The position numbers and the translations under genes were made by a program. Positions 1 to 64,000 of a DNA stretch of 64,000 nucleotides are shown here, one piece after another (the stretch's first letter is position 1; each line of letters opens with the position of its first letter). The notes beneath the pieces are model-generated. The model was given only the letters and a program-made list of their open reading frames with translations. It was not told the DNA's origin and searched no databases. Source of the DNA: Rickettsiales bacterium (GTDB lineage: Bacteria; Pseudomonadota; Alphaproteobacteria; Rickettsiales; SXRF01); NCBI GenBank assembly GCA_021299465.1, contig JAJTHB010000010.1:1-64000 (forward strand). Reading direction: 5' to 3'.

Positions 1-108
1 ACTATTTCGTGTATCAAGCGTCTAAGCACAGGTGGCGGGTACATGTAAGGTGATAAGAAACAAACCGGCCCATGAGTGGGCGCTACAGTTAATGCTTCTA
101 TTCCTTAG

Positions 109-1595
<1,487 letters not shown>

Positions 1596-1639
1596 ATTCT
1601 AACCAAACATTTGCATGGCAAACATTTGCGTCATTATAT

Positions 1640-1787
1640 TCCCAACCAAACGGTTGGGACTCAAATTTTCGGAAACACGCACAACATCACCTATTTTGAT
1701 GCGCCTTGGACTTATACAAAATAGTTATTTTGTGCATAGCAGACGAATATTGCTATTCGTCTGTAGTGTACGCAAATGATGTTGTGC
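1640..1787 (-). other. hairpin-rich rRNA leader
   Basis: The roughly 370 bases between the rRNA promoter and the 16S 5' end hold no convincing gene. They are full of perfect inverted repeats: CCCAACC/GGTTGGG at 1641-1658; an 11-bp pair GCACAACATCA/TGATGTTGTGC at 1679-1689 and 1777-1787; and two hairpins nested inside that pair, ACAAAATA/TATTTTGT at 1716-1733 and CAGACGAATA/TATTCGTCTG at 1740-1763. The outer pair would close a three-way structure in the precursor. Antitermination or RNase processing is the natural guess for an rrn leader, but this is inference. Confidence 0.6.
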
Positions 1788-1968
1788 TGTTAATTTCAAC
1801 AACGTCTAGCCATCCGAAAAGGACTAGATGCTGCAACACATCCACCACCTGCGCTTAAATGCTCTTCACGCTATCAATCGACAGATACGAATCTTTGAAT
1901 GAAATCCAAGGATTTAAGCCGTATCGAACCAGCGCTAGAAAACAGCGCCGCCTCAAGAAAGGATCGCC

Positions 1969-1997
1969 TTTATGGCAAAGCAATCCCCCCCTGTCAA
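1969..1997 (-). promoter_or_regulatory. rRNA promoter (-35/-10)
   Basis: On the minus strand a consensus -35 TTGACA (1997-1992) is followed after exactly 17 bases by CATAAA (1974-1969), four of six matches to TATAAT. Directly upstream (about 1998-2025) is an A/T-run stretch of UP-element type. It points at the 16S gene; transcription would begin near 1960. It lies between the pilin operon end and the rRNA gene, both on the same strand. Confidence 0.75.
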
Positions 1998-2077
1998 CAG
2001 GAAAAAAACATTTTTTTGTTTTTTATTCTGACTTGAAAATTTCCAAGGGAAAATGGGGGTTATGCAAACAGTGGTTT

Positions 2078-2887
2078 CTAAAAATCTGACTTAAATACTA
2101 AAGCGCATGCCTTGATCTTTTCGCTCAGCAAGTATGGGTTTCTTGCCGCATCACTGACACAGCTGCCGCTTCCAGCAGCTCCAGATCCAATAGATTGCTC
2201 ATATGATGCAGAATCATCCCAACTACCCAAAAAGCCAGAATTAATGCGCCCAGCCAGCGGCATCCCATCATCCAGCTTGTTATCGATGAAATACGCTTCT
2301 GCCGGTGTGTAGAGCGGTGTATTGGAGTTTATTCCCTCCCAACCAGCACCGAAATTCCACAGCGCCTTAAAACCAGCCCTGACATAGTGGCAATCATTAC
2401 CACTACCGCTTCCCACGCGGCAGCCGATATAAACAGCATGATCGGACTTTGTTGACATGGGTATGTATCCCCAAGGGTTAGGGTCAGGAGCTGTCCAATA
2501 AGACAAAGAGGCAAAGCCTGCTAGCGCCAGATGCTGCGGCAACAGCTCAAACGTTTCATTCTCGCCTGTATACGACATACCCCCAGGAATCATTCCATCG
2601 CCATTGCCATTTCCCACCCCATCGAAGAAACTACTGGCATGCTTGCAATCCCCTGGGAGACACTCATACTTGTTTCGGAAGGCCAAAACGAAAGCGTTCA
2701 TTTCTTCAATCTGGCGCATATCTTTGCGTAGCTCAGCGGATCGGATCAAATCCTGACCAACCAATATACCACCAAGCAAAAGACCAATTAGAATCAGAAC
2801 AATCGAGAGTTCAACGAGTGTAAACCCTGACCAATCGGACAATCTATCTTTTTCTGAGCCTGTAGGGATGTGGTAAAAACAATTCAT
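2078..2887 (-). CDS. pilin-like protein 3 (prepilin N-terminal motif)
   Basis: 269 residues with a class III signal: a 21-residue leader ending in G, then FTLVELSIVLILIGLLLGG, the hydrophobic helix cut and N-methylated by a prepilin peptidase. Like its two upstream neighbours it has the signature F-x-x-KY-x-CLPGDC after the helix, a D-x-K-x-DDG-x-P-x-x-GR element in the second half and cysteines close to the C-terminus. The C-terminal cysteine pair and the acidic loop suggest a disulfide and possible metal site as in pseudopilins. It starts one base after the stop of pilin 2 (TAAAATG), so translation is probably coupled. Pilus or type II secretion subunit; which machine uses it is unknown, since no assembly genes are in the window. 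Confidence 0.85.
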   Translation of the reverse strand: MNCFYHIPTGSEKDRLSDWSGFTLVELSIVLILIGLLLGGILVGQDLIRSAELRKDMRQIEEMNAFVLAFRNKYECLPGDCKHASSFFDGVGNGNGDGMIPGGMSYTGENETFELLPQHLALAGFASLSYWTAPDPNPWGYIPMSTKSDHAVYIGCRVGSGSGNDCHYVRAGFKALWNFGAGWEGINSNTPLYTPAEAYFIDNKLDDGMPLAGRINSGFLGSWDDSASYEQSIGSGAAGSGSCVSDAARNPYLLSEKIKACALVFKSDF

Positions 2888-2888
2888 T

Positions 2889-3692
2889 TTAAAAACTGGC
2901 TTTCACAATCATCGCGCAAAGCTCGTAAGGGGTTGGCGAGGCAGCCACAGAAAGATTGTAGGTATTGTCCTGATCCAAATCAACACACTGGGTGGGTGAT
3001 TCGCCATCAAGATTGAAGTCCATAAGAGAACATTCTCCCGTAGCCATATTAAATCCAATCATGCTTTCAATATTAGCTCTAACCCTTCCCGAATTCGGCA
3101 TTGCATCATCTATTTTAGTATCAAGTGCATAACCATCATAGATGCTGTAAATACCACCGCCAGACACGCCGATAAGCGACGTCAAATACCAAGAATTCAG
3201 CGTTAGATTTCTGTATAGGCTGGAAGGGTAGCCATGAGAATTTAGCCATACACCACCACGCGCATTTGACCCCATACCCTGCCCGGGCATTTTGGGACGA
3301 GGCGAGTTGACACCCGGCACACCCCCCGATGTGATTGCTTCCGGAATCAAGCCAGATCTGCTTAGCATCTCCCAAAAGCCCTCAGCCTCTGTACCAGCCT
3401 GAGTGCAGCCACTGCTTTGAACCGCGCCATTCGCATTGCCGTTTTTAGTGCCGCTATCGACCAGATCGATGGCAAACGCAGAGCCGCAGTCCCCCGGAAG
3501 GCAGTTATATTTGTTCCTGAATGTATTAACCGCTGAATCAAGCGATTCGAGCTGAGCGATTTGGGCGCGCATTTGCGATGCCTTGATCAAATCACGACCA
3601 ATTAATACGCCGCCAAGAACAAGTCCAATAATCACCAGCACAATCGATATCTCGATGAGGGTAAAGCCAATCAAGGAGCGGCTACAAATCAC
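2889..3692 (-). CDS. pilin-like protein 2 (prepilin N-terminal motif)
   Basis: 267 residues from a GTG start at 3692. I choose GTG because an excellent ribosome site (AAGGGGGAG) lies six bases upstream, the start overlaps the pilin 1 stop as TAGTG, and the leader becomes a typical nine residues ending in G before FTLIEISIVLVII. An upstream ATG at 3722 would overlap pilin 1 by 31 bases. Shares CLPGDC, the KIDDAMPNSGR element and a C-terminal cysteine (ELCAMIVKASF) with the flanking paralogues. Family function: membrane-anchored subunit of a type IV pilus or type II secretion pseudopilus. Confidence 0.85.
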   Translation of the reverse strand: MICSRSLIGFTLIEISIVLVIIGLVLGGVLIGRDLIKASQMRAQIAQLESLDSAVNTFRNKYNCLPGDCGSAFAIDLVDSGTKNGNANGAVQSSGCTQAGTEAEGFWEMLSRSGLIPEAITSGGVPGVNSPRPKMPGQGMGSNARGGVWLNSHGYPSSLYRNLTLNSWYLTSLIGVSGGGIYSIYDGYALDTKIDDAMPNSGRVRANIESMIGFNMATGECSLMDFNLDGESPTQCVDLDQDNTYNLSVAASPTPYELCAMIVKASF

Positions 3693-4627
3693 TACCAGCT
3701 CCCCCTTAATACGATTGTGCAATGACTAATGGGATCTCTTAATTGGACCCGATATTGGTTTGGCTGCTTTTGTGTATCGGCACAATTTAAAGGGCCATTG
3801 GTAAAAGCACTATTTAAAGGAAAAAAAATACCCCCAACAACAGTTAAGTTTCCAGCAATATCTGAGGAATAAATGAAGGACCCTTTGCCACGCATTCGAC
3901 CATTCGAAGGAAGGCCATCGTCAATTTTACTATCTAATGCATAAGCAATATCAGGGCTGACAATAGGCAAATACGATTCCCTATCGATAGAGACGACAAA
4001 AGAATTGGCGACAAAACCACTATACACAGTACCGCCATCGACTCCGTTGGCATTAAAATCAAAAAACGCGAGCGAAATTCCCGGCTTACCAGAAAAACCA
4101 CTCCAATCAGCGGCATCAAACAAAGGGGACTGATCTGGAGGAATATTTGTCAAAGCAGGGATTTTTAGTCCAGGCGTGGTTTTTCCAAGCGATTGAAAAA
4201 TGTCGCCATTGACTGCGGCATCATAGCCACTCACAAGATTAGAATTTAACATGTGTTGCCAGAAATTTGATGACTCTTTGCGATCAGGCGTTAAAGCGGC
4301 CTGGAAAAAGTATTCGATATCAATACGGCCATCTGAATTACCATCCCAGCTCACATCATCGCTTGTTGCAAGCCCCAAATCGTATGAATTATTGCAATCT
4401 CCGGGCAAGCAATTATACTTAAGTCGAAAAGTGTTCACTGCGATATTTAATTGCTCAAATTGTGATACCTGTTGCCGCAACTGAGCAGCTAAGATTAAAT
4501 CCCGCCCAATCAAAATACCCGCTGCTAGCAAGCCAATTATCACGAGCACTATCGAAAGCTCGATGAGGGTAAAGCCCGATGATAGTCCAGATCGTTTTTT
4601 CATGCTATTTTTATAGTTATAAGACAT
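3692..4627 (-). CDS. pilin-like protein 1 (prepilin N-terminal motif)
   Basis: 311 residues, or 303 if the ATG at 4603 (MKKRSGLSSG) is used; no clear ribosome site decides. The cleavage motif is G followed by FTLIELSIVLVIIGLLAAG. CLPGDC follows the long helix, and KIDDGLPSNGR lies in the last third, with cysteines at the end (CADT and SHCTIV). First and longest of three tandem paralogues. It starts 14 bases after the glycosyltransferase stop, and its own stop overlaps the GTG of pilin 2, so the four genes are almost certainly one transcript. Confidence 0.85.
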   Translation of the reverse strand: MSYNYKNSMKKRSGLSSGFTLIELSIVLVIIGLLAAGILIGRDLILAAQLRQQVSQFEQLNIAVNTFRLKYNCLPGDCNNSYDLGLATSDDVSWDGNSDGRIDIEYFFQAALTPDRKESSNFWQHMLNSNLVSGYDAAVNGDIFQSLGKTTPGLKIPALTNIPPDQSPLFDAADWSGFSGKPGISLAFFDFNANGVDGGTVYSGFVANSFVVSIDRESYLPIVSPDIAYALDSKIDDGLPSNGRMRGKGSFIYSSDIAGNLTVVGGIFFPLNSAFTNGPLNCADTQKQPNQYRVQLRDPISHCTIVLRGSW

Positions 4628-4641
4628 TAATTATTTTCTAA

Positions 4642-6591
4642 CTAAATGCTGTCTGATTTTTTCCATTTACCCTCGGCGGCGTTGGAACTAATCGTGTTTT
4701 TTTTGAGGTCGATTCCGGCAAATTCCCAAAAATCACTGATATCTCTCTTATTTCCCATGTTATAGCGCGATATCTCTGCGAGTGCTTTTTTGTCTTCTGT
4801 GATCTTCAGACCCAGCAAATGCCATACACGTTTTTTTCCAATTTCAGCCGCATCTGATATAGCCTTATAATCCTCAGCATCTTTAGCTTTACGCCTTTTC
4901 GCATGCCATGCGTGATAAATCACCGCTTCATCAGGGTGGAACAAATCCCAGCCATGCGTCCATAGCCTTGCTGAGTAGACCAGCTCCTGCCCTCTGAAAT
5001 AAATATGCGGGTCGAAAGGAATTTCATCGAACACACGCGTTGGCGCAAAAAAGAAATTGCCTACAAAAAACGGCGTGACCGGCAGTTGATTAGCCGGCAA
5101 TTCCTGTTTGCTCCTGATCCACCCGCAAAGATGCACCGGCTGTAAATCATGCGGGTAGCCAATCTGGCCGACATAAGTGCCGTGCACAAGTCCGGCGGTT
5201 TCTTCCAGATCATGAGGCGGGTTATAATTGGGAACGGTTGACGTTAGCGCCGCTTTTGGCGAGCCGGAACGCTTAAGCATAGCGATCATGATTTCGTCCC
5301 AGCCTTCGGCAAAACGCATATGCGCATCAATCTGCAGCACATAATCCTCACCATCGCGTAGCGACAAGGCCTGCGCCCTTGCCCAACAACCACCTTTACT
5401 TTCGCCGTAGTGATACATCACCCTGCGTATCTGATCGGGATAAGGCGGCGGGTATTGGAAACAGTCACGATCCTTTTCTGGGTCAAACTGCCAGCATATG
5501 CCAACCGTAATGCGTTCGGGATAAGTTGCTTTTGCGTATAAATCCCTAACAGTGTGTTGGCACTCAGGGTCTCGGTAGCTGGCAATGCTGACAAAGATAC
5601 TCGGACGATGCGTTTTCTCAAGCCTAGGAAACTGAAGCCAGCGGCCGGTTTTTGCCCGCTCACCGATGATACGCTGGGTCATATCGACATCAGCAAATCG
5701 CCAGAAATCCTCGCGCGGCCTCACGCCGCCGAGGCCGTAGCGATCATACTCGATCAACGCTACTTCAGGTGCGGCTTCGTCAAACAGCAAGTGGCGCAAA
5801 CGAAGATGAGACAGCTCCGTGCGCTTGGTTTTTTCTGTTTTATAGACGGATTTCTCGCCCTCATTACGGCTTTTGGCAAACCAGTGATGATAGATCAGCG
5901 GTTTATCGGGCTGGTAGATATCGACTCCATATGTCCATAACCGCATGGAATAGGCAATCTCCTCCCCCCAGAAAAAGATATGCGGATCAAACGGAATCTG
6001 TTGCTGTGTTTCGGCGCGCATAAACATGAAGTTGCCGACGACAAATGGGCTTATCTGTAGCCCCCAGCCCTGTGATCCCTTTGGGCGCATGTAGCTCACC
6101 AGATGGATCGGTTGCAATTGGTTGGGGTGAGAAATCATGCCAACCGCAATCATGGGAAAACCATGCTTCTCATGATCATGAAGATGGTCAGGCGGTGTGT
6201 AATTGGGCGGCATGCCGGACAGCACGGCAGGTTTGGTGGGTGTGTGTTCCAGCGCATCGATCATCAGCGCGTCCCAACCTTTAACAAAGCGCATATGTGC
6301 ATCGATCATCAGGATGTAATCTTCGCCTTCATGCAGTGAGAGCGCTTGAGAGCGCGCCCAGCAGGCTCCTTTTGCTTCATGAGACTCATAGGGAATGATG
6401 CGAACCTGATCAGGATACGGCGCAGGTGCTACGAAACAATCCTCATCTTTTACAGCATCATACTGCCAGCAAATGCCTACAAAAATTCTCTCGGGGTGAA
6501 GTGCTTGCTTAAACGCATCAATCACCGTGTGCTGGCACTCCGTATCACGGTAGCTGGCGATGGAAATAAAAATGCTAGGCAGCTTTGTCAT
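4642..6591 (-). CDS. tandem two-domain GlcNAc-transferase-like protein (GT60/PF11397 type)
   Basis: 649 residues made of two homologous halves, about 5-309 and 320-640. Both begin PSIF-I/V-SIASYRD-x-ECQHTV, continue with VGICWQ-Y/F-D and a GT-A metal motif IDAHMRF (DAH at 97-99 and 412-414), and end with YS-x-RLWT-x-G-x-D and a YH-x-W-x-AK-x-R segment. These are features of the family of Skp1-hydroxyproline GlcNAc-transferases. Both halves keep the DxH and the acceptor-side histidines, so both look catalytically competent. No signal peptide or membrane helix, hence cytoplasmic. It overlaps recG by 17 bases upstream and is 14 bases from pilin 1 downstream. Substrate unknown; the pilins are the obvious candidates by context only. 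Confidence 0.8.
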   Translation of the reverse strand: MTKLPSIFISIASYRDTECQHTVIDAFKQALHPERIFVGICWQYDAVKDEDCFVAPAPYPDQVRIIPYESHEAKGACWARSQALSLHEGEDYILMIDAHMRFVKGWDALMIDALEHTPTKPAVLSGMPPNYTPPDHLHDHEKHGFPMIAVGMISHPNQLQPIHLVSYMRPKGSQGWGLQISPFVVGNFMFMRAETQQQIPFDPHIFFWGEEIAYSMRLWTYGVDIYQPDKPLIYHHWFAKSRNEGEKSVYKTEKTKRTELSHLRLRHLLFDEAAPEVALIEYDRYGLGGVRPREDFWRFADVDMTQRIIGERAKTGRWLQFPRLEKTHRPSIFVSIASYRDPECQHTVRDLYAKATYPERITVGICWQFDPEKDRDCFQYPPPYPDQIRRVMYHYGESKGGCWARAQALSLRDGEDYVLQIDAHMRFAEGWDEIMIAMLKRSGSPKAALTSTVPNYNPPHDLEETAGLVHGTYVGQIGYPHDLQPVHLCGWIRSKQELPANQLPVTPFFVGNFFFAPTRVFDEIPFDPHIYFRGQELVYSARLWTHGWDLFHPDEAVIYHAWHAKRRKAKDAEDYKAISDAAEIGKKRVWHLLGLKITEDKKALAEISRYNMGNKRDISDFWEFAGIDLKKNTISSNAAEGKWKKSDSI

Positions 6592-8692
6592 ATGAGCCGT
6601 TGTGATAGTTGAATAACGAAAGCAATAGCTGATGTGGCCGCGAAACTTCTGATTTCAGGATGCGGGCAGCCTCCTGCCTTGCTTCAGTTAGCATAGCGTG
6701 ATGCTCGGCAAAATTGATGAAAACGAAGCGCTGGTGACCACTTTGCCTGATGCCCAGAATCTCACCGCTACCGCGCTGCCTGAGATCCGCTTCAGCAATC
6801 GCGAAACCATCATCGGTTTCACGTAGAACAGATAGTCTTTGCTGGATATCAGACATGATATCCTGATTGTTATGGTTGCTATAGAGCAAAACGCAAGCGC
6901 TCGGCTTATCACCGCGCCCCACACGGCCACGCAGCTGGTGAAGCTGGGCTAGGCCAAAGCGCTCGGCGCGCTCAATCACCATAATCGTGGCATCGCGCAC
7001 ATCCACCCCCACTTCGACAACTGTCGTCGCCACCAGCAGGCTGGTTTGACCTTCTGCAAATTGCTGCATTTGTGCGTTTCGCTCATCCGGCTTCATGCGC
7101 CCATGCACCATGCTGACCCGCCCTTTAAATCTCGCTGAAAATTCTGTGTAGCGAAGCTTCACGGCTGCCAGATCATCGGGCGATGCGCTTGCCGATTCAT
7201 CATCGATCATCGGGCAAATCCAGTAAGCCTTCTCGCCTCTTGCGAGCGCAGCTTCTAGGCGCGCTAATACTTCTTCGATGCGCGATGAAGGAATCAAACG
7301 CGTTGCAATAGGCTGGCGACCTGCGGGCTTTTCTTTCAGCTCCGAAATATCCATATCGCCGTAAAGTGTCAGCGCCAGCGATCGAGGAATGGGGGTTGCC
7401 GTCATATGCAGCAGGTGCGGTTTATCACCTTTCTCGGCAAGCGCTAATCGCTGCGCTACGCCGAAGCGGTGCTGCTCGTCCACTACTATGAGCGACAGGT
7501 TTTGGAAAGCGACCTGCTCCTGAAAGAGGGCGTGAGTACCAATAATAATTTTTGCTTCGCCGCTAGCGATCTTGCTCAGTACTATTTTTCGCTCAGTGCT
7601 TTTGATTGAACTGGTAAGCAGAACAATTGTATCGCATCCCATTAGAGCAGAAATCGTTTTGTAATGCTGTTTCGCAAGCAACTCTGTGGGTGCCATGAGC
7701 GCCGATTGCCTATCCTCTTCGGCCACCTTAAGCATCGAAAATAGCGCGACGATGGTTTTACCGCTGCCGACATCACCCTGCAAAAGCCGCGTCATGCGAT
7801 GGCCTGATGAGATGTCGGCGGCAATATCGCTTAGCACCTGTTGCTGGCCGGATGTGAGAGCGAATGGAAGTCTTTTCAGCAGGGCATTAGCAAGCGATCC
7901 ATTGCCGCGAATCACACAGGCGGACTGACGCTGCATATGGCTTCTAATGATCGCAAGATGGAGCTGCGTTGCCAGCATTTCATCATAAGCAAGGCGCGCG
8001 CGCTCGGGCGATGATGGATTTAAATCCTGAGGCTCCCCTGGATGATGAGCCTTAATGAGCGCCTGCTTCAGGCCAGGCCACCCATTTTTTTTGCATGTTG
8101 CCTCATCAATCCATTCCGGCAAATCAGGAAACTGCAACAAGGCCTGCTCAACAAGTTTTGCGATGCGCTTTGATGTCATACCGGCAGTTAAGGGATAGAC
8201 AGGCTCAATTTTTTGAACGTCAGCAAGCTGGGATACCGGAGCAATAATGTCCGGATGCGTCATCTGCAGCTGAAAATCGAAGCGCTCCAGCATACCGCTG
8301 ATGACACGCTGACTTCCAACCGGCAGCGCCTGCTTAATATATTCATCGCGGGCATTGAAAAAAACCAGCGTGATCTCACCGGTCTCATTCACACATATCA
8401 CCTTGTAAGGCTGTCTACCGAAACGTTTCTGCTTAGGCGGCAGGTGTGTTTCGACTTTCACAACCAGGGTGGCCACCACAGCTTCCGGCGCCGAATGAAG
8501 CGGGTAGCTCATACGGCGGTCAATGATGCCAATCGGCAGGTGAAATAAAAGATCACGAACGGTAGGAAACATTCCACCGGAAAGCTGCGTGCCGACCGGC
8601 AGCAAATTCGCCAGTGACTTGGCAACCGAAGGCCCTATCCCCTTGATGCGAGTGACCGGCGAAAATAAAAAATTTAGTGCTTCATCGCGCAT
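6575..8692 (-). CDS. recG: ATP-dependent DNA helicase RecG
   Basis: 705 residues, normal for RecG. N-terminal wedge/OB domain (about 1-250), Walker A GDVGSGKT, a DEQH box (VVDEQHRFGV), motif III HMTATPIPR, and helicase C domain with LRGRVGRG and the C-terminal RQSGHQRF. RecG regresses stalled replication forks and processes Holliday junctions and R-loops. The closeness of recG to sdhE and mfd (reading away on the other strand) is a common alphaproteobacterial arrangement. The ATG at 8692 has only a weak ribosome site. Its 3' end overlaps the glycosyltransferase start, so the pilin genes may be partly co-transcribed with it. Confidence 0.97.
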   Translation of the reverse strand: MRDEALNFLFSPVTRIKGIGPSVAKSLANLLPVGTQLSGGMFPTVRDLLFHLPIGIIDRRMSYPLHSAPEAVVATLVVKVETHLPPKQKRFGRQPYKVICVNETGEITLVFFNARDEYIKQALPVGSQRVISGMLERFDFQLQMTHPDIIAPVSQLADVQKIEPVYPLTAGMTSKRIAKLVEQALLQFPDLPEWIDEATCKKNGWPGLKQALIKAHHPGEPQDLNPSSPERARLAYDEMLATQLHLAIIRSHMQRQSACVIRGNGSLANALLKRLPFALTSGQQQVLSDIAADISSGHRMTRLLQGDVGSGKTIVALFSMLKVAEEDRQSALMAPTELLAKQHYKTISALMGCDTIVLLTSSIKSTERKIVLSKIASGEAKIIIGTHALFQEQVAFQNLSLIVVDEQHRFGVAQRLALAEKGDKPHLLHMTATPIPRSLALTLYGDMDISELKEKPAGRQPIATRLIPSSRIEEVLARLEAALARGEKAYWICPMIDDESASASPDDLAAVKLRYTEFSARFKGRVSMVHGRMKPDERNAQMQQFAEGQTSLLVATTVVEVGVDVRDATIMVIERAERFGLAQLHQLRGRVGRGDKPSACVLLYSNHNNQDIMSDIQQRLSVLRETDDGFAIAEADLRQRGSGEILGIRQSGHQRFVFINFAEHHAMLTEARQEAARILKSEVSRPHQLLLSLFNYHNGSYDKAA

Positions 8693-8730
8693 AGCGGCAC
8701 GATGATAGAGAAATCAACCAAGAAAATCTA

Positions 8731-9657
8731 TCACGCGCTGCGCTTATCGCCTTCACCAATTTCAATAAGGGCATTGGCTGCGTTAGCGGGCATTTCATCA
8801 AGCGCCAGATCGCATTTATCGATGATCTGCTTGTCGTCAACACGGCCCGTAATACGCGTGAAACTGATACTTACTGAAAGACCAATTGTCGTACGATCAG
8901 GCAGGTTGTATGGGTTAGCAGCAATCTGCCAGCGCAGGCGATTAAACACCATGCGGGCGGATTCTGGCGTGGTATCAAGCAAGAGCACCCCAAGTCGTTT
9001 ATAATTTACGCTACCGACGACATCATCCGGTCTCAAATTCTGGCGGCAAATAAATGCCACATGCTTGAGGATCGATTGACAGACAGGACGGCCATACTGC
9101 GAAAACAATTCATCATAATGATCAATCTGCAAAATAGAAAAGCAGGTGCGCAAATCGCTTTTGCTATTATAATAACCCATAAGCTCGATATCTTTACCAA
9201 GCGAACCGCGATCAGGCAGGCCGGTTTCTGAATCTACAACCTCGTGACCCCTCAGATTCTCCTGAATCGCCGTGCGTAGCGCCTCGTTTTTGCGCAGACC
9301 CATTTTATCCTGAAGCACCAGCTTGAAAATCACCTGACTACCCGTTGATTCAGCGCGAACGACTTTCAATCGAAATCCGGTTTCTTTACCGTCCTTGCCA
9401 ATCACCGAAAAACTCTGAACCTTGCCAAGAACAGCACCAACATCATTAATCTCGCCGCCAAACTCTACGTATTCTTTCAAGAGCTCGCCAATGCGTGGGG
9501 GCAAAATTTTTGCAAGCGGCTGCCCTGCAAGCTCTGCATTACCATAATCGAGCATGTCCTCGGCCACATTATTGACATCGCGAATTTCTATCGACTTAAG
9601 GGCGTTATTCTGGCAGATGGTGATCACCGCGTCGTTGTTGCGATAGCCAATGAGCAT
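8731..9657 (-). CDS. PAS-like plus degenerate GGDEF protein
   Basis: 308 residues from ATG 9657 (GGAAAT upstream; a TTG at 9669 would add four residues). The N-terminal half is a PAS-like sensor (EIRDVNNVAEDMLDYGNAEL, then ELAGQPLAKILPP). The second half has the GGDEF fold entry DSETGLPDRGSLGKDIEL and SILQIDHYDELFSQYG, but the catalytic signature is replaced by SVNYKRLGVLLLD, so it should not make c-di-GMP. Likely a regulatory or nucleotide-sensing relic domain. Divergent from sdhE across an 84-base gap. Confidence 0.75.
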   Translation of the reverse strand: MLIGYRNNDAVITICQNNALKSIEIRDVNNVAEDMLDYGNAELAGQPLAKILPPRIGELLKEYVEFGGEINDVGAVLGKVQSFSVIGKDGKETGFRLKVVRAESTGSQVIFKLVLQDKMGLRKNEALRTAIQENLRGHEVVDSETGLPDRGSLGKDIELMGYYNSKSDLRTCFSILQIDHYDELFSQYGRPVCQSILKHVAFICRQNLRPDDVVGSVNYKRLGVLLLDTTPESARMVFNRLRWQIAANPYNLPDRTTIGLSVSISFTRITGRVDDKQIIDKCDLALDEMPANAANALIEIGEGDKRSA

Positions 9658-9741
9658 AGGTATTTCCAATCGAAAGTTAGACTTAGTCAGTTAAACCGTA
9701 GCGCGATAAGATGAAAAAATTATTAACATATTGTTTTATCT

Positions 9742-9978
9742 ATGGAAGCAGATAGCCGACGCAAACGCCTGATCTTCCGAAGCACCCATCGTGGTAACAA
9801 GGAAATGGATATTGTCTTCAGTCGGTTCGTCGAGAAGCATTTTAGTAGCCTGCATGGTGCTGAATTAGATCTTTACGAACGCCTGCTTGAAGAAAATGAT
9901 GTTGAGATATGGGATTGGATCACCGGCAAGCCATCGCCAGCACACTACGACGCCCTGCTGAAGCGCATGCAGGAATGA
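9742..9978 (+). CDS. sdhE: FAD assembly factor SdhE (DUF339)
   Basis: 78 residues. Carries the family core RGNKEMD (usually RGMKEMD), followed by ELDLYERLLEENDVEIWDWI, the typical SdhE/Sdh5 ending. SdhE helps covalent flavinylation of the succinate dehydrogenase flavoprotein in the cytoplasm. Its stop overlaps the Mfd start (ATGA at 9975-9978). A second SDH assembly protein of the SDHAF4 type is encoded at 61142-61297, although no sdh structural gene is in the window. Confidence 0.93.
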   Translation: MEADSRRKRLIFRSTHRGNKEMDIVFSRFVEKHFSSLHGAELDLYERLLEENDVEIWDWITGKPSPAHYDALLKRMQE

Positions 9979-12900
9979 TGACGCTGCATGGTATTCCTGC
10001 CAGCGCGCAGCCGCTGGCTATTGCCGAATTGCTTGGCACACATCATGCCGTACTTTTTATCGCCGAGCATGATCGAGACATGGCGCGCATTGAACAGGGT
10101 ATTGCTTTTTTCGCACCACAGGTAGACATCATTCGCTTTCCAGCATGGGATTGCTTGCCCTATGACCGTAGCTCGCCGCAAGCCAGTATTATGGCTGAGC
10201 GGATGCTGGCGCTCACTAGACTTATCGAGCCAGCCAGCAATAAGCGGATTATTCTTACCAGTGTCAATGCAGCGATGCAGTGGTTGCCGCCTGCAAGTGA
10301 TATTGCAAAACTCTCCGCAAAACTATCTGCTGGCCAATCCATAAAGCCAGACGCGCTCATCAAGCTGCTTGCCGCACAAGGTTATCGCCGAAGCGCCCGC
10401 GCGATGGAGCCCGGCGAGTTCGCGGTTCGCGGCGGCATCATGGATATCGTTCCAAGCGGCATGGCGGAAGGTGTTCGCGTAGATTGGTTTGGTGATCAGA
10501 TTGAAAGCATCAAACGTTATGATCTCATGACGCAACTCACGCAGGGCACCGTAGAAAATGTCGCGCTATTGCCCGCCAGTGAAGTACAGCTAAATGAAAG
10601 CAGCATCGAGCTTTTCCGCACCCGCTACCGCGAGCTTTTTGGCGCCGCCAGTCGCGAGGATGCGCTCTATGAGGCCGTGTCTGCTGGCCAGAATTATCAA
10701 GGTATGGAGCATTGGCTACCCCTCTTCTACAAACAAACTCAAAGCCTGTTTGATTATGCTCCAGATGCTGTAATTTGCTACAGCCACTCCCTATCCGGCC
10801 TGCTTAGCGAGCGGCGCGAAACTATTGGGGATTACTATGAGGCTCGCAAAGAGGCGCTAACGACAACACATAAAAAAAATAGCTTTGCAAGCGGTGCAAT
10901 CTACAACCCTCTGCCGCCCGATCTGGGCTTTATCAGTGATTTAGCCTGGCAAAAACTTATGGGCTCGCGCTCGACCATCGAGCTCTCACCATTCCAAACG
11001 TCCAGCCGTGGTTACAAACCTATCTTGCCATTAGCACAGGCACAGACTGAACATACGCCCTTTGACCAGCTTCGCGAAAAAAAAGGTAAGCCCATTTTAA
11101 TTGCCTGCTACAGCGCCGGTTCTCGTGAGCGGTTATTTGGGCTACTAAGCGCGCATGATTTTTTCTGCCTGAATATTGATGCATGGCATGACCACCGCCA
11201 AGTCAAAGGCAAAACCATAGGACTGTTAATTCTTCCTATTGAGAACGGTTTCGAATCCGAAACATTCATGCTTTTTTCTGAATCAGATGTACTCGGCGAA
11301 CGAATCACCCGCGCCGCAAAGAAAAAGAAAAATGCTGACGTCTTCATGGCAGAAGCCGCCAATTTTAACGTTGGTGAACTGGTGGTGCATAAAGAACATG
11401 GCATTGGCCGCTTCGAAGGCTTGATTGCCGTAAGCGTTCAGGGTGCGACGCATGATTGCCTGAAAATCATGTATGATGGCGGGGATCGTCTATTCCTGCC
11501 GGTTGAGAATATCGATATCATCACGCGCTACGGCATGGAGGATGAAGCCGCATCGCTCGACAAGCTCGGTGGCGCAAGCTGGCAGTCGCGCAAAGCAAAG
11601 CTCAAGGAACGCATCACTCTTGCGGCCGAAGCTCTTCTTAAACTCGCCGCAGAGCGCCAGGTCAGGCAAGGTGCGGTCATCGAAACCGAGACAGGAAGCT
11701 ATGATGAATTCTGCGCACGTTTTCCCTATGCTGAAACGGAAGATCAGGAACGCGCTATTCAACATGTTCTTACCGATCTCACCATCGGGAAACCCATGGA
11801 TCGCCTCATCTGCGGCGATGTCGGCTTTGGCAAAACTGAAGTGGCGCTTAGGGCAGCATTTGCGAGCGTAAGCGGCAAATGGCAAGTGGCCGTGATCGTA
11901 CCAACCACCCTGCTCGCACGACAGCATTACCGCAATTTCAAAACGCGTTTTGAGGGATTCCCTGTTAATGTGCGGCAGCTTTCGCGCATGGTACCTTTGC
12001 GCGAGCAACAGCAGACGCGTGAGGGCCTTAAAGATGGTAGTGTCGATATTGTGGTCGGCACCCATGCGCTGCTGGCGAAGAACATCGAATTCAAGCGTCT
12101 GGGCCTCGTGATTGTCGATGAAGAACAGCATTTCGGTGTGGCGCAGAAAGAAAAGCTTAAAAGCCTCAAAAGCGATGTGCATGTTCTCACGCTTTCCGCC
12201 ACCCCTATTCCCCGTACGCTGCAAATGGCGCTTACCGGCGTTCGGGATCTTTCGCTCATCACCACCCCTCCCATCGACCGCCTTGCCGTGCGCAGCTTTG
12301 TGCTGCCTTATGATCCGGTGGTTCTTCGTGAAGCCCTGCTCAGGGAAAAACATCGCGGCGGCATCAGCTACCTCGTCTGCCCACGCATTAAGGACATGGC
12401 AGAAATCAAAGCGCAAGTCAGCGAACTGGTTCCCGAGCTGAAACTCGCCGTAGCCCATGGCCAGATGGCAGCGAGCGAACTGGATGATATCATGAATGAT
12501 GTCTATGACGGCAAGGTCGATGCGCTGCTTTCCACCGCGATCATCGAATCCGGTATCGATATTCCAACGGCCAACACTATGGTCATTTTCAACGCGCATT
12601 TGTTTGGTCTGGCGCAGCTTTACCAGCTGCGTGGCCGTGTGGGGCGCAGCAAGCAGCGCGCCTATGCCTATTTCATCCTGCCGCATTATCGCAAACTCAC
12701 CGATACCGCCACAAAACGTCTCGAAGTAATGCAAACGCTCGATACGCTCGGCGCAGGTTTCCAGCTTGCCTCGCATGATATGGATATTCGTGGCTTTGGC
12801 AATCTCGTTGGCGAAGAACAATCCGGCCATATTAAAGAGGTGGGCATTGAGCTTTACCAGCAGATGTTAGAGGAAGCGGTTGCTACATTGAAGTCGGCAG

Positions 12901-13418
12901 TTGGCAGTTCGCGGTTGACAGATGATAAAAGCCATTTACTGCAAACTGACTTCAGCCCCACTATCAATCTCGGCCTCTCCGTCCTCATCCCCGAAACATA
13001 TGTTGAAGATTTATCACTGAGGATGGGTCTTTACCGCCGGGCGTCGCAGCTGGCCGACCAGAAAGAGATTGAAAGTTTTGCTGCCGAACTCATTGATCGC
13101 TTTGGCCAAATGCCTGAAGAGACAAAACACCTGATTGATGTGCTTGGGCTGAAAGTTTTATGCAAACAGGCCGGTATCGAACGCATCGATGTAGGGCCAA
13201 AGGGCGCGGTGCTTTCCTTTTATAAAAACACATTCGCCAACCCCGAAGCACTACTGGCCCACATCGAACGCAACCCGCGCACGCTTAAAGTAAGAGCGGA
13301 TCAGAAGATTGTATTTATTCATGAATGGCATGAGACTCATGATAAATGCGCCACCATAGCAAAGCTGCTCCAAAGCATCATCGCACTTACTGGTAATCAG
13401 GGTAAAGCGCCTAATTGA
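9975..13418 (+). CDS. mfd: transcription-repair coupling factor Mfd
   Basis: 1147 residues, full length. The open frame extends 66 bases further up into sdhE, but the ATG at 9975 overlaps the sdhE stop as ATGA and has AGGA just upstream, so it is the better start. Order: UvrB-homology region, RNA-polymerase-interacting domain (VGELVVHKEHGIGRFEG, VENIDIITRY), RecG-like translocase with GDVGFGKTE, DEEQHFGV, TLSATPIPRTL and LRGRVGRS, then the TRCF C-terminal domain. It removes RNA polymerase stalled at lesions and recruits UvrA. Its last 22 bases overlap the convergent gene on the minus strand. Confidence 0.97.
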   Translation: MMTLHGIPASAQPLAIAELLGTHHAVLFIAEHDRDMARIEQGIAFFAPQVDIIRFPAWDCLPYDRSSPQASIMAERMLALTRLIEPASNKRIILTSVNAAMQWLPPASDIAKLSAKLSAGQSIKPDALIKLLAAQGYRRSARAMEPGEFAVRGGIMDIVPSGMAEGVRVDWFGDQIESIKRYDLMTQLTQGTVENVALLPASEVQLNESSIELFRTRYRELFGAASREDALYEAVSAGQNYQGMEHWLPLFYKQTQSLFDYAPDAVICYSHSLSGLLSERRETIGDYYEARKEALTTTHKKNSFASGAIYNPLPPDLGFISDLAWQKLMGSRSTIELSPFQTSSRGYKPILPLAQAQTEHTPFDQLREKKGKPILIACYSAGSRERLFGLLSAHDFFCLNIDAWHDHRQVKGKTIGLLILPIENGFESETFMLFSESDVLGERITRAAKKKKNADVFMAEAANFNVGELVVHKEHGIGRFEGLIAVSVQGATHDCLKIMYDGGDRLFLPVENIDIITRYGMEDEAASLDKLGGASWQSRKAKLKERITLAAEALLKLAAERQVRQGAVIETETGSYDEFCARFPYAETEDQERAIQHVLTDLTIGKPMDRLICGDVGFGKTEVALRAAFASVSGKWQVAVIVPTTLLARQHYRNFKTRFEGFPVNVRQLSRMVPLREQQQTREGLKDGSVDIVVGTHALLAKNIEFKRLGLVIVDEEQHFGVAQKEKLKSLKSDVHVLTLSATPIPRTLQMALTGVRDLSLITTPPIDRLAVRSFVLPYDPVVLREALLREKHRGGISYLVCPRIKDMAEIKAQVSELVPELKLAVAHGQMAASELDDIMNDVYDGKVDALLSTAIIESGIDIPTANTMVIFNAHLFGLAQLYQLRGRVGRSKQRAYAYFILPHYRKLTDTATKRLEVMQTLDTLGAGFQLASHDMDIRGFGNLVGEEQSGHIKEVGIELYQQMLEEAVATLKSAVGSSRLTDDKSHLLQTDFSPTINLGLSVLIPETYVEDLSLRMGLYRRASQLADQKEIESFAAELIDRFGQMPEETKHLIDVLGLKVLCKQAGIERIDVGPKGAVLSFYKNTFANPEALLAHIERNPRTLKVRADQKIVFIHEWHETHDKCATIAKLLQSIIALTGNQGKAPN

Positions 13419-14272
13419 GGGGTATCACTACCTCCTCTTATTTGAGGTGGCTTATAATGTTTTATAGCGCTTATCACCCTATCAAAACCTGAATCATTGA
13501 TCGGAATCGAGATGTTCACGCCGCCTGTGAATGTATGATTCATATCTCTTGAACGACGCTCGCCGCTTGCGACATAAACATAGGTCGGTATGTTTTGTAT
13601 CGCGCCAATCTGTTCAGCCATACCATCCGGCACCCCTTCTAAATGCAAGATGAAATGAGCCGGCTTGGCAAGCGCTTCTGTTTCTTTTTCACTGTGTTTG
13701 GGAACAACAAGCTGGACATAAGGTTTAACTGCCCCTTTTTCTACTTTGCCCGTGGTTGTTAGACCCTTTACCTGATTGATAACCTCCTGAGAGCATAAAA
13801 CACCCTTGTGGCACTGCGCAGCAAGGTTGGGAGATTTTCTGATAACCTTAGTCAGTTTATCTAGCGTATCAGCAAATGCTGCAGCCTTATCATCCGGCAC
13901 AACGAATTTAATTTCACGCCCTGTAGCCTCTCCGGTGTTAAGATCTTCTTTTGCATTGCGCCTACCACCTGAAGCATCGACTTTCCATTCGTCCTGAGTG
14001 ATGCCTGATTCATGAAGTGCCTGCCCAATGATATTATCCAGCACTCTGGCAGCCTCCGGCTGCTCAGTTCCTCGCAGATCGATCAGTATTAATCCCCCCG
14101 GTACATGCTTGCCCAGTGCATTTTCATTTCTAGTGCGCGTACATCTTGTAACGGACTGAGTAATGCTTCGCCCTATTTCAGTATGGAACTGTCCAATTTC
14201 GCCGCCGCACGCTGTACCAACGGTTTTGATCAACCCCATTACGGCACCTGCAACATCAACATCGCTATGCAT
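13397..14272 (-). CDS. hypothetical protein, 291 aa
   Basis: Not recognised. No signal peptide and no membrane helix. The middle is polar and charged (DEWKVDASGGRRNAKEDLN), with alternating beta-like segments such as VPGGLILIDLRG, YVQLVVPKHSEKE and AHFILHLEGVP. Two cysteines pair up closely in CHKGVLCSQE. Convergent with mfd, overlapping its 3' end by 22 bases; upstream lies a 154-base gap shared with parE, containing TTAACT/AGTTAA inverted half-sites near 14293-14315. The long frame and cleanly placed ATG support a real gene. Function unknown. Confidence 0.65.
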   Translation of the reverse strand: MHSDVDVAGAVMGLIKTVGTACGGEIGQFHTEIGRSITQSVTRCTRTRNENALGKHVPGGLILIDLRGTEQPEAARVLDNIIGQALHESGITQDEWKVDASGGRRNAKEDLNTGEATGREIKFVVPDDKAAAFADTLDKLTKVIRKSPNLAAQCHKGVLCSQEVINQVKGLTTTGKVEKGAVKPYVQLVVPKHSEKETEALAKPAHFILHLEGVPDGMAEQIGAIQNIPTYVYVASGERRSRDMNHTFTGGVNISIPINDSGFDRVISAIKHYKPPQIRGGSDTPQLGALP

Positions 14273-14426
14273 ACACGCCCCATTAAATTTTATTAACTGT
14301 AACTTATTAAAGTTAATGAATAGTATCCAGTTAGCTTAATGCAGCATGACGAACAACTCAAAACCCTTGATTTTCCTTGGTTTGGTGCTAATAGAGAGCA
14401 GATTAAATTAGTAATTTTTGGGTGAT

Positions 14427-16406
14427 ATGGCTGATTTATTTGCACAAAAGAAATCGAAAGAAACTTCATATTCTGCACAAGATATTGAAGTCTTAGAAGG
14501 GCTTGAGCCGGTTCGCCGTCGCCCGGGCATGTATATTGGCGGCACCGACGAAGTGGCCATGCACCACCTCGTAAACGAGGTGTTCGATAACGCCATGGAT
14601 GAGGCTGTTGCAGGCTTTGCCACCACAATTGAGATGGAAATCGGCAAGGATAACCTGATCACCATCCGCGATAACGGCCGCGGCATCCCGATCGATCCAC
14701 ACCCCAAATTTCCTAAAAAATCAGCCCTCGAAGTGATCCTTACCATGCTCCATTCCGGCGGTAAGTTCGGTGGCAAGGTTTATGATACCTCAGGCGGTTT
14801 GCATGGCGTGGGCATCTCGGTGGTGAATGCACTCTCGGACCATCTCGAGGTAGAAGTCATCCGCGATAAGATCCATTACCGCCAGACTTACTCACGCGGC
14901 GAGCCCACCAGCAAGTTGCAAAAAGTTGGACAGGTGGCGCGCGGCAAAGGCACGATCGTGCGGTTCCATCCAGATGAGAAAATTTTTGGCAAAGCGAAAT
15001 TTAAGCCTGAAAAACTCTTCAAGCTTGCACGCTCCAAGGCCTATCTGTTTCGAGGGGTACAAATTGAATGGTATTGCGACGCATCGCTTATTACAGAAGG
15101 TTCTGAGGTTCCAGAAAAAGCGACCATCCACTTCCCGGGCGGCCTAACCGATTTCCTTAAGCAGCAGCTCGAAGGCCGCACACTGATCACCAATGAGCCA
15201 TTTGCTGGCGAGGCGGAGCTGCCCGGCAAAATGGGGCGCATAGAATGGGCGATTGATTGGCCGGCTGATGAAGAAGCGTATGTTTCGACCTATTGCAACA
15301 CCATTCCCACGCCTGATGGCGGAACCCATGAAAGCGGTATGCGCTCAGCGCTATCCAAAGGGCTTAAGGCTTACGGTGAACTCGTCGGCAACAAAAAAAT
15401 CACGCAAGCAATGGGTGAGGATATGCTTGGCGGCGCTGTGATGGTGCTGTCGCTATTCATCAGAGAGCCACAATTCCAGGGGCAGACTAAAAACAAGCTG
15501 GTGAATGTCGAAGCGTCGCGCCTTGTTGAAAACGCCATGCGCGACCATTTCGATCATTACTTAACCGGCAACCCTGAAAATGCCAACAAACTGATCAACT
15601 ACATCATTGAACGATTGGAAGAACGCCTGCGCCGCAAAGCCGATAAAGAGGTTGGTCGCAAAGCGGTGACAACTCGGCTTCGCCTGCCCGGAAAGCTTGC
15701 GGATTGTTCGAGCAGCTCGAATAAAGGCACGGAGATTTTTATCGTCGAGGGCGATTCGGCAGGCGGCAGCGCCAAGCAGGCACGAGACCGGCAGACGCAG
15801 GCGGTTTTGCCACTGCGCGGAAAAATCCTCAACGTCGCGTCCGCCACGCTCGACAAAATCAAAGCCAATCAGGAACTCGCCGATCTTGAGCTTGCGCTCG
15901 GCTGTGGAACCGGCTCGCATTATAAAGAAGACAGCCTGCGCTATGACAAGGTCATCATCATGACCGATGCCGATGTCGACGGCGCGCATATCGCATCGCT
16001 ACTCATGACCTATTTTTATCAGGAGATGCCAGAGCTGATTCGCGGGGGCCATCTCTACCTCGCCCGCCCGCCTCTATATCGCATCACCATCGGCACCACC
16101 ACTTATTACGCGCAGGATGATAAGGAAAAAGCTGAGATCATCGCCGAATACGCCAAGGCGAATAGCCGCATAGAAGTCGGCAGGTTTAAAGGTCTTGGTG
16201 AAATGACCCCACCGCAACTCAAAGAAACGACCATGAACATTAAAAATCGCATACTCTTGCGTGTGGAGATTGATGAGTTGGACGTGGATGCCACGCGCGA
16301 ACGTGTTGACCAGCTGATGGGCAAGAAGCCGGAACATCGGTTTAATTTTATTCAGGAGCAAACTGCCAAGCGCGGCGGTGAGGTTTTGAAAGAATTGGAT
16401 GTGTAG
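14427..16406 (+). CDS. parE: DNA topoisomerase IV subunit B
   Basis: 659 residues from the ATG at 14427 (a TTG nine bases up is also in frame). GHKL ATPase signatures: VNEVFDNAMDEA, DNGRGIP, SGGLHGVGISVVNALS. Toprim signatures: IVEGDSAGG and MTDADVDGAHI. The sequence PVRRRPGMYIGGTDE and the length, without the insertion of gamma-proteobacterial GyrB, favour ParE over GyrB. With ParC it decatenates replicated chromosomes. Its stop lies one base before the next small gene. Confidence 0.92.
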   Translation: MADLFAQKKSKETSYSAQDIEVLEGLEPVRRRPGMYIGGTDEVAMHHLVNEVFDNAMDEAVAGFATTIEMEIGKDNLITIRDNGRGIPIDPHPKFPKKSALEVILTMLHSGGKFGGKVYDTSGGLHGVGISVVNALSDHLEVEVIRDKIHYRQTYSRGEPTSKLQKVGQVARGKGTIVRFHPDEKIFGKAKFKPEKLFKLARSKAYLFRGVQIEWYCDASLITEGSEVPEKATIHFPGGLTDFLKQQLEGRTLITNEPFAGEAELPGKMGRIEWAIDWPADEEAYVSTYCNTIPTPDGGTHESGMRSALSKGLKAYGELVGNKKITQAMGEDMLGGAVMVLSLFIREPQFQGQTKNKLVNVEASRLVENAMRDHFDHYLTGNPENANKLINYIIERLEERLRRKADKEVGRKAVTTRLRLPGKLADCSSSSNKGTEIFIVEGDSAGGSAKQARDRQTQAVLPLRGKILNVASATLDKIKANQELADLELALGCGTGSHYKEDSLRYDKVIIMTDADVDGAHIASLLMTYFYQEMPELIRGGHLYLARPPLYRITIGTTTYYAQDDKEKAEIIAEYAKANSRIEVGRFKGLGEMTPPQLKETTMNIKNRILLRVEIDELDVDATRERVDQLMGKKPEHRFNFIQEQTAKRGGEVLKELDV

Positions 16407-16407
16407 T

Positions 16408-16719
16408 ATGTCAAAGCGAGAAATGACAACGAACGAAGCAGTTAATTATGTGATGAAATCTTTGGTTACAGATCATGATAGGCCATTTAAGCAAACCCTG
16501 ACTAATGCTATTCCAGATGAGTTAGTGGTGAAACTTGTTGCAAGCAACAAAGATAGCGTCATCAAATTGGCATTAGAAAAAGCACTTGATCGCATGACTC
16601 CCGAAGCCCGCTATTCTTTTAGATGGGAAGAGCAGGGTGTTATGGTCAGACAAATTAAACAAGCCATTGGCGAAATGTGTAAAGAACATGGTTTTGGAGC
16701 CGCTCTTGCAGGTGGCTAA
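16408..16719 (+). CDS. hypothetical protein, 103 aa
   Basis: Not recognised. Small, soluble, predicted mostly helical, ending in a Gly/Ala-rich tail (GFGAALAGG). ATG at 16408 follows the parE stop by one base, so it is probably translated from the parE message. Two bases separate its end from the convergent heptose nucleotidyltransferase gene. Its first residues (SKREMTTNEAVNYVMKSL) look like an amphipathic helix. No motif suggests a role in topoisomerase function. Confidence 0.6.
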   Translation: MSKREMTTNEAVNYVMKSLVTDHDRPFKQTLTNAIPDELVVKLVASNKDSVIKLALEKALDRMTPEARYSFRWEEQGVMVRQIKQAIGEMCKEHGFGAALAGG

Positions 16720-16721
16720 GG

Positions 16722-17477
16722 CTAGGCAGCAATCGGTTTTCTCAAATTAAGTATATCCGGTATTTCGCGCTGCGCCCTAGCATGATCCTCCGGCACACCA
16801 ATATCGATGAAATAATCCACATCTTCATAAGCAGCCGGCTTTAGCTCGGGCGTGTTTGGCGCGAGAAAATCGCGCTCGAAGGAGAAGCTACTTTCTGCAA
16901 ACCCCGAATAACCGTCATTGCGAGCTGGCGATGAATACATGCCCTCAAAAACCTCCGGCGACAGCACATAAAAACCAACGCTGATATCGCCTTCCTGCTG
17001 ATCACCGTATAGCTCATAGCGAGTGATGAGGTCATTCTGTATGTTGAGTTGGCTGTAGCGCCTGCAGTCAGGCATGCGTGTGGTGGCGATGCTAATCGGA
17101 CGGCCAGAAGCGATATGATTTCTCATCATCCGCCGGTAGTTGACCATCACCAATGAATCGCCGTTCAGCGCAAAGGCCGGCCTATTTGGTTTCAGTTCTC
17201 GCATGGCATTTGCCAGCGCGCCGCCGGTGCCAAGTGGCTGCTCCTCAATCAGATAGCGCAATTCCATACCTGCATAGCGACTGCCGAAATAGCGAGTGAT
17301 CTGCTCGGGCTGATGGTGAAGGCACAGCATCACCTCGCGCACGCCTTGCTGCGCTATGTAGTCAAGCAACCATGATAAAAACGGCCGACCAGCAAGTTGC
17401 GCCATCGGTTTGATGGTATCTCCAGTCACTGACTTTAGCCTTGTGCCAAAACCGCCGGCGAGTATGATGGCTTGCAT
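16722..17477 (-). CDS. sugar-phosphate nucleotidyltransferase (HddC-like)
   Basis: 251 residues from ATG 17477, which places the nucleotide-binding signature MQAIILAGGFGTRLKSV at the very N-terminus; the open frame upstream is only leader. Other family marks are KPMAQLAGRPFLSW, QPLGTGGALANAM, LNGDSLVMVNY and DYFIDIGVPEDHARAQ. Best match from memory is D-glycero-D-manno-heptose 1-phosphate guanylyltransferase (HddC); a mannose- or glucose-1-phosphate enzyme cannot be excluded. Would feed surface polysaccharide synthesis. It stands alone here, with no heptose kinase or isomerase beside it. Confidence 0.8.
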   Translation of the reverse strand: MQAIILAGGFGTRLKSVTGDTIKPMAQLAGRPFLSWLLDYIAQQGVREVMLCLHHQPEQITRYFGSRYAGMELRYLIEEQPLGTGGALANAMRELKPNRPAFALNGDSLVMVNYRRMMRNHIASGRPISIATTRMPDCRRYSQLNIQNDLITRYELYGDQQEGDISVGFYVLSPEVFEGMYSSPARNDGYSGFAESSFSFERDFLAPNTPELKPAAYEDVDYFIDIGVPEDHARAQREIPDILNLRKPIAA

Positions 17478-17592
17478 GGTGAAGTTCGTTTCTCTGTTCC
17501 AAAACGACACTAGCCATGCCACTAGCAAACACAATAAATTCAATACCAATCAATGGTTTATAAATTATATTCTTTTGCAACCGATGTAAATT

Positions 17593-17877
17593 ATGGCAGT
17601 CATCAACATTACTGCTGATCAAGCCGAAGAAATACTTAATCAAGGCAAAGATCGCTCCGAAGGTGTCGTCATTAAAGTTGAAGCGTTACTGGCAATCCTT
17701 CAAAAGACAAACGTCAGCGCAGAGAGATTACTTAAACTGCTAGACAAGAATCTTGCTTTACATGCAACGAAAGGCGATGCCAATGATCCGGGTGACAGCA
17801 TTACCTTTTCAAAGAAGGCTCTTGAGGATATTCGCGATCGCGATATAGGTGCTGGTATCGAAACTAGTGAAAGATAA
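17593..17877 (+). CDS. hypothetical protein, 94 aa
   Basis: Not recognised. Acidic and basic residues alternate; a central helix VVIKVEALLAILQKTNVSAE and a second, RLLKLLDKNLALH, look amphipathic. No cysteine, no membrane span. The stop and the start of the aminopeptidase share one base (TAATG at 17875-17879), so the two are translationally coupled. Nothing in the sequence tells its function. Confidence 0.6.
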   Translation: MAVINITADQAEEILNQGKDRSEGVVIKVEALLAILQKTNVSAERLLKLLDKNLALHATKGDANDPGDSITFSKKALEDIRDRDIGAGIETSER

Positions 17878-19253
17878 TGCTGGTAACTATGAAAGCTGAA
17901 AAACATCAGAATATAACTTTGCAGCTGCTCAAAGTGAGTAGTTATGATCACTGGATCAGCAAACAATCGCCTATTATTAAATCGTGGTTGAAGGCAAACA
18001 CTTTTACAGCAAACGCTGGCGCTTGCTCTTTAATCCCTTCAATCAAAGGAGGGGTTGAGATGGCTCTCGCCATCATCGATGATGAACCCGATATCTGGAG
18101 CATTGCGCATCTGCCAGCCAGACTGCCAGCCGGCGAATATGCGCTAAAAAGTGATTTGCCAAAAGAAACTCTGGCGCAGCTGGCACTAGGCTGGCGGCTC
18201 GCCTGTTACCAGTTCACGCGCTATAAAAAGAATGAGAAAAAATTACCGGCGCTCGTTCTTCCTAAGTCGATTGACCAATCATTGATCGATTCAATGGTGG
18301 CGGCCATAGGCTGGTCTCGTGACCTGATCAATACTCCTGCAAATGATATGAACCCTGAATCGCTCGCGGCCGAGGCGGTGCGTTTTGGCAAGTATCATAA
18401 AGGCGAGGTTACGGTTATCAAAGGCGAGGATTTGCTAAAACAAAACTGGCCGATGGTCTATGCCGTTGGTAAAGCAGCGAGCGTACCCCCTCACCTTGTC
18501 GATCTGCGCTTTGGTAAAAAAACAGCGCCGAAGATTACGCTGGTAGGTAAAGGCGTTTGTTTTGATTCGGGCGGGCTGGATATCAAATCCACCGCAGGCA
18601 TGAAGCTCATGAAAAAAGATATGGGCGGCGCGGCTGCAGTGCTGGCGCTGGCCAAAATGATTATTGATAGCAAATTGCCGGTGCGGCTGCGTGTGTTGCT
18701 GCCGATCGTGGAAAACGCGATTAGCGGCAATGCCATGCGCCCGCTGGATATTGTTGCCACACGAAAAGGACTCACTGTTGAAATTGGCAATACCGATGCA
18801 GAAGGCAGGCTCATTTTATGTGATGCGCTGCATGAAGCTGACCTTGAAAAACCCGACCTGCTTATCGACTGCGCGACCTTAACTGGCGCAGCGCGTGTGG
18901 CACTGGGCACAGATATTCCCGCCTTCTTCACCCATGACAACAAGCTGGCGGACGAGCTGATGCGCCATAGCCATGCCACGTCAGATCCGCTGTGGCGCTT
19001 GCCTTTGTGGAAGCCTTATCGTTCCTTACTCGAAACAAAAAATGCTGATTTATCGAACGATCCGGATAGCGGTTATGGCGGCGCCATCACTGCGGCCTTG
19101 TATTTAGCAGAATTTGTGAGTAGAACACCCGCCTGGCTTCATATTGACATGATGGCGTGGAATGTCAGCGATCGCCCGGGACGCCCAAAAGGCGGCGAGG
19201 CGATGGCGGTTCGTGCGCTGTTTTCAATGATAAAGGAACGTTATGGTCGCTAA
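17877..19253 (+). CDS. leucyl aminopeptidase family protein (M17)
   Basis: 458 residues. The catalytic domain is intact: VGKGVCFDSGGLDIKS, the metal-binding signature NTDAEGRL and the DCATLTGAARVALG segment. The N-terminal third is short and divergent, as in the shorter M17 enzymes of alphaproteobacteria, so I do not assign pepA itself. A two-metal exopeptidase removing N-terminal residues from peptides in the cytoplasm. Starts inside the stop of the preceding small gene and overlaps the MarR-type regulator by 11 bases. Confidence 0.93.
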   Translation: MLVTMKAEKHQNITLQLLKVSSYDHWISKQSPIIKSWLKANTFTANAGACSLIPSIKGGVEMALAIIDDEPDIWSIAHLPARLPAGEYALKSDLPKETLAQLALGWRLACYQFTRYKKNEKKLPALVLPKSIDQSLIDSMVAAIGWSRDLINTPANDMNPESLAAEAVRFGKYHKGEVTVIKGEDLLKQNWPMVYAVGKAASVPPHLVDLRFGKKTAPKITLVGKGVCFDSGGLDIKSTAGMKLMKKDMGGAAAVLALAKMIIDSKLPVRLRVLLPIVENAISGNAMRPLDIVATRKGLTVEIGNTDAEGRLILCDALHEADLEKPDLLIDCATLTGAARVALGTDIPAFFTHDNKLADELMRHSHATSDPLWRLPLWKPYRSLLETKNADLSNDPDSGYGGAITAALYLAEFVSRTPAWLHIDMMAWNVSDRPGRPKGGEAMAVRALFSMIKERYGR

Positions 19254-19608
19254 GGAAGAAAAAATCGGTTCGTCGAAAATGGTTCGTGCCCTGTCGTTCT
19301 GGCACGGTGTTACCGCAACCGCACTTAAAAAAATGCCTATCGATTTATCGGCAAGGCAGCAGGCCGTTCTGCTGAATGTCTACCTTGTGCAAGGGCCGCA
19401 TAGTGTTAAATCGCTCTCCGATGAGCTGGCCATTTCCAAACCAGCGATCTGCCGCGCGATTGATGCGCTCGAAGGCGCGAAATTGGTCAAGCGCCAGCGT
19501 GATAAGTCGGACAAACGCAATGTCTATGTGCAACGTACGGTAAAAGGTTCGGTCTACCTCTCCGAATTCGCCGACATCATCATGACGCAGTCCAAAGAAG
19601 CGGCTTGA
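19243..19608 (+). CDS. MarR family winged-helix regulator
   Basis: 121 residues. Winged-helix core: QQAVLLNVYLVQGPHSVKSLSDEL, recognition helix AISKPAICRAIDALEGAKLV, and wing KRQRDKSDKRNVYVQRT with the conserved D-x-R-D-x-R-like charge pattern. Begins 11 bases inside the aminopeptidase gene. Likely a dimeric repressor; no palindromic operator is visible next to it. Target genes are not evident. Confidence 0.85.
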   Translation: MVAKEEKIGSSKMVRALSFWHGVTATALKKMPIDLSARQQAVLLNVYLVQGPHSVKSLSDELAISKPAICRAIDALEGAKLVKRQRDKSDKRNVYVQRTVKGSVYLSEFADIIMTQSKEAA

Positions 19609-19639
19609 TTCATCGCGGGCGGGGCCGGCGCAGGGAAAC

Positions 19640-20446
19640 ATGCAACAGCTCTATACCATCCAAACAGCCGCGGGCAATGATGGCCCCCATGATCTGGTCA
19701 CTCTTTTGCGGCGAATCCGCTCCGGCAAGATCACCAAAGATACTCTGATTATTGAAGGTGAAACAACTACCGCCGTTCCCGCTGGCAGCATCAGGGAGAT
19801 CAGCGTTTTTTTTGATTCCTCCGCTTATGATGCACAAAAAAATAATACGATCGTTGAATCCGTCACCCTAGCAGAATTAACTTCGCGTGCGTGGCAGTTT
19901 GTAAGCTCAAACCATATCATCACCGTGTATGCGGGTTTACTGATGATGCTATGCCTGATTACCGCCATCGTGCTATCCAACTATTCCGATACTGTCATTG
20001 TGTTCATCGTAACATGGTTTGTTTTTTCCATATTACATAACATTTATCTGGTAGGCGTATTATCTTCTTACCGTGGGCATAAAATCGCGAGCAACTTCCT
20101 TGCCCGTTATTTTATGCCAACCATTTTAACGCTTGTCATGGCAAGCCTTACCTTGGCAGCGATGATGTTTGGCGGGTTGCTGGCACTCGTTGTACCCGGG
20201 ATCGCGGTTGCCGTGATGTACCTCTTTGTACCATTTCTGATCGTCGATAAACGCTACGGGTTGATTGCGGCGATGGTGGCATCACGGCTGCTGGTCCAAA
20301 AAGCAGGAAAGCGCTATGCAGGCACGCTGACGCTATTGGTTTTCCTTCATTTGCTGTGTCTGATTTGCATCATACCCATTCCGCTTACGCTCCCGCTCTT
20401 TGCCGTCATCATCAGCGATATATATGAGGAAATGATCAACGCATGA
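19640..20446 (+). CDS. membrane protein with N-terminal GYF_2-like domain
   Basis: 268 residues. The first 55 (YTIQTAAGNDGPHDLVTLL, then IRSGKITKDTLI) resemble the GYF_2/DUF4339 fold, a protein-interaction domain seen in many bacterial membrane proteins. About five hydrophobic segments follow (around residues 93-118, 120-140, 165-190, 190-215 and 238-262). Start 31 bases after the MarR gene, preceded by AGGGAAAC. Ends 11 bases inside the convergent His-rich gene. The domain call is from pattern only. Confidence 0.65.
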   Translation: MQQLYTIQTAAGNDGPHDLVTLLRRIRSGKITKDTLIIEGETTTAVPAGSIREISVFFDSSAYDAQKNNTIVESVTLAELTSRAWQFVSSNHIITVYAGLLMMLCLITAIVLSNYSDTVIVFIVTWFVFSILHNIYLVGVLSSYRGHKIASNFLARYFMPTILTLVMASLTLAAMMFGGLLALVVPGIAVAVMYLFVPFLIVDKRYGLIAAMVASRLLVQKAGKRYAGTLTLLVFLHLLCLICIIPIPLTLPLFAVIISDIYEEMINA

Positions 20447-21908
20447 CGGGCAGCAGCGCCCCATTATCCGCCTTCATTCTATCAGCGTAGTTAGCTATGG
20501 ATTTGCTAGGTTCTTGCTTTTGTATCAGCGCCCCAAACGGCAAATAGACATCTTCACCGTTTCTTTTCAACTGAAGGTAAAATTGCGTTGGGCCTGATTG
20601 CTGCGGCTCGACATGAAAAAGCAGGTCCGGCCCGCCCCTTGCCTGTTTATCGCTCGGCTCTTCACCCAGCGGATGGCAATGGATGATCGAGTTTCCATCG
20701 GCGCTGAAGCCTACCAGATGGGCATAAGCCCCCATCACCGGCTCCAGGTCGCGTATCGGACGGCCACTTACATCAGATAAAGACGCGCGCACCATCGATG
20801 CCTTACCCGCAAGCATTGGCCTATCAGTCACAATCTTGGCCTGAATTCCCTTTGCTTCCGCCATTTCACTGGGCCTTATCACTGGCGGTATATTGCGGGG
20901 ATTCGCAGCATCAATTGCGCTTTTGATTTTGATGTTTTGCTTGGTTTTACACAGCGTGATATCCGCCCATGCGCTGTAGGCATTGGAAGTATTGGGCGTA
21001 AACGTGAAACGATACTCACCAGCTATGTCAGTCGGCTGGGGATGGATGTGGTGGTAGTCCTTGAGGCTCTGGTCAATCACCAGCAGGTGAATTTTTTCGG
21101 TATGCACCGTCGCAAGATCATTCGTCGTGATCGGCTTATTGGTTTGTGCATCCCGGAGCTTCAGGATTGCCTGACACGGCCTTCCTGCCTGAGTCGGCTG
21201 GTCAACAGCTATCTCAGCCGCAACCGATGCAGGCTTTTGTTTTTTCGAACCGAACATGGAAAGACCAATCGCGGCCGGAATGATCGATGCGCCGCAGGTA
21301 ATGAAGTGGGGCACGGCGGCAGCAATGCCCGAAGCGCCAAACATGGCGCCATCCATCCCCGCCATGGTACCGATAGTGCTGCCGACAATCTCGATGGCGC
21401 TGTTAGCAATTGCGACATCGCCCGCCAACGTCGAAAGAAAAATAATGCCATAGCCCAGTGAGGTCAGCACCGTGGGCAGTGCAATCAATGCGCTGGCGAC
21501 TAGAGCGGCGGTTTTGATGACATTGCCCCATTTAATTTTTTTGCTGCCATCTTCGCGCTTAGCCACGTAGTTGCCCAGCAACACACCACCAATCCCCACA
21601 ACACCGGTGGCAAGCGCATTATAGAGGCCGCCTGCCGCTAGTGTTTCCCCCACCAAGGGAAGCTTTGAGAGCAGTCCTCCTGCAAGACCTGCCAGCCCAG
21701 AGCCCCCCGCATCCGCTGCATTATGCAGCACCCACATGGACTCCTGCGCCATCGCAGCACTACCGATTCCCACAGCAGGGAGCACATAAGGTGCAGCAAT
21801 CACCACGCCGGTGGTCACCAGCCCGCCGAGCGCAAGCCTTGTCAGCCAGCGGCTTGTGTGCTGTTCGACGCTGTGCTCGTGAGAATGGTCGTGAGAATGA
21901 TGCTGCAT
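20436..21908 (-). CDS. His-rich membrane protein with metal-binding-type C-terminal domains
   Basis: 490 residues. The N-terminus HHSHDHSHEHSVEQH is a strong potential metal site. Residues about 20-215 hold several hydrophobic, Gly/Ala-rich segments. The last 260 residues are extramembrane, with two related beta-rich repeats: one with HLLVIDQSLKDYHHIHP, the other with AHLVGFSADGNSIIHCHP, the histidine pattern of YtkA-like/copper-associated domains. Lies six bases after the SCO-like gene, in one operon. I infer copper or similar metal handling at the membrane; no family name is certain. Confidence 0.65.
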   Translation of the reverse strand: MQHHSHDHSHEHSVEQHTSRWLTRLALGGLVTTGVVIAAPYVLPAVGIGSAAMAQESMWVLHNAADAGGSGLAGLAGGLLSKLPLVGETLAAGGLYNALATGVVGIGGVLLGNYVAKREDGSKKIKWGNVIKTAALVASALIALPTVLTSLGYGIIFLSTLAGDVAIANSAIEIVGSTIGTMAGMDGAMFGASGIAAAVPHFITCGASIIPAAIGLSMFGSKKQKPASVAAEIAVDQPTQAGRPCQAILKLRDAQTNKPITTNDLATVHTEKIHLLVIDQSLKDYHHIHPQPTDIAGEYRFTFTPNTSNAYSAWADITLCKTKQNIKIKSAIDAANPRNIPPVIRPSEMAEAKGIQAKIVTDRPMLAGKASMVRASLSDVSGRPIRDLEPVMGAYAHLVGFSADGNSIIHCHPLGEEPSDKQARGGPDLLFHVEPQQSGPTQFYLQLKRNGEDVYLPFGALIQKQEPSKSIANYADRMKADNGALLPVMR

Positions 21909-21914
21909 CGCGGC

Positions 21915-22763
21915 TTACTTTTGCTTCGGATTTTGAATCTCAGTAACCTTGCGGGAAATATCCTGCGCGAGCGTGGCAGTAAATTTCTCTGGCGCCTGCT
22001 GGTTTGCATCGAGCGCGCGGTATGCCTCCACCACATTGCCCTCAGCATTAAACAATGTGCCAAAGGACGTGTGCTGCTTGGGATCTTTAGTAGTGATCAG
22101 CATATTGCGGCTGCCTGCTTTTTTAAGCTCTTCACTGATAAGGTTCTGTAGGTTTTTTGCGTCTTCAGCCTTGGGGGTGAAAATAATATGGAAAATACGA
22201 CTTTTTTGATCTGCCACCTGCTCTTGCTTTATTTTCTTGGCAACCACATCAAAGGCAGCACTTCCCAGCTCAGCACGGGATTTATCTGAATCCTTCAGCT
22301 CCTCCGCCTGATATTGGCGCAGCCCTTCTTGATAATATTTGATGATATATTCGCGCCTTGTTTTTTCTTCCGAGTCTTTTTCGGGCTGAACAGAAACAAT
22401 AATAATCGGCACTTCCTGCTTTTCAGTAACCAACTTCTGCTGGATGACGGCAATGGAGTCTGCAATCGTGCCGCAGCGCGGGCAGCCGTTATAACCAAAA
22501 AACATCAGCGCGGGCTTGCCCTTGAGCACCTCAGCGAGATTGATTTTTTCTCCGTGCTGGTCTGTTACCTGAATATCCTTAAACACAGATTCAAGGCTGC
22601 TTGGTTTTTTTGTTTCTTCTTTTTTATTGGGATCCAGAGGTGCGACTTGCGTTACACCGTCTGCTGGTGAAACTTGTGATCCGGACTGATTGGGTTGTCC
22701 AAAGGCGGATGCAGCGACTGCACTGGTTGCCCCCATGCGGATCAGCCATGATGGATTTGTCAT
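21915..22763 (-). CDS. SCO1/SenC-like thioredoxin-fold protein
   Basis: 282 residues with an N-terminal export signal (ATSAVAASAFG), then a Pro/Lys-rich linker and a thioredoxin fold. VTDQHGEKINLAEVLKGKPA and LMFFGYNGCPRCG correspond to the SCO copper-site strand, but the site is CPRC (CxxC) rather than the SCO CxxxC. The later SCO-type histidine region is present as KQHTSFGTLFNAEGNVVEAY. SCO proteins deliver copper to cytochrome oxidase or act as thiol reductants. Here the partners are a His-rich protein and a small membrane protein rather than oxidase genes. Confidence 0.75.
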   Translation of the reverse strand: MTNPSWLIRMGATSAVAASAFGQPNQSGSQVSPADGVTQVAPLDPNKKEETKKPSSLESVFKDIQVTDQHGEKINLAEVLKGKPALMFFGYNGCPRCGTIADSIAVIQQKLVTEKQEVPIIIVSVQPEKDSEEKTRREYIIKYYQEGLRQYQAEELKDSDKSRAELGSAAFDVVAKKIKQEQVADQKSRIFHIIFTPKAEDAKNLQNLISEELKKAGSRNMLITTKDPKQHTSFGTLFNAEGNVVEAYRALDANQQAPEKFTATLAQDISRKVTEIQNPKQK

Positions 22764-22827
22764 ATAAATTCCTTATAAATAATAAAAATGAGATTTGATA
22801 AAAATTCAGGCCGTTTAAAATCAAATC

Positions 22828-23238
22828 TCAGCGGGGCGGCGCATGCGCAAGCAATCTATGCCAATACAGCCAGCGCTCAGCGAGCTGACCTTGGGGTATC
22901 CTTGCCGAATTGAACAGGCATGGCCAGAGGGCTGCACCGAGTACCATGACAGCCACCAATATTACACAAGCAAACAAACTCGGAAGTATACCACCTTCAA
23001 TCAGTGAAGAAAAAATAGGTAGATGTTCCTTAGGCAACTGTGACCATTTGATATAAACGATCCGATCGCCTTTACATATCGCAACCTCTTCACCGTATGT
23101 TGCGGCAAGATGAGAGGCTGCATCCGGCGCACGCTGTATGAACGGCACCATGACTAATATATGAACCAGCAAAAAGGCTGCAGCCAGGGCAGTGAAATTT
23201 TTTATCAATCCCTGTCGGTATGTGAATAAACTGTGCAT
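22828..23238 (-). CDS. small membrane protein, 136 aa
   Basis: Not recognised. Two hydrophobic segments (about 13-33 and 85-105) enclose a periplasmic-looking loop with one cysteine (EEVAICKGDRIVYIKWS). The topology and context are like DUF2946-type proteins that accompany copper genes, but I see no signature. Start at ATG 23238 is a choice; a GTG at 23268 would add ten residues, and neither has a clear ribosome site. First gene of the presumed three-gene minus-strand operon, divergent from fliF. Confidence 0.55.
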   Translation of the reverse strand: MHSLFTYRQGLIKNFTALAAAFLLVHILVMVPFIQRAPDAASHLAATYGEEVAICKGDRIVYIKWSQLPKEHLPIFSSLIEGGILPSLFACVILVAVMVLGAALWPCLFNSARIPQGQLAERWLYWHRLLAHAPPR

Positions 23239-23367
23239 AATTTGTGTATAAAACTTATAAGCGGCCACACGGCCATAGCAAGTGACAAATTCGTGACAAG
23301 CGATTGTCTTGAGGATAAAAATTTTTCAAATAAAATCACTTGCAAGCACCCATAAAAATCGGATTTA

Positions 23368-23423
23368 TAGCAATGTAGGAAAAAAATTCCTGCTATTAAG
23401 AAATTAGCAATAAATCTCTGCTA
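23368..23423 (+). promoter_or_regulatory. four alternating TAGCA/TGCTA half-sites before fliF
   Basis: In the gap before fliF, TAGCA (23368), TGCTA (23391), TAGCA (23405) and TGCTA (23419) alternate in orientation, giving two inverted pairs: one around AGGAA-AAAAA-TTCCT and one as TTAGCA-9-TGCTAA. The site ends about 30 bases before the start codon. I read it as an operator or a structured 5' leader of the flagellar operon. I saw no sigma-54 -24/-12 motif in the gap. Confidence 0.4.
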
Positions 23424-23453
23424 ATCTAGGAAAATCAAGGGAAGAAACGATAT

Positions 23454-25112
23454 ATGGCTGTTGCAGATTTATTAGGAAACATGGGAAAAGCGAAAATTGG
23501 CGCGATGCTTGCCATGTCAACTTTGCTACTCGCTTTCTTCCTATTTGTTGCCTTTAGGCTATCATCCGCCAATATGGTTCCGCTCTATACCAGCATGTCG
23601 CTGGAAGATAGCTCAAAAGTTGTTGCTGAACTTGAGCAGTCAGGCACACCTTACGAATTAATCGGCAACGGCACCGGTGTCATGGTGCCTTCGGATAAAG
23701 TACTTCGCTTGCGGATGACACTTGCAGAACAAGGCCTGCCTTCCGGTGCTTCTATTGTCGGATATGAGATCTTTGATCGCCAGGAAAGCTTTGGAAGCTC
23801 AAACTATATCATGAGCATCAACGTACTTCGGGCGCTTGAGGGCGAACTCTCACGCACCATTGGTTCAATCGCGGGCATTGAAACCGCGCGTGTGCATCTG
23901 GTGATGCCTAAACGCGAGCTGTTTACCCGCGACAAAGATAAACCAAGCGCCTCGGTCACCATCAAAATGCGCGGCGGCCACTCGCTGGAAAAAAACGAAG
24001 TCACAGCGATTACTCATCTTATCGCATCAGCTGTGCCAGGGCTTGAACCATCCAAAGTCACCGTAGTTGATAGCCACGGCAAACTGCTTGCTCGTGGCAG
24101 CGGTGAAGATAGCCTCGATGCCACTGCGGCAACAGCGATGGAATATCGCACCGCATATGAGAATCAAATGCGTGACCGGCTGGAAGAGCTGCTCGAGAAA
24201 GTCGTTGGTGCTGGTAAAGTGCGCGTTAAAGTTGCAGCAGATATGAATTTTGATCGTATCATCACCAATTCAGAAAAATTTGATCCGGATGGACAGGTTG
24301 CGCGCTCCGTGCAGTCGACAACAGGTCGTGAAGATTCGAAAGACAAGGCTGCCGCTGATAACGTAACAGCAGCCAATAACCTGCCACAGGCCAGCACAGC
24401 AGGCGCAGGCGGAGCAAGCAGTGATAAGCTTTCTGAAAACAGCACCGAAACCACTAATTTTGAGATTTCAAAAACCGTACAAAATCATGTACGTGAAGGC
24501 GGCACAGTCAATAAACTGTCCGTGGCGGTACTTGTTGATGGCATCTACACGACCGATGCAGAAGGCAATCAAAGCTACGCGCCTCGAAGTGAAGAGGAGC
24601 TAAATAAGCTTAAAACCCTCATCAACTCTGCTGTTGGCTTTGATGAGAAACGCGGTGATCGCATCGAAGTAGTCAACATGCAATTTACTGATAAGGCAGA
24701 TGCGCTGGAAGAAGAATCATTCTTTGCTCGCTTCAAACTCGAGATGCAATCGATCATTCAGACGCTTATCATTGGTGTTGTTGCTATCCTTGCGATTTTG
24801 CTCGTGCTTCGCCCAGCGGTGACACAACTCGTGCGCGGCACACAAACACCTAGTGGTCGCGTTGCTGGCGAGTTAGCTGCACTTGAGGCGCCCGGCATGG
24901 CAGCCGCTGGCGCAGCCCCTGCCCGTATTCCTGGCGGTGGCGGCGGCAACCCAGCATCACTGGGTGCTGAACAGGGCGAAACCGAAATCCTGATCGACGT
25001 TGCCAATATCAAAGGTGGCATGAAATCGTCATCAATGAACAAGATCAATGAAATCGTAGATAAATACCCCGAAGAAACCATGGGCGTACTGCGCCAATGG
25101 ATGATGAAATAG
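23454..25112 (+). CDS. fliF: flagellar MS-ring protein FliF
   Basis: 552 residues. Membrane segment near 19-35, YscJ/FliF ring-building domains (NMVPLYTSMSLEDSSKVVAE, SNYIMSINVLRALEGELSRT, ARVHLVMPKRELF), a second membrane helix near 440-460 (IIQTLIIGVVAILAILLVL), and the C-terminal FliG-binding tail PEETMGVLRQWM. Builds the basal-body ring in the inner membrane that houses the export gate. First gene of a nine-gene flagellar operon; ribosome site AAGGGAAG upstream. Confidence 0.96.
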   Translation: MAVADLLGNMGKAKIGAMLAMSTLLLAFFLFVAFRLSSANMVPLYTSMSLEDSSKVVAELEQSGTPYELIGNGTGVMVPSDKVLRLRMTLAEQGLPSGASIVGYEIFDRQESFGSSNYIMSINVLRALEGELSRTIGSIAGIETARVHLVMPKRELFTRDKDKPSASVTIKMRGGHSLEKNEVTAITHLIASAVPGLEPSKVTVVDSHGKLLARGSGEDSLDATAATAMEYRTAYENQMRDRLEELLEKVVGAGKVRVKVAADMNFDRIITNSEKFDPDGQVARSVQSTTGREDSKDKAAADNVTAANNLPQASTAGAGGASSDKLSENSTETTNFEISKTVQNHVREGGTVNKLSVAVLVDGIYTTDAEGNQSYAPRSEEELNKLKTLINSAVGFDEKRGDRIEVVNMQFTDKADALEEESFFARFKLEMQSIIQTLIIGVVAILAILLVLRPAVTQLVRGTQTPSGRVAGELAALEAPGMAAAGAAPARIPGGGGGNPASLGAEQGETEILIDVANIKGGMKSSSMNKINEIVDKYPEETMGVLRQWMMK

Positions 25113-25121
25113 GAAGAATCT

Positions 25122-26153
25122 ATGGCTCCGTCACCCAAAGATAAAAAAGAAGATTTTAGAAAACTCAACGGCGTACAGAAAGCAGCCCTCTTTCTCATGG
25201 GCATAGGCGAGACCAACGCCATTAAACTGTTCGCAATGATGGAAGATGACGAGATTCGTGAGCTGTCCAATACAATGTCAAGCCTGGGACAGATGCCTTC
25301 TGATATGATTGAACGGTTATTTGTAGAGTTTGCCGAACAGGTATCCGCATCCGGCGCAATCGTTGGTAACTATGACTCTACCGAGCGTTTGCTGGTCAAA
25401 GCACTTGGCAAGGGACGTGTTGATTCCATCATGGAGGAAATTCGTGGCCCCGCAGGACGCACAACCTGGGATAAACTCAACAATGTCAGTGAGGAGATTC
25501 TCGCTAACTTCCTCAAAAACGAATATCCACAGACCATCGCCGTCGTATTATCAAAAATCAAATCAGATCATGCCGCGCGGGTACTGATGAACCTGCCGGA
25601 AGAGCTCTCGATTGAGGTGATGATGCGTATGCTTTCGATGGAATCAGTCAAAAAAGAAGTAATGGAAGGCATCGAAAAAACACTTCGTATGGAGTTCATG
25701 AGCAGCCTTGCCAAGCGCCAGACACGTGATAGCCATGAATTAATCGCTGAGATTTTCAACAACTTTGATCGCAGCGCCGAAGGTAAATTCATGGCGAAGC
25801 TTGAAGAAAAAAATGCTGAGGCAGCTGAAAAAGTACGCAAGCTCATGTTTACGTTTGAAGATCTCGCCAAAATTGATGCACAAGGCGTTCAGGCGCTGCT
25901 TCGTACGGTAGATAAAGCCAAGCTGCCTATTGCCCTCAAAGGCGCATCTGATAAAATTAAAGATCTTTTCTTCTCCAACATGTCAGAGCGCGCAACCAAG
26001 ATATTGAAAGAGGAAATGTCTTCGCTTGGGCCTGTACGCATCAAGGATGTTGATGAGGCACAGATGCATATTGTCACGGTAGCGAAAGACCTGCAGACCA
26101 AAGGCGAAATCATCATCGCCAGCGAGAACACCGAAGAACAACTTATTTATTAG
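25122..26153 (+). CDS. fliG: flagellar motor switch protein FliG
   Basis: 343 residues, usual length. Armadillo-repeat domains with NEYPQTIAVVLSKIKSDHAA and the middle-domain EHPQ-like motif as NEYPQT; C-terminal torque domain with FTFEDLAKIDAQGVQALLR and charged residues for MotA contact. Sits on the FliF tail and couples stator force to rotor. Starts nine bases after fliF with AGGAAG upstream. Confidence 0.96.
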   Translation: MAPSPKDKKEDFRKLNGVQKAALFLMGIGETNAIKLFAMMEDDEIRELSNTMSSLGQMPSDMIERLFVEFAEQVSASGAIVGNYDSTERLLVKALGKGRVDSIMEEIRGPAGRTTWDKLNNVSEEILANFLKNEYPQTIAVVLSKIKSDHAARVLMNLPEELSIEVMMRMLSMESVKKEVMEGIEKTLRMEFMSSLAKRQTRDSHELIAEIFNNFDRSAEGKFMAKLEEKNAEAAEKVRKLMFTFEDLAKIDAQGVQALLRTVDKAKLPIALKGASDKIKDLFFSNMSERATKILKEEMSSLGPVRIKDVDEAQMHIVTVAKDLQTKGEIIIASENTEEQLIY

Positions 26154-26164
26154 GATACATTAAG

Positions 26165-26896
26165 GTGCGGATTGAACCTCTCAACTTTAGGAATTTTGAA
26201 GGCACTGCACCTGGCGCAGTGATTGCAGTGCGTAGACCTGCGAATAAAAAGAATGAAGAAACGCCTGCCACCCCGCCTCCACCACCAAGCTTCAGCGAAG
26301 AGGACCTAAAAGCAGCCGAAATGAAAGGCTACCAGCGTGGCTTTTTAGAGGGCAGTGAAGAGGGAAAAAAACAAGCACACACCGAGCAGGCCGACATCGA
26401 GCGCCAGCTCATAGAAAATACTGAAAAACTGGTCCGTTCGGTTAAACCGTTGATCGATGATTATCGCCGAATGACACTGCAAGTACACGAAGATGTGCCA
26501 AAGGTAGCGCTTGCTGTGATCAAGAAACTTGCGGGCGGTATCTTAGAAAATAATGCGGAAAAGATCGTAAGCGAAATGGCGATGAGTTGTGCGCAAACCA
26601 TGCTCGGTGAGCCCAAACTTTCGATTAATGTTCACCCAAGCCTTGCTGAAAGCTTAAAAGATAAACTACAAGGGCTCGCTGTTAAGACGCAAACTGCAAC
26701 ACATTTTGTAGTACTCAGGGATGAGTCTATGGCGCTGACTGATTGCCGTGTTGAATGGAAATACGGTGCGATGGAGCGTCATACTGGCGCGCTGTGGCAA
26801 GAGATTGAACGAGTGGTGGAAAGCATGGTAGCATCTGCCAAACGTGACACTGACAACCAAATACAACGCCTCGAACAGGATTTACCAAAGGAGTAA
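26165..26896 (+). CDS. fliH: flagellar assembly protein FliH-like
   Basis: 243 residues from a GTG start at 26165 with TAAGGT upstream. Proline-rich N-terminus (TPPPPPSF), then the GYQRGFLEGSEEGKKQA helix of FliH, which contains the characteristic small-x3-small pattern, and the C-terminal FliH/HrpE domain. It regulates the export ATPase FliI and links it to the C-ring; fliI itself is not in this window. Position between fliG and fliN supports the call. Confidence 0.85.
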   Translation: MRIEPLNFRNFEGTAPGAVIAVRRPANKKNEETPATPPPPPSFSEEDLKAAEMKGYQRGFLEGSEEGKKQAHTEQADIERQLIENTEKLVRSVKPLIDDYRRMTLQVHEDVPKVALAVIKKLAGGILENNAEKIVSEMAMSCAQTMLGEPKLSINVHPSLAESLKDKLQGLAVKTQTATHFVVLRDESMALTDCRVEWKYGAMERHTGALWQEIERVVESMVASAKRDTDNQIQRLEQDLPKE

Positions 26897-26899
26897 GCT

Positions 26900-27202
26900 A
26901 TGGCTGACACAAACACGCAACCGGCCGCTAATTTTACTGAAGCAACGGCTGCTGAAAACCTGAGTCTGGAGACGGTTTATGATATCCCAGTTCAGATCAC
27001 CGTGGTACTTGGCCGAACCAGTATGCAGGTCAATCAGCTACTGAAACTTGGACGTGGCGCGGTGATTGAGCTGGATAAAAAAGTTGGTGAACCGATCGAC
27101 ATTTTTGTCAACAACCGTCTGGTCGCTCGCGGCGAAGTGGTGGTGGTAGAAGAGCGTATCGGCATCACCATGACAGAAATTATCAAGGCGGAGAAGGCAT
27201 GA
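26900..27202 (+). CDS. fliN: flagellar motor switch protein FliN
   Basis: 100 residues, one SpoA/C-ring domain: DIPVQITVVLGRTSMQVNQL, LKLGRGAVIELDKKVGEPID, VNNRLVARGEVVVVEERIGI. The last residues overlap the flbD start by four bases (ATGA type). FliN forms the lower C-ring with FliM and binds FliH. No fliM is adjacent. Confidence 0.94.
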   Translation: MADTNTQPAANFTEATAAENLSLETVYDIPVQITVVLGRTSMQVNQLLKLGRGAVIELDKKVGEPIDIFVNNRLVARGEVVVVEERIGITMTEIIKAEKA

Positions 27203-28551
27203 GACTGCTCATCATCGGCGAACTCTATGGGCAATTAGGAACCGCAAGCACGATTGCAAAATCACGCGGTGCGCGTGTGACGCATGTGGGCGATATCGAA
27301 ATGGCCATGAATAGCCTGCGCGAAGGGCAAGGTGCAGACCTTATCATGATCGAAGTGAGGGAGGATATTGAAAAACTTGTCTCCCTACTTATGCGCGAAC
27401 GATTTAACCTGCCAGTTGTGGCATGCGGGCTTGATACGGATAAAGACGCAGCCGTCAAAGCCATCAAATGCGGTGCTAAAGAATATATTCCTCTGCCGCC
27501 CGATGAAGAGTTGATTGCAGCAGTTCTGGAAGCGATCACCGAAGATTCAGGTTCGGTTATTTTTGCGTCGGCGGCCATGGCCAAAGTGATTGCCCTTGCC
27601 GATCAAATCGCCCCCAGCGATGCGAGCGTGCTGATTACCGGCGAGTCTGGCACTGGCAAAGAAGTCATTGCCCGGCATATTCATCGCAAGAGCAAGCGTG
27701 CCAAACAGAATATGATTACGGTCAACTGCGCTGCGATTCCTGAAAACTTGCTTGAATCCGAGCTGTTTGGCCATGAGAAAGGTGCATTTACTGGTGCCGT
27801 TGCGCGCCGGATTGGTAAATTTGAAGAGGCTGATGGCGGCACCATACTGCTAGATGAAATCAGTGAGATGGATCTGCGTCTGCAGGCCAAATTGCTGCGT
27901 GTATTGCAAGAGCGTGAAGTGGACCGGATTGGCGGTAACAAACCGGTGAAGGTCAATATTCGTGTACTCGCTACCAGCAACCGCGATATGCAGGAAACGG
28001 TTAAAAAAGGTCAGTTTCGTGAAGACTTGTACTTCCGCCTGAACGTTATTTCGCTTGCCATGCCAAGCTTGCGTGACCGTAAAGATGACATCAAGATTCT
28101 GGCCGAACATTTCATAGAAAAATATTCCAAAGCTAATGGTATCGATAAACGTAAGTTATCGGATGCAGCTCTTGCCAAACTTACCGGCTATCATTGGCCG
28201 GGCAATGTCCGCGAACTTGAGAACACCATGCATCGCACCGTGCTGCTCGCAAGCGGCGCCATCATTGAACCTGATGCTATTTTCCTGCAAGGGGCACCGG
28301 AGCCACTCGCTGCAACGCTTGCCACCAATACTGGCAGTAGTCAGCCTAAGCAGAACACCGGTGGTCTGGTTGGGCGCACAGTGGAAAGTGTTGAGCAGGA
28401 ACTCATTCTTGATACGCTGAATCACTGCCTTGGCAACCGCACCCATGCCGCCAACATCCTAGGCATCTCAATTCGCACCTTGCGCAACAAGCTGAAACAA
28501 TATGGTGAGCAAGGCGCCGCCGTCACGCCGCCACCAACTGGCACGGAATAA
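27199..28551 (+). CDS. flbD: sigma-54-dependent flagellar regulator FlbD
   Basis: 450 residues. A receiver-like N-terminal domain (about 1-115) lacks the usual phospho-acceptor context; then the AAA+ activator domain with GESGTGKE Walker A, the sigma-54 contact loop GAFTGA and the ILLDEISEM Walker B; then a Fis-type HTH at the end (NRTHAANILGISIRTLRNKL). Same architecture as Caulobacter FlbD, which turns on late flagellar genes and represses early ones. Sits between fliN and flhA as part of the operon, so it is made with the class of genes it would act after. Confidence 0.92.
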   Translation: MRLLIIGELYGQLGTASTIAKSRGARVTHVGDIEMAMNSLREGQGADLIMIEVREDIEKLVSLLMRERFNLPVVACGLDTDKDAAVKAIKCGAKEYIPLPPDEELIAAVLEAITEDSGSVIFASAAMAKVIALADQIAPSDASVLITGESGTGKEVIARHIHRKSKRAKQNMITVNCAAIPENLLESELFGHEKGAFTGAVARRIGKFEEADGGTILLDEISEMDLRLQAKLLRVLQEREVDRIGGNKPVKVNIRVLATSNRDMQETVKKGQFREDLYFRLNVISLAMPSLRDRKDDIKILAEHFIEKYSKANGIDKRKLSDAALAKLTGYHWPGNVRELENTMHRTVLLASGAIIEPDAIFLQGAPEPLAATLATNTGSSQPKQNTGGLVGRTVESVEQELILDTLNHCLGNRTHAANILGISIRTLRNKLKQYGEQGAAVTPPPTGTE

Positions 28552-28554
28552 CCC

Positions 28555-30720
28555 ATGGCAGAGACAGCCGTAGCGTCTGCACCATTTAATTTCGGCACGC
28601 AGGCGCGCGCGCTGATGAAGCGTCGTGATATTTTCTTTGCCATCGGCATCATGTCGATCCTGGTGGTATTGATCCTACCGCTGCCACCAGTTTTACTTGA
28701 TATTGCACTTGCCTTTTCGATCACAGCGTCGGTTGCGATCCTGATGACGGTGCTGATGGTTGAAAAGCCACTTGAGCTAAGTTCATTTCCAACCATTCTT
28801 CTGATCGTGACCATGCTACGGCTGGCGCTGAACATTGCCTCCACACGCCTGATTCTCTCCGAAGGTCATACGGGAACCGATGCAGCTGGTCATGTGATCG
28901 AAGCTTTCGGTGGATTTGTAATGGGCGGCTCGGTTGTCATCGGTGTTATTCTTTTTGGTATTCTGACCATCATTAACTTCGTCGTTATCACGAAAGGTTC
29001 TGGTCGTATCGCTGAGGTTTCAGCAAGGTTCTCGCTTGATGCGATGCCAGGCAAGCAAATGGCGATCGATGCGGATTTATCAGCCGGCTTAATTTCTGAA
29101 GATGTGGCTAAATCGCGTCGCAAAGAACTCGAAGACGAGAGTAACTTTTTTGGATCGATGGATGGTGCGAGCAAGTTCGTGCGCGGTGACGCAATTGCGG
29201 GTCTGCTCATCACCTTCATCAATTTTATCGCCGGTATCATCATCGGCATGGCTCAGAAGGGCATGACATTTGACGATGCGCTGCACACCTACACGATGCT
29301 CACCATCGGCGATGGTCTGGTTTCTCAGATCCCAGCACTGATCGTCTCCACCGCCGCCGGTATTCTGGTCACTAAATCCGGTGTTAAAGGTTCGGCTGAA
29401 AAAGCAGTCCTTGATCAGCTTACTAAATACCCAACCGCGCTTGCCATCACCAGTGGCTTCCTTGCAGTTATGGCCTTGCTTCCTGGCATTCCTCCTTTAC
29501 CATTTTTGTTCCTGGCTGGTGTGACAGGCTATTTAAGCTATCATTTGTTTAAGACGGCTAAAACGATGGTTGACCCCAAAACCGGTGAACCCATAACCGC
29601 CGGTGCCGCTGCCGCCCAGAAATTACTCGAAGGACCAGCGGGTGCACAAGCACAAGCCGTCGGCGCTGATGGCAAGCCAATTCAGGAAGAGCAGGCCTCT
29701 GATTTCCTGCAAATTGATTCGCTACGTCTTGAACTTGGCTACGGCCTGTTGCCACTGATCAATTACCAAAAAGGGCATCGCCTGACTGAACAGATCAAGG
29801 CACTTAGAAAACAAATGGCGCGTGAACTTGGCTTTGTGATTCCGGCGGTGCGCATTCAGGATAATATGCAGCTCCCCCCCAACACCTATGTGGTGAAAGT
29901 CAAAGAAATCGAAGCAGCACGAGGCGATATTCGTCCGGAGATGCTGCTTGCCATGAATCCCAGCGGCGAGAAGATAACGCTGCCGGGCGAAGAGACCGTT
30001 GAGCCAACTTTTGGCTTACCCGCTATGTGGATTGGTGAGGCCTACCGTGAAGAAGCGATGTTTAGAAACTACACGGTAGTGGATCCGCCAACGGTCATCA
30101 CCACCCACCTCACCGAAGTGATCAAAGATAATATGCCAGAGCTGCTTTCTTATGCCGAAACGCAGAAGCTGCTTGATGATCTTGGCAAGACCCAGCAGAA
30201 GTTGGTTGCGGAAACAATTCCAGGCCAGATTAGCGTCGGCGGCGTACAACGTGTGCTGCAAAACCTGCTGCGTGAACAGGTTTCTATTCGTGATCTTTCA
30301 ACGATCATTGAAGCGATCGCTGAGGCGTCGCGGGCTTCGCAAAGCATTGGCATCATTACCGAGCATGTTCGTGCGCGCCTTGCACGGCAGATTAGCCATA
30401 GTCACACCTCGGACGGCGGCTATATTCCGATCATTGCCATGTCGCCTGGCTGGGAACAGACCTTTATTGAGTCACTGACTGGCAATAGTGACGATAAAAT
30501 GCTCTCGATGCCGCCTAGCCGTATCCAAGAATTCATACAGACCGTGCGCAATACCTTTGATAAGATCGCGATGCAGGGTGAAATTCCAGTGTTACTTACC
30601 AGCCCCACGATACGGCCTTATGTTCGATCGCTTATTGAGCGCTTCAGGCCATCTACCGTCGTGATCTCACAAAATGAAATTCATCCCAAGGCACGCATCA
30701 AAACATTGGGGCAGATCTAA
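28555..30720 (+). CDS. flhA: flagellar export gate protein FlhA
   Basis: 721 residues. N-terminal half with about eight membrane helices and the FHIPEP-family hallmark region (DAMPGKQMAIDADLSAGLI and RRKELEDESNFFGSMDGA). The C-terminal cytoplasmic domain (from about 365) ends in LIERFRPSTVVISQNEI. Forms the nonameric export gate of the flagellar type III apparatus. Three bases after flbD. Confidence 0.96.
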   Translation: MAETAVASAPFNFGTQARALMKRRDIFFAIGIMSILVVLILPLPPVLLDIALAFSITASVAILMTVLMVEKPLELSSFPTILLIVTMLRLALNIASTRLILSEGHTGTDAAGHVIEAFGGFVMGGSVVIGVILFGILTIINFVVITKGSGRIAEVSARFSLDAMPGKQMAIDADLSAGLISEDVAKSRRKELEDESNFFGSMDGASKFVRGDAIAGLLITFINFIAGIIIGMAQKGMTFDDALHTYTMLTIGDGLVSQIPALIVSTAAGILVTKSGVKGSAEKAVLDQLTKYPTALAITSGFLAVMALLPGIPPLPFLFLAGVTGYLSYHLFKTAKTMVDPKTGEPITAGAAAAQKLLEGPAGAQAQAVGADGKPIQEEQASDFLQIDSLRLELGYGLLPLINYQKGHRLTEQIKALRKQMARELGFVIPAVRIQDNMQLPPNTYVVKVKEIEAARGDIRPEMLLAMNPSGEKITLPGEETVEPTFGLPAMWIGEAYREEAMFRNYTVVDPPTVITTHLTEVIKDNMPELLSYAETQKLLDDLGKTQQKLVAETIPGQISVGGVQRVLQNLLREQVSIRDLSTIIEAIAEASRASQSIGIITEHVRARLARQISHSHTSDGGYIPIIAMSPGWEQTFIESLTGNSDDKMLSMPPSRIQEFIQTVRNTFDKIAMQGEIPVLLTSPTIRPYVRSLIERFRPSTVVISQNEIHPKARIKTLGQI

Positions 30721-30732
30721 CCACGTTACATT

Positions 30733-31749
30733 ATGAGACTTCGCACCTTCACTGCCATCGATATGCCAACCGCCATGAAACTGGTGCGCGAGGCGATGGG
30801 CGAAGACGCCATTATTTTATCATCGCAGCAAGTGGGGCAAAAGTCTGTCAGCGTCACAGCAGCGATTGATGTTGACGATGATGCTCCAAGCCAAAAGCCA
30901 TTCGAGCGACTCAGTAGCCGCGATAGTGTCCCGGACAACTTGCGTTTTGCCATTCAGGAAATCCTGCGCTTCCACAACCTGCCGGAATTTTTCATCGCCA
31001 AAATGCTTCAGAAAGCATCCGAAGGTGCATTCGCCGCCGCCAATGCCTTGTTTAAGCAAAGCGGCAAGCAGCAGGATCATCAGCTGCATCGCTTAGCGCT
31101 TGAGCAGCTTTGCGCCTCTTATTTTCATTTTTCACCGCTGGTTGAAAGCAAGCTCGCCGGCAAAACGATCATGCTGATTGGCACTCCCGGTATCGGAAAA
31201 ACCCTCACCGCCGCGAAGCTCGCCACTCGGCTTTCGCTCGCCAAACACCCCACTGCCGTTATCACCACCGATACGAAGCGCGCCGGTGGTGTAGAACAAC
31301 TCCAGGCCTTTACTGATATTTTAGGCATTGGACTCATGGTTGCCGGTTCGCGCACGGAGCTGTGGAAACAACTCAAAGGCATTAGCCCCCAAAAAGCTGT
31401 GATTATCGATAGCGCTGGATGCAATCCATACAACGATCAGGAATGGCAAGAATTACAGGCACTGGCCTCCATCGAGAACATTGAGCCAGTTTTAGTGATG
31501 CCAGCGGGTGGTGATAGCGCTGAGGCTGTCGATAGCACCGAGATCTTCATGTCACTACCTGTGACGCGAATGATCCTGACACGCACCGATACCACAAGGC
31601 GCTTCGGTGCCGCACTGGCAGCGGCGGCAGCGCATGATCTGGCGCTTGCTCAATTCAGCACATCGTCCAACCTGTCTGATTCCTTATTTGCTGCCGATGA
31701 AAAGCACCTCGCACAACTTATGCTTCGTTATCAAACACCAACCATGTAG
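30733..31749 (+). CDS. flhF: flagellar biosynthesis GTPase FlhF (divergent)
   Basis: 338 residues, short for the family. The N-terminus MRLRTFTAIDMPTAMKLVRE with DAIILSS is classic FlhF. The SRP-type GTPase domain has P-loop GTPGIGKTLTAAKLA, TTDTKRAGGVEQLQAF and a G3 region IDSAGCNP in place of DTAGRS; G4 is LTRTDTT in place of TKLDE. So nucleotide use may be altered. FlhF sets flagellum number and pole placement together with FlhG, which follows directly. Confidence 0.88.
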   Translation: MRLRTFTAIDMPTAMKLVREAMGEDAIILSSQQVGQKSVSVTAAIDVDDDAPSQKPFERLSSRDSVPDNLRFAIQEILRFHNLPEFFIAKMLQKASEGAFAAANALFKQSGKQQDHQLHRLALEQLCASYFHFSPLVESKLAGKTIMLIGTPGIGKTLTAAKLATRLSLAKHPTAVITTDTKRAGGVEQLQAFTDILGIGLMVAGSRTELWKQLKGISPQKAVIIDSAGCNPYNDQEWQELQALASIENIEPVLVMPAGGDSAEAVDSTEIFMSLPVTRMILTRTDTTRRFGAALAAAAAHDLALAQFSTSSNLSDSLFAADEKHLAQLMLRYQTPTM

Positions 31750-31758
31750 AGTCATGTT

Positions 31759-32514
31759 ATGAATGCTAGCCGCAATCACATCGTCGCCATCGCATCCGGA
31801 AAGGGAGGGGTTGGAAAAACCTGGCTTTCTGTCACGCTTGCGCATCTTTGTGCGCGAACCGGCAAGCGCGTGCTGCTATTTGATGGGGATATTGGGCTAG
31901 CCAACGTTGATGTGCAGCTAGGGCTTACGCCTCCCCGTGATTTAAGCAGCGTGCTTTCAGGCAAACACTCACTTAAAGAAGCAGTGACACGTTTTCCTGA
32001 AGGTGGTTTTGATATCATCGCTGGTCGCTCAGGTTCTGCATCACTTGCTAGCCTGCCGCCTGATAAACTTGAGCGTATTGCATCTGAACTGATTACATTG
32101 CAGCAGGATTACGATCTGGTGTTTCTTGATCTTGGGGCTGGTGTCGAGCAGAATGTTCAATATCTCGCATCGATTGCCTCCAAGTGTTTGGTGGTAGTAA
32201 CCGATGAGCCAACTTCACTAACCGATGGTTACGCGTTTATCAAAATTGCGCGCGGCAATAAAAATCCCCCTGATATTGCCGTTGTCATCAATCAGGCATC
32301 CACGCAAAAAGAAGGCGAATCGACTTACCACGCTATTAATAAGGCATGCGTGAACTTCCTGAATATCTCGCCGCCGCTTTACGGCATTATCCGCAGGGAT
32401 AACAAGGTTAAGGACAGCATTCGCAACCAAAAATCACTGATTACGCGCGCACCTCATTCCACAGCCGCAACCGATGCCGCGGCATTATCGGTTAAGCTGA
32501 TGCAGCATGGTTGA
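31759..32514 (+). CDS. flhG: MinD-like flagellar number regulator FlhG
   Basis: 251 residues. Deviant Walker A GKGGVGKTWLS at the N-terminus, DGDIGLANVDVQLGL switch segment and LVFLDLGAGVEQNVQ. The ParA/MinD ATPase antagonises FlhF and limits flagellum number. Starts ten bases after flhF and overlaps the next gene by eight bases. Confidence 0.9.
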   Translation: MNASRNHIVAIASGKGGVGKTWLSVTLAHLCARTGKRVLLFDGDIGLANVDVQLGLTPPRDLSSVLSGKHSLKEAVTRFPEGGFDIIAGRSGSASLASLPPDKLERIASELITLQQDYDLVFLDLGAGVEQNVQYLASIASKCLVVVTDEPTSLTDGYAFIKIARGNKNPPDIAVVINQASTQKEGESTYHAINKACVNFLNISPPLYGIIRRDNKVKDSIRNQKSLITRAPHSTAATDAAALSVKLMQHG

Positions 32515-34219
32515 TATTCGCCTCATCACCATCCTGCCAACGCCACAAGTTCAAGGTGTGACGCAATCTCCAGGTAGTGGTGGCGGCGCTATTAATGTTC
32601 TAACTAATGCGCCAACCGGCTCTATTTTGTCTGGTTTTATTGTCAACCGTGATCCGGCCGGTAATCCTGTTCTGCGAACGCCGACGGCTGATGTTGTATT
32701 TGCTAGTGATTTTTTTTTGAAGATCGGCAGCGAGGTAGTGATTCGCGTTGAAAATCGTACAGGCCAGAGTCAGGCGCGCATACTAAGTGTGAACGGCCAG
32801 CCGCCCAGCGTTGCTGAAAATGTATCGTCATTTGCCGGCGAGCCTGATGTGATTATAGGCGGACAGTCATCAGGCAACAATCAACGTCCAGCTGCGACTC
32901 AAGCTGCGCCCAGTGATACCATTGCCAGGCAAAATACCAATGTCAGCGTCACCGGCAATGTGCTGCCGCAAAATCTTCCCGATGGCTCGCCCCCTAGCCT
33001 GCCTGCGGGCAGTCAACTAACCCTTAAGCTGGTATCACTTGCCGCGCCGCAGCAGCCAGCAACAGCACCACCTTCAGCCCCTACCCTATCAATCGACCAA
33101 ACGCTGCCGGTTAACAAATCTCAGCCCAATTCCGCCGCCCAACCCACCACCTTATCAGCAGCAACAGCACCTTATGCTGCCTATGCGCGCAGTACGGCAC
33201 CCGCAAGCCTTACGACACCCGTAGCAACCCAGAATGCAGTTGTTGATGCTCCCTCATCAGCAAACTCACCCGCCACCAATTCAACACCCGCAAAAATTCC
33301 AGCGATTGGTGACCGCATTACAGCGACTGTGATCAGCAATGATGCGGCGGGCGAAGCCTTATTGCAAACCCCCATTGGTTTAGTGAGATTGCAGCCTGGC
33401 ACTGTATTGCCCCTTGGAAGCAAGGTGGTATTTGATATTGCTTCACTTGCAAGGCCAATAAGTGGAATACCATTACCGATAGTAACGCCCGCAGAGCTAC
33501 CAGAACTAACCACGCAATGGCAGTCGCTTAGCCAGATCAGCTCACTCATTGGGCAGTATAATCTTTCCGTTGATGAGCAAGATCAGCTTTCACTTCCTGC
33601 ACTACTTACGCTTAATTCTACTAATACCAGATCTATGGCAACACCCCAGCAGATGATGGCTGGCCTGATTTTTTTTGTTTCTGCGCTTAAAGGCGGAGAT
33701 TTCAGGGATTGGCTTGGCCATGATAGCGCTGATTGGCTGATTCGTAATGGCCACGAATCGCTACTCAAAAGGGCGGAAGGAGAATTCATTACCATCGCCC
33801 GACACTATACCGATGCACCGACACAATCATGGAATATGCTACTATTCCCATTCATGTTCCAGGGCGAGATTCATCAGGTTCGCCTCTTTACCAAGCGTGA
33901 TAAGAAAGAAGGCAAATCACAGCAGGGAAAACAGCAAGGCGATACGCGTTTTGTGATTGAACTTGATCTGACACAGCTGGGCGAAATGCAGCTGGACGGC
34001 TTTGTTCGCAAGGAAGAAGAAAAGCTGGAATTTGATCTGATGGTTCGAAGCCTCATGCCTCTGGAACCAATCATTCAACAGGAAATTTTTAGGATTTACA
34101 ATCGTATGGCTGAGATAACCGGTTATCATGGGTCAATCAAATTTCAGGCTGTGAAGGAATTTCCGGTTAATCCGCTCGACGACATCATGGCCAATCATCT
34201 GCGCGATGTGATTGTCTAA
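32507..34219 (+). CDS. FliK-like hook-length control protein
   Basis: 570 residues. A long Pro/Ala/Thr/Ser-rich, low-complexity middle (about 120-275) separates an N-terminal beta-rich part from a C-terminal domain with FVIELDLTQLGEMQLDGFV, which is the core of the Flg_hook/FliK C-terminal fold, and ends IYNRMAEITGYHGSIKF. The arrangement (disordered ruler, compact switch domain) fits FliK. Last gene of the flagellar run; 27 bases to ispB. The gene name is withheld because the family match is from the C-terminal core only. Confidence 0.7.
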   Translation: MVDIRLITILPTPQVQGVTQSPGSGGGAINVLTNAPTGSILSGFIVNRDPAGNPVLRTPTADVVFASDFFLKIGSEVVIRVENRTGQSQARILSVNGQPPSVAENVSSFAGEPDVIIGGQSSGNNQRPAATQAAPSDTIARQNTNVSVTGNVLPQNLPDGSPPSLPAGSQLTLKLVSLAAPQQPATAPPSAPTLSIDQTLPVNKSQPNSAAQPTTLSAATAPYAAYARSTAPASLTTPVATQNAVVDAPSSANSPATNSTPAKIPAIGDRITATVISNDAAGEALLQTPIGLVRLQPGTVLPLGSKVVFDIASLARPISGIPLPIVTPAELPELTTQWQSLSQISSLIGQYNLSVDEQDQLSLPALLTLNSTNTRSMATPQQMMAGLIFFVSALKGGDFRDWLGHDSADWLIRNGHESLLKRAEGEFITIARHYTDAPTQSWNMLLFPFMFQGEIHQVRLFTKRDKKEGKSQQGKQQGDTRFVIELDLTQLGEMQLDGFVRKEEEKLEFDLMVRSLMPLEPIIQQEIFRIYNRMAEITGYHGSIKFQAVKEFPVNPLDDIMANHLRDVIV

Positions 34220-34246
34220 GGCTAAAAAACCCTGTAAAAGCCAGTT

Positions 34247-35257
34247 ATGACTACAGCAGCCAGCCAGTTTCAAAAGCAAAGCAAAACCACCCTTAATGCA
34301 CTTTATGGGTTGGTGCGCGATGATTTGAAGCGCGTTGATCAGCTGATTATGACGCGAGTGGCGAATGATGTGCCGCTCATTGGTGAGATTGCGCATCATA
34401 TCGTTGCCTCCGGAGGCAAGCGCATCCGCCCGGCCTTGACGCTAATCTCGGCGCAACTTTGCGGCTATCGCGGCGATCAGCATATTGCGCTCGCAACTGC
34501 CATTGAATTTATTCATACCGCAACCCTGCTTCATGATGATGTCGTCGATGAGAGCAAGTTAAGGCGTGGACTTGCCACTGCTAATGAAATGTTTGGCAAT
34601 AAAGCGAGTGTGCTGGTGGGTGATTTCTTGCTGTCGCAGGCCTTTCAGATCATGGTAGAGGATGGCTCGCTACGCGTGCTGCAAATTCTTTCTGATGCAT
34701 CAGCGGTGATTGCCAAAGGTGAAGTCATGCAGCTGATGACCGAGGGCGAACCAGCAACCGATGTGCAGGATTACCTGAAGGTGATTCACGCCAAAACAGC
34801 TGAGCTTTTTGCCGCTGCCTGCGAGCTGGGCGCGGTAGCATCAGGACAATCTGGCTATGACATAAAATTACGCCAGTTCGGCACCCATATCGGCATGGCT
34901 TTCCAGCTGATTGATGATGTGCTGGACTATATCGCTGATGAGCAAACACTTGGTAAAACAATCGGCGATGATTTCCGCGAAGGAAAAGTGACGCTGCCAA
35001 TTATTCTCGCTTACAAGCATAGCAGTGCCAGCGAGCAGGAGTTTTGGAAACGCACCATCAGTGATGGGCAGCAGGAAACAGGCGATCTCAGTCAAGCCAT
35101 CCAGCTAATGAATAAGTATAATGCTATTAACCAAACCATCGCTATGGCTGAGCAATATTGCGACCAGGCTTGCCAGGATCTCGCATCGTTTGAACCTAGC
35201 GCCGCCAAAGATGCCATGCTGGATGTAGTCGAGTTTTGCAGGCAGCGGGTTTATTGA
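34247..35257 (+). CDS. ispB: octaprenyl diphosphate synthase (polyprenyl synthetase)
   Basis: 336 residues. First aspartate motif LLHDDVVDESKLRRG, second FQLIDDVLDYIAD, and GGKRIRPAL near residue 50. Long-chain trans-prenyltransferase making the ubiquinone side chain from FPP and IPP; IspA, the FPP supplier, is encoded at 56244. Chain length is not readable by eye. The stop overlaps the lipoprotein start (TGATG). Confidence 0.92.
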   Translation: MTTAASQFQKQSKTTLNALYGLVRDDLKRVDQLIMTRVANDVPLIGEIAHHIVASGGKRIRPALTLISAQLCGYRGDQHIALATAIEFIHTATLLHDDVVDESKLRRGLATANEMFGNKASVLVGDFLLSQAFQIMVEDGSLRVLQILSDASAVIAKGEVMQLMTEGEPATDVQDYLKVIHAKTAELFAAACELGAVASGQSGYDIKLRQFGTHIGMAFQLIDDVLDYIADEQTLGKTIGDDFREGKVTLPIILAYKHSSASEQEFWKRTISDGQQETGDLSQAIQLMNKYNAINQTIAMAEQYCDQACQDLASFEPSAAKDAMLDVVEFCRQRVY

Positions 35258-35661
35258 TGAAACAGCTTGTTGTGATGCTGGGTCTTATGGTTCTTGTCGC
35301 TTGTGGACCGGTGTACCAGACCACCTATGAAATCGTTCCGCCGCCCACCCAATCAGGCAGGATGTGCGCGAATAACTGCCTGCTTGCCAAGCAGAACTGC
35401 GACCAGCAATGCCAGATACAGCGGCAACAATGCGAAGAAATTGAGCGCCTGCGCGCCCAGAGTGATTACTTAAGTTACCTAAACCAGCAGAACCGCGAAG
35501 GCCGGCCAATCAAGAAAGACCAAAGCGATTTCTACCGCGGCAGCTTTGCCTGCCAGCGTGATACCTGCGAAGAAAATTGCGGCACCAACTATCGCATCTG
35601 CCACACTAACTGCGGCGGACAAGTCATTCCACATACGGCTTGCACTGCCTTTTGCGAATGA
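35257..35661 (+). CDS. cysteine-rich lipoprotein with repeated CX3C motifs
   Basis: 134 residues from the ATG that shares a base with the ispB stop. A lipoprotein signal MKQLVVMLGLMVLVAC places Cys16 as the lipidated residue. Twelve more cysteines follow. Two clusters have the same spacing C-x3-C-x6-C-x3-C: CANNCLLAKQNCDQQC and CEENCGTNYRICHTNC; a further CTAFC lies at the end. On helices these would line one face. Such CX3C helices occur in disulfide-linked helical hairpins and in copper-storage (Csp) bundles; I cannot tell which, and homology to either is not claimed. Position between ispB and a tRNA gives no functional hint. Confidence 0.75.
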   Translation: MKQLVVMLGLMVLVACGPVYQTTYEIVPPPTQSGRMCANNCLLAKQNCDQQCQIQRQQCEEIERLRAQSDYLSYLNQQNREGRPIKKDQSDFYRGSFACQRDTCEENCGTNYRICHTNCGGQVIPHTACTAFCE

Positions 35662-35689
35662 TTATAAGGCTCTCCACCAGTTTTCGTGT

Positions 35690-35766
35690 CGGGGCGTAGC
35701 GCAGCCCGGTAGCGCGCCTGCTTCGGGAGCAGGAGGCCGGAGGTTCGAATCCTCTCGCCCCGACCA
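35690..35766 (+). tRNA. tRNA-Pro (anticodon CGG)
   Basis: 77 bases including an encoded 3' CCA. Acceptor stem CGGGGCG pairs with CGCCCCG; anticodon stem CCTGC/GCAGG holds the loop TTCGGGA with anticodon CGG; T-arm GGAGG-TTCGAAT-CCTCT. A degenerate copy of its 3' end lies about 790 bases downstream, the pattern left by insertions at tRNA genes. Confidence 0.97.
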
Positions 35767-35848
35767 TTGTTCGAACAAGTATTTTGTTTAGTATCAATGT
35801 GCTAATCTGTTATCATGTTTGACGAAGTATGTAGTACGGAAAATAAAA

Positions 35849-36433
35849 ATGGCACAGTCTACAGTAGTTTTAAATAAAGCATCCGTAGGTAAGCTCACTA
35901 AGTATATGCGCATTCTGGCTCAAGTTGGCGCTTCGCCAACAGAAAATCTAGAAGATGATGCCTTTAAATCAGATGTCGAGAAACGCATTGCTATGATAAC
36001 TGGTCCTATCATGGCATCAGCTTATGCAGCGGTGGCGGATGACTTAAACAATCTTGCCACACTAAGGCGTGATCAATTGGAAAAAATGATTCTAGAAAAA
36101 ATGAAAAAGAGCGAAATGGATTTTATAAATAATCCAAACAATGAAGCGTTATTGATTGAAATATCAAAAATTAGCCGCGCGCAAAGTCCGGAATGGGAAA
36201 GGTCAATTCGAGAAGGTGAAGCCAAAATACTGCCACGACATCCTAATCTCACCATTTGTCAAATGGCTGGATTTGCCCTTATAGGAGAAGTAGTGGGAGT
36301 ACATAAAGTCATGATGCCAAATATCTATGAGGTATTTGACGAAATAGCTGCTGAACAAGCCCAACAACAAACACCAAGCGTTTCTGGTGGTGGCACTATT
36401 CACAAGCCTGGGCGTTTTAAGAAACGAAAATAA
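35849..36433 (+). CDS. hypothetical protein, 194 aa
   Basis: Not recognised. Soluble, largely helical, with a run of charged residues in the middle (EKMILEKMKKSEMDF) and a glycine/basic tail (SGGGTIHKPGRFKKRK). I start at ATG 35849; a TTG at 35819 is in frame. It is the only gene between tRNA-Pro and the degenerate tRNA 3' copy and is more A/T-rich than the genes to its left, which suggests acquisition with that segment. Confidence 0.6.
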   Translation: MAQSTVVLNKASVGKLTKYMRILAQVGASPTENLEDDAFKSDVEKRIAMITGPIMASAYAAVADDLNNLATLRRDQLEKMILEKMKKSEMDFINNPNNEALLIEISKISRAQSPEWERSIREGEAKILPRHPNLTICQMAGFALIGEVVGVHKVMMPNIYEVFDEIAAEQAQQQTPSVSGGGTIHKPGRFKKRK

Positions 36434-36516
36434 TACCAGCGGCAATTGTTTTAGGCAGCCTCCTGCATCATAAATATCATTCGATTATGCATTTGTAAAA
36501 TCTCAAGTCTCAAATC

Positions 36517-36552
36517 GAGGCAGGTTCTAAATCCGTTCACTCGCTCCGACCA
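36517..36552 (+). repeat. degenerate copy of the tRNA-Pro 3' end (att-like)
   Basis: The stretch reads like a T-arm and acceptor 3' half: GGTTCTAAATCC followed by CTCGCTCCGACCA at 36540-36552. The last 13 bases match tRNA-Pro CTCGCCCCGACCA (35754-35766) at 12 positions. With tRNA-Pro it brackets 35767-36516. It could be the far attachment site of an old insertion, or a broken tRNA gene. No integrase is nearby. Confidence 0.45.
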
Positions 36553-36555
36553 TCC

Positions 36556-36623
36556 GTTAATCCAGCAAGCTTCGCTTGCTTGGGATTAACGAGATCCTCG
36601 TCACTACGTCAGTAGTGACGGGA
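36556..36623. repeat. two adjacent long palindromes
   Basis: First palindrome 36556-36590: GTTAATCC then AGCAAGC-TTC-GCTTGCT then GGGATTAAC, almost perfect over 16 pairs. Second 36595-36623: ATCC, CGTCACTAC-GTCA-GTAGTGACG, GGAT. Both sit directly upstream of a GIY-YIG gene. Their size and extended arms are like REP/palindromic mobile repeats rather than terminators; no T-run follows. Confidence 0.7.
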
Positions 36624-36647
36624 TGCGCCAACAAACAGGATGCTCTT

Positions 36648-36899
36648 ATGTGGTATGTCTACATCCTTGAAAGCGAAAACCACAGTGGAAAATTCTACAC
36701 AGGATTTACCGAGGATTTGAAGCGCAGACTCATAGAGCATAATGCAGAAGTAAATTCTGGGCACACCACAAAATACCAACCGTGGAAATTGCACGCCTAT
36801 TTTGCGTTCAGTGATAAAAAGACGGCGCAAGATTTTGAAGCATATTTGAAGACACAAGCAGGCCGAAGATTTCAGAAGTTGCGATTTAAGGCTGATTGA
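36648..36899 (+). CDS. single-domain GIY-YIG nuclease-like protein (first copy)
   Basis: 83 residues from ATG 36648, with AGGA seven bases upstream; the longer open frame runs back into the palindromes. Motif WYVYILES, then KFYTGFTEDLKRRLIEHN, the GIY-YIG signature with catalytic Tyr and Arg, followed by LKTQAGRRFQ. The UPF0213/YhbQ-type proteins of this size consist of the catalytic module alone. The weak GIY (here FYTGFT) is normal for the group. Flanked upstream by palindromes, like the second copy at 54193. Confidence 0.85.
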   Translation: MWYVYILESENHSGKFYTGFTEDLKRRLIEHNAEVNSGHTTKYQPWKLHAYFAFSDKKTAQDFEAYLKTQAGRRFQKLRFKAD

Positions 36900-36957
36900 A
36901 GACAGGTTATGGAAAAGCCTTCGCATCAAACGCTTTTGGTAACAAAAGAATTAGGCT

Positions 36958-36980
36958 ATTGTTTTCAAACAATGTTTTTT
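36958..36980 (+). terminator. A/T-rich hairpin with T-run
   Basis: ATTGTTT-TC-AAACAAT followed by G and six T. Downstream of the GIY-YIG gene. The stem is perfect but has little G/C, so it would be a weak terminator. A second small inverted repeat CTTTTG-GTAA-CAAAAG precedes it at 36933-36948. Confidence 0.4.
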
Positions 36981-37006
36981 AGATTGAAATCCTTCGAGAA
37001 TAGGCG

Positions 37007-37795
37007 ATGGCGTTGATTCATTTTGCTTTTGGAAGATATGCGCGAGATGGCGATATTGACACTCAAGTAACAAATACATGCGAAATGATTTTGGGTCCAC
37101 GCAAACTTAGGGCTGCCTCTTGTCCTGAATTTATTCCTATCCTGAATACTCCAAATAGTATTTCTTTTTTGCCTGAATCAGCACAAAGAATTCCTAATGG
37201 CGTTAGGCTTAATAAATTAGTTCCATCACCCCCAATTAGCTTGCTACGTGAAGATATTTTGATGCTTTGCTTTTCTGATTTGGCCCTTTCTAAGCTAAAA
37301 AATTGGCCATGTTTAAATCATTATGCGCAACTTGCCATTGTGTTTACGGATATGTTCAAGAAACGTATTGGAGCGCGGCCTGTACATTATTATGAGCTTG
37401 CTCATTTACCAAACGATCGAAAAGTTATCGAATTCAATCAAGCCTCCAACCAAGGTATTCAATCAGAAAAAATACAAAAACTAAAAGAAGAATTATTGAT
37501 TTATCGTAAACCCAAAGTGATGTGGCCAGAGTTTAGGAAACTATATGGCGTTATAAGAGTCTCCCAAACTAACTTTAAAGTAATTACCTATGATGACTAC
37601 ACTGAGGGGTACAATTTCTCAGCTGAATATGAGGCAAGAGTAATAATGAATAAAGAAAAGACGTTTATTCAATTTGAAGAAAAAGATGTGCTAAAGATTT
37701 TCGCGCCGACAATCGACGCGAAATTACAATTGACTCAATTTTTAACAAAGAATTGGAAGCAAGCTCCCCTTATAGAGTTATTTCCTAAGACATAA
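37007..37795 (+). CDS. AbiGi-like hypothetical protein
   Basis: 262 residues. The segment ILMLCFSDLALSKLKN, followed by HYAQLAIVFTDMFKKRIGARPVHYY, has the layout of AbiGi-family proteins (cysteine-phenylalanine strand, histidine-tyrosine, then a phenylalanine strand and PV-x-Y). AbiGi proteins are found in abortive phage infection systems, normally with an AbiGii partner, which is absent here. The match is from pattern only. The gene is A/T-rich compared with its surroundings and sits in the accessory stretch after tRNA-Pro, with gaps on both sides, so it is transcribed alone. Confidence 0.45.
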   Translation: MALIHFAFGRYARDGDIDTQVTNTCEMILGPRKLRAASCPEFIPILNTPNSISFLPESAQRIPNGVRLNKLVPSPPISLLREDILMLCFSDLALSKLKNWPCLNHYAQLAIVFTDMFKKRIGARPVHYYELAHLPNDRKVIEFNQASNQGIQSEKIQKLKEELLIYRKPKVMWPEFRKLYGVIRVSQTNFKVITYDDYTEGYNFSAEYEARVIMNKEKTFIQFEEKDVLKIFAPTIDAKLQLTQFLTKNWKQAPLIELFPKT

Positions 37796-37979
37796 TTTTT
37801 GGGTACATGTTCTGAACTCGTTTGCCCACCATGACCAAACAATAATTCAAAGTGATCCACCAGTATCCTTATAAAACAATGTTATAGCTGGTTTAATGGC
37901 TTTAACTTTAACACAAACTTCACATAACTCCTGATTAACTAGGCTAGTATTGAGGCTGCGACATTGGTGGAAGCAGCAT

Positions 37980-39434
37980 GTGAGCGAGCCCAAAAAAATA
38001 ACATCAATCAACGAATTCATCGAAACCAAACTGGCCAGCCAGATTGGCGCGGGAAAACGCTACCATAATCAGACTCACTACGAACAAGTACGCAGCGATA
38101 TCATTGATCTATTTTATCCTGATGGCATTGATGACCATAGAAATTTTTATGATGAGAATTTTATTGATCCTGACGGGCATGGCATAACCTACAGGCAAAG
38201 CATCATTCTTGCTTCCCTGCTTGGCTTAACCAGGAACGAATTCTCAGCCTTCAGCAAACTCATCGAAAGCAAAGAAAAATTATTACCGGCTGATTATGCG
38301 CCTCCCGGAAGCCCCGATTATATGGGGCTGCCAGCCGAAGATCGCCTTGCCCTGCGCCGCGATGCAATCATCGGGATCATTGATGACAATTACATCCCCT
38401 ACTATCGCCTTAAAAAGCATAACGAAGTTGATGATTATCCTGAGCAAACCATAGCTGTCACAGAAACACACACATTAGACAGTATCGATCTCGGACCGGT
38501 TAAATCTGATGCGGTTCCCGCAAAACCTGTCGAACCTCCTAAAAAAACAAAGCCAGCAACAACTAAACAAGCTGGCAAAGAAAAGCTTAGCACCGCACAA
38601 TTAAAAGCAGCTGCCGCTAGAGCTGAGAAAATGGTTGATATTGATGCTCTACTTGAAGAAGCAGAAAAGATTCCTGAAGCGGAAGTTCCTGATATTGCTT
38701 CCCCGCAAAAGCCCGCCCCAGTTAAAGCAGAAGATAAGCAAGCACATCCCTCACCAAAAGCTAAGATAAAGGATAAAACTCCCGCTGCACGATCTGGGCC
38801 TATTCAAGCGCCCGCAAAGATTATCCCACCACCGACTATTTCCTCGCCGCCCACAGCCCCTGCAGTCATTGCCAAGCCGCCAGAAGCCGCTGCAATTTTG
38901 AAACCTGTTGCGGCAGCATCGCCCAGCAATGTGCCGCCCATAGCTAATCCGAAATCGAATAAAGACTTTAAAGCTATTTTCGAGACCGCCGGTAATATTC
39001 AGCAAGCCATCGCTGACATTCTGGAATTGCAAACAGGAACCGGCAAGCGCTTTGAAAGCAAAGAACATATCAAGCTGGTCATGGGAACGGCGGCAGCACA
39101 ATTCAGAATAGATGCTGATGTTTTAACGAATCCCGACAGGCAGCCCTTAACTATAGGGCAATCACAATTACTCGGTGCGATTATGGGGCTTGGCAATGAG
39201 GATTTCCTAGCCTTCAGGAGGCTTATTGAAGCCAAAAGCACAAAATTCTCAAATGATCAGTCCAATCCATATCGCGACCGGCTTGACCCTCATTTACTAG
39301 AAAATTCGATCAATGCGCTCATCAAAAAAAATGCTCCAAGCCAGCTTGCCTTATCAGAAGCTTATCAGAAACTGCAATCAGTAGCCATAGCAGAGGAAGA
39401 ACAAGGCTTGCTTCAGGAGCATCAAAACCGCTAA
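37980..39434 (+). CDS. hypothetical protein with duplicated terminal domain, 484 aa
   Basis: Not recognised. GTG start at 37980 has GGTGGAAG upstream; an in-frame TTG at 37950 has none. An N-terminal domain and a C-terminal domain (about 345-470) are clearly homologous: GAGKRYHNQTHYEQV / GTGKRFESKEHIKLV, GITYRQSIILASLLGLTRNEF / LTIGQSQLLGAIMGLGNEDF, and FSKLIESK / FRRLIEAK. Between them lies a Pro/Ala/Lys-rich linker of roughly 160 residues, likely disordered. No signal peptide. The following gene begins three bases downstream, so the two form a pair. Confidence 0.7.
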   Translation: MSEPKKITSINEFIETKLASQIGAGKRYHNQTHYEQVRSDIIDLFYPDGIDDHRNFYDENFIDPDGHGITYRQSIILASLLGLTRNEFSAFSKLIESKEKLLPADYAPPGSPDYMGLPAEDRLALRRDAIIGIIDDNYIPYYRLKKHNEVDDYPEQTIAVTETHTLDSIDLGPVKSDAVPAKPVEPPKKTKPATTKQAGKEKLSTAQLKAAAARAEKMVDIDALLEEAEKIPEAEVPDIASPQKPAPVKAEDKQAHPSPKAKIKDKTPAARSGPIQAPAKIIPPPTISSPPTAPAVIAKPPEAAAILKPVAAASPSNVPPIANPKSNKDFKAIFETAGNIQQAIADILELQTGTGKRFESKEHIKLVMGTAAAQFRIDADVLTNPDRQPLTIGQSQLLGAIMGLGNEDFLAFRRLIEAKSTKFSNDQSNPYRDRLDPHLLENSINALIKKNAPSQLALSEAYQKLQSVAIAEEEQGLLQEHQNR

Positions 39435-39437
39435 GAG

Positions 39438-40946
39438 ATGCGCCGTATCCATGAGGCTGATTTGGGGTTTCAAGATGATGTAAGAAGGTTACATGAAGAA
39501 ACCCAACGCGCAGAAGATAAAAGAATCGAAAAAGAAGATATCGCGCAGCAACAGAAAGTCTTGCAAGAAGAGCATTACAACCGCCGCCAGATGGAACGCA
39601 TACGTAAAGATGAGATTGGGTTTGGCGAAGATCTGGAAAATTTAAACCTAACCATTCAGGAAGAGCGAGCCTATAATGCTAGAATCCTAGAGCAACAGGA
39701 AAAGGACAGAAAAGCGAGCGATGAAGCACAAAAGACTCGTGATAAACAAATAAGAAAGGCTGAAGCTGAGCAAAAAAAGTTAGATCGAGAAGCCGCCAAG
39801 AAAAGACGCGCCGAAGCGCGTGAAGCAAGAGCAGAAAATCTCTCCGCAGAACGGGCGATTAGCTTTGTTGGCTACAAAGGGGGAGAAAAAACAAGGCAGG
39901 ATCTAGCAAGGAATAAAAAAGCTTCGGAAGCAGCCGATAATGAAAAAGCAGCCTTAGCTAAGCAACGCACTGAGAACAGGACAACACAACCTGCCGAGAT
40001 TAATCCATCAAGCGTACGACGTTCTGCAAGTTCGAGCGATTTACCCGATAATGATGTGATCCTTGAAAAATCAATGCCGGATGGCCTGAAAGGACCCAAA
40101 CTTCTCGAATATGCTTATGCTAACAACCTAACTTTTTCAGAGCTAATTAAAGCCATGCATGAGCGCGCGGAAAAATCAATTAAGGGTGATATTAGCCAAA
40201 ATAAGTTTGCCGAGGTTCTTGGTATCGATAGAAGCCAGTATGAAAAAATTATTGGCGATCAACTGAAAGCACCCAAAACGAGCTATTTAAACCAATTAGC
40301 TATTCGGCTTGGTGCAGCATCAAATACTCAGCCGGTTTCCGAGAATGAGAATGAAGAAGAGCTGACAGCATGGCGGCGATACATGCTCGGCATATCAACT
40401 GATATTAATCAGGATGCGGTCAACCATTGTTTTGATCCATCATCACGCCACGCGATGGATATGGACGGCTATGGCAGCAGACGTACGGTTGCTATGGCAA
40501 AATTTTTCAAGTTATTGATGGATCGCTACGGCTTTACTGATCGCACGCAGCTTGCAAAATTAATCGCGCAAAGAAATGGCCTTGATGAACAGGTTGCTAT
40601 TCAAATGCGGTCGACATTCAATAATCTGGCTGGCGGCGAGAGCAATGCAGATGTTGATATCGCAGGCAAAACCCAAGATGAAATTGCCAGCATTGTAGGT
40701 AGAGAAAACCGAGTCCGCCTGATGCCAAAGCACATGGCGGAACATGTGTCTAACGCCGTATTTCCAGATGATTCAGCGCTGAAGGCGCAGTGCATGGATT
40801 TTCTGACTCATGAAAAATACAAAACACCGCCTGAAGTAGAGGCCGCGAATAAGAGCGTCGCTTTGAAAAAAATACGTTCAGAGCGCGGTGATAATTGGGG
40901 TAAAAGATCTGGCCAACAAAATCAGACCTTTAGTGAACGAGGTTAA
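39438..40946 (+). CDS. coiled-coil protein with HTH-like segment, 502 aa
   Basis: Not recognised. The N-terminal 140 residues are a highly charged coiled coil containing a repeat (RRIHEADLGFQDDVRRL, then ERIRKDEIGFGEDLENL). Around 250-295 a segment resembles an XRE-type helix-turn-helix: SQNKFAEVLGIDRSQYEKII followed by LNQLAIRLG. The C-terminal part is globular and lacks known motifs. Three bases after the duplicated-domain protein, so co-transcribed. Its last four bases overlap the convergent diguanylate cyclase gene. DNA binding is an inference from the HTH-like pattern. Confidence 0.65.
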   Translation: MRRIHEADLGFQDDVRRLHEETQRAEDKRIEKEDIAQQQKVLQEEHYNRRQMERIRKDEIGFGEDLENLNLTIQEERAYNARILEQQEKDRKASDEAQKTRDKQIRKAEAEQKKLDREAAKKRRAEAREARAENLSAERAISFVGYKGGEKTRQDLARNKKASEAADNEKAALAKQRTENRTTQPAEINPSSVRRSASSSDLPDNDVILEKSMPDGLKGPKLLEYAYANNLTFSELIKAMHERAEKSIKGDISQNKFAEVLGIDRSQYEKIIGDQLKAPKTSYLNQLAIRLGAASNTQPVSENENEEELTAWRRYMLGISTDINQDAVNHCFDPSSRHAMDMDGYGSRRTVAMAKFFKLLMDRYGFTDRTQLAKLIAQRNGLDEQVAIQMRSTFNNLAGGESNADVDIAGKTQDEIASIVGRENRVRLMPKHMAEHVSNAVFPDDSALKAQCMDFLTHEKYKTPPEVEAANKSVALKKIRSERGDNWGKRSGQQNQTFSERG

Positions 40947-41971
40947 TGCATCTCCACAATCTCATCCATCGAGACCTGGTTGCGGCCGGTATGTTTGGCG
41001 ATGAACAGGCGTTTATCGGCGGTTTTGTAGAGCGTTTCGCTGTCTAGATGCTGGTCGAAACGCGCCGAGGCGATGCCGACCGATATGGTGCAGCCGACCA
41101 TCGGGTTTTGTTCACTGAGGTGAAAGGTTTGCTTGGCCACACTGGAGCGGATGCGCTCGCCGACCCAGTATGCGCCGCCTGCGGGCGTTTCCGGCAGAAT
41201 CACGCCGAATTCCTCGCCGCCGATGCGCGAACCGGTATCCGTCTCGCGCAGGCATGACTCAATAATTTTTGCCACGCCCACCAGCACCTTGTCGCCGGCC
41301 TGCTGGCCATAATTATTATTGATGTTGCGGAAGTGATCGATATCGATGATCAGGATCGATAGATCATCACGATTCCGCTTAATGCGCTTCAGCTCTTCTT
41401 CTAGTCGGTCAAAAAAGATGGAGCGGCTGGAAAGGCCGGTGAGCTGATCGATGCTCGCCATGCGCGCAATTTCATCTTTGGCTTCAGATTCCGCACTCAC
41501 GCGTTCGCTGATATCGCGAAGGCTGCCCACTGAACCGACGATATTGCCCGACTCGTCAAACCACGGGTAAGAAATATCCGAGACCCAGATTTTACGCCCG
41601 TCTTTGGTGCGCATCAGGTAATCTGCCTGCCATTTACTGACTTCCCCGCGCTTACGTTCTTCTTCAAGTTTGGTGAATGAATCAATTGGTTTTAAGGCGT
41701 TACTGACAATACGCGTTTCAGCAATGAGCGAACGAATACTGAGCTTTTTCATTTCTTCCTGCGAAAAGCCAAGCAGCCGTACCACCGATGGGCTGATGTA
41801 ATCATACTGCATCGTGTCGTAACGAAGGCGGTAAATCACATCATTAGAATAAGACGTGAGCAGTGTGATTTCCGCGCGCAGCTCATCCACCACCGATTTC
41901 GAATAGCTCTCGGCGTTGTCTGGCGCTTTGCGCGCATAGCCCTTCAGTGTATGAGGGAGCTTCTTCTTCAT
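40943..41971 (-). CDS. PAS-GGDEF diguanylate cyclase
   Basis: 342 residues. PAS domain (about 40-160: SNDVIYRLRYDTMQYDYISP; DGRKIWVSDISYPWFDESG) with a PAC-like end, then a complete GGDEF domain: DQLTGLSSRSIFFDRLEEEL, IDIDHFRNINNNYGQQAGD, and GGEEFGVILPET. An RETD inhibitory site lies five residues before GGEEF, so feedback control by c-di-GMP is expected. No membrane span. In contrast to the degenerate GGDEF protein at 8731, this one should be active. GAAGGA ribosome site upstream. Confidence 0.92.
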   Translation of the reverse strand: MKKKLPHTLKGYARKAPDNAESYSKSVVDELRAEITLLTSYSNDVIYRLRYDTMQYDYISPSVVRLLGFSQEEMKKLSIRSLIAETRIVSNALKPIDSFTKLEEERKRGEVSKWQADYLMRTKDGRKIWVSDISYPWFDESGNIVGSVGSLRDISERVSAESEAKDEIARMASIDQLTGLSSRSIFFDRLEEELKRIKRNRDDLSILIIDIDHFRNINNNYGQQAGDKVLVGVAKIIESCLRETDTGSRIGGEEFGVILPETPAGGAYWVGERIRSSVAKQTFHLSEQNPMVGCTISVGIASARFDQHLDSETLYKTADKRLFIAKHTGRNQVSMDEIVEMH

Positions 41972-42087
41972 TGGTCCTTCACTGGTTAAATTCGGGCGGC
42001 CAGCATAGTCAGGTTTTGGGGCCAGATATATGAATTTTTTTTGACAATCGCCCAGACGACATCCAGCAAAAACAAATACTTACAAAA

Positions 42088-43953
42088 CTAGGCTGCCAAG
42101 CTTTTCTCCACAAATGACTGCAAACGGCGGGTGAAGGCAGCGGGATCGGTGATCGCTTCACCTTCCATGATGCGCGCCTGATCAAATAAAATCCATACAA
42201 TATCGTCGATTGTTTCACGCTGAATCATGCCGCTAATGATCGGATGCGCTGGGTTAATTTCCAGAATTTTTGGTGTAGCTTGTTGCAGCTGTCGCTGCTC
42301 GAGAAGGAAGCGCTCTAAGCGTATATCCATCGCACCCTCTTCTACCGCTAGGCACACGGCGCTGGTGGATAGTTTATCCGAAGGCCGCACATCTTTCACT
42401 GCATCACCCAGAATAGTTTTGATGCGCGCGCACAGCGTCACCACATCCGCCTCAGGTGCTTGCTGCTCTTTTTTGTCTTCTTCTTGCGTTAATAGTGGAA
42501 ACTGATCCAGCTTAATGTCTGCGCGCGTCACCGATTTCAAGGCTTTGCCTTTATAGTGGCTCACGACATTCACCCAGAAATCGTCAACATGATCTGAAAG
42601 CAACACCACCTCAATGCCGCGCTTCAAAAATCCTTCGATCTGCGGACTTGCACGCAGGTTGGTCAGGTTTTCACCGGTCAAATAATAAATCGCTTCCTGC
42701 TCTGGCTTCATGCGCGCGACATATTCGTCCAGCGAAGTTGTGGTTTCATGCTCTTCATGTGTTGAGAAAAAACGACATACTTCGAGAATTTGCTCGCGCG
42801 GACTCGAGGCTTCGCATAAACCTTCTTTCAGCACCGGCCCAAACAAATTCCAAAACGTCATGTAGCCGCTAAGGTCGCTGACCAGTTTCTTTTTAAGTTC
42901 GGAAAGCACGCGCGTAACCAGTGAATCACGGATTTTGCCAAGCAGCGCATTATGTTGCAGGGTTTCGCGGCTGATATTAAGGGGCAGATCCTCGGAATCG
43001 ACAATCCCGCGCAAAAAACGCATATAGCCTGGCACGAGATCGACATTCTCATCAGCGATGAAGACGCGCTTCACATAAAGCTTCACGCGGCGTTTGCGAT
43101 CAGGATGAAATAAATCAAACGGCTTGATACCCGGAATAAACAGCAGATTCGTATATTCCAGCTTGCCCTCGGCTTTGTTATGAAGTGTTAGCCATGGCTC
43201 TTCCGGCGAATGGGCAACATGGTGATAAAATTCCTGATATTGTTCAGCGGCAATCTCGCTTTTGGGGCGCATCCAGAGCGCCGCCGCGCTGTTCACCTGC
43301 TGTTTGCCCATGTCGGCATCATCCAGCCAGATGGGAAAGGCGATATGATCCGAATAGGTGGTGAGGATATGGCGAAGGCGGAAGCTATCTAAGAATTCCT
43401 CTTCGCCTTCTTTAACGTATAGCGTGATCTCGGTTCCCCTGCCCTGTTTTTCTGCGGGTGCGATGGTAAATTCGCCCTCGCCTGCTGATTCCCAGCGCCA
43501 TGCCTGATCGCTGCCGGCGCGGCGCGAAACGACACTCACCTTATCCGCCACCATGAATGATGAATAAAACCCGACACCAAACTGGCCGATCAGCGGCATA
43601 TCTTTTTTGCTATCGCCGGAAAGCTGGGCGAGGAACTCCTGCGTGCCGGATTTGGCGATGGTGCCGAGATTGGCGATCAGTTCCTCGCGGCTCATACCGA
43701 TGCCGTTGTCGGAAATGGTGATGGTTCTGGCCTGCTTGTCGGCTTTGACAGTAATGTGAAATTCGGGATCATCCGCCGTTAGCGACGGCTCGGTGATCGC
43801 AAGGTGGCGCAGCTTATCGCAGGCATCGGAAGCGTTGGAGACCAGTTCACGCAGGAAAATCCCCTTATTGGTATAAAGGGAGTGGATCATCAGTTTCAGC
43901 ACTTTGCTGACTTCTGCATTAAATTTAAGTAATTCTTGATGATTTTCAGCCAT
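42088..43953 (-). CDS. htpG: chaperone protein HtpG (Hsp90)
   Basis: 621 residues from ATG 43953 (MAENHQELLKF), the typical start; the open frame upstream is leader. GHKL ATPase motifs: LRELVSNASDACDKLR, ISDNGIGMSREEL, QFGVGFYSSFMVAD. Middle domain with LPLNISRETLQHN. ATP-driven folding of client proteins. Divergent from the ankyrin gene with a 76-base gap. Confidence 0.97.
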   Translation of the reverse strand: MAENHQELLKFNAEVSKVLKLMIHSLYTNKGIFLRELVSNASDACDKLRHLAITEPSLTADDPEFHITVKADKQARTITISDNGIGMSREELIANLGTIAKSGTQEFLAQLSGDSKKDMPLIGQFGVGFYSSFMVADKVSVVSRRAGSDQAWRWESAGEGEFTIAPAEKQGRGTEITLYVKEGEEEFLDSFRLRHILTTYSDHIAFPIWLDDADMGKQQVNSAAALWMRPKSEIAAEQYQEFYHHVAHSPEEPWLTLHNKAEGKLEYTNLLFIPGIKPFDLFHPDRKRRVKLYVKRVFIADENVDLVPGYMRFLRGIVDSEDLPLNISRETLQHNALLGKIRDSLVTRVLSELKKKLVSDLSGYMTFWNLFGPVLKEGLCEASSPREQILEVCRFFSTHEEHETTTSLDEYVARMKPEQEAIYYLTGENLTNLRASPQIEGFLKRGIEVVLLSDHVDDFWVNVVSHYKGKALKSVTRADIKLDQFPLLTQEEDKKEQQAPEADVVTLCARIKTILGDAVKDVRPSDKLSTSAVCLAVEEGAMDIRLERFLLEQRQLQQATPKILEINPAHPIISGMIQRETIDDIVWILFDQARIMEGEAITDPAAFTRRLQSFVEKSLAA

Positions 43954-44029
43954 ATCTCTATTTTTTAGGTTATAATGATGACTGCTATATGGGATTATTA
44001 AATACAAAGTTCAAGGAGTCGTTCCGCCT

Positions 44030-45196
44030 GTGAGAACCAGTCTTTTATCCGCCCTTGGCGCTGTTTTTATCGCTTTTACCCCAGCGCATGTGCTTGCACA
44101 GACTGAGCCAGCACCTCAGCCAGCCAGTGCAGAACCCAGCAAAGCTGATATCGAAAAGCTGGTCAGCGAAGCGGTGTACCGTGTTAATCTTGGCCGCGCG
44201 GATGATGTGAAGCTACTGATCGACCAGGGCGTCTCACCCAATAGCAAGGACGAAAAAGGCGTGCCGCTACTGAATCTGGCGGCTGCGCGCGTGGATAAAG
44301 AAGCTATCAATGTTATCAAGACGCTGCTCGATGCCGGTGCCGATATTAATGGCAAGGATAAAGAGAGCCAGAGCGCACTTTTTTATGCGGCGCGTAAGGG
44401 TAACCGCGAGATTGTCACGCTGCTGCTCGAAAACAAAATCAATTATTACTCCGTCGATTATACCGGCAACATCGCACGCACCATTGCTTTTCGTGAAGGC
44501 CACACAGATATTGTCAAACTCATGGATGATTTTGTGAAGGCAGAGACCGACAAGATCACCGAGCAGTATAAGGCGCTCAGCAAAGCGCTTGAAGAGCAAT
44601 ACAAAGCGCAGGAAGACGGCCAGAAGAAACTGGCAGATCAAGCTGCTGCTGAGGCGCTCGTAGATAGCCGAAAAACGGCTGAACTTATTGAGAAGCAGAA
44701 GCTACAGGATCAGCAAAACTGGCAGGCACAAAAGGAAGCAGCGGAAAAAGAAGCAGAGGAAAAAGAGGGTAAATGGGCATCACAAGAATTCAAGCAGGGC
44801 CAGTTTAATCTGGCCTTTAATACCTGCGCGTTTCAATACTGGTCTTATTGCCGTGATGCAGGCCAGACCACCGAGCTGGAGCCGGACGCGCTTGCAAACG
44901 CCATCATCTCGCATGAGACAAAAATCCTTTCCGAGCGCGAGCTGTTGGAAAAAAACTTTGAAACCGGCACAAAATATACCGGCAACATCATTAGCAAAGC
45001 GCAGAAATCCATCTTCAACCAGCTTGATGCCATGCCGTCTAAAACCTACCGTTTCCAGAAAGGCGTGTGCCGCATGAAGGATATGGTGGAGCGCTGCGAC
45101 GAAATCGCGCGTTATCCGGGCACACAAACTACACCTGATAAACCAGCACCAAAAGGCCAGACGCGCCGCGTCTATCAACGTCACCCAGCGCGTTGA
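44030..45196 (+). CDS. exported ankyrin-repeat protein
   Basis: 388 residues from a GTG with AAGGAG 11 bases upstream. Signal peptide up to VLAQTEP (about residue 24). Ankyrin repeats at roughly 60-170 (LNLAAARVDKEAINVIKTLL with DAGADING; SALFYAARKGNREIVTLLLE; IARTIAFREGHTDIVKLMDD). Then a long charged coiled coil (about 175-250) and a cysteine-containing C-terminal domain (FNTCAFQYWSYCRDAG; KGVCRMKDMVERCDEIARYP). Periplasmic, by the signal peptide. Ends 16 bases inside the convergent aas gene. Function unknown; the coiled coil suggests partner binding. Confidence 0.8.
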   Translation: MRTSLLSALGAVFIAFTPAHVLAQTEPAPQPASAEPSKADIEKLVSEAVYRVNLGRADDVKLLIDQGVSPNSKDEKGVPLLNLAAARVDKEAINVIKTLLDAGADINGKDKESQSALFYAARKGNREIVTLLLENKINYYSVDYTGNIARTIAFREGHTDIVKLMDDFVKAETDKITEQYKALSKALEEQYKAQEDGQKKLADQAAAEALVDSRKTAELIEKQKLQDQQNWQAQKEAAEKEAEEKEGKWASQEFKQGQFNLAFNTCAFQYWSYCRDAGQTTELEPDALANAIISHETKILSERELLEKNFETGTKYTGNIISKAQKSIFNQLDAMPSKTYRFQKGVCRMKDMVERCDEIARYPGTQTTPDKPAPKGQTRRVYQRHPAR

Positions 45197-47301
45197 TCCG
45201 GCGCCATTTTCTGTAGTGTCTGATAATCGATCTTGCCGTTGCCGAGCCTTGGAATTTCATCGATCAGCTGCACCTGCCTTGGCAGGAAGATTTCAGCAAC
45301 GCCCAGCTCATGTGCCTTAGCGATAATCATCTCGCGGGTTAGCTCTTTGGCTTCGGTAAAGAGCAGCACCTGCTCGCCCTTGCGCGGGTCGCTGACCGCG
45401 ATCGCCGCGTGGGTTTCTTCTTTATAAATTTGCGCCGCCAGTTCTTCAACGGCAATGAGCGATACCATCTCACCGCCGATCTTGGCAAAGCGCTTGGCGC
45501 GCCCGAGGATGGAGATATAGCCGTCCTCATCAATATCCACGATATCGCCGGTGTCATACCATTCGCCTTGCGGCTGGATGATGCCGGGCTGGTCAGCTTT
45601 TAAATAACCAAGCATGACATTCACGCCCTTTACATAAAGCCGCCCGCCCTTTTCTAAGCCTTGTACCGGCTCAAGCTTGCATTCGATGCCTGGCAGAGCT
45701 TTACCGACGGTACCCGGCTTGTGCTGCATGTGGCTGTTTACGGATAGCACCGGACTGGTTTCGGTGACACCATAACCCTGTAAAATCGAAACGCCGAATT
45801 TATCCAGCCACATGCGGCGCGTAGGCTCTTTCAATTTTTCTGCACCGGCCACACATAAGCGAACGCTGTGGAAATCATAAGGATGTGCATAGCGAGCATA
45901 GCCATTCATAAACGTATCGGTGCCGACAAAAATGGTAGAGTCCGTATCATAAACCAGATCCGGCACGATGCGGTAATGAAGCGGACTTGGATAAAGAAAC
46001 ACATGGATGCCGCGAACCAGCGGCAGGATCATCCCTACCGTCAGGCCAAAGGAATGGAAGATCGGCAGAGCGTTAAACACTCTGTCGGCTGGCATCAAAT
46101 CAAGCTTGGCGCTCGCCTGATAAATATTGGCGAGGATGTTCATGTGCGAGAGCGCGACGCCCTTGGGGGTACCCTCCGAGCCGGAAGTATAGAGCACCAC
46201 CGCGACATCGCCCGGCTTGGTTTTTTTCAACACCTCATCCAGATGGGCACGCGGACGAAATGCTTTAAACAGAGCCGAGAGTTTATCTCCCAGCGATACA
46301 ATTGGTTTAAAATCTTCAAGATAGATCACCGTATGGTCTTTTTCGAGCGCGCTAGCTACCGATTGTAGTTCGGCCTTTTCGATAAACTGGCGCGAGGTGA
46401 GAACGGTCCTCACGCAAGCGATGCGGCAGGCATGGAGAATGTTCGCCTCGCCCGCCGAGAAATTCAGCATGCAGGGCACTTTGTTCATCGCATGAAGCGC
46501 GGTAAACACCACCACACCGCCAATTGCGTTGGGTAGTAGCACGCCCACATTGCTTTGGTTTGCAAGGCGCGGCTGAAGCTTATCACGAAGAATAAAGCAG
46601 CGCGTGAAAAGCTGCCGGTAGGTTAGCCCGGTGCGAGTGATATCATTGGCAATGGTATGGTTTGCGCCGTGCCAGCTTGCAGCCTCCAGGATTGCATCGA
46701 GCAGCGGCCGCTCATAGTTACTGGCGGCAAATGCGCTGTGGACCATTACATCATAAATCGGCTGATCCGCAGGGATTTTTCTCGCCGGCAGGATGGTCAT
46801 GTGAACTTTGGGAAACCAGCGCTGTTTAAGTAATTTCCCAACTTTGGAAAAAGTAGAATATTCAAGGCCGGAAAAATGCACCGGCAGCACCATCGCATCG
46901 GTTTTATCGATGAGCAGGCGCGTGCCGTCATAGGTTTTCATTAGCCCGCCGGTCGTGGTAATGCGGCCTTCGGGGAAAATCACAACCTTGCCGCCCTCGC
47001 GCAGATCGCTGATCAGTGACTTCATCGTCATCGGCTTGGTAGGGTCAAGCTTATAGAGCTTCACGATTTTCTCAATCCAGCGGAAATACCATTTTTCCGC
47101 CTGAAAGACATTCATCGCAAAAGCTGGTTTTTCCGGCAGCATGACCGCGAGGATAAACGGATCCCAGAATGACTGATGATTGGCGATGATGATCACGCGG
47201 TCGCCCGCCGCGTGATAATGCGAAAGGCCGCGCACATCGATCTTGAAGAAAAACTTTAAAAGGGCGGTCAATACCGGCCTAAGCAACCATTTTTCTAGCA
47301 T
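45181..47301 (-). CDS. aas: acyltransferase / acyl-ACP synthetase Aas
   Basis: 706 residues in two domains. The N-terminal PlsC acyltransferase (about 1-215) has NHQSFWDP (the HX4D site) and FPEGRITTTGG. The C-terminal AMP-forming synthetase has YTSGSEGTPKGVALSH, GYGVTETSPVLSVN and the lysine-containing GNGKIDYQTL end. The enzyme activates free fatty acid with ATP onto ACP and re-acylates lysophospholipid at the inner membrane. It overlaps lplT by 23 bases; the pair is the known lysophospholipid-recycling couple. Confidence 0.92.
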   Translation of the reverse strand: MLEKWLLRPVLTALLKFFFKIDVRGLSHYHAAGDRVIIIANHQSFWDPFILAVMLPEKPAFAMNVFQAEKWYFRWIEKIVKLYKLDPTKPMTMKSLISDLREGGKVVIFPEGRITTTGGLMKTYDGTRLLIDKTDAMVLPVHFSGLEYSTFSKVGKLLKQRWFPKVHMTILPARKIPADQPIYDVMVHSAFAASNYERPLLDAILEAASWHGANHTIANDITRTGLTYRQLFTRCFILRDKLQPRLANQSNVGVLLPNAIGGVVVFTALHAMNKVPCMLNFSAGEANILHACRIACVRTVLTSRQFIEKAELQSVASALEKDHTVIYLEDFKPIVSLGDKLSALFKAFRPRAHLDEVLKKTKPGDVAVVLYTSGSEGTPKGVALSHMNILANIYQASAKLDLMPADRVFNALPIFHSFGLTVGMILPLVRGIHVFLYPSPLHYRIVPDLVYDTDSTIFVGTDTFMNGYARYAHPYDFHSVRLCVAGAEKLKEPTRRMWLDKFGVSILQGYGVTETSPVLSVNSHMQHKPGTVGKALPGIECKLEPVQGLEKGGRLYVKGVNVMLGYLKADQPGIIQPQGEWYDTGDIVDIDEDGYISILGRAKRFAKIGGEMVSLIAVEELAAQIYKEETHAAIAVSDPRKGEQVLLFTEAKELTREMIIAKAHELGVAEIFLPRQVQLIDEIPRLGNGKIDYQTLQKMAPDQRAG

Positions 47302-48556
47302 ACCACACCACCACTAAGTTAAGCGTTGCTACCATAACAAAAAGATCCGTGATCGACAATCCCGCCCATAGCAATAATGCAGAAACAATAGCGGCAAGCG
47401 TCATAAATACCGCATCGCCTAAATTGCTCGCAGCGATCATTCGCGAACGATATTCCGGCTGGCAGCGCGATTGCAGCAGCGCATAAAGCGGCACAATGTA
47501 AATGCCACCGGCAACCGCAACCATCAGCATACAACCAAGCATAGGCCAAAGTGCAGGCGTTGAGACAAAATCAAGTAAATCAAGAAGGCCCTGATGGTTT
47601 GGTGCCGGAATACTGAACACCATTAGATATGTAAAGAGTGACGTACCAAGCGCGGCATAAGGTGTGAGCCTGGAAGAAATCTCACCCTTCAGAAGCGTAT
47701 CGCACAGCAAAGAGCCAATCGCAATGCCGATGGAAAAAATACTTAGGAATAAAATATACACTTCATTATTCGCCCTCACCACCAAATGTGCGAAATTAGC
47801 GAACTGCGCCATGTAGACGGAGCTAAATAATGCAAACCATGATAGCGCAAGAATATTATGGAAAGCCGCCCTATCTGCCCAAGCCTGAGAGATGATAGAT
47901 TTACAACCACGCCACAAGTTCCAATGCATGTTTGCATCCGCGTGAGCTGCAATGGTTTTAGGGATAAAGAAACTGGCAACGAGGCCAACAAGTGCAATCA
48001 CTAAAAGACTTATTCCAATGGCATTACCAGGCATTTCAACCAGTAATCCTCCAGCAACCAGCCCTAAGAGAACCGCAAGATAGCTGCCGCCAGCAGCAAA
48101 ACCATTGCCAGCAAGTAGCTCATCAGCACGCAGATGCTCTGGCAAGATGCTGAATTTAATTGGGCTGTAAAAAGTTGTATGCGTGCCACTAAAGAACAAA
48201 AGTACCATCAGTAGAATGATATTTTTCTCGGCAAAGCCGTAGAGCGCAACCAGCATGATGAATAGCTCAGCAATTTTGGTGCAGACCACCAGAAATGATT
48301 TTTCATATTTATCTGCAAGTGCTCCGGCAAGTGGTGCGAAAATAATCATCGGCAATACGAGGAGTGCTGAGCAGATCGTCACTAAAATCTCAGGCTTTGC
48401 AGGCAATGAAATGCCTTTTCCAGCAGAATAAGCGATCATGACCACCAGCCCTGACCGCAGCATATTATCGTTGAATGCACCAAGGAACGTGGCCCAAAAA
48501 ACTGGTGCAAAACGCCTTTTTAGAAATAAACTATATTTGAGTTTTTCTAGCTCCAT
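47279..48556 (-). CDS. lplT: lysophospholipid transporter LplT-like MFS protein
   Basis: 425 residues, about twelve membrane helices. Start of the family: RFAPVFWATFLGAFNDNMLRS; later PLAGALADKYEKSFLV, GTHTTFYSPIKFSILPEHL and LLAGNGFAAGGSYLAVLLG. This is the LplT signature set (FLGAFNDN). Flips lysophospholipids across the inner membrane for Aas. Six bases follow the upstream hydrolase gene, and it overlaps aas. Confidence 0.9.
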   Translation of the reverse strand: MELEKLKYSLFLKRRFAPVFWATFLGAFNDNMLRSGLVVMIAYSAGKGISLPAKPEILVTICSALLVLPMIIFAPLAGALADKYEKSFLVVCTKIAELFIMLVALYGFAEKNIILLMVLLFFSGTHTTFYSPIKFSILPEHLRADELLAGNGFAAGGSYLAVLLGLVAGGLLVEMPGNAIGISLLVIALVGLVASFFIPKTIAAHADANMHWNLWRGCKSIISQAWADRAAFHNILALSWFALFSSVYMAQFANFAHLVVRANNEVYILFLSIFSIGIAIGSLLCDTLLKGEISSRLTPYAALGTSLFTYLMVFSIPAPNHQGLLDLLDFVSTPALWPMLGCMLMVAVAGGIYIVPLYALLQSRCQPEYRSRMIAASNLGDAVFMTLAAIVSALLLWAGLSITDLFVMVATLNLVVVWYARKMVA

Positions 48557-48562
48557 GCGAGA

Positions 48563-49615
48563 CTAAACAGCTTCTTGGTGCTCATAACCGCTGGGGGGTA
48601 TGTGAAAGAGTTCCGTCACCGGTATGCTGCCCTCATAGCCCTGCACCATCAGACGCCTAGTGGTTGGGTCAGCAATGACGCACAGGCGTGTGTTAGCATT
48701 GATGATCGGCGCGTGAAGCCAGCCGAAACCGACCTGCGCCAGCTCATGTCCGCCGATGCTTGAGGCATGGCGGTAGCGGCCGCTGCTATCGATCTCTCGC
48801 GCGCGCCAACCTTTGCCATAGCTTGCAATCGCACTATTGAAATGATTAGCCGCATGTACTGAATAATCGGCGGAGATATCGAATAGTTCCGCGCGGTCTT
48901 CCAATCGCTCGATCACGCAGGCATCACCGGCTTTGAGCCCGCCAAGTATAAAGGTTGCCGGCACCGCAAGGGGTGTATTCATCAGCATGGATTTAGCCGC
49001 AGCATAACTATCCGCCGTTTCAAACACCTGCCTAAGCAGATGCGCTGCAGGTATAGCAAGACGGCGATGGGCCATCTTTCGGTTGATCATCCAGTCGCCG
49101 ATCATACCGCGCTTATGCATTCGCATAGGGGCTTGGTTGATACTCGCCGCAAAACGTCCCGGCGCCATAGCGGTAAAGATACCCGAGACGCCAGGCCATG
49201 TAACATTGTAATACTCGCCTGCTTTGCCCGCCTGCAACGCTACGACCACATGCCGACCAAGCGCTGGAAAAGGCCAATCGAGAACACGTAGCATCGAATA
49301 GGTGCCATCTGTTTTCCAGATGCCGCTAGTACACCCCCATTCAAAGCTAACATTGAGTGCATAGACACCACGGCAGGAAAGCACATCCGCCATCGATTCA
49401 ATTTCAGAAAGATAAGGGTTCCCTGCGCGCTCGAGCCAGCTGCGAGAAATACGATCCGCAAACGGCATCAGCGCGGCACTGGCAAGATAAGACGGCAGGC
49501 CATAAGTACGGCGCGCGGCAACAACCAGCTCCTCGGCCTTATCGGGATACATGCGCAACAAATCAACCAGCGTTTTGCCGCGCAGATCTACAAATGGAAT
49601 GGGTTGCTTTAGCAT
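48563..49615 (-). CDS. Ntn-hydrolase of the acid ceramidase / NAAA type
   Basis: 350 residues. The probable nucleophile is the cysteine in EWGCTSGIW (about residue 114), followed by the RVLDWPF element (the R-x-LDW of acid ceramidase and N-acylethanolamine amidase), MAPGRFAASINQAP and ASIGGHELAQVGF. In this family an N-terminal part is removed by self-cleavage before the cysteine. No signal peptide is seen, so a cytoplasmic location is likely. Gene order hydrolase - lplT - aas, with gaps of six bases and an overlap, suggests that it releases fatty acid or lyso-lipid for re-acylation. Family call moderate; substrate unknown. Confidence 0.7.
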   Translation of the reverse strand: MLKQPIPFVDLRGKTLVDLLRMYPDKAEELVVAARRTYGLPSYLASAALMPFADRISRSWLERAGNPYLSEIESMADVLSCRGVYALNVSFEWGCTSGIWKTDGTYSMLRVLDWPFPALGRHVVVALQAGKAGEYYNVTWPGVSGIFTAMAPGRFAASINQAPMRMHKRGMIGDWMINRKMAHRRLAIPAAHLLRQVFETADSYAAAKSMLMNTPLAVPATFILGGLKAGDACVIERLEDRAELFDISADYSVHAANHFNSAIASYGKGWRAREIDSSGRYRHASSIGGHELAQVGFGWLHAPIINANTRLCVIADPTTRRLMVQGYEGSIPVTELFHIPPSGYEHQEAV

Positions 49616-49690
49616 TTCAAGGGTTGAGGTTGGGTTTAAGGAAGACTATAGTGTCCACTTTCTTACCAAAACACAAATAAATTGCAGCGC

Positions 49691-50287
49691 ATGAAAACAA
49701 AAAAACATTCCATTAAAAAACCATCCCGCGAGCAGGCCGAAGAAGCGGTACGCACGCTGATCCGCTGGGCGGGGGATGATCCTGCCCGTGAAGGCCTGCT
49801 TGATACGCCGAAGCGCGTGGTGAAGTCCTACAGCGAGCTTTTTTCTGGTTATGATCAAAAGCCGGAAGATATTTTGAATCGCACCTTCAAGGAGGTCGAG
49901 GGCTATGACGAAATGATCATGCTGCGCGACATCCAGTTTAATTCGCATTGTGAGCACCACATGGTGCCCTTTACCGGCCTGGTGCATATTGCTTATATTC
50001 CGACTAATAAAGTAGTCGGACTCAGCAAGCTCGCGCGCCTCGTCGATCTTTATGCGAAGCGCCTGCAGATTCAGGAAAAATTCACAGCGCAGATCGCCAA
50101 TACGCTCGATCAGGTATTGAAGCCGCGCGGCGTGGCGGTGGTGGTGCAGGCCACTCATATGTGTATGACCATGCGCGGTGTGCAGAAGCCCGACGGCGTT
50201 ATGCAGACCAGCCAGCTCACGGGCCTGTTCCGCAGCGACCCACGCACACGGCAGGAATTTTTCAGCATGCTGAGAATGGCCAAGTAG
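49691..50287 (+). CDS. folE: GTP cyclohydrolase I FolE
   Basis: 198 residues from ATG 49691 (a TTG nine bases up is in frame). Zinc and catalytic signatures: [26 protein letters not shown], and [16 protein letters not shown]. First step from GTP to dihydroneopterin triphosphate for folate. Runs into argE with nine bases between. Divergent from the ceramidase-like gene. Confidence 0.96.
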
Positions 50288-50296
50288 AGATAAGCG

Positions 50297-51454
50297 ATGA
50301 GTGATACGAATCACCTGAGTCGCGCCATTAACCTGCTGGAAAACCTCGTCGCCTTCAACAGCACCAGCCATCTGACCAACCTGCCGATTCTTGATTTCAT
50401 TGAAAGCGTGCTCACGCCATATGGCATCGAGTGCACAAGGATTTCTTCTCCTGAAGGCAATAAAGCAAACCTCTATGCCCGTATCGGGTCAGATACGGCC
50501 AGCGGCATCGTACTTTCCGGCCATACCGATGTCGTGCCGGTGGATGGACAGGCGTGGGATACCGACCCCTTTCAGCTCACCGAAAAAAACGGAAAACTCT
50601 ACGGACGAGGCACCTGCGATATGAAGGGTTTTCTCGCCTGCTGCCTCGCGCTGGCGCCTGAGTGGGCAGAAAGAAAACGCCGCACGCCAATCTATCTCGC
50701 GTTTTCTTATGATGAAGAAATTGGATGCCTCGGCGTGCCGTCGATGGCGGCAAAACTCGCTGAATTCAAACCGGCTTACGTTTTGATCGGCGAGCCGACG
50801 ATGATGCAGGTGGTGACAGCGCATAAAGGCGTGTTTTCGTTTGAGACGATGGTGTACGGGCTAGAAGCGCATTCAAGCCAGCCGCATCTAGGAGTCAACG
50901 CCGTGCATGTTGGCGCGAAGCTGGTGAATTTCCTGATCGAGCTAGGCGCCGAGATCAAAATATCCGGCCTACGCGACGAGCGTTTTGAACCGCCTTCGTC
51001 CACCATCCATGTCGGCGTAATGGAAGGTGGCACGGCGCGCAATATCATCCCCAAGGAATGCTACATCCATTGGGAAATCCGCCCGCTGCCCGGAGAAGAT
51101 CATCAGGCGATTATTTCGCGTATCGAGGATTACTGCCGAGAGCTGGAAGAAGAAATGCAGAAAGTACACCCGAATGCCCGCATCGAATCAAAGCCGATGT
51201 CGCGCATGCTTGGCGTCACCCTGCCCGCCCACGCCACACAGTATGCGGCGGCAGTCAAGCATGCCGCCGGAACAAACCAAGAACTTGCCGTTTCATTCGG
51301 CACCGAAGCTGGCGTGTTTAATCATAGCGGCATTCCCTCCATCATCTGCGGTCCAGGAAGTATTGATCAGGCACATAAGCCCAATGAATTTGTCGATACC
51401 AAACAACTCGAATTGTGTCTGGCATTTTTAAATCGCTTGGTTGATAATCATTAG
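50297..51454 (+). CDS. argE: acetylornithine deacetylase ArgE
   Basis: 385 residues, M20 metallohydrolase. Metal ligands in SGHTDVVPVDGQAWDTDPF, RGTCDMKGFLA and DEEIGCLGVPS; dimerisation segment with HSSQPHLGVNAVHVGAKL. Deacetylates N-acetylornithine in arginine synthesis. The length and the TDVVPVDGQ-W pattern favour ArgE over succinyl-diaminopimelate desuccinylase. Four bases before apaG. Confidence 0.92.
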   Translation: MSDTNHLSRAINLLENLVAFNSTSHLTNLPILDFIESVLTPYGIECTRISSPEGNKANLYARIGSDTASGIVLSGHTDVVPVDGQAWDTDPFQLTEKNGKLYGRGTCDMKGFLACCLALAPEWAERKRRTPIYLAFSYDEEIGCLGVPSMAAKLAEFKPAYVLIGEPTMMQVVTAHKGVFSFETMVYGLEAHSSQPHLGVNAVHVGAKLVNFLIELGAEIKISGLRDERFEPPSSTIHVGVMEGGTARNIIPKECYIHWEIRPLPGEDHQAIISRIEDYCRELEEEMQKVHPNARIESKPMSRMLGVTLPAHATQYAAAVKHAAGTNQELAVSFGTEAGVFNHSGIPSIICGPGSIDQAHKPNEFVDTKQLELCLAFLNRLVDNH

Positions 51455-51458
51455 CCAA

Positions 51459-51851
51459 ATGTACAGCAAAACTACGAATCACATCAAAATCACCGTCATC
51501 CCCATGTATATGGCGGATCAATCGAACCCGACCGAGTTTCATTATGTCTGGGCCTATACCATCCAGATTGAAAACACCGGGCAGGATAAGGTGCAGCTTC
51601 TTAACCGCCACTGGCGGATTACCGATGCTCATGGCGCGGTGCAGGAAGTGCGTGGGCCGGGGGTGGTCGGCGAGCAGCCGCTGCTGGAGCCCGGCGATCA
51701 TTTTCAATATACCAGCGGCGTTGCACTCAAGACCAATTCCGGCATTATGGGCGGCACCTACGAGATGATCAATGACAGAGATGAAATCTTTCTTGTTGAA
51801 ATTCCAACCTTTTCCCTCGATAGCCCGCAGCAGATGGGCAGGCCTAATTGA
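51459..51851 (+). CDS. apaG: ApaG family protein
   Basis: 130 residues from ATG 51459, four bases after the argE stop; an in-frame TTG lies inside argE. Single fibronectin-III-like domain: FHYVWAYTIQIENTGQDKVQ, LLNRHWRITDAHG and VRGPGVVGEQPLLEPGDHF. Members bind pyrophosphate-containing ligands; exact role in this organism unknown. Followed by a cluster of palindromes. Confidence 0.93.
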   Translation: MYSKTTNHIKITVIPMYMADQSNPTEFHYVWAYTIQIENTGQDKVQLLNRHWRITDAHGAVQEVRGPGVVGEQPLLEPGDHFQYTSGVALKTNSGIMGGTYEMINDRDEIFLVEIPTFSLDSPQQMGRPN

Positions 51852-51862
51852 CATGTTTTTTT

Positions 51863-51960
51863 AGCAGCTTGCTGCTTAGAAAACTGTCATCCCGCACATG
51901 TTGCGGGATCTCCCTCCCCCTCGCCCCCCTCACCCTACCCTCTCCCCGGCAGGGAGAGGG
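51863..51960. repeat. three consecutive palindromes (REP-like)
   Basis: AGCAGC-TT-GCTGCT (51863-51876), ATCCCGCA-CATGT-TGCGGGAT (51889-51909) and CCCTCTCCC-CGGCA-GGGAGAGGG (51938-51960), all perfect. The third, with its CCCTCACCCTACCCTCTCCC lead, is of a type found between genes in many proteobacteria. The second has the same ATCCC...GGGAT ends as the palindromes that bracket the GIY-YIG gene at 54193. None is followed by a T-run, so they are repeats first and terminators only possibly. Confidence 0.7.
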
Positions 51961-52049
51961 AAATCAAAATTGTCACTAACTTGTCACATGATTTTTGCGA
52001 CAATTGTTGATTTATTTGCTATGATTTACCTGTTAAATAAGGGACTAGC

Positions 52050-52499
52050 ATGGGTGATCCACAAATAGATTCGGGCCTAAGGCAGTTTCAGACCGGCCAA
52101 GGTGGCGGCAACACTGGCGGTGGCGGTGCCGCCCAAGCGAAGGATATACCTCATGCTGTAGGTAAAGAAGTATCTCATCTGTTAACTAAATTTTTCAGCG
52201 TACCGAACGTTGATCGATTAGGTGAGGCAGGTGTGCAGCTTGCCCTTGGTGGTGATCGCGGTGCTATCACTGATGCGATGATCAATCAGGGCGGTGGCAG
52301 TCTTAGCATGAAGGGTGGCTTTTTTGCCAAGGTGTTTGATGAGTTAAAGAGCCTTGGTATGCAAATCATTGATCACACCGGAGGCATCCAGCAACTGGCA
52401 TGGACCGAAGTACCGATTGAAGCACTAGGCCAGATTACACCAATGAATACCGGAGCAAGCGGTATGGGTGCTGGTGAAGGCTACAGCATGAATGCTTGA
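52050..52499 (+). CDS. hypothetical protein, 149 aa
   Basis: Not recognised. A Gly/Gln-rich N-terminus (RQFQTGQGGGNTGGGGAAQ) and a Gly/Met-rich end (MNTGASGMGAGEGYSMNA) flank a compact centre (LLTKFFSVPNVDRLGEAGV; MKGGFFAKVFDELKSLGMQI). No signal peptide or membrane helix. ATG 52050 has AAGGGAC upstream. Stands alone between apaG and pntAA, after the palindrome cluster. Confidence 0.6.
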   Translation: MGDPQIDSGLRQFQTGQGGGNTGGGGAAQAKDIPHAVGKEVSHLLTKFFSVPNVDRLGEAGVQLALGGDRGAITDAMINQGGGSLSMKGGFFAKVFDELKSLGMQIIDHTGGIQQLAWTEVPIEALGQITPMNTGASGMGAGEGYSMNA

Positions 52500-52590
52500 T
52501 TGCGTTAACCCTTTCTCCTTTGCGCTTTTTTTAGAAATAGTTTAGTTCTCTTCGTCATCGTAAGTAGTAAGCACGTCATGGCGGAGCATT

Positions 52591-53706
52591 ATGACCACCC
52601 TCTTCATCCCTAAAGAACAAACCTATGGTGAGCAGCGCGTGGCAGCAACGCCCGATAGCGTGAAACGTTTGGTTTCGCTTGGCGCACGCGTGGTATTGGA
52701 AAGTGGTGCGGGGCTTGGTTCGCAGGTTGCTGATAGCGAATATGAAAAAACAGGTGCTTCCATTGGTAATGATATTGCCGTGGCGGATATCGTCCTATGT
52801 GTGCGCACTCCATCTGCTAACCTACTTTCGGCTATGAAACCGGGCGCCATCTTGGTGGGGATGCTTGATCCCTACACGAACCGCGCCTCATTTGATCTCT
52901 ACAACAGCAAAAAAATCTCTGCTTTTTCGATGGAACTTCTTCCTCGCATTTCCCGAGCACAGTCAATGGACGTTCTCTCATCGCAGAGCAACCTCGCTGG
53001 GTATCGAGCGGTGATTGAAGCGGTCCATATGCTTGGTAAAGCAGCGCCGATGATGATGACGGCGGCGGGTACGGTTGCGGCAGCGAAAGTGCTGGTGCTG
53101 GGCGCGGGCGTGGCAGGTTTGCAGGCAATTGCTACCGCCAAGCGTTTAGGCGCGATTGTTTCTGCCTTTGATGTTCGTCCGGCGGTCAAGGAGCAAGTCG
53201 AAAGCCTGGGTGCAAAATTCATTGAAGTGCCCGCTGAGGGTGCAGAAACTTCTGGCGGCTATGCGAAAGAAATGAGCGATGACTATAAACAAAAACAATC
53301 GAAGCTGATCGCGGATACCATCGCCAAGCAGGATATCGTCATCACCACCGCGCTGATTCCAGGAAAACCTGCCCCAACACTCATTACGCAGGCAATGGTC
53401 GAAGGCATGAAGTCAGGCAGCGTAATTGTTGATCTGGCAGCTGAGCGTGGTGGCAACTGCCCGCTCACCAAAGCGGATGAGACGGTGCAGCATCACGGCG
53501 TTACTATTTTAGGTGCGACCAATCTGCCCTCGCGCGTCGCCGCCGATGCCAGCCAGCTCTATGCCAGAAACCTCTATCATTTCATCTCAACTCTCATGCT
53601 GAGTAAAGACGGGCTGAGTGTGAAATGGGACGATGAGCTCATCAAAGGCACGCTGCTGACTAGAGATGGGATAGTCATAAACCAACTCATCCTCGGCGGC
53701 GCTTAG
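52591..53706 (+). CDS. pntAA: NAD(P) transhydrogenase subunit alpha part 1
   Basis: 371 residues: NAD(H)-binding domain I only, as in alphaproteobacteria with a split alpha subunit. Marks: KEQTYGEQRVAATPDSVKRL, the dinucleotide site VLGAGVAGLQAIATAKRLGA, and DLAAERGGNCPLT. The hydride donor side of the proton-translocating transhydrogenase. GCGGAG ribosome site. 75 bases to pntAB. Confidence 0.95.
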   Translation: MTTLFIPKEQTYGEQRVAATPDSVKRLVSLGARVVLESGAGLGSQVADSEYEKTGASIGNDIAVADIVLCVRTPSANLLSAMKPGAILVGMLDPYTNRASFDLYNSKKISAFSMELLPRISRAQSMDVLSSQSNLAGYRAVIEAVHMLGKAAPMMMTAAGTVAAAKVLVLGAGVAGLQAIATAKRLGAIVSAFDVRPAVKEQVESLGAKFIEVPAEGAETSGGYAKEMSDDYKQKQSKLIADTIAKQDIVITTALIPGKPAPTLITQAMVEGMKSGSVIVDLAAERGGNCPLTKADETVQHHGVTILGATNLPSRVAADASQLYARNLYHFISTLMLSKDGLSVKWDDELIKGTLLTRDGIVINQLILGGA

Positions 53707-53781
53707 TGCCGACGGGGATATCTTGAAACCAACAATATCCCAACTTGGTCTGTGACCTTGTGAGGATGACGGAGGAAATAA

Positions 53782-54192
53782 ATGTTCGATAGCTCGATTG
53801 GTGAAAAAGCCAACAATATCGCCCAGCAAGCAACCGAGCTGGCTGAAGAGGTGAATGCACTGCAGCTACAACTACAGCAAAATAGCGGCGTTGATCCATT
53901 TGTATTCGGGCTAACAGTTTTTGTGCTTGCTTGTTTTGTTGGGTATTACGTCGTGTGGAAAGTCACCCCCGCCCTTCACACACCTTTGATGGCGGTCACT
54001 AACGCAATTTCTGGAATCATCATCATCGGCGCGATCATCGCACTCGGGCCTGATGGAGGGGACTTTTCACATCTCGTAGGCTTTATCGCCGTTGTGATAG
54101 CCAGCATCAATATTTTTGGCGGGTTCGTTGTTACTCAGCGCATGCTGTCGATGTTCCAGAATAAAAAATCCCTGCGAAAGCAGGGATCCTGA
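53782..54192 (+). CDS. pntAB: NAD(P) transhydrogenase subunit alpha part 2 (membrane)
   Basis: 136 residues. An N-terminal helix ([20 protein letters not shown]), then about three to four membrane helices ([60 protein letters not shown]) and the conserved [12 protein letters not shown]. The last residues LRKQGS are encoded by a REP-like palindrome (54168-54187), which means that an insertion supplied the present stop codon. Strong ribosome site GGAGGAAATAA. Forms the proton channel with PntB. Confidence 0.93.
54168..54187 (+). repeat. left REP-like palindrome (inside the 3' end of pntAB)
   Basis: ATCCCTGC-GAAA-GCAGGGAT, a perfect 8-bp stem with a GAAA loop, followed by CCTGA. It codes for the last residues of PntAB. 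The same motif in opposite orientation lies at 54505-54524 after the GIY-YIG gene; both share GCGAAAGC-R-GGGATCCTGA. Confidence 0.85.
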
Positions 54193-54528
54193 ATGAACGA
54201 AATGCGAAAATTCTATGTTTATATCATGGCCAGTAAAAAAGAAGGCGTTTTATATATCGGTGTGACCGATGATATCAAACGTCGAGGTGGTGAGCATAAA
54301 GACACCATCTATGAAGGTTTTACCAAAGAATATTTTGTGAGGCGTTTAGTTTATTTTGAAATACATCCTACCGCTGAAGAAGCGTCAAAGAGAGAAAAGC
54401 TGATGAAAAAGTGGAAGAGAGACTGGAAAATTCAACTGGTCGAGAAGCATAACCCTGAGTGGGTTGATATCTATGACTCAATACCGGGTTCCTGCGATGT
54501 CAGGATCCCCGCTTTCGCGGGGATATAG
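54193..54528 (+). CDS. single-domain GIY-YIG nuclease-like protein (second copy)
   Basis: 111 residues; ATG directly after the pntAB stop, or MRKFYVYI from 54202. Motif FYVYIMASKKEGVLYIGVTDDIKRR, with LYIG-V-T, the catalytic R and a following E, then KREKLMKKWKRDWKIQLVEK, typical of UPF0213-type GIY-YIG proteins. The last residues (RIPAFAGI) are encoded by the right palindrome. It separates pntAB from pntB, which normally are adjacent, and keeps the operon direction. An intact nuclease core next to palindromes suggests a mobile unit. Confidence 0.88.
   Translation: MNEMRKFYVYIMASKKEGVLYIGVTDDIKRRGGEHKDTIYEGFTKEYFVRRLVYFEIHPTAEEASKREKLMKKWKRDWKIQLVEKHNPEWVDIYDSIPGSCDVRIPAFAGI
54505..54524 (-). 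repeat. right REP-like palindrome (inverted copy)
   Basis: ATCCCCGC-TTTC-GCGGGGAT, perfect 8-bp stem. Read on the minus strand the loop is GAAA and the flank CCTGA, as in the left copy. It codes for the end of the GIY-YIG protein. Eight bases separate it from the pntB start. Confidence 0.85.
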
Positions 54529-54531
54529 AAT

Positions 54532-55923
54532 ATGACCAACACCACCGCCCTTCTCTACCTGCTCGCTTCAGTTCTATTTATCCTTGCGCTGAAAGGGCTT
54601 TCATCGCCTGAGTCAGCGCGACGCGGCAATATGTATGGCATGGTCGGCATGGCGATTGCCATCATCACCACCCTCACCCTGCCATCTATCAGTAATTATT
54701 TTCTGATCATACTTGGCATCGCAATCGGCGGCAGCATAGGCTGGGTAATCGCGAAGCGCATTGAAATGACCGCCATGCCGCAGCTCGTGGCTGCGTTTCA
54801 CTCACTGGTAGGTTTAGCCGCCGTGCTGGTTGCCGCAGGGGCATTATGGTCTCCAGAATCCTATGGCATCGGCAATAGCGGCAGCCTTCATTTTGGTAGC
54901 TTACTGGAAATGAGTCTGGGCGCAGCGATTGGCGCTATTACTTTTTCTGGTTCGGTGATCGCTTTTGCCAAGTTGCAAGGCCTGATGAGCGGAAAACCAC
55001 TACGCTTTGGCGGCCAGCATGCGCTTAACGCCATGCTCGGTGCGGGTTTAGTCCTACTGATCATTCTCTTCTGCGCAAGCGAGAGCAAAATACTTTTCAT
55101 TGCTCTGGTATTGCTTGCTTTTGTGATCGGTGTGCTGATCATCGTGCCAATTGGCGGCGCCGATATGCCCGTTGTTGTCTCGATGCTAAATTCCTATTCT
55201 GGCTGGGCAGCATCAGGTATCGGGTTTACGCTTGGCAACACCATGCTCATCATCACTGGCGCACTGGTTGGCAGTAGCGGTGCAATCCTGTCTTACATCA
55301 TGTGCAAGGCGATGAACCGCTCGATTATCAATGTTATTTTTGGTGGCTTTGGCGATTCCCGCAGCAGCGCTTCAGGAACAGAAAAAGAACAAAAACCGGT
55401 CAAAGCTGGCAGCGCAGAAGATGCGGCTTATTTGATGAAAAACGCCTCATCCGTGATCATTGTGCCGGGCTACGGCATGGCCGTAGCGCAGGCACAGCAC
55501 GCCCTGCGCGAGATGGTGGGCGAGCTTGAAAAAGAAGGCGTGCGCGTGCGTTATGCCATTCACCCTGTGGCGGGGCGCATGCCAGGGCATATGAACGTTC
55601 TGCTCGCAGAAGCGAATGTCCCCTATGACAGCGTGTTTGAACTGGAAGATATCAATAGCGATTTTTCAACCACCGATGTTGCATTTGTGATCGGCGCGAA
55701 TGATGTGACCAACCCCGCCGCGAAAACCAACCCTGAAAGCCCGATTTACGGCATGCCGATCCTTGATGTCGGCCTTGCTAAAACGGTGATCTTCATCAAG
55801 CGTTCGATGGCGGCAGGCTATGCCGGTATTGAGAATGAGCTGTTTTATCAGGACAATACCATGATGCTCTTTGGCGATGCGAAAAAAGTCACCGAAGAAC
55901 TGGTGAAGGCGCTTAAACACTAA
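54532..55923 (+). CDS. pntB: NAD(P) transhydrogenase subunit beta
   Basis: 463 residues. About nine membrane helices, then the NADP(H)-binding domain III from about 290: [41 protein letters not shown] and [14 protein letters not shown]. With PntAA/PntAB it makes NADPH at the expense of the proton gradient. ATG 54532 lies three bases after the inserted GIY-YIG gene, with GGGGATATAGAAT upstream, so the right palindrome overlaps its ribosome region. Confidence 0.96.
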
Positions 55924-55983
55924 TGCCTTGCGATTTAGTGATTTTTTTCGTATGTTTTTATTCCAATTTTTAACGGAGACCGC

Positions 55984-56244
55984 ATGTCAAAATCAAGCCC
56001 TGCCGAACCGCAAACCAATCTAGAAAGTGTATCATTTGAAGATGCACTAAAAGAGCTTGAATCGATCGTTCGTAAGCTCGAAGGCGGCACTGCTGATCTG
56101 GAATCTTCAATTCAGGATTACCTGCGCGGCACCGAGCTCAAAAACTACTGTGACCAGAAACTCAAAGAGGCCCGCATGAAAGTGGAAGCGATTATGAAAA
56201 CACAAGATGGCGGCCTTGCGACCAGGCCATTGGATGCCGCATAA
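55984..56244 (+). CDS. xseB: exodeoxyribonuclease VII small subunit
   Basis: 86 residues. Signature FEDALKELESIVRKLEGGTADLESSIQDY, followed by CDQKLKEARMKVE. Partner of XseA (not in window) in single-strand DNA degradation. Stop overlaps the ispA start (TAATG). GGAG seven bases upstream. Confidence 0.95.
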   Translation: MSKSSPAEPQTNLESVSFEDALKELESIVRKLEGGTADLESSIQDYLRGTELKNYCDQKLKEARMKVEAIMKTQDGGLATRPLDAA

Positions 56245-57212
56245 TGGTCATCAAACTCCCCGACAATCTTGACGACGCACTAAAAACAGTATCGGACGAT
56301 CTTGAAGAGCGCATGGGTCAGCTTTTGCGTGCGCCGGAAGCCTATTCCGCAACCGTGATTTCCATGACACCAAAAGTCGCAGCAAGCGCGCCTGATGAAC
56401 GTGTACGCGGCGAAGAAGCCGTGCTCGAGGCGATGCGCTATTCCGCTCTCTCCGGTGGCAAGCGCCTAAGACCATTTCTGACAGTTTGCTCAGCTGGCCT
56501 GTTTGGCGTAAGCCGTGAGTCAGCGATTGAGGCAGCATGTGCGATTGAATTCATTCACACCTATTCGCTGATCCATGACGATCTGCCGAGCATGGATAAT
56601 GATGACTTAAGGCGCGGAAAACCGACCTGTCACAAGGCGTTTGGTGAAGCGGCCGCGATTCTTGCGGGCGACGGGCTTCAAGCCTATGCGTTTCAGATCT
56701 TATCCAATTCAAAAACCCATCCCGATCCGAATGTCCGCTGCGAGCTTATTTCCGCGCTGGCACAAGCTGCCGGTTGCTGGGGCATGGTTGGTGGGCAGAT
56801 GATGGATATGGAAGCCGAGCACAAGCAGCTCGCGGTGGATGAGATCATCCGCCTGCAGCGCCTCAAGACCGGCGAGCTTTTTGCCGTTTCCTGTGAAGCG
56901 GGCGCAATCCTTGGCAAAGCACCGCACATGATGCGCAACCTGTTGCGTGCTTATGCGCATGATATGGGCCTTGCTTTCCAGATCACTGATGATCTGCTGG
57001 ATGCCGAAGGCACGCGTACTAAAGTGGGCAAAGCCGTGCGCAAAGACAAAGCATCCGGCAAAGCAACGCTGGTTTCCGGCATGGGCATTGAGCGCGCGCG
57101 CGACCATGCGCAGACGCTGATCCAGCAAGCCATTTCGCATCTATCGGTCTTTGATAAAAAGGCGGATAACCTGCGCCAGCTCGCGCGCTTTGTAATTGAG
57201 CGTAAGGCGTGA
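56244..57212 (+). CDS. ispA: farnesyl diphosphate synthase IspA
   Basis: 322 residues, a little longer than usual through an N-terminal extension. Motifs: SGGKRLRPFL, LIHDDLPSMDNDDLRRG, and FQITDDLLDAEG. Makes geranyl and farnesyl diphosphate. xseB-ispA is the standard proteobacterial order. Its last four bases overlap the next gene (GTGA). Confidence 0.94.
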   Translation: MVIKLPDNLDDALKTVSDDLEERMGQLLRAPEAYSATVISMTPKVAASAPDERVRGEEAVLEAMRYSALSGGKRLRPFLTVCSAGLFGVSRESAIEAACAIEFIHTYSLIHDDLPSMDNDDLRRGKPTCHKAFGEAAAILAGDGLQAYAFQILSNSKTHPDPNVRCELISALAQAAGCWGMVGGQMMDMEAEHKQLAVDEIIRLQRLKTGELFAVSCEAGAILGKAPHMMRNLLRAYAHDMGLAFQITDDLLDAEGTRTKVGKAVRKDKASGKATLVSGMGIERARDHAQTLIQQAISHLSVFDKKADNLRQLARFVIERKA

Positions 57213-57619
57213 TCAATAATCATTACATCAACGTCTTTTTCGAAGCGTTTCACACGGCAAGTATCATTCCTCTTTCATCCGAAGCTACGATGGCGGCGAT
57301 GAAGGCATTTGGTGGGTTTAACCTCACGACAGCACTCGCGCTCGCCATTGCCGGTGGCATACTTGGTCAGATGTTTAACTGGTGGCTGGGATCGTTCCTG
57401 ATTAAAAAGCGCCCGGCGAACGGCTGGAATATTCCAGATACGCTCTATGAAAAAGCGCGCCATATCTTTAATAAATATCTTGTTTTTTTGTTGATCTTTT
57501 GCTGGCTGCCGCTTGGCAATTTCTTCATGCTGGCGGCGGGCTTCTTAGGTGCAAAACCCAAAATGATTTTTCCACTGCTGCTGATAGGTTACGCCGTGCA
57601 TTACGCCGTACTGAACTAG
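57209..57619 (+). CDS. YqaA-like (DedA superfamily) membrane protein
   Basis: 136 residues from a GTG that overlaps the ispA stop. Marks of the short DedA-like family: FHTASIIPLSSEATMAAM (export-side P-x-SSE), then LALAIAGGILGQMFNWWLG, a second half with KYLVFLLIFCWLPLGNFFML, and AGFLGAKP. Three to four helices. Convergent with the next gene, one base apart. Role unknown; DedA relatives affect lipid and membrane-potential maintenance. Confidence 0.78.
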   Translation: MINNHYINVFFEAFHTASIIPLSSEATMAAMKAFGGFNLTTALALAIAGGILGQMFNWWLGSFLIKKRPANGWNIPDTLYEKARHIFNKYLVFLLIFCWLPLGNFFMLAAGFLGAKPKMIFPLLLIGYAVHYAVLN

Positions 57620-57620
57620 T

Positions 57621-58253
57621 CTAGCGTTTCCTGCCTTCTGCACGCTCTTTTGCCAGTTGCTGGCTGAGCCAATCGACCATTTCATGAAGAGTGCGCACCG
57701 TCTCGTTGCGCACTGATTCCAGATTTTCCTGAGATTCAAGCAAGGTGGCGGCTTTAGGGTCTTTGGGAAAAGCATCCGTAAACATTTCACCAAGGGTTTT
57801 TTCATACCCTTCATGCATTAAGTCGAGATCATTCATGCGCCCTGTAAGTCGCGACATAATTGCAGCGCGCTGATTCATCGGCAAAGGACGAATCACCTGC
57901 TGCAACGCACGGCGATAATCCTGATAGTTGTAATATAATACCGACTGCTCGTCATCGACCATGCCACGGGATCGGGTAGCGGCTGCACGATAGATTTCGC
58001 TCAGCAGGTAGTTCGTGCTATCCACACCGCTGAGTTTCGAGAGGTTATCGCTCAGGCGGCTCAGGTGAAGTTTTTCTAAATCTGAAGACTGCGCGCCCTG
58101 TGTGGCTGCAAGCTTTTGCGTAGCAGCTGGCTGAATACCACTTTGGCGGCAGTGCGAAAGCGTCACTGCACTGCCAATTGTGGTGACAGCCGTCAGCGCC
58201 GCAATCCCACCGGCTATTCGCCGATTACGATCTGAATCTTGTTTACTCGCCAT
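57621..58253 (-). CDS. hypothetical anchored or exported protein, 210 aa
   Basis: Not recognised. One hydrophobic stretch near the N-terminus (IAGGIAALTAVTTIGSAVTLS) after a basic start suggests a signal anchor. The rest is helical and charged (VDSTNYLLSEIYRAAATRSR; NQRAAIMSRLTGRMNDLDL; VRTLHEMVDWLSQQLAKER). No lipobox and only one cysteine. Transcribed on its own from the region of the bidirectional terminator. Confidence 0.6.
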   Translation of the reverse strand: MASKQDSDRNRRIAGGIAALTAVTTIGSAVTLSHCRQSGIQPAATQKLAATQGAQSSDLEKLHLSRLSDNLSKLSGVDSTNYLLSEIYRAAATRSRGMVDDEQSVLYYNYQDYRRALQQVIRPLPMNQRAAIMSRLTGRMNDLDLMHEGYEKTLGEMFTDAFPKDPKAATLLESQENLESVRNETVRTLHEMVDWLSQQLAKERAEGRKR

Positions 58254-58306
58254 ATCGCAATGACTTTACCATGATTTTCATTATGTAGGATGACATTTCA
58301 ATGACA

Positions 58307-58334
58307 AAAAAGGCCGCCCAAAGGCGGCCTTTTT
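58307..58334 (-). terminator. bidirectional terminator after hppA
   Basis: AAAAAGGCCGCC-CAAA-GGCGGCCTTTTT, a perfect GC-rich hairpin with A and T runs on both sides. On the minus strand it ends hppA, 19 bases after the stop. Confidence 0.88.
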
Positions 58335-58352
58335 CAGTAGCTTAGCGCAGGA

Positions 58353-60428
58353 TTAGTGCGCGAGCAGTGCGAGGAGCAGGATCGCCACAATATTGGCAAT
58401 CTTGATCATCGGGTTCACGGCCGGGCCAGCGGTGTCCTTGTACGGATCGCCCACGGTGTCGCCAGTTACAGCGGCTTTATGAGCCTCCGAACCTTTGCCG
58501 CCATGATGGCCTTCTTCGATATATTTCTTTGCGTTATCCCACGCGCCGCCACCTGCGGTCATGGAAATGGCAACGAAAAGACCGGTCACGATAATACCAA
58601 GCAGCATCGCGCCCACTGCCGCAAATGCGGAAGCCTGACCCGCAATCGCGTTAATCACGAAGTACAGCACCACCGGCGCCAGTACTGGTAATAAGCTAGG
58701 TGCTATCATCTCCTTGATCGCGGCTTTGGTGAGCATATCAACCGCGCGGCCGTAATCCGGCTTGGCGGTTCCGGCCATGATGCCCGGAATCTCTTTAAAC
58801 TGGCGGCGAACTTCCACCACCACCGAGCCCGCAGCACGGCCAACAGCCATCATGCCCATGGCACCGAACAGATATGGTAACAGACCGCCCATGAGCAGAC
58901 CAACCACGACATACGGATCCGAAAGCTCAAACTTCACCTCGATATTCGGGAAGTAGTGCTTAAGGTCTTCGGTGTAAGCCGCAAACAGCACGAGCGACGC
59001 GAGTGCCGCCGAACCAATGGCATAGCCTTTGGTCACGGCTTTGGTGGTGTTGCCCACCGCATCGAGCGCATCGGTGGTCTCGCGGATGTCTTTTGGCAGA
59101 CCCGACATTTCGGCGATACCGCCAGCATTGTCGGTTACCGGTCCATAAGCATCGAGTGCTACCACAATACCCGCAAGCGCCAACATGGTCGTTGCGGAAA
59201 TCGCAATACCAAACAGGCCGCAAAGCAGATAGGCGCCGATAATACCAGCGCAGATCACGACCGCTGGCAGTGCGGTTGCTTCCATCGACACAGCCAGGCC
59301 CTGGATCACGTTCGTGCCATGGCCGGTGGTCGAGGCTTGCGCCACGCTGCGCACCGGACGGTATTTGGTCGATGTGTAGTACTCAGTGAGCCATACCAGC
59401 GCACCAGTGACACCAAGGCCAACAAGAGCACAATAGAAGATATGACGACCAACAAACTCCTTACCGGCAACGGTAAAGCTCGTATCAATGCCTAGCATGT
59501 GATCCGTAATATACCAAATCACTGGCACCGATAGGGCCGCACTCCAGATAAGTCCCTTATAAAGGGCTTTCATGATATTGCGGGTTTTGTCGAGTTTCAC
59601 AAAGAATGTGCCGATGATTGAGGTGATGATACACGCCCCGCCGATCGCAAGCGGATACATCATCATCGTGCTTTGCACTTCGCCGGTGAAGTAAATTGCA
59701 GCGAGCAACATGGTGGCCACAATCGTCACCACATAGGTTTCGAACAAGTCGGCGGCCATACCAGCACAATCGCCAACGTTATCGCCTACGTTATCCGCGA
59801 TTACCGCTGGATTGCGTGGATCATCCTCGGGAATGCCCGCTTCTACCTTGCCCACAAGATCCGCGCCCACATCCGCACCTTTAGTGAAGATACCGCCGCC
59901 GAGACGAGCAAAAATCGAAATCAATGACGCACCAAACGACAGAGCGACAAGAGCCTCAAGGATTTTACGGGTATCCATGTTCATGCCCAGAAGCATATTA
60001 TAGTAAAGGGCAATACCGAGCAGGCCGAGGCCGACTACAAGCATCCCTGTCACCGCGCCTGATTTAAAGGCGATGGTGAGAGCAGGTTGCAGGCCGGATT
60101 TAGCGGCTTCTGCCGTACGTACGTTGGCGCGAACCGAGATGTTCATGCCGATGTACCCAGCAATACCGGAAAGGATCGCGCCGATGGCAAAGCCAACGCC
60201 AACAAACCATCCAAGCCGCCAGGAAAGCAGTACACCAATCACTACGCCGACGATGGCAATCGTAGTATATTGCCGGTTAAGATATGCGCGCGCGCCCTCT
60301 TGGATAGCGGCAGCGATATTAATCATTTTCTCTGAGCCAGTAGGCGCAGCCATGATCTGGCGGCCAGCCACCACACCATAAATCAGCGACGCAGCACCGC
60401 AGAGAATTACAAACGTCATGGGATCCAT
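58353..60428 (-). CDS. hppA: membrane-bound proton-pumping pyrophosphatase HppA
   Basis: 691 residues from ATG 60428 with AGGAG upstream; the open frame further up is not needed. About 16 membrane helices. Substrate site: [23 protein letters not shown] and [12 protein letters not shown]. The cation-specificity position reads GNTTKA, the lysine typical of potassium-independent, H+-pumping enzymes (potassium-dependent ones have alanine). Hydrolyses PPi to pump protons. Ends in a strong terminator. Confidence 0.97.
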
Positions 60429-60557
60429 GAAAAAACTCCTATTGAAGCATAAAGTAAAAAACGAAAGGACGCTTAATTGCCACAAGCCACCGGCTTCCGC
60501 AAGGGCAATGAAAAAAAACATCAAGTTATTATTTAGGCTGTTGTATAATAAACACTA

Positions 60558-61142
60558 TTATTGATTGGCGTTTAGATTTGCCAGATCAAGTATGCGGCTA
60601 CGGGTGATAAGCCCAAAATCCTCACCAAGCAGCCTGCCATTCGAACTAATACTGGCAATGTAAGGGATCGCGCCATTGTAACTGCCTCCAACAGACTTCA
60701 AAACATCCGTAAGTGAATTCACGGCGCTGCCTTTTACCATGTAGGGGGTAAATGTATCTTCGTAGCCATACTGAGCAATGTAGGTTGCCAGCTGCAACTT
60801 TCTGTTATCAACGGATAAGAACAAGAGATTTACCTGCGATAGCTGATTGCCACGCACAAGATCAACAAGATCAGGCATCATCTGTTTGCAATACGCACAC
60901 CAGGAGGCATAAACAAAGACCAGGCTTGATTTCCCACTATCATTACGAAGCAGCGATGCAACTTCGCTGGCGCGAATGGTGATTATTTGCTCCGAAACGG
61001 CCACTACTTTTTCCCGCGGCGGCGCATCGGGCGCAGGCGGCTGTATCATGGGGTTCAAGATATGTAAGAACGCCATAAACAGCAACGAACCAACCAGGGT
61101 CCAGTATAAAAATTTTTGATCTTTTGGGCTGATGTTTATCAT
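60558..61142 (-). CDS. membrane-anchored thioredoxin-like protein
   Basis: 194 residues from ATG 61142, which overlaps the SDHAF4 stop (TAATG); an ATG at 61157 would add five residues. N-terminal membrane anchor (FLYWTLVGSLLFMAFLHIL), Pro-rich linker, then a thioredoxin fold with active site YASWCAYCKQMMPDL (WCAYC) and the cis-proline as AIPYI. A TlpA/ResA-type periplasmic thiol protein by topology. Its neighbour is a SDH assembly factor. Confidence 0.85.
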   Translation of the reverse strand: MINISPKDQKFLYWTLVGSLLFMAFLHILNPMIQPPAPDAPPREKVVAVSEQIITIRASEVASLLRNDSGKSSLVFVYASWCAYCKQMMPDLVDLVRGNQLSQVNLLFLSVDNRKLQLATYIAQYGYEDTFTPYMVKGSAVNSLTDVLKSVGGSYNGAIPYIASISSNGRLLGEDFGLITRSRILDLANLNANQ

Positions 61143-61297
61143 TAAAAATCTACGCATTTGCCGGCAATTTCCCAGTCGCCGTAGCGAGTAGGCTCTGGCC
61201 CTTTGGGACCGCCGGTTTCAGCTGCTTTAGCGGTCGTAGTTTGGGGTTTAGGGTTTAGCTTAGGCTTAACAGTTTTATTATCTTCTTGTTTATCCAT
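61142..61297 (-). CDS. SDHAF4-like protein (DUF1674), 51 aa
   Basis: Small gene of 52 codons. A Lys/Pro/Thr-rich, flexible start (KPKLNPKPQTTTAKAAETGG) is followed by the family signature GPEPTRYGDWEIAGKCVDF and a stop. This C-terminal PTRYGDWE-x-x-G-x-CVDF is diagnostic for DUF1674/SDHAF4, which protects the flavinylated succinate dehydrogenase subunit during assembly. Stop overlaps the thioredoxin-like start. Confidence 0.9.
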   Translation of the reverse strand: MDKQEDNKTVKPKLNPKPQTTTAKAAETGGPKGPEPTRYGDWEIAGKCVDF

Positions 61298-61315
61298 AAT
61301 TCCAAACTCCAAGCA

Positions 61316-62035
61316 CTACTCCAAAACAAATACGACATTTACCGTTTCACGAATCTCTACCATGCCAGGCAAACTAGGCGCGACGGAGCTTTTTTCCATC
61401 CCGCCATCAGCCATTGCCATCATCGCGCCGCGCATCATCGGCATCGGCGGTGGCATATACCCACCAGATGCCTGAATGCTGAATGGCTTGCCAAGCTTAA
61501 CACCTGCCGCCACCGCCAACGCCTCGGCTTTTGCTTTAGCATTTTGCATCGCCTTGACACGAAGACGATCAGAGATCGCATCCGGATTAGACACGCGGAA
61601 ATCAACACCACTAACCTGATCGACCTTGGCATCAACCAGCGCTGCCAGTACACGCTCATGATTATCAAGCTTGTCGAGCGTAATCTGTAGTGTGCGGCTC
61701 ACGATGTAACCCACCAGCTCCTGCTTCTGCTGGGCGTTGTTATAGGTGTATTCCGGACTAATATTCATATAGGAGGGCTTGATTTTTTCCCTTGGTATTT
61801 TGAATTCCTGCGCGATCTGGATAACCTTTTCGAGTAGCACGTCGTTGTTTTTCTTTGCTGTCTCAAGTTTAGGCTCACGGCTCATCAGCGTCGCAGTGAT
61901 GATCGCCTGGTCAGGCGTTACTTCTTCTTTTGCTTCGCCGGAAATCGAGATAGTTGGCGGCATTGGCGGCGGCATTTGTGCGGCCACGGGCGTTGAGACG
62001 GCAAGTAACAAAACTGTCGTGATTAGATGCTTCAT
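61316..62035 (-). CDS. SIMPL domain (DUF541) periplasmic protein
   Basis: 239 residues from ATG 62035 (GGAGAAAAG upstream). Signal peptide MKHLITTVLLLAVSTPVAAQ. SIMPL-domain course: ISISGEAKEEVTPDQAIITA, SPEYTYNNAQQKQELVGYIV, VKAMQNAKAKAEALAVAAGV, and a Met/Pro-rich loop (GGYMPPPMPMMRGAMMAMADGGM) before the last strand. The methionine cluster is longer than usual and could bind copper(I) or be oxidised; that is inference. Divergent from rsmB. Confidence 0.85.
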   Translation of the reverse strand: MKHLITTVLLLAVSTPVAAQMPPPMPPTISISGEAKEEVTPDQAIITATLMSREPKLETAKKNNDVLLEKVIQIAQEFKIPREKIKPSYMNISPEYTYNNAQQKQELVGYIVSRTLQITLDKLDNHERVLAALVDAKVDQVSGVDFRVSNPDAISDRLRVKAMQNAKAKAEALAVAAGVKLGKPFSIQASGGYMPPPMPMMRGAMMAMADGGMEKSSVAPSLPGMVEIRETVNVVFVLE

Positions 62036-62095
62036 TCTTTTCTCCGTTTGTGCCATAAGGCTTTTTCCCGAAAAACAAATGAATGCTAACAGAGA

Positions 62096-63409
62096 ATGCA
62101 CATAAAGCCAACTACGATCCAAATTTCCGCCAGCGCCAGCGATGCACGCCTGTGCGCGCTGGCAGCGCTCATGCACACGCTAGACAAGCAAAAGCCACTA
62201 GACAGTTTCTGGCCGCAGGATCGTTATTTTCAGGGGCTCAACCCTTCCGATCGCGCCTTTGCCCAGCTTTTGGTGAAAACCACCTTGCGAAGGTTGGGGC
62301 AAATTGATGCCGTGCTTGAACACTTCATGGATAAGCCAGTAAGCGCGCCTCGTATCGCGCATACATTACGCCTCGGAACTGCTCAGCTTTTATTTCTGGG
62401 GACGCCGCCGCATGCGGCCGTGCATTCCTCGGTGGAGCTGGCTAAGCAGCTAAAGCTTGAGCGCCTCAGCGGCCTGGTCAATGCCGTACTAAAGAAAGTA
62501 GCGCAGGAAGGTACCAAGCTTATCGAGGCGCAAGACGAAGCGGTCATCAATACGCCGCCATGGCTTTATGCCAGCTGGATGCGCAATTATGGTAAAGAAA
62601 CAGCTCATGCAATTGCAGCGAGTCATTTGAACGATCCGCCGCTTGATCTATCTGCGAAATCAAACCCGGCCGAGTGGACAGAAAAACTAAGTGGCACATT
62701 GCTGCCTAATGGTTCCATCAGGCTCAGTGAAGCACGCGGCATCACACAGCTTGCTGGCTTTAGCGAGGGCGAATGGTGGGTTCAGGATGTGGCGGCAAGC
62801 CTGCCAGCCTCGCTTTTTGGCGATTTACACGGTAAGAAAGTGCTCGACCTCTGCGCCGCACCCGGTGGCAAGACAGCGCAGATGATTCTCGCTGGCGCGA
62901 AAGTGACGGCAATCGATCAATCCAAGGAACGGATGGCAACGCTCAAAACCAATCTTCACCGCCTTAAATTATCGGCTGAATACGCGGTGTGCGACGTGCT
63001 CAAATACAAACCGGAATCAGCACCAGATGCAATTTTGCTGGACGCGCCCTGCTCTGCAACCGGTACTGCGCGCAAACATCCCGATGTTCTTCGCCACCGC
63101 AGATCAGAAGACATCGCCCGCCTTGCCGATACGCAGCAAAAACTGCTTCATCACGCGCTGGATATGCTTAAGTCAGGCGGCATACTGGTTTATGCCGTCT
63201 GTTCGCTGCAGCCGGAAGAAGGTGAGGAGCAGATCGCGGCGCTGCTGAAAAGCCGTGATGATGTGAAACGAAAACCTATTGATCCCGCACTCATAGGCGG
63301 GCTAAATGACTGCATCACCAAGCAAGGAGATCTTCGCACCCTGCCTTGCCATTTGGCAACTATTGGTGGTATGGATGGATTTTATGCCGCAGTTTTGGTA
63401 AAAAGATAG
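62096..63409 (+). CDS. rsmB: 16S rRNA (cytosine-967-C5)-methyltransferase RsmB
   Basis: 437 residues. N-terminal NusB-like domain (about 15-145), then a SAM-dependent methyltransferase: VLDLCAAPGGKTAQMILAGA, the catalytic-cysteine motif LLDAPCSATGTARKHPDV, and VYAVCSLQPEEGEEQ with the second cysteine. Forms m5C in the decoding region of 16S rRNA. rpe starts three bases later. Confidence 0.95.
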   Translation: MHIKPTTIQISASASDARLCALAALMHTLDKQKPLDSFWPQDRYFQGLNPSDRAFAQLLVKTTLRRLGQIDAVLEHFMDKPVSAPRIAHTLRLGTAQLLFLGTPPHAAVHSSVELAKQLKLERLSGLVNAVLKKVAQEGTKLIEAQDEAVINTPPWLYASWMRNYGKETAHAIAASHLNDPPLDLSAKSNPAEWTEKLSGTLLPNGSIRLSEARGITQLAGFSEGEWWVQDVAASLPASLFGDLHGKKVLDLCAAPGGKTAQMILAGAKVTAIDQSKERMATLKTNLHRLKLSAEYAVCDVLKYKPESAPDAILLDAPCSATGTARKHPDVLRHRRSEDIARLADTQQKLLHHALDMLKSGGILVYAVCSLQPEEGEEQIAALLKSRDDVKRKPIDPALIGGLNDCITKQGDLRTLPCHLATIGGMDGFYAAVLVKR

Positions 63410-63412
63410 CTT

Positions 63413-64000
63413 ATGATAAAAATCGCTCCTTCCATTCTTTCCGCTGATTTTGCCAAGCTTGGCGACGAGGTTCGCGCGGTGGATAGCGCCGGCGCGGATT
63501 ATATTCATGTCGATGTGATGGACGGGCATTTCGTGCCTAACCTCACCATTGGCCCGGTGGTGATTAGCTCGCTGCGTAAACACAGCCAGAAAATTTTTGA
63601 TGTGCATTTAATGATAGAAAATCCCGATCACTCCATCGAAGCCTATGCCAAAGCCGGTGCCGATATCATCACCGTGCATGCAGAAGCATGCGTGCATCTG
63701 GATCGGACACTCTCCCTTATTAAATCGCTCGGTAAAAAATGCGGTGTATCGCTGGTGCCCTCTACTCCGGCGAGCGCGCTTTCTTATGTGATGGATAAGG
63801 TGGATCTGATTTTAGTGATGACGGTGAATCCCGGCTTTGGCGGTCAGAGCTTTATTGCTTCGCAGCTAACAAAAATCCGCGAGATTCACAGTATGATCAA
63901 AGCCAGTGGCCGCGAGATTGACCTCGAAGTTGACGGCGGCATCAACCCTGGGACCGCCAAGCAAGTGATCGAAGCGGGTGCGAATGTACTGGTGGCCGGT
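63413..64000 (+). CDS. rpe: ribulose-phosphate 3-epimerase (partial, 3' end beyond window)
   Basis: 196 codons before the window edge; a whole enzyme is about 220. Begins [23 protein letters not shown]-barrel metal ligands and catalytic acids in [43 protein letters not shown] and EVDGGIN. Interconverts ribulose-5-phosphate and xylulose-5-phosphate. Three bases separate it from rsmB, as in many alphaproteobacteria. Confidence 0.96.

Follow-up and report, generated by a model that had tools for sequence, protein, structure and literature searches.

The stretch of DNA analysed here (the window, 64,000 nucleotides of a contig from a Rickettsiales bacterium) contains near 36 kb a small GIY-YIG nuclease gene behind two long, adjacent palindromes, which raises the question of what these palindromes are and how they relate to the nuclease. 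The original prediction, made from the window alone, compared them with a second GIY-YIG gene and its palindromes at 54 kb and suggested that each nuclease may recognise its own palindrome family. We find that the palindromes together form one copy, of class beta, of a structured DNA repeat located behind tRNA genes in many bacteria. The features of the locus are collected in Table 1.

Table 1. Features of the tRNA-Pro locus, window positions 35690 to 36899
Feature	Position	Strand	Evidence
Intact tRNA-Pro, anticodon CGG, CCA encoded	35690..35766	+	ARAGORN
Insert separating the intact tRNA-Pro from the older 3' remnant	35767..36516	+	Absent in L007 and L077-L079
Older tRNA-Pro 3' half remnant (T arm and acceptor, end CCGACCA)	36517..36552	+	Local alignment to tRNA-Pro of the window, L007 and L077
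Palindrome 1, stem P1, class beta of the tRNA-end element	36555..36591	+	Compensatory changes in 5/16 pairs among beta copies
Palindrome 2, stem P2 (outer 4 bp, 1-nt 5' bulge, 9 bp)	36594..36624	+	Bulge position as in P2 of other classes
GIY-YIG nuclease, single domain, 83 aa, ATG start	36648..36899	+	PF01541 and invariant residues

Pfam analysis and folding confirmed that a single-domain GIY-YIG gene stands here behind two adjacent palindromes. The ORF codes for the GIY-YIG domain and nothing else (PF01541, E-value=2.8e-17), and Y5, Y17, G19, R27, H31 and E64, which include the Tyr, Gly, Arg and Glu expected of the superfamily, are invariant across the subfamily. The only solved structures matched by sequence were UPF0213 proteins and the structure-specific nuclease SLX1, which fits a nuclease that reads a hairpin or branch; the homing endonuclease model TIGR01453 scored far below its cut-off. 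Palindrome 1 possesses the 16 or so pairs originally claimed for it, as 9 bp and 7 bp with a 2-nt bulge and the loop TTC. Palindrome 2 has a perfect core, CGTCACTAC-GTCA-GTAGTGACG, with its further 4 bp beyond the bulge, and the ATG follows 24 nt downstream. As had also been stated, no matching palindrome was found 3' of the gene. Folded together as RNA, the two hairpins reach -41.9 kcal/mol versus -19.4 for shuffled sequence (z=-7.4), and as DNA they give z=-8.2, none of 200 shuffles being as good in either case.

The original prediction had missed what stands directly in front of the palindromes, namely a 36-nt remnant of tRNA-Pro, after whose CCA the palindromes begin at a distance of 2 nt, and the intact tRNA-Pro about 750 bp upstream of that remnant. 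In the genus mate G007 (locus L007) the hairpin element directly follows tRNA-Pro without the insert. Four MAGs of Caulobacteraceae (L077-L080) have the same hairpins directly after tRNA-Pro, together with a nuclease 81-86% identical; the contig of L080 ends within that tRNA. The named relatives of the focus nuclease are in Caulobacteraceae and Rhizobium, which points to Alphaproteobacteria. A later insertion into tRNA-Pro has moved the repeat and the gene 0.8 kb from the intact tRNA; this insert carries an ORF (about 35852-36433) for which no family match was obtained.

Three minor observations concern these surroundings. The insert opens with TTGTTCGAACAAGTATTT, and a similar palindrome lies 3' of tRNA-Ala(ggc) in locus L064. 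At the second focus-type gene of the same genome (C24, locus L074), an insert with a 400-aa ORF also separates tRNA-Leu from the element. The product of the gene directly 3' of the GIY-YIG gene (37007-37795) resembles the AbiGi abortive-infection protein (PADLOC E-value=1.3e-7; Pfam score below cut-off), and it is possibly a small defence gene at the tRNA-Pro site.

The focus genome contains five GIY-YIG genes. One, in a 621-aa frame, was taken for UvrC; C17:54208 and a gene on C27 are of the 54-kb type, and those at 36 kb and on C24 are of the focus type. Using a cut-off of E <= 1e-18, the profile of the focus-type nuclease found matches in 35 of the 385 genomes of the class. Among the 29 loci of this class-wide set, 23 have a tRNA gene upstream on the same strand, of many isotypes and at 66-399 nt (22 of them within 154 nt); five others have a tRNA 3' remnant only and one is cut by the contig end. 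Across all 45 subfamily genes, a count which leaves out more distant GIY-YIG matches (L084-L103, several of which also follow a tRNA), 35 lie directly behind the CCA end of tRNAs of many isotypes, and a further nine lie behind a tRNA 3' end that ARAGORN did not call (eight remnants and one tRNA cut by the contig end). By comparison, a control group from the same family search, comprising genes of the 54-kb type or other single-domain GIY-YIG genes, has no tRNA anywhere in the locus (0/21). Where selection was estimated, in the gamma nuclease genes, it was purifying (median dN/dS 0.058 for 20 genes, with dS high).

The repeat itself is a structured family of about 75-110 nt, situated immediately behind tRNA CCA ends in constant orientation. 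Most copies are solo, and some are followed by a GIY-YIG gene of the matching clade. In the latter, the two-stem structure spans the interval from CCA to ATG; P1 starts on the A of the CCA or no more than a few bases from it, and P2 comes next. In classes alpha and delta P2 consists of 3 bp, a 1-nt 5' bulge, 4 bp (CGYC/GRCG), a 3x3 internal loop (GNA/GNA) and an end hairpin; beta P2 shares this plan and the bulge, and is without the 3x3 loop. Covariation analysis of 15 P2 sequences revealed that 98.1% of cells are paired and that six pairs have changed on both sides, whereas controls in which the partner was slid by 1-3 columns gave 31-40% paired and 0-2 such pairs. For beta P1 the figures were 100% and five pairs. 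The ratio of G-T to A-C mismatches was 13:2 in P2, which favours RNA over DNA as the active form, and 13:20 in P1, which does not. In a scan against Rfam 15 only tRNAs reached the gathering score, and the repeat had no match. A constant target-site duplication was considered and rejected, since just 5 of 43 loci have a second copy of the tRNA 3' end beyond the gene.

Nine other tRNA genes of the focus genome are followed by the element without a nuclease. It lies behind Thr, Gly, Val, Met (two) and Arg tRNAs, and in truncated form behind Pro(ggg), Gln and Leu tRNAs. The copy at tRNA-Arg(cct) (C23:86420-86492) is an intact solo beta copy with a compensatory change from T-A to C-G. When a covariance model trained without the focus genome was applied to that genome, its nine best matches comprised tRNA 3' ends, a single remnant of such an end and the C24 nuclease locus, and nothing else; class-wide, 32 of the 385 genomes gave a match at E <= 1e-4. 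Nearly all the solo loci inspected are at a tRNA or tRNA remnant, the exceptions being L213 and L227. Palindromes of the same type far from any GIY-YIG gene, which the original prediction had taken as speaking against its idea, were indeed found, though at the 3' ends of tRNAs; the factor common to the copies is the tRNA end.

Near-identical copies were discovered behind different tRNAs of one genome in G249 (Arg, Ser, Ser and Arg), in G025, and in G137, where they are at Leu, Ala and Leu and at a further Leu together with a nuclease. Tandem arrays of the element occur behind tRNA genes or remnants in L128, L284 and L285, the last two with a unit of ~97 nt present three times. Solo repeats are present in 14 of the 35 genomes with the nuclease versus 8 of the 350 without it (Fisher 3e-11, a co-occurrence confounded by host kinship, for which no correction is included), these eight having repeat-model matches and no nuclease above the cut-off used. 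Insertion was not directly seen: the search gave no empty and occupied site that matched cleanly on both flanks, and the tRNA-Val sites compared in one genus had a different repeat class, a truncated repeat or different surroundings, never a clean empty site. Elsewhere in the focus genome, T-arm or acceptor-like remnants lie within about 150 nt of several tRNA-Ser and tRNA-Leu genes (L070, L071, L072 and L074) and mark repeated insertion at tRNA ends.

The phylogeny of the nucleases was compared with palindrome type, as the original prediction had recommended. On a tree of 44 nucleases palindrome class requires 11 changes, compared to a mean of 25.1 for shuffled labels (0/200 shuffles as low), and tRNA isotype requires 21 on the same tree. 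Within the delta clade (15 rows) the class stays the same across Ala, Val, Met, Leu, His, Lys and Pro tRNAs. The element class is therefore paired with the nuclease and not with the tRNA. Exchange of such pairs is visible at the tRNA-Ala(ggc) locus in the genus of G375, of which 99 genomes were searched: a gamma element with a gamma nuclease occupies 25 loci (two more have an altered element), a delta element with a delta nuclease is found in seven genomes, and nine loci have solo or truncated elements, while the downstream sequence is common to all variants. No crossed gamma/delta pairs were found at this locus. Thus the part of the original prediction that gives each nuclease its own palindrome family is supported only as a correlation, in that class follows clade; recognition does not follow from it, since the gene and element are physically linked (palindrome-to-gene spacing ~130 bp) and the match could reflect a cassette that travels jointly. 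We also asked whether the linked repeat is nearest to the solo repeats of its own genome. The beta palindrome is present in 0 of the 384 other genomes of the class, yet there is an intact solo copy at the tRNA-Arg of the focus genome. The ten nuclease loci tested gave a strong result for the focus genome and G137 only, and in most of them the solo repeats were not the closest to the linked repeat.

We consider it rather probable that this is a REP/RAYT-like system of repeat plus nuclease targeted to tRNA 3' ends, in which a GIY-YIG enzyme replaces the tyrosine transposase. The repeat, with or without the nuclease gene, has the appearance of a very small mobile element that targets tRNA ends. 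What the data establish is its position, structure and covariation, the near-identical copies at different tRNAs, the exchange of cassettes and the purifying selection on the nuclease. As to mechanism, we infer that the nuclease recognises hairpins of its own class, perhaps as cruciforms or in single-stranded DNA, and that it cuts the tRNA 3' end or close by, thereby driving the movement of the repeat; repair from another copy would then put the repeat, alone or together with the gene, behind further tRNA genes. Target tRNA genes would stay intact because insertion falls after the CCA. More tentatively, the system may represent a widespread class of minimal mobile element for tRNA 3' ends, comprising a two-stem element that starts at the CCA, and that could be an RNA partner if co-transcribed, plus a GIY-YIG nuclease of 80 aa that acts on its own class only and copies the element harmlessly behind further tRNA genes; this we regard as possible rather than probable.

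Three other explanations were weighed. It is unlikely that the repeats spread by ordinary recombination among tRNA genes, or through integrases with tRNA 3' ends as their sites, while the nuclease does other work such as cutting incoming single-stranded DNA which bears hairpins. Integration at tRNA genes is indeed common, the remnants of tRNA 3' ends record repeated insertions, and the suggested role resembles that of Ssn enzymes as hairpin-specific single-strand nucleases; against this, the repeats start exactly behind the CCA in all isotypes, solo repeats are concentrated in nuclease-bearing genomes, and the neighbouring genes tested match no integrase family. Quite unlikely, in our opinion, is a repeat that works as RNA, that is, a structured 3' trailer cut from the tRNA transcript, aiding its end or processing and selected by the host, with the nuclease gene a passenger at a safe site. 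The constant tRNA sense and start at the CCA, the strong RNA fold, the conserved GNA/GNA loop of P2 and the excess there of G-U over A-C mismatches would all suit such a trailer. The distribution, however, is patchy, since only some tRNAs per genome, and only the 32 genomes matched at E <= 1e-4, have the repeat; isotypes vary, truncated copies and tandem arrays occur, and the class is tied to the nuclease clade rather than to the tRNA.

That two ordinary hairpins, such as a terminator or an operator, stand by chance before a small nuclease gene is scarcely credible. Perfect 9-bp hairpins taken singly are not unusual over 64 kb (five in the window versus 0-5 in simulated sequence), so that significance belongs to both palindromes jointly. 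The joint fold (z of -7 to -8) and the homologous pair at tRNA-Arg and in the four Caulobacteraceae MAGs, with compensatory changes, speak against coincidence, and a chance hairpin or plain terminator was ruled out by conservation and z-score.

The nearest known kinds to this REP/RAYT-like system are REP/RAYT itself, the Ssn nucleases, and the CGTC REPs, for which no enzyme is known (PMC3733652). As in REP/RAYT, the palindromic repeats are short and mostly solo, a lone nuclease gene has one copy of its repeat beside it, repeat type tracks enzyme type, and dispersed non-autonomous copies are present, here as solo copies at several tRNAs. The differences are that the tRNA-end enzyme is GIY-YIG and not Y1, and that its copies are behind tRNA CCA ends, whereas REPs are scattered between genes. 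The Y1 (RAYT) transposase was detected in 3 of the 12 genomes examined and not in the focus genome, which rules out a RAYT as mobiliser there. The GTAG tag at the hairpin foot is absent in beta, and the other classes have GTA inside the internal loop of P2.

Ssn enzymes are site-specific single-strand GIY-YIG nucleases which possess one GIY-YIG domain and have palindromic repeats beside the gene. The focus system is similar in both respects; unlike Ssn, it is located at a tRNA 3' end with a two-stem element. With the GIY-YIG homing endonucleases of group I introns it shares the nuclease domain and insertion at a conserved gene, but the element leaves the tRNA uninterrupted. Islands integrated at tRNA genes by a tyrosine recombinase likewise use the tRNA 3' end as their site and leave tRNA 3' remnants downstream. 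In contrast to these, the element is about 400 bp, starts constantly behind the CCA and seldom has a direct repeat (the 5 of 43 loci above), and no integrase was found among the neighbouring genes tested at the focus locus. In the archaeon Methanopyrus kandleri about half of the tRNA genes have a palindrome with an 18-nt motif a short distance behind them; that motif, however, is 10 bp from the tRNA, and no nuclease gene is reported with it (PMC5217627).

The CGTC REPs occur mostly in alpha-Proteobacteria without a dedicated transposase, and are defined by an unpaired CGTC tag, a stem starting with AT and the tail CCA (PMC3733652). The CGTC of beta P2, by contrast, pairs with GACG and is not an unpaired tag. 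In common with the CGTC-tagged REPs/dRS3 and the genes of the 54-kb type, the focus system has palindromes beside single-domain GIY-YIG genes. The 54-kb type differs: its gene has one hairpin on one side or on each side, a tRNA is never close (0/21), and the protein is of another subfamily. A palindrome common to both genes was ruled out on the protein subfamily, the hairpins and the tRNA, in agreement with the original prediction that the two sets of palindromes differ. At 54160-54530 of the window two hairpins of the dRS3/CGTC-REP type, TCCCTGCGAAAGCAGGGATCC and GGATCCCCGCTTTCGCGGGGAT, flank the other GIY-YIG gene, and the relatives L016, L021 and L022 also have hairpins on both sides; this gene type is a candidate for the enzyme of the CGTC REPs.

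No description of the arrangement of tRNA, repeat and GIY-YIG gene was found in the open-licence literature. The structured tRNA-end repeat is apparently undescribed, and there is a fair chance that the repeat-nuclease system deserves a class of its own. If our proposal is correct, there are REP-like repeat systems driven by GIY-YIG nucleases, and a branch of these multiplies behind tRNA genes, a safe harbour, without breaking genes. A function would thereby be gained for small GIY-YIG proteins, which are common and unexplained, and the structured tails behind many tRNA genes, ignored by annotation, would be accounted for. The pairs of nuclease clade and hairpin class would also provide ready tests of how a single-domain nuclease reads structure and sequence.

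Two observations extend beyond the class to which the window belongs. In two loci of the FCB group (L082 and L083, Marinimicrobia), tRNA-Ser, the element and a GIY-YIG gene are followed by a second tRNA 3' end and element, which are clear direct repeats. Distant single-domain GIY-YIG genes were found 30-150 nt behind tRNA-Gln, or behind Asn or Met tRNAs, in L086, L087, L091, L095 and L098 (also L099 and L100), the hosts being Elusimicrobia, Planctomycetota, Omnitrophota and Terrybacteria; the link of single-domain GIY-YIG genes to tRNA may reach across phyla.
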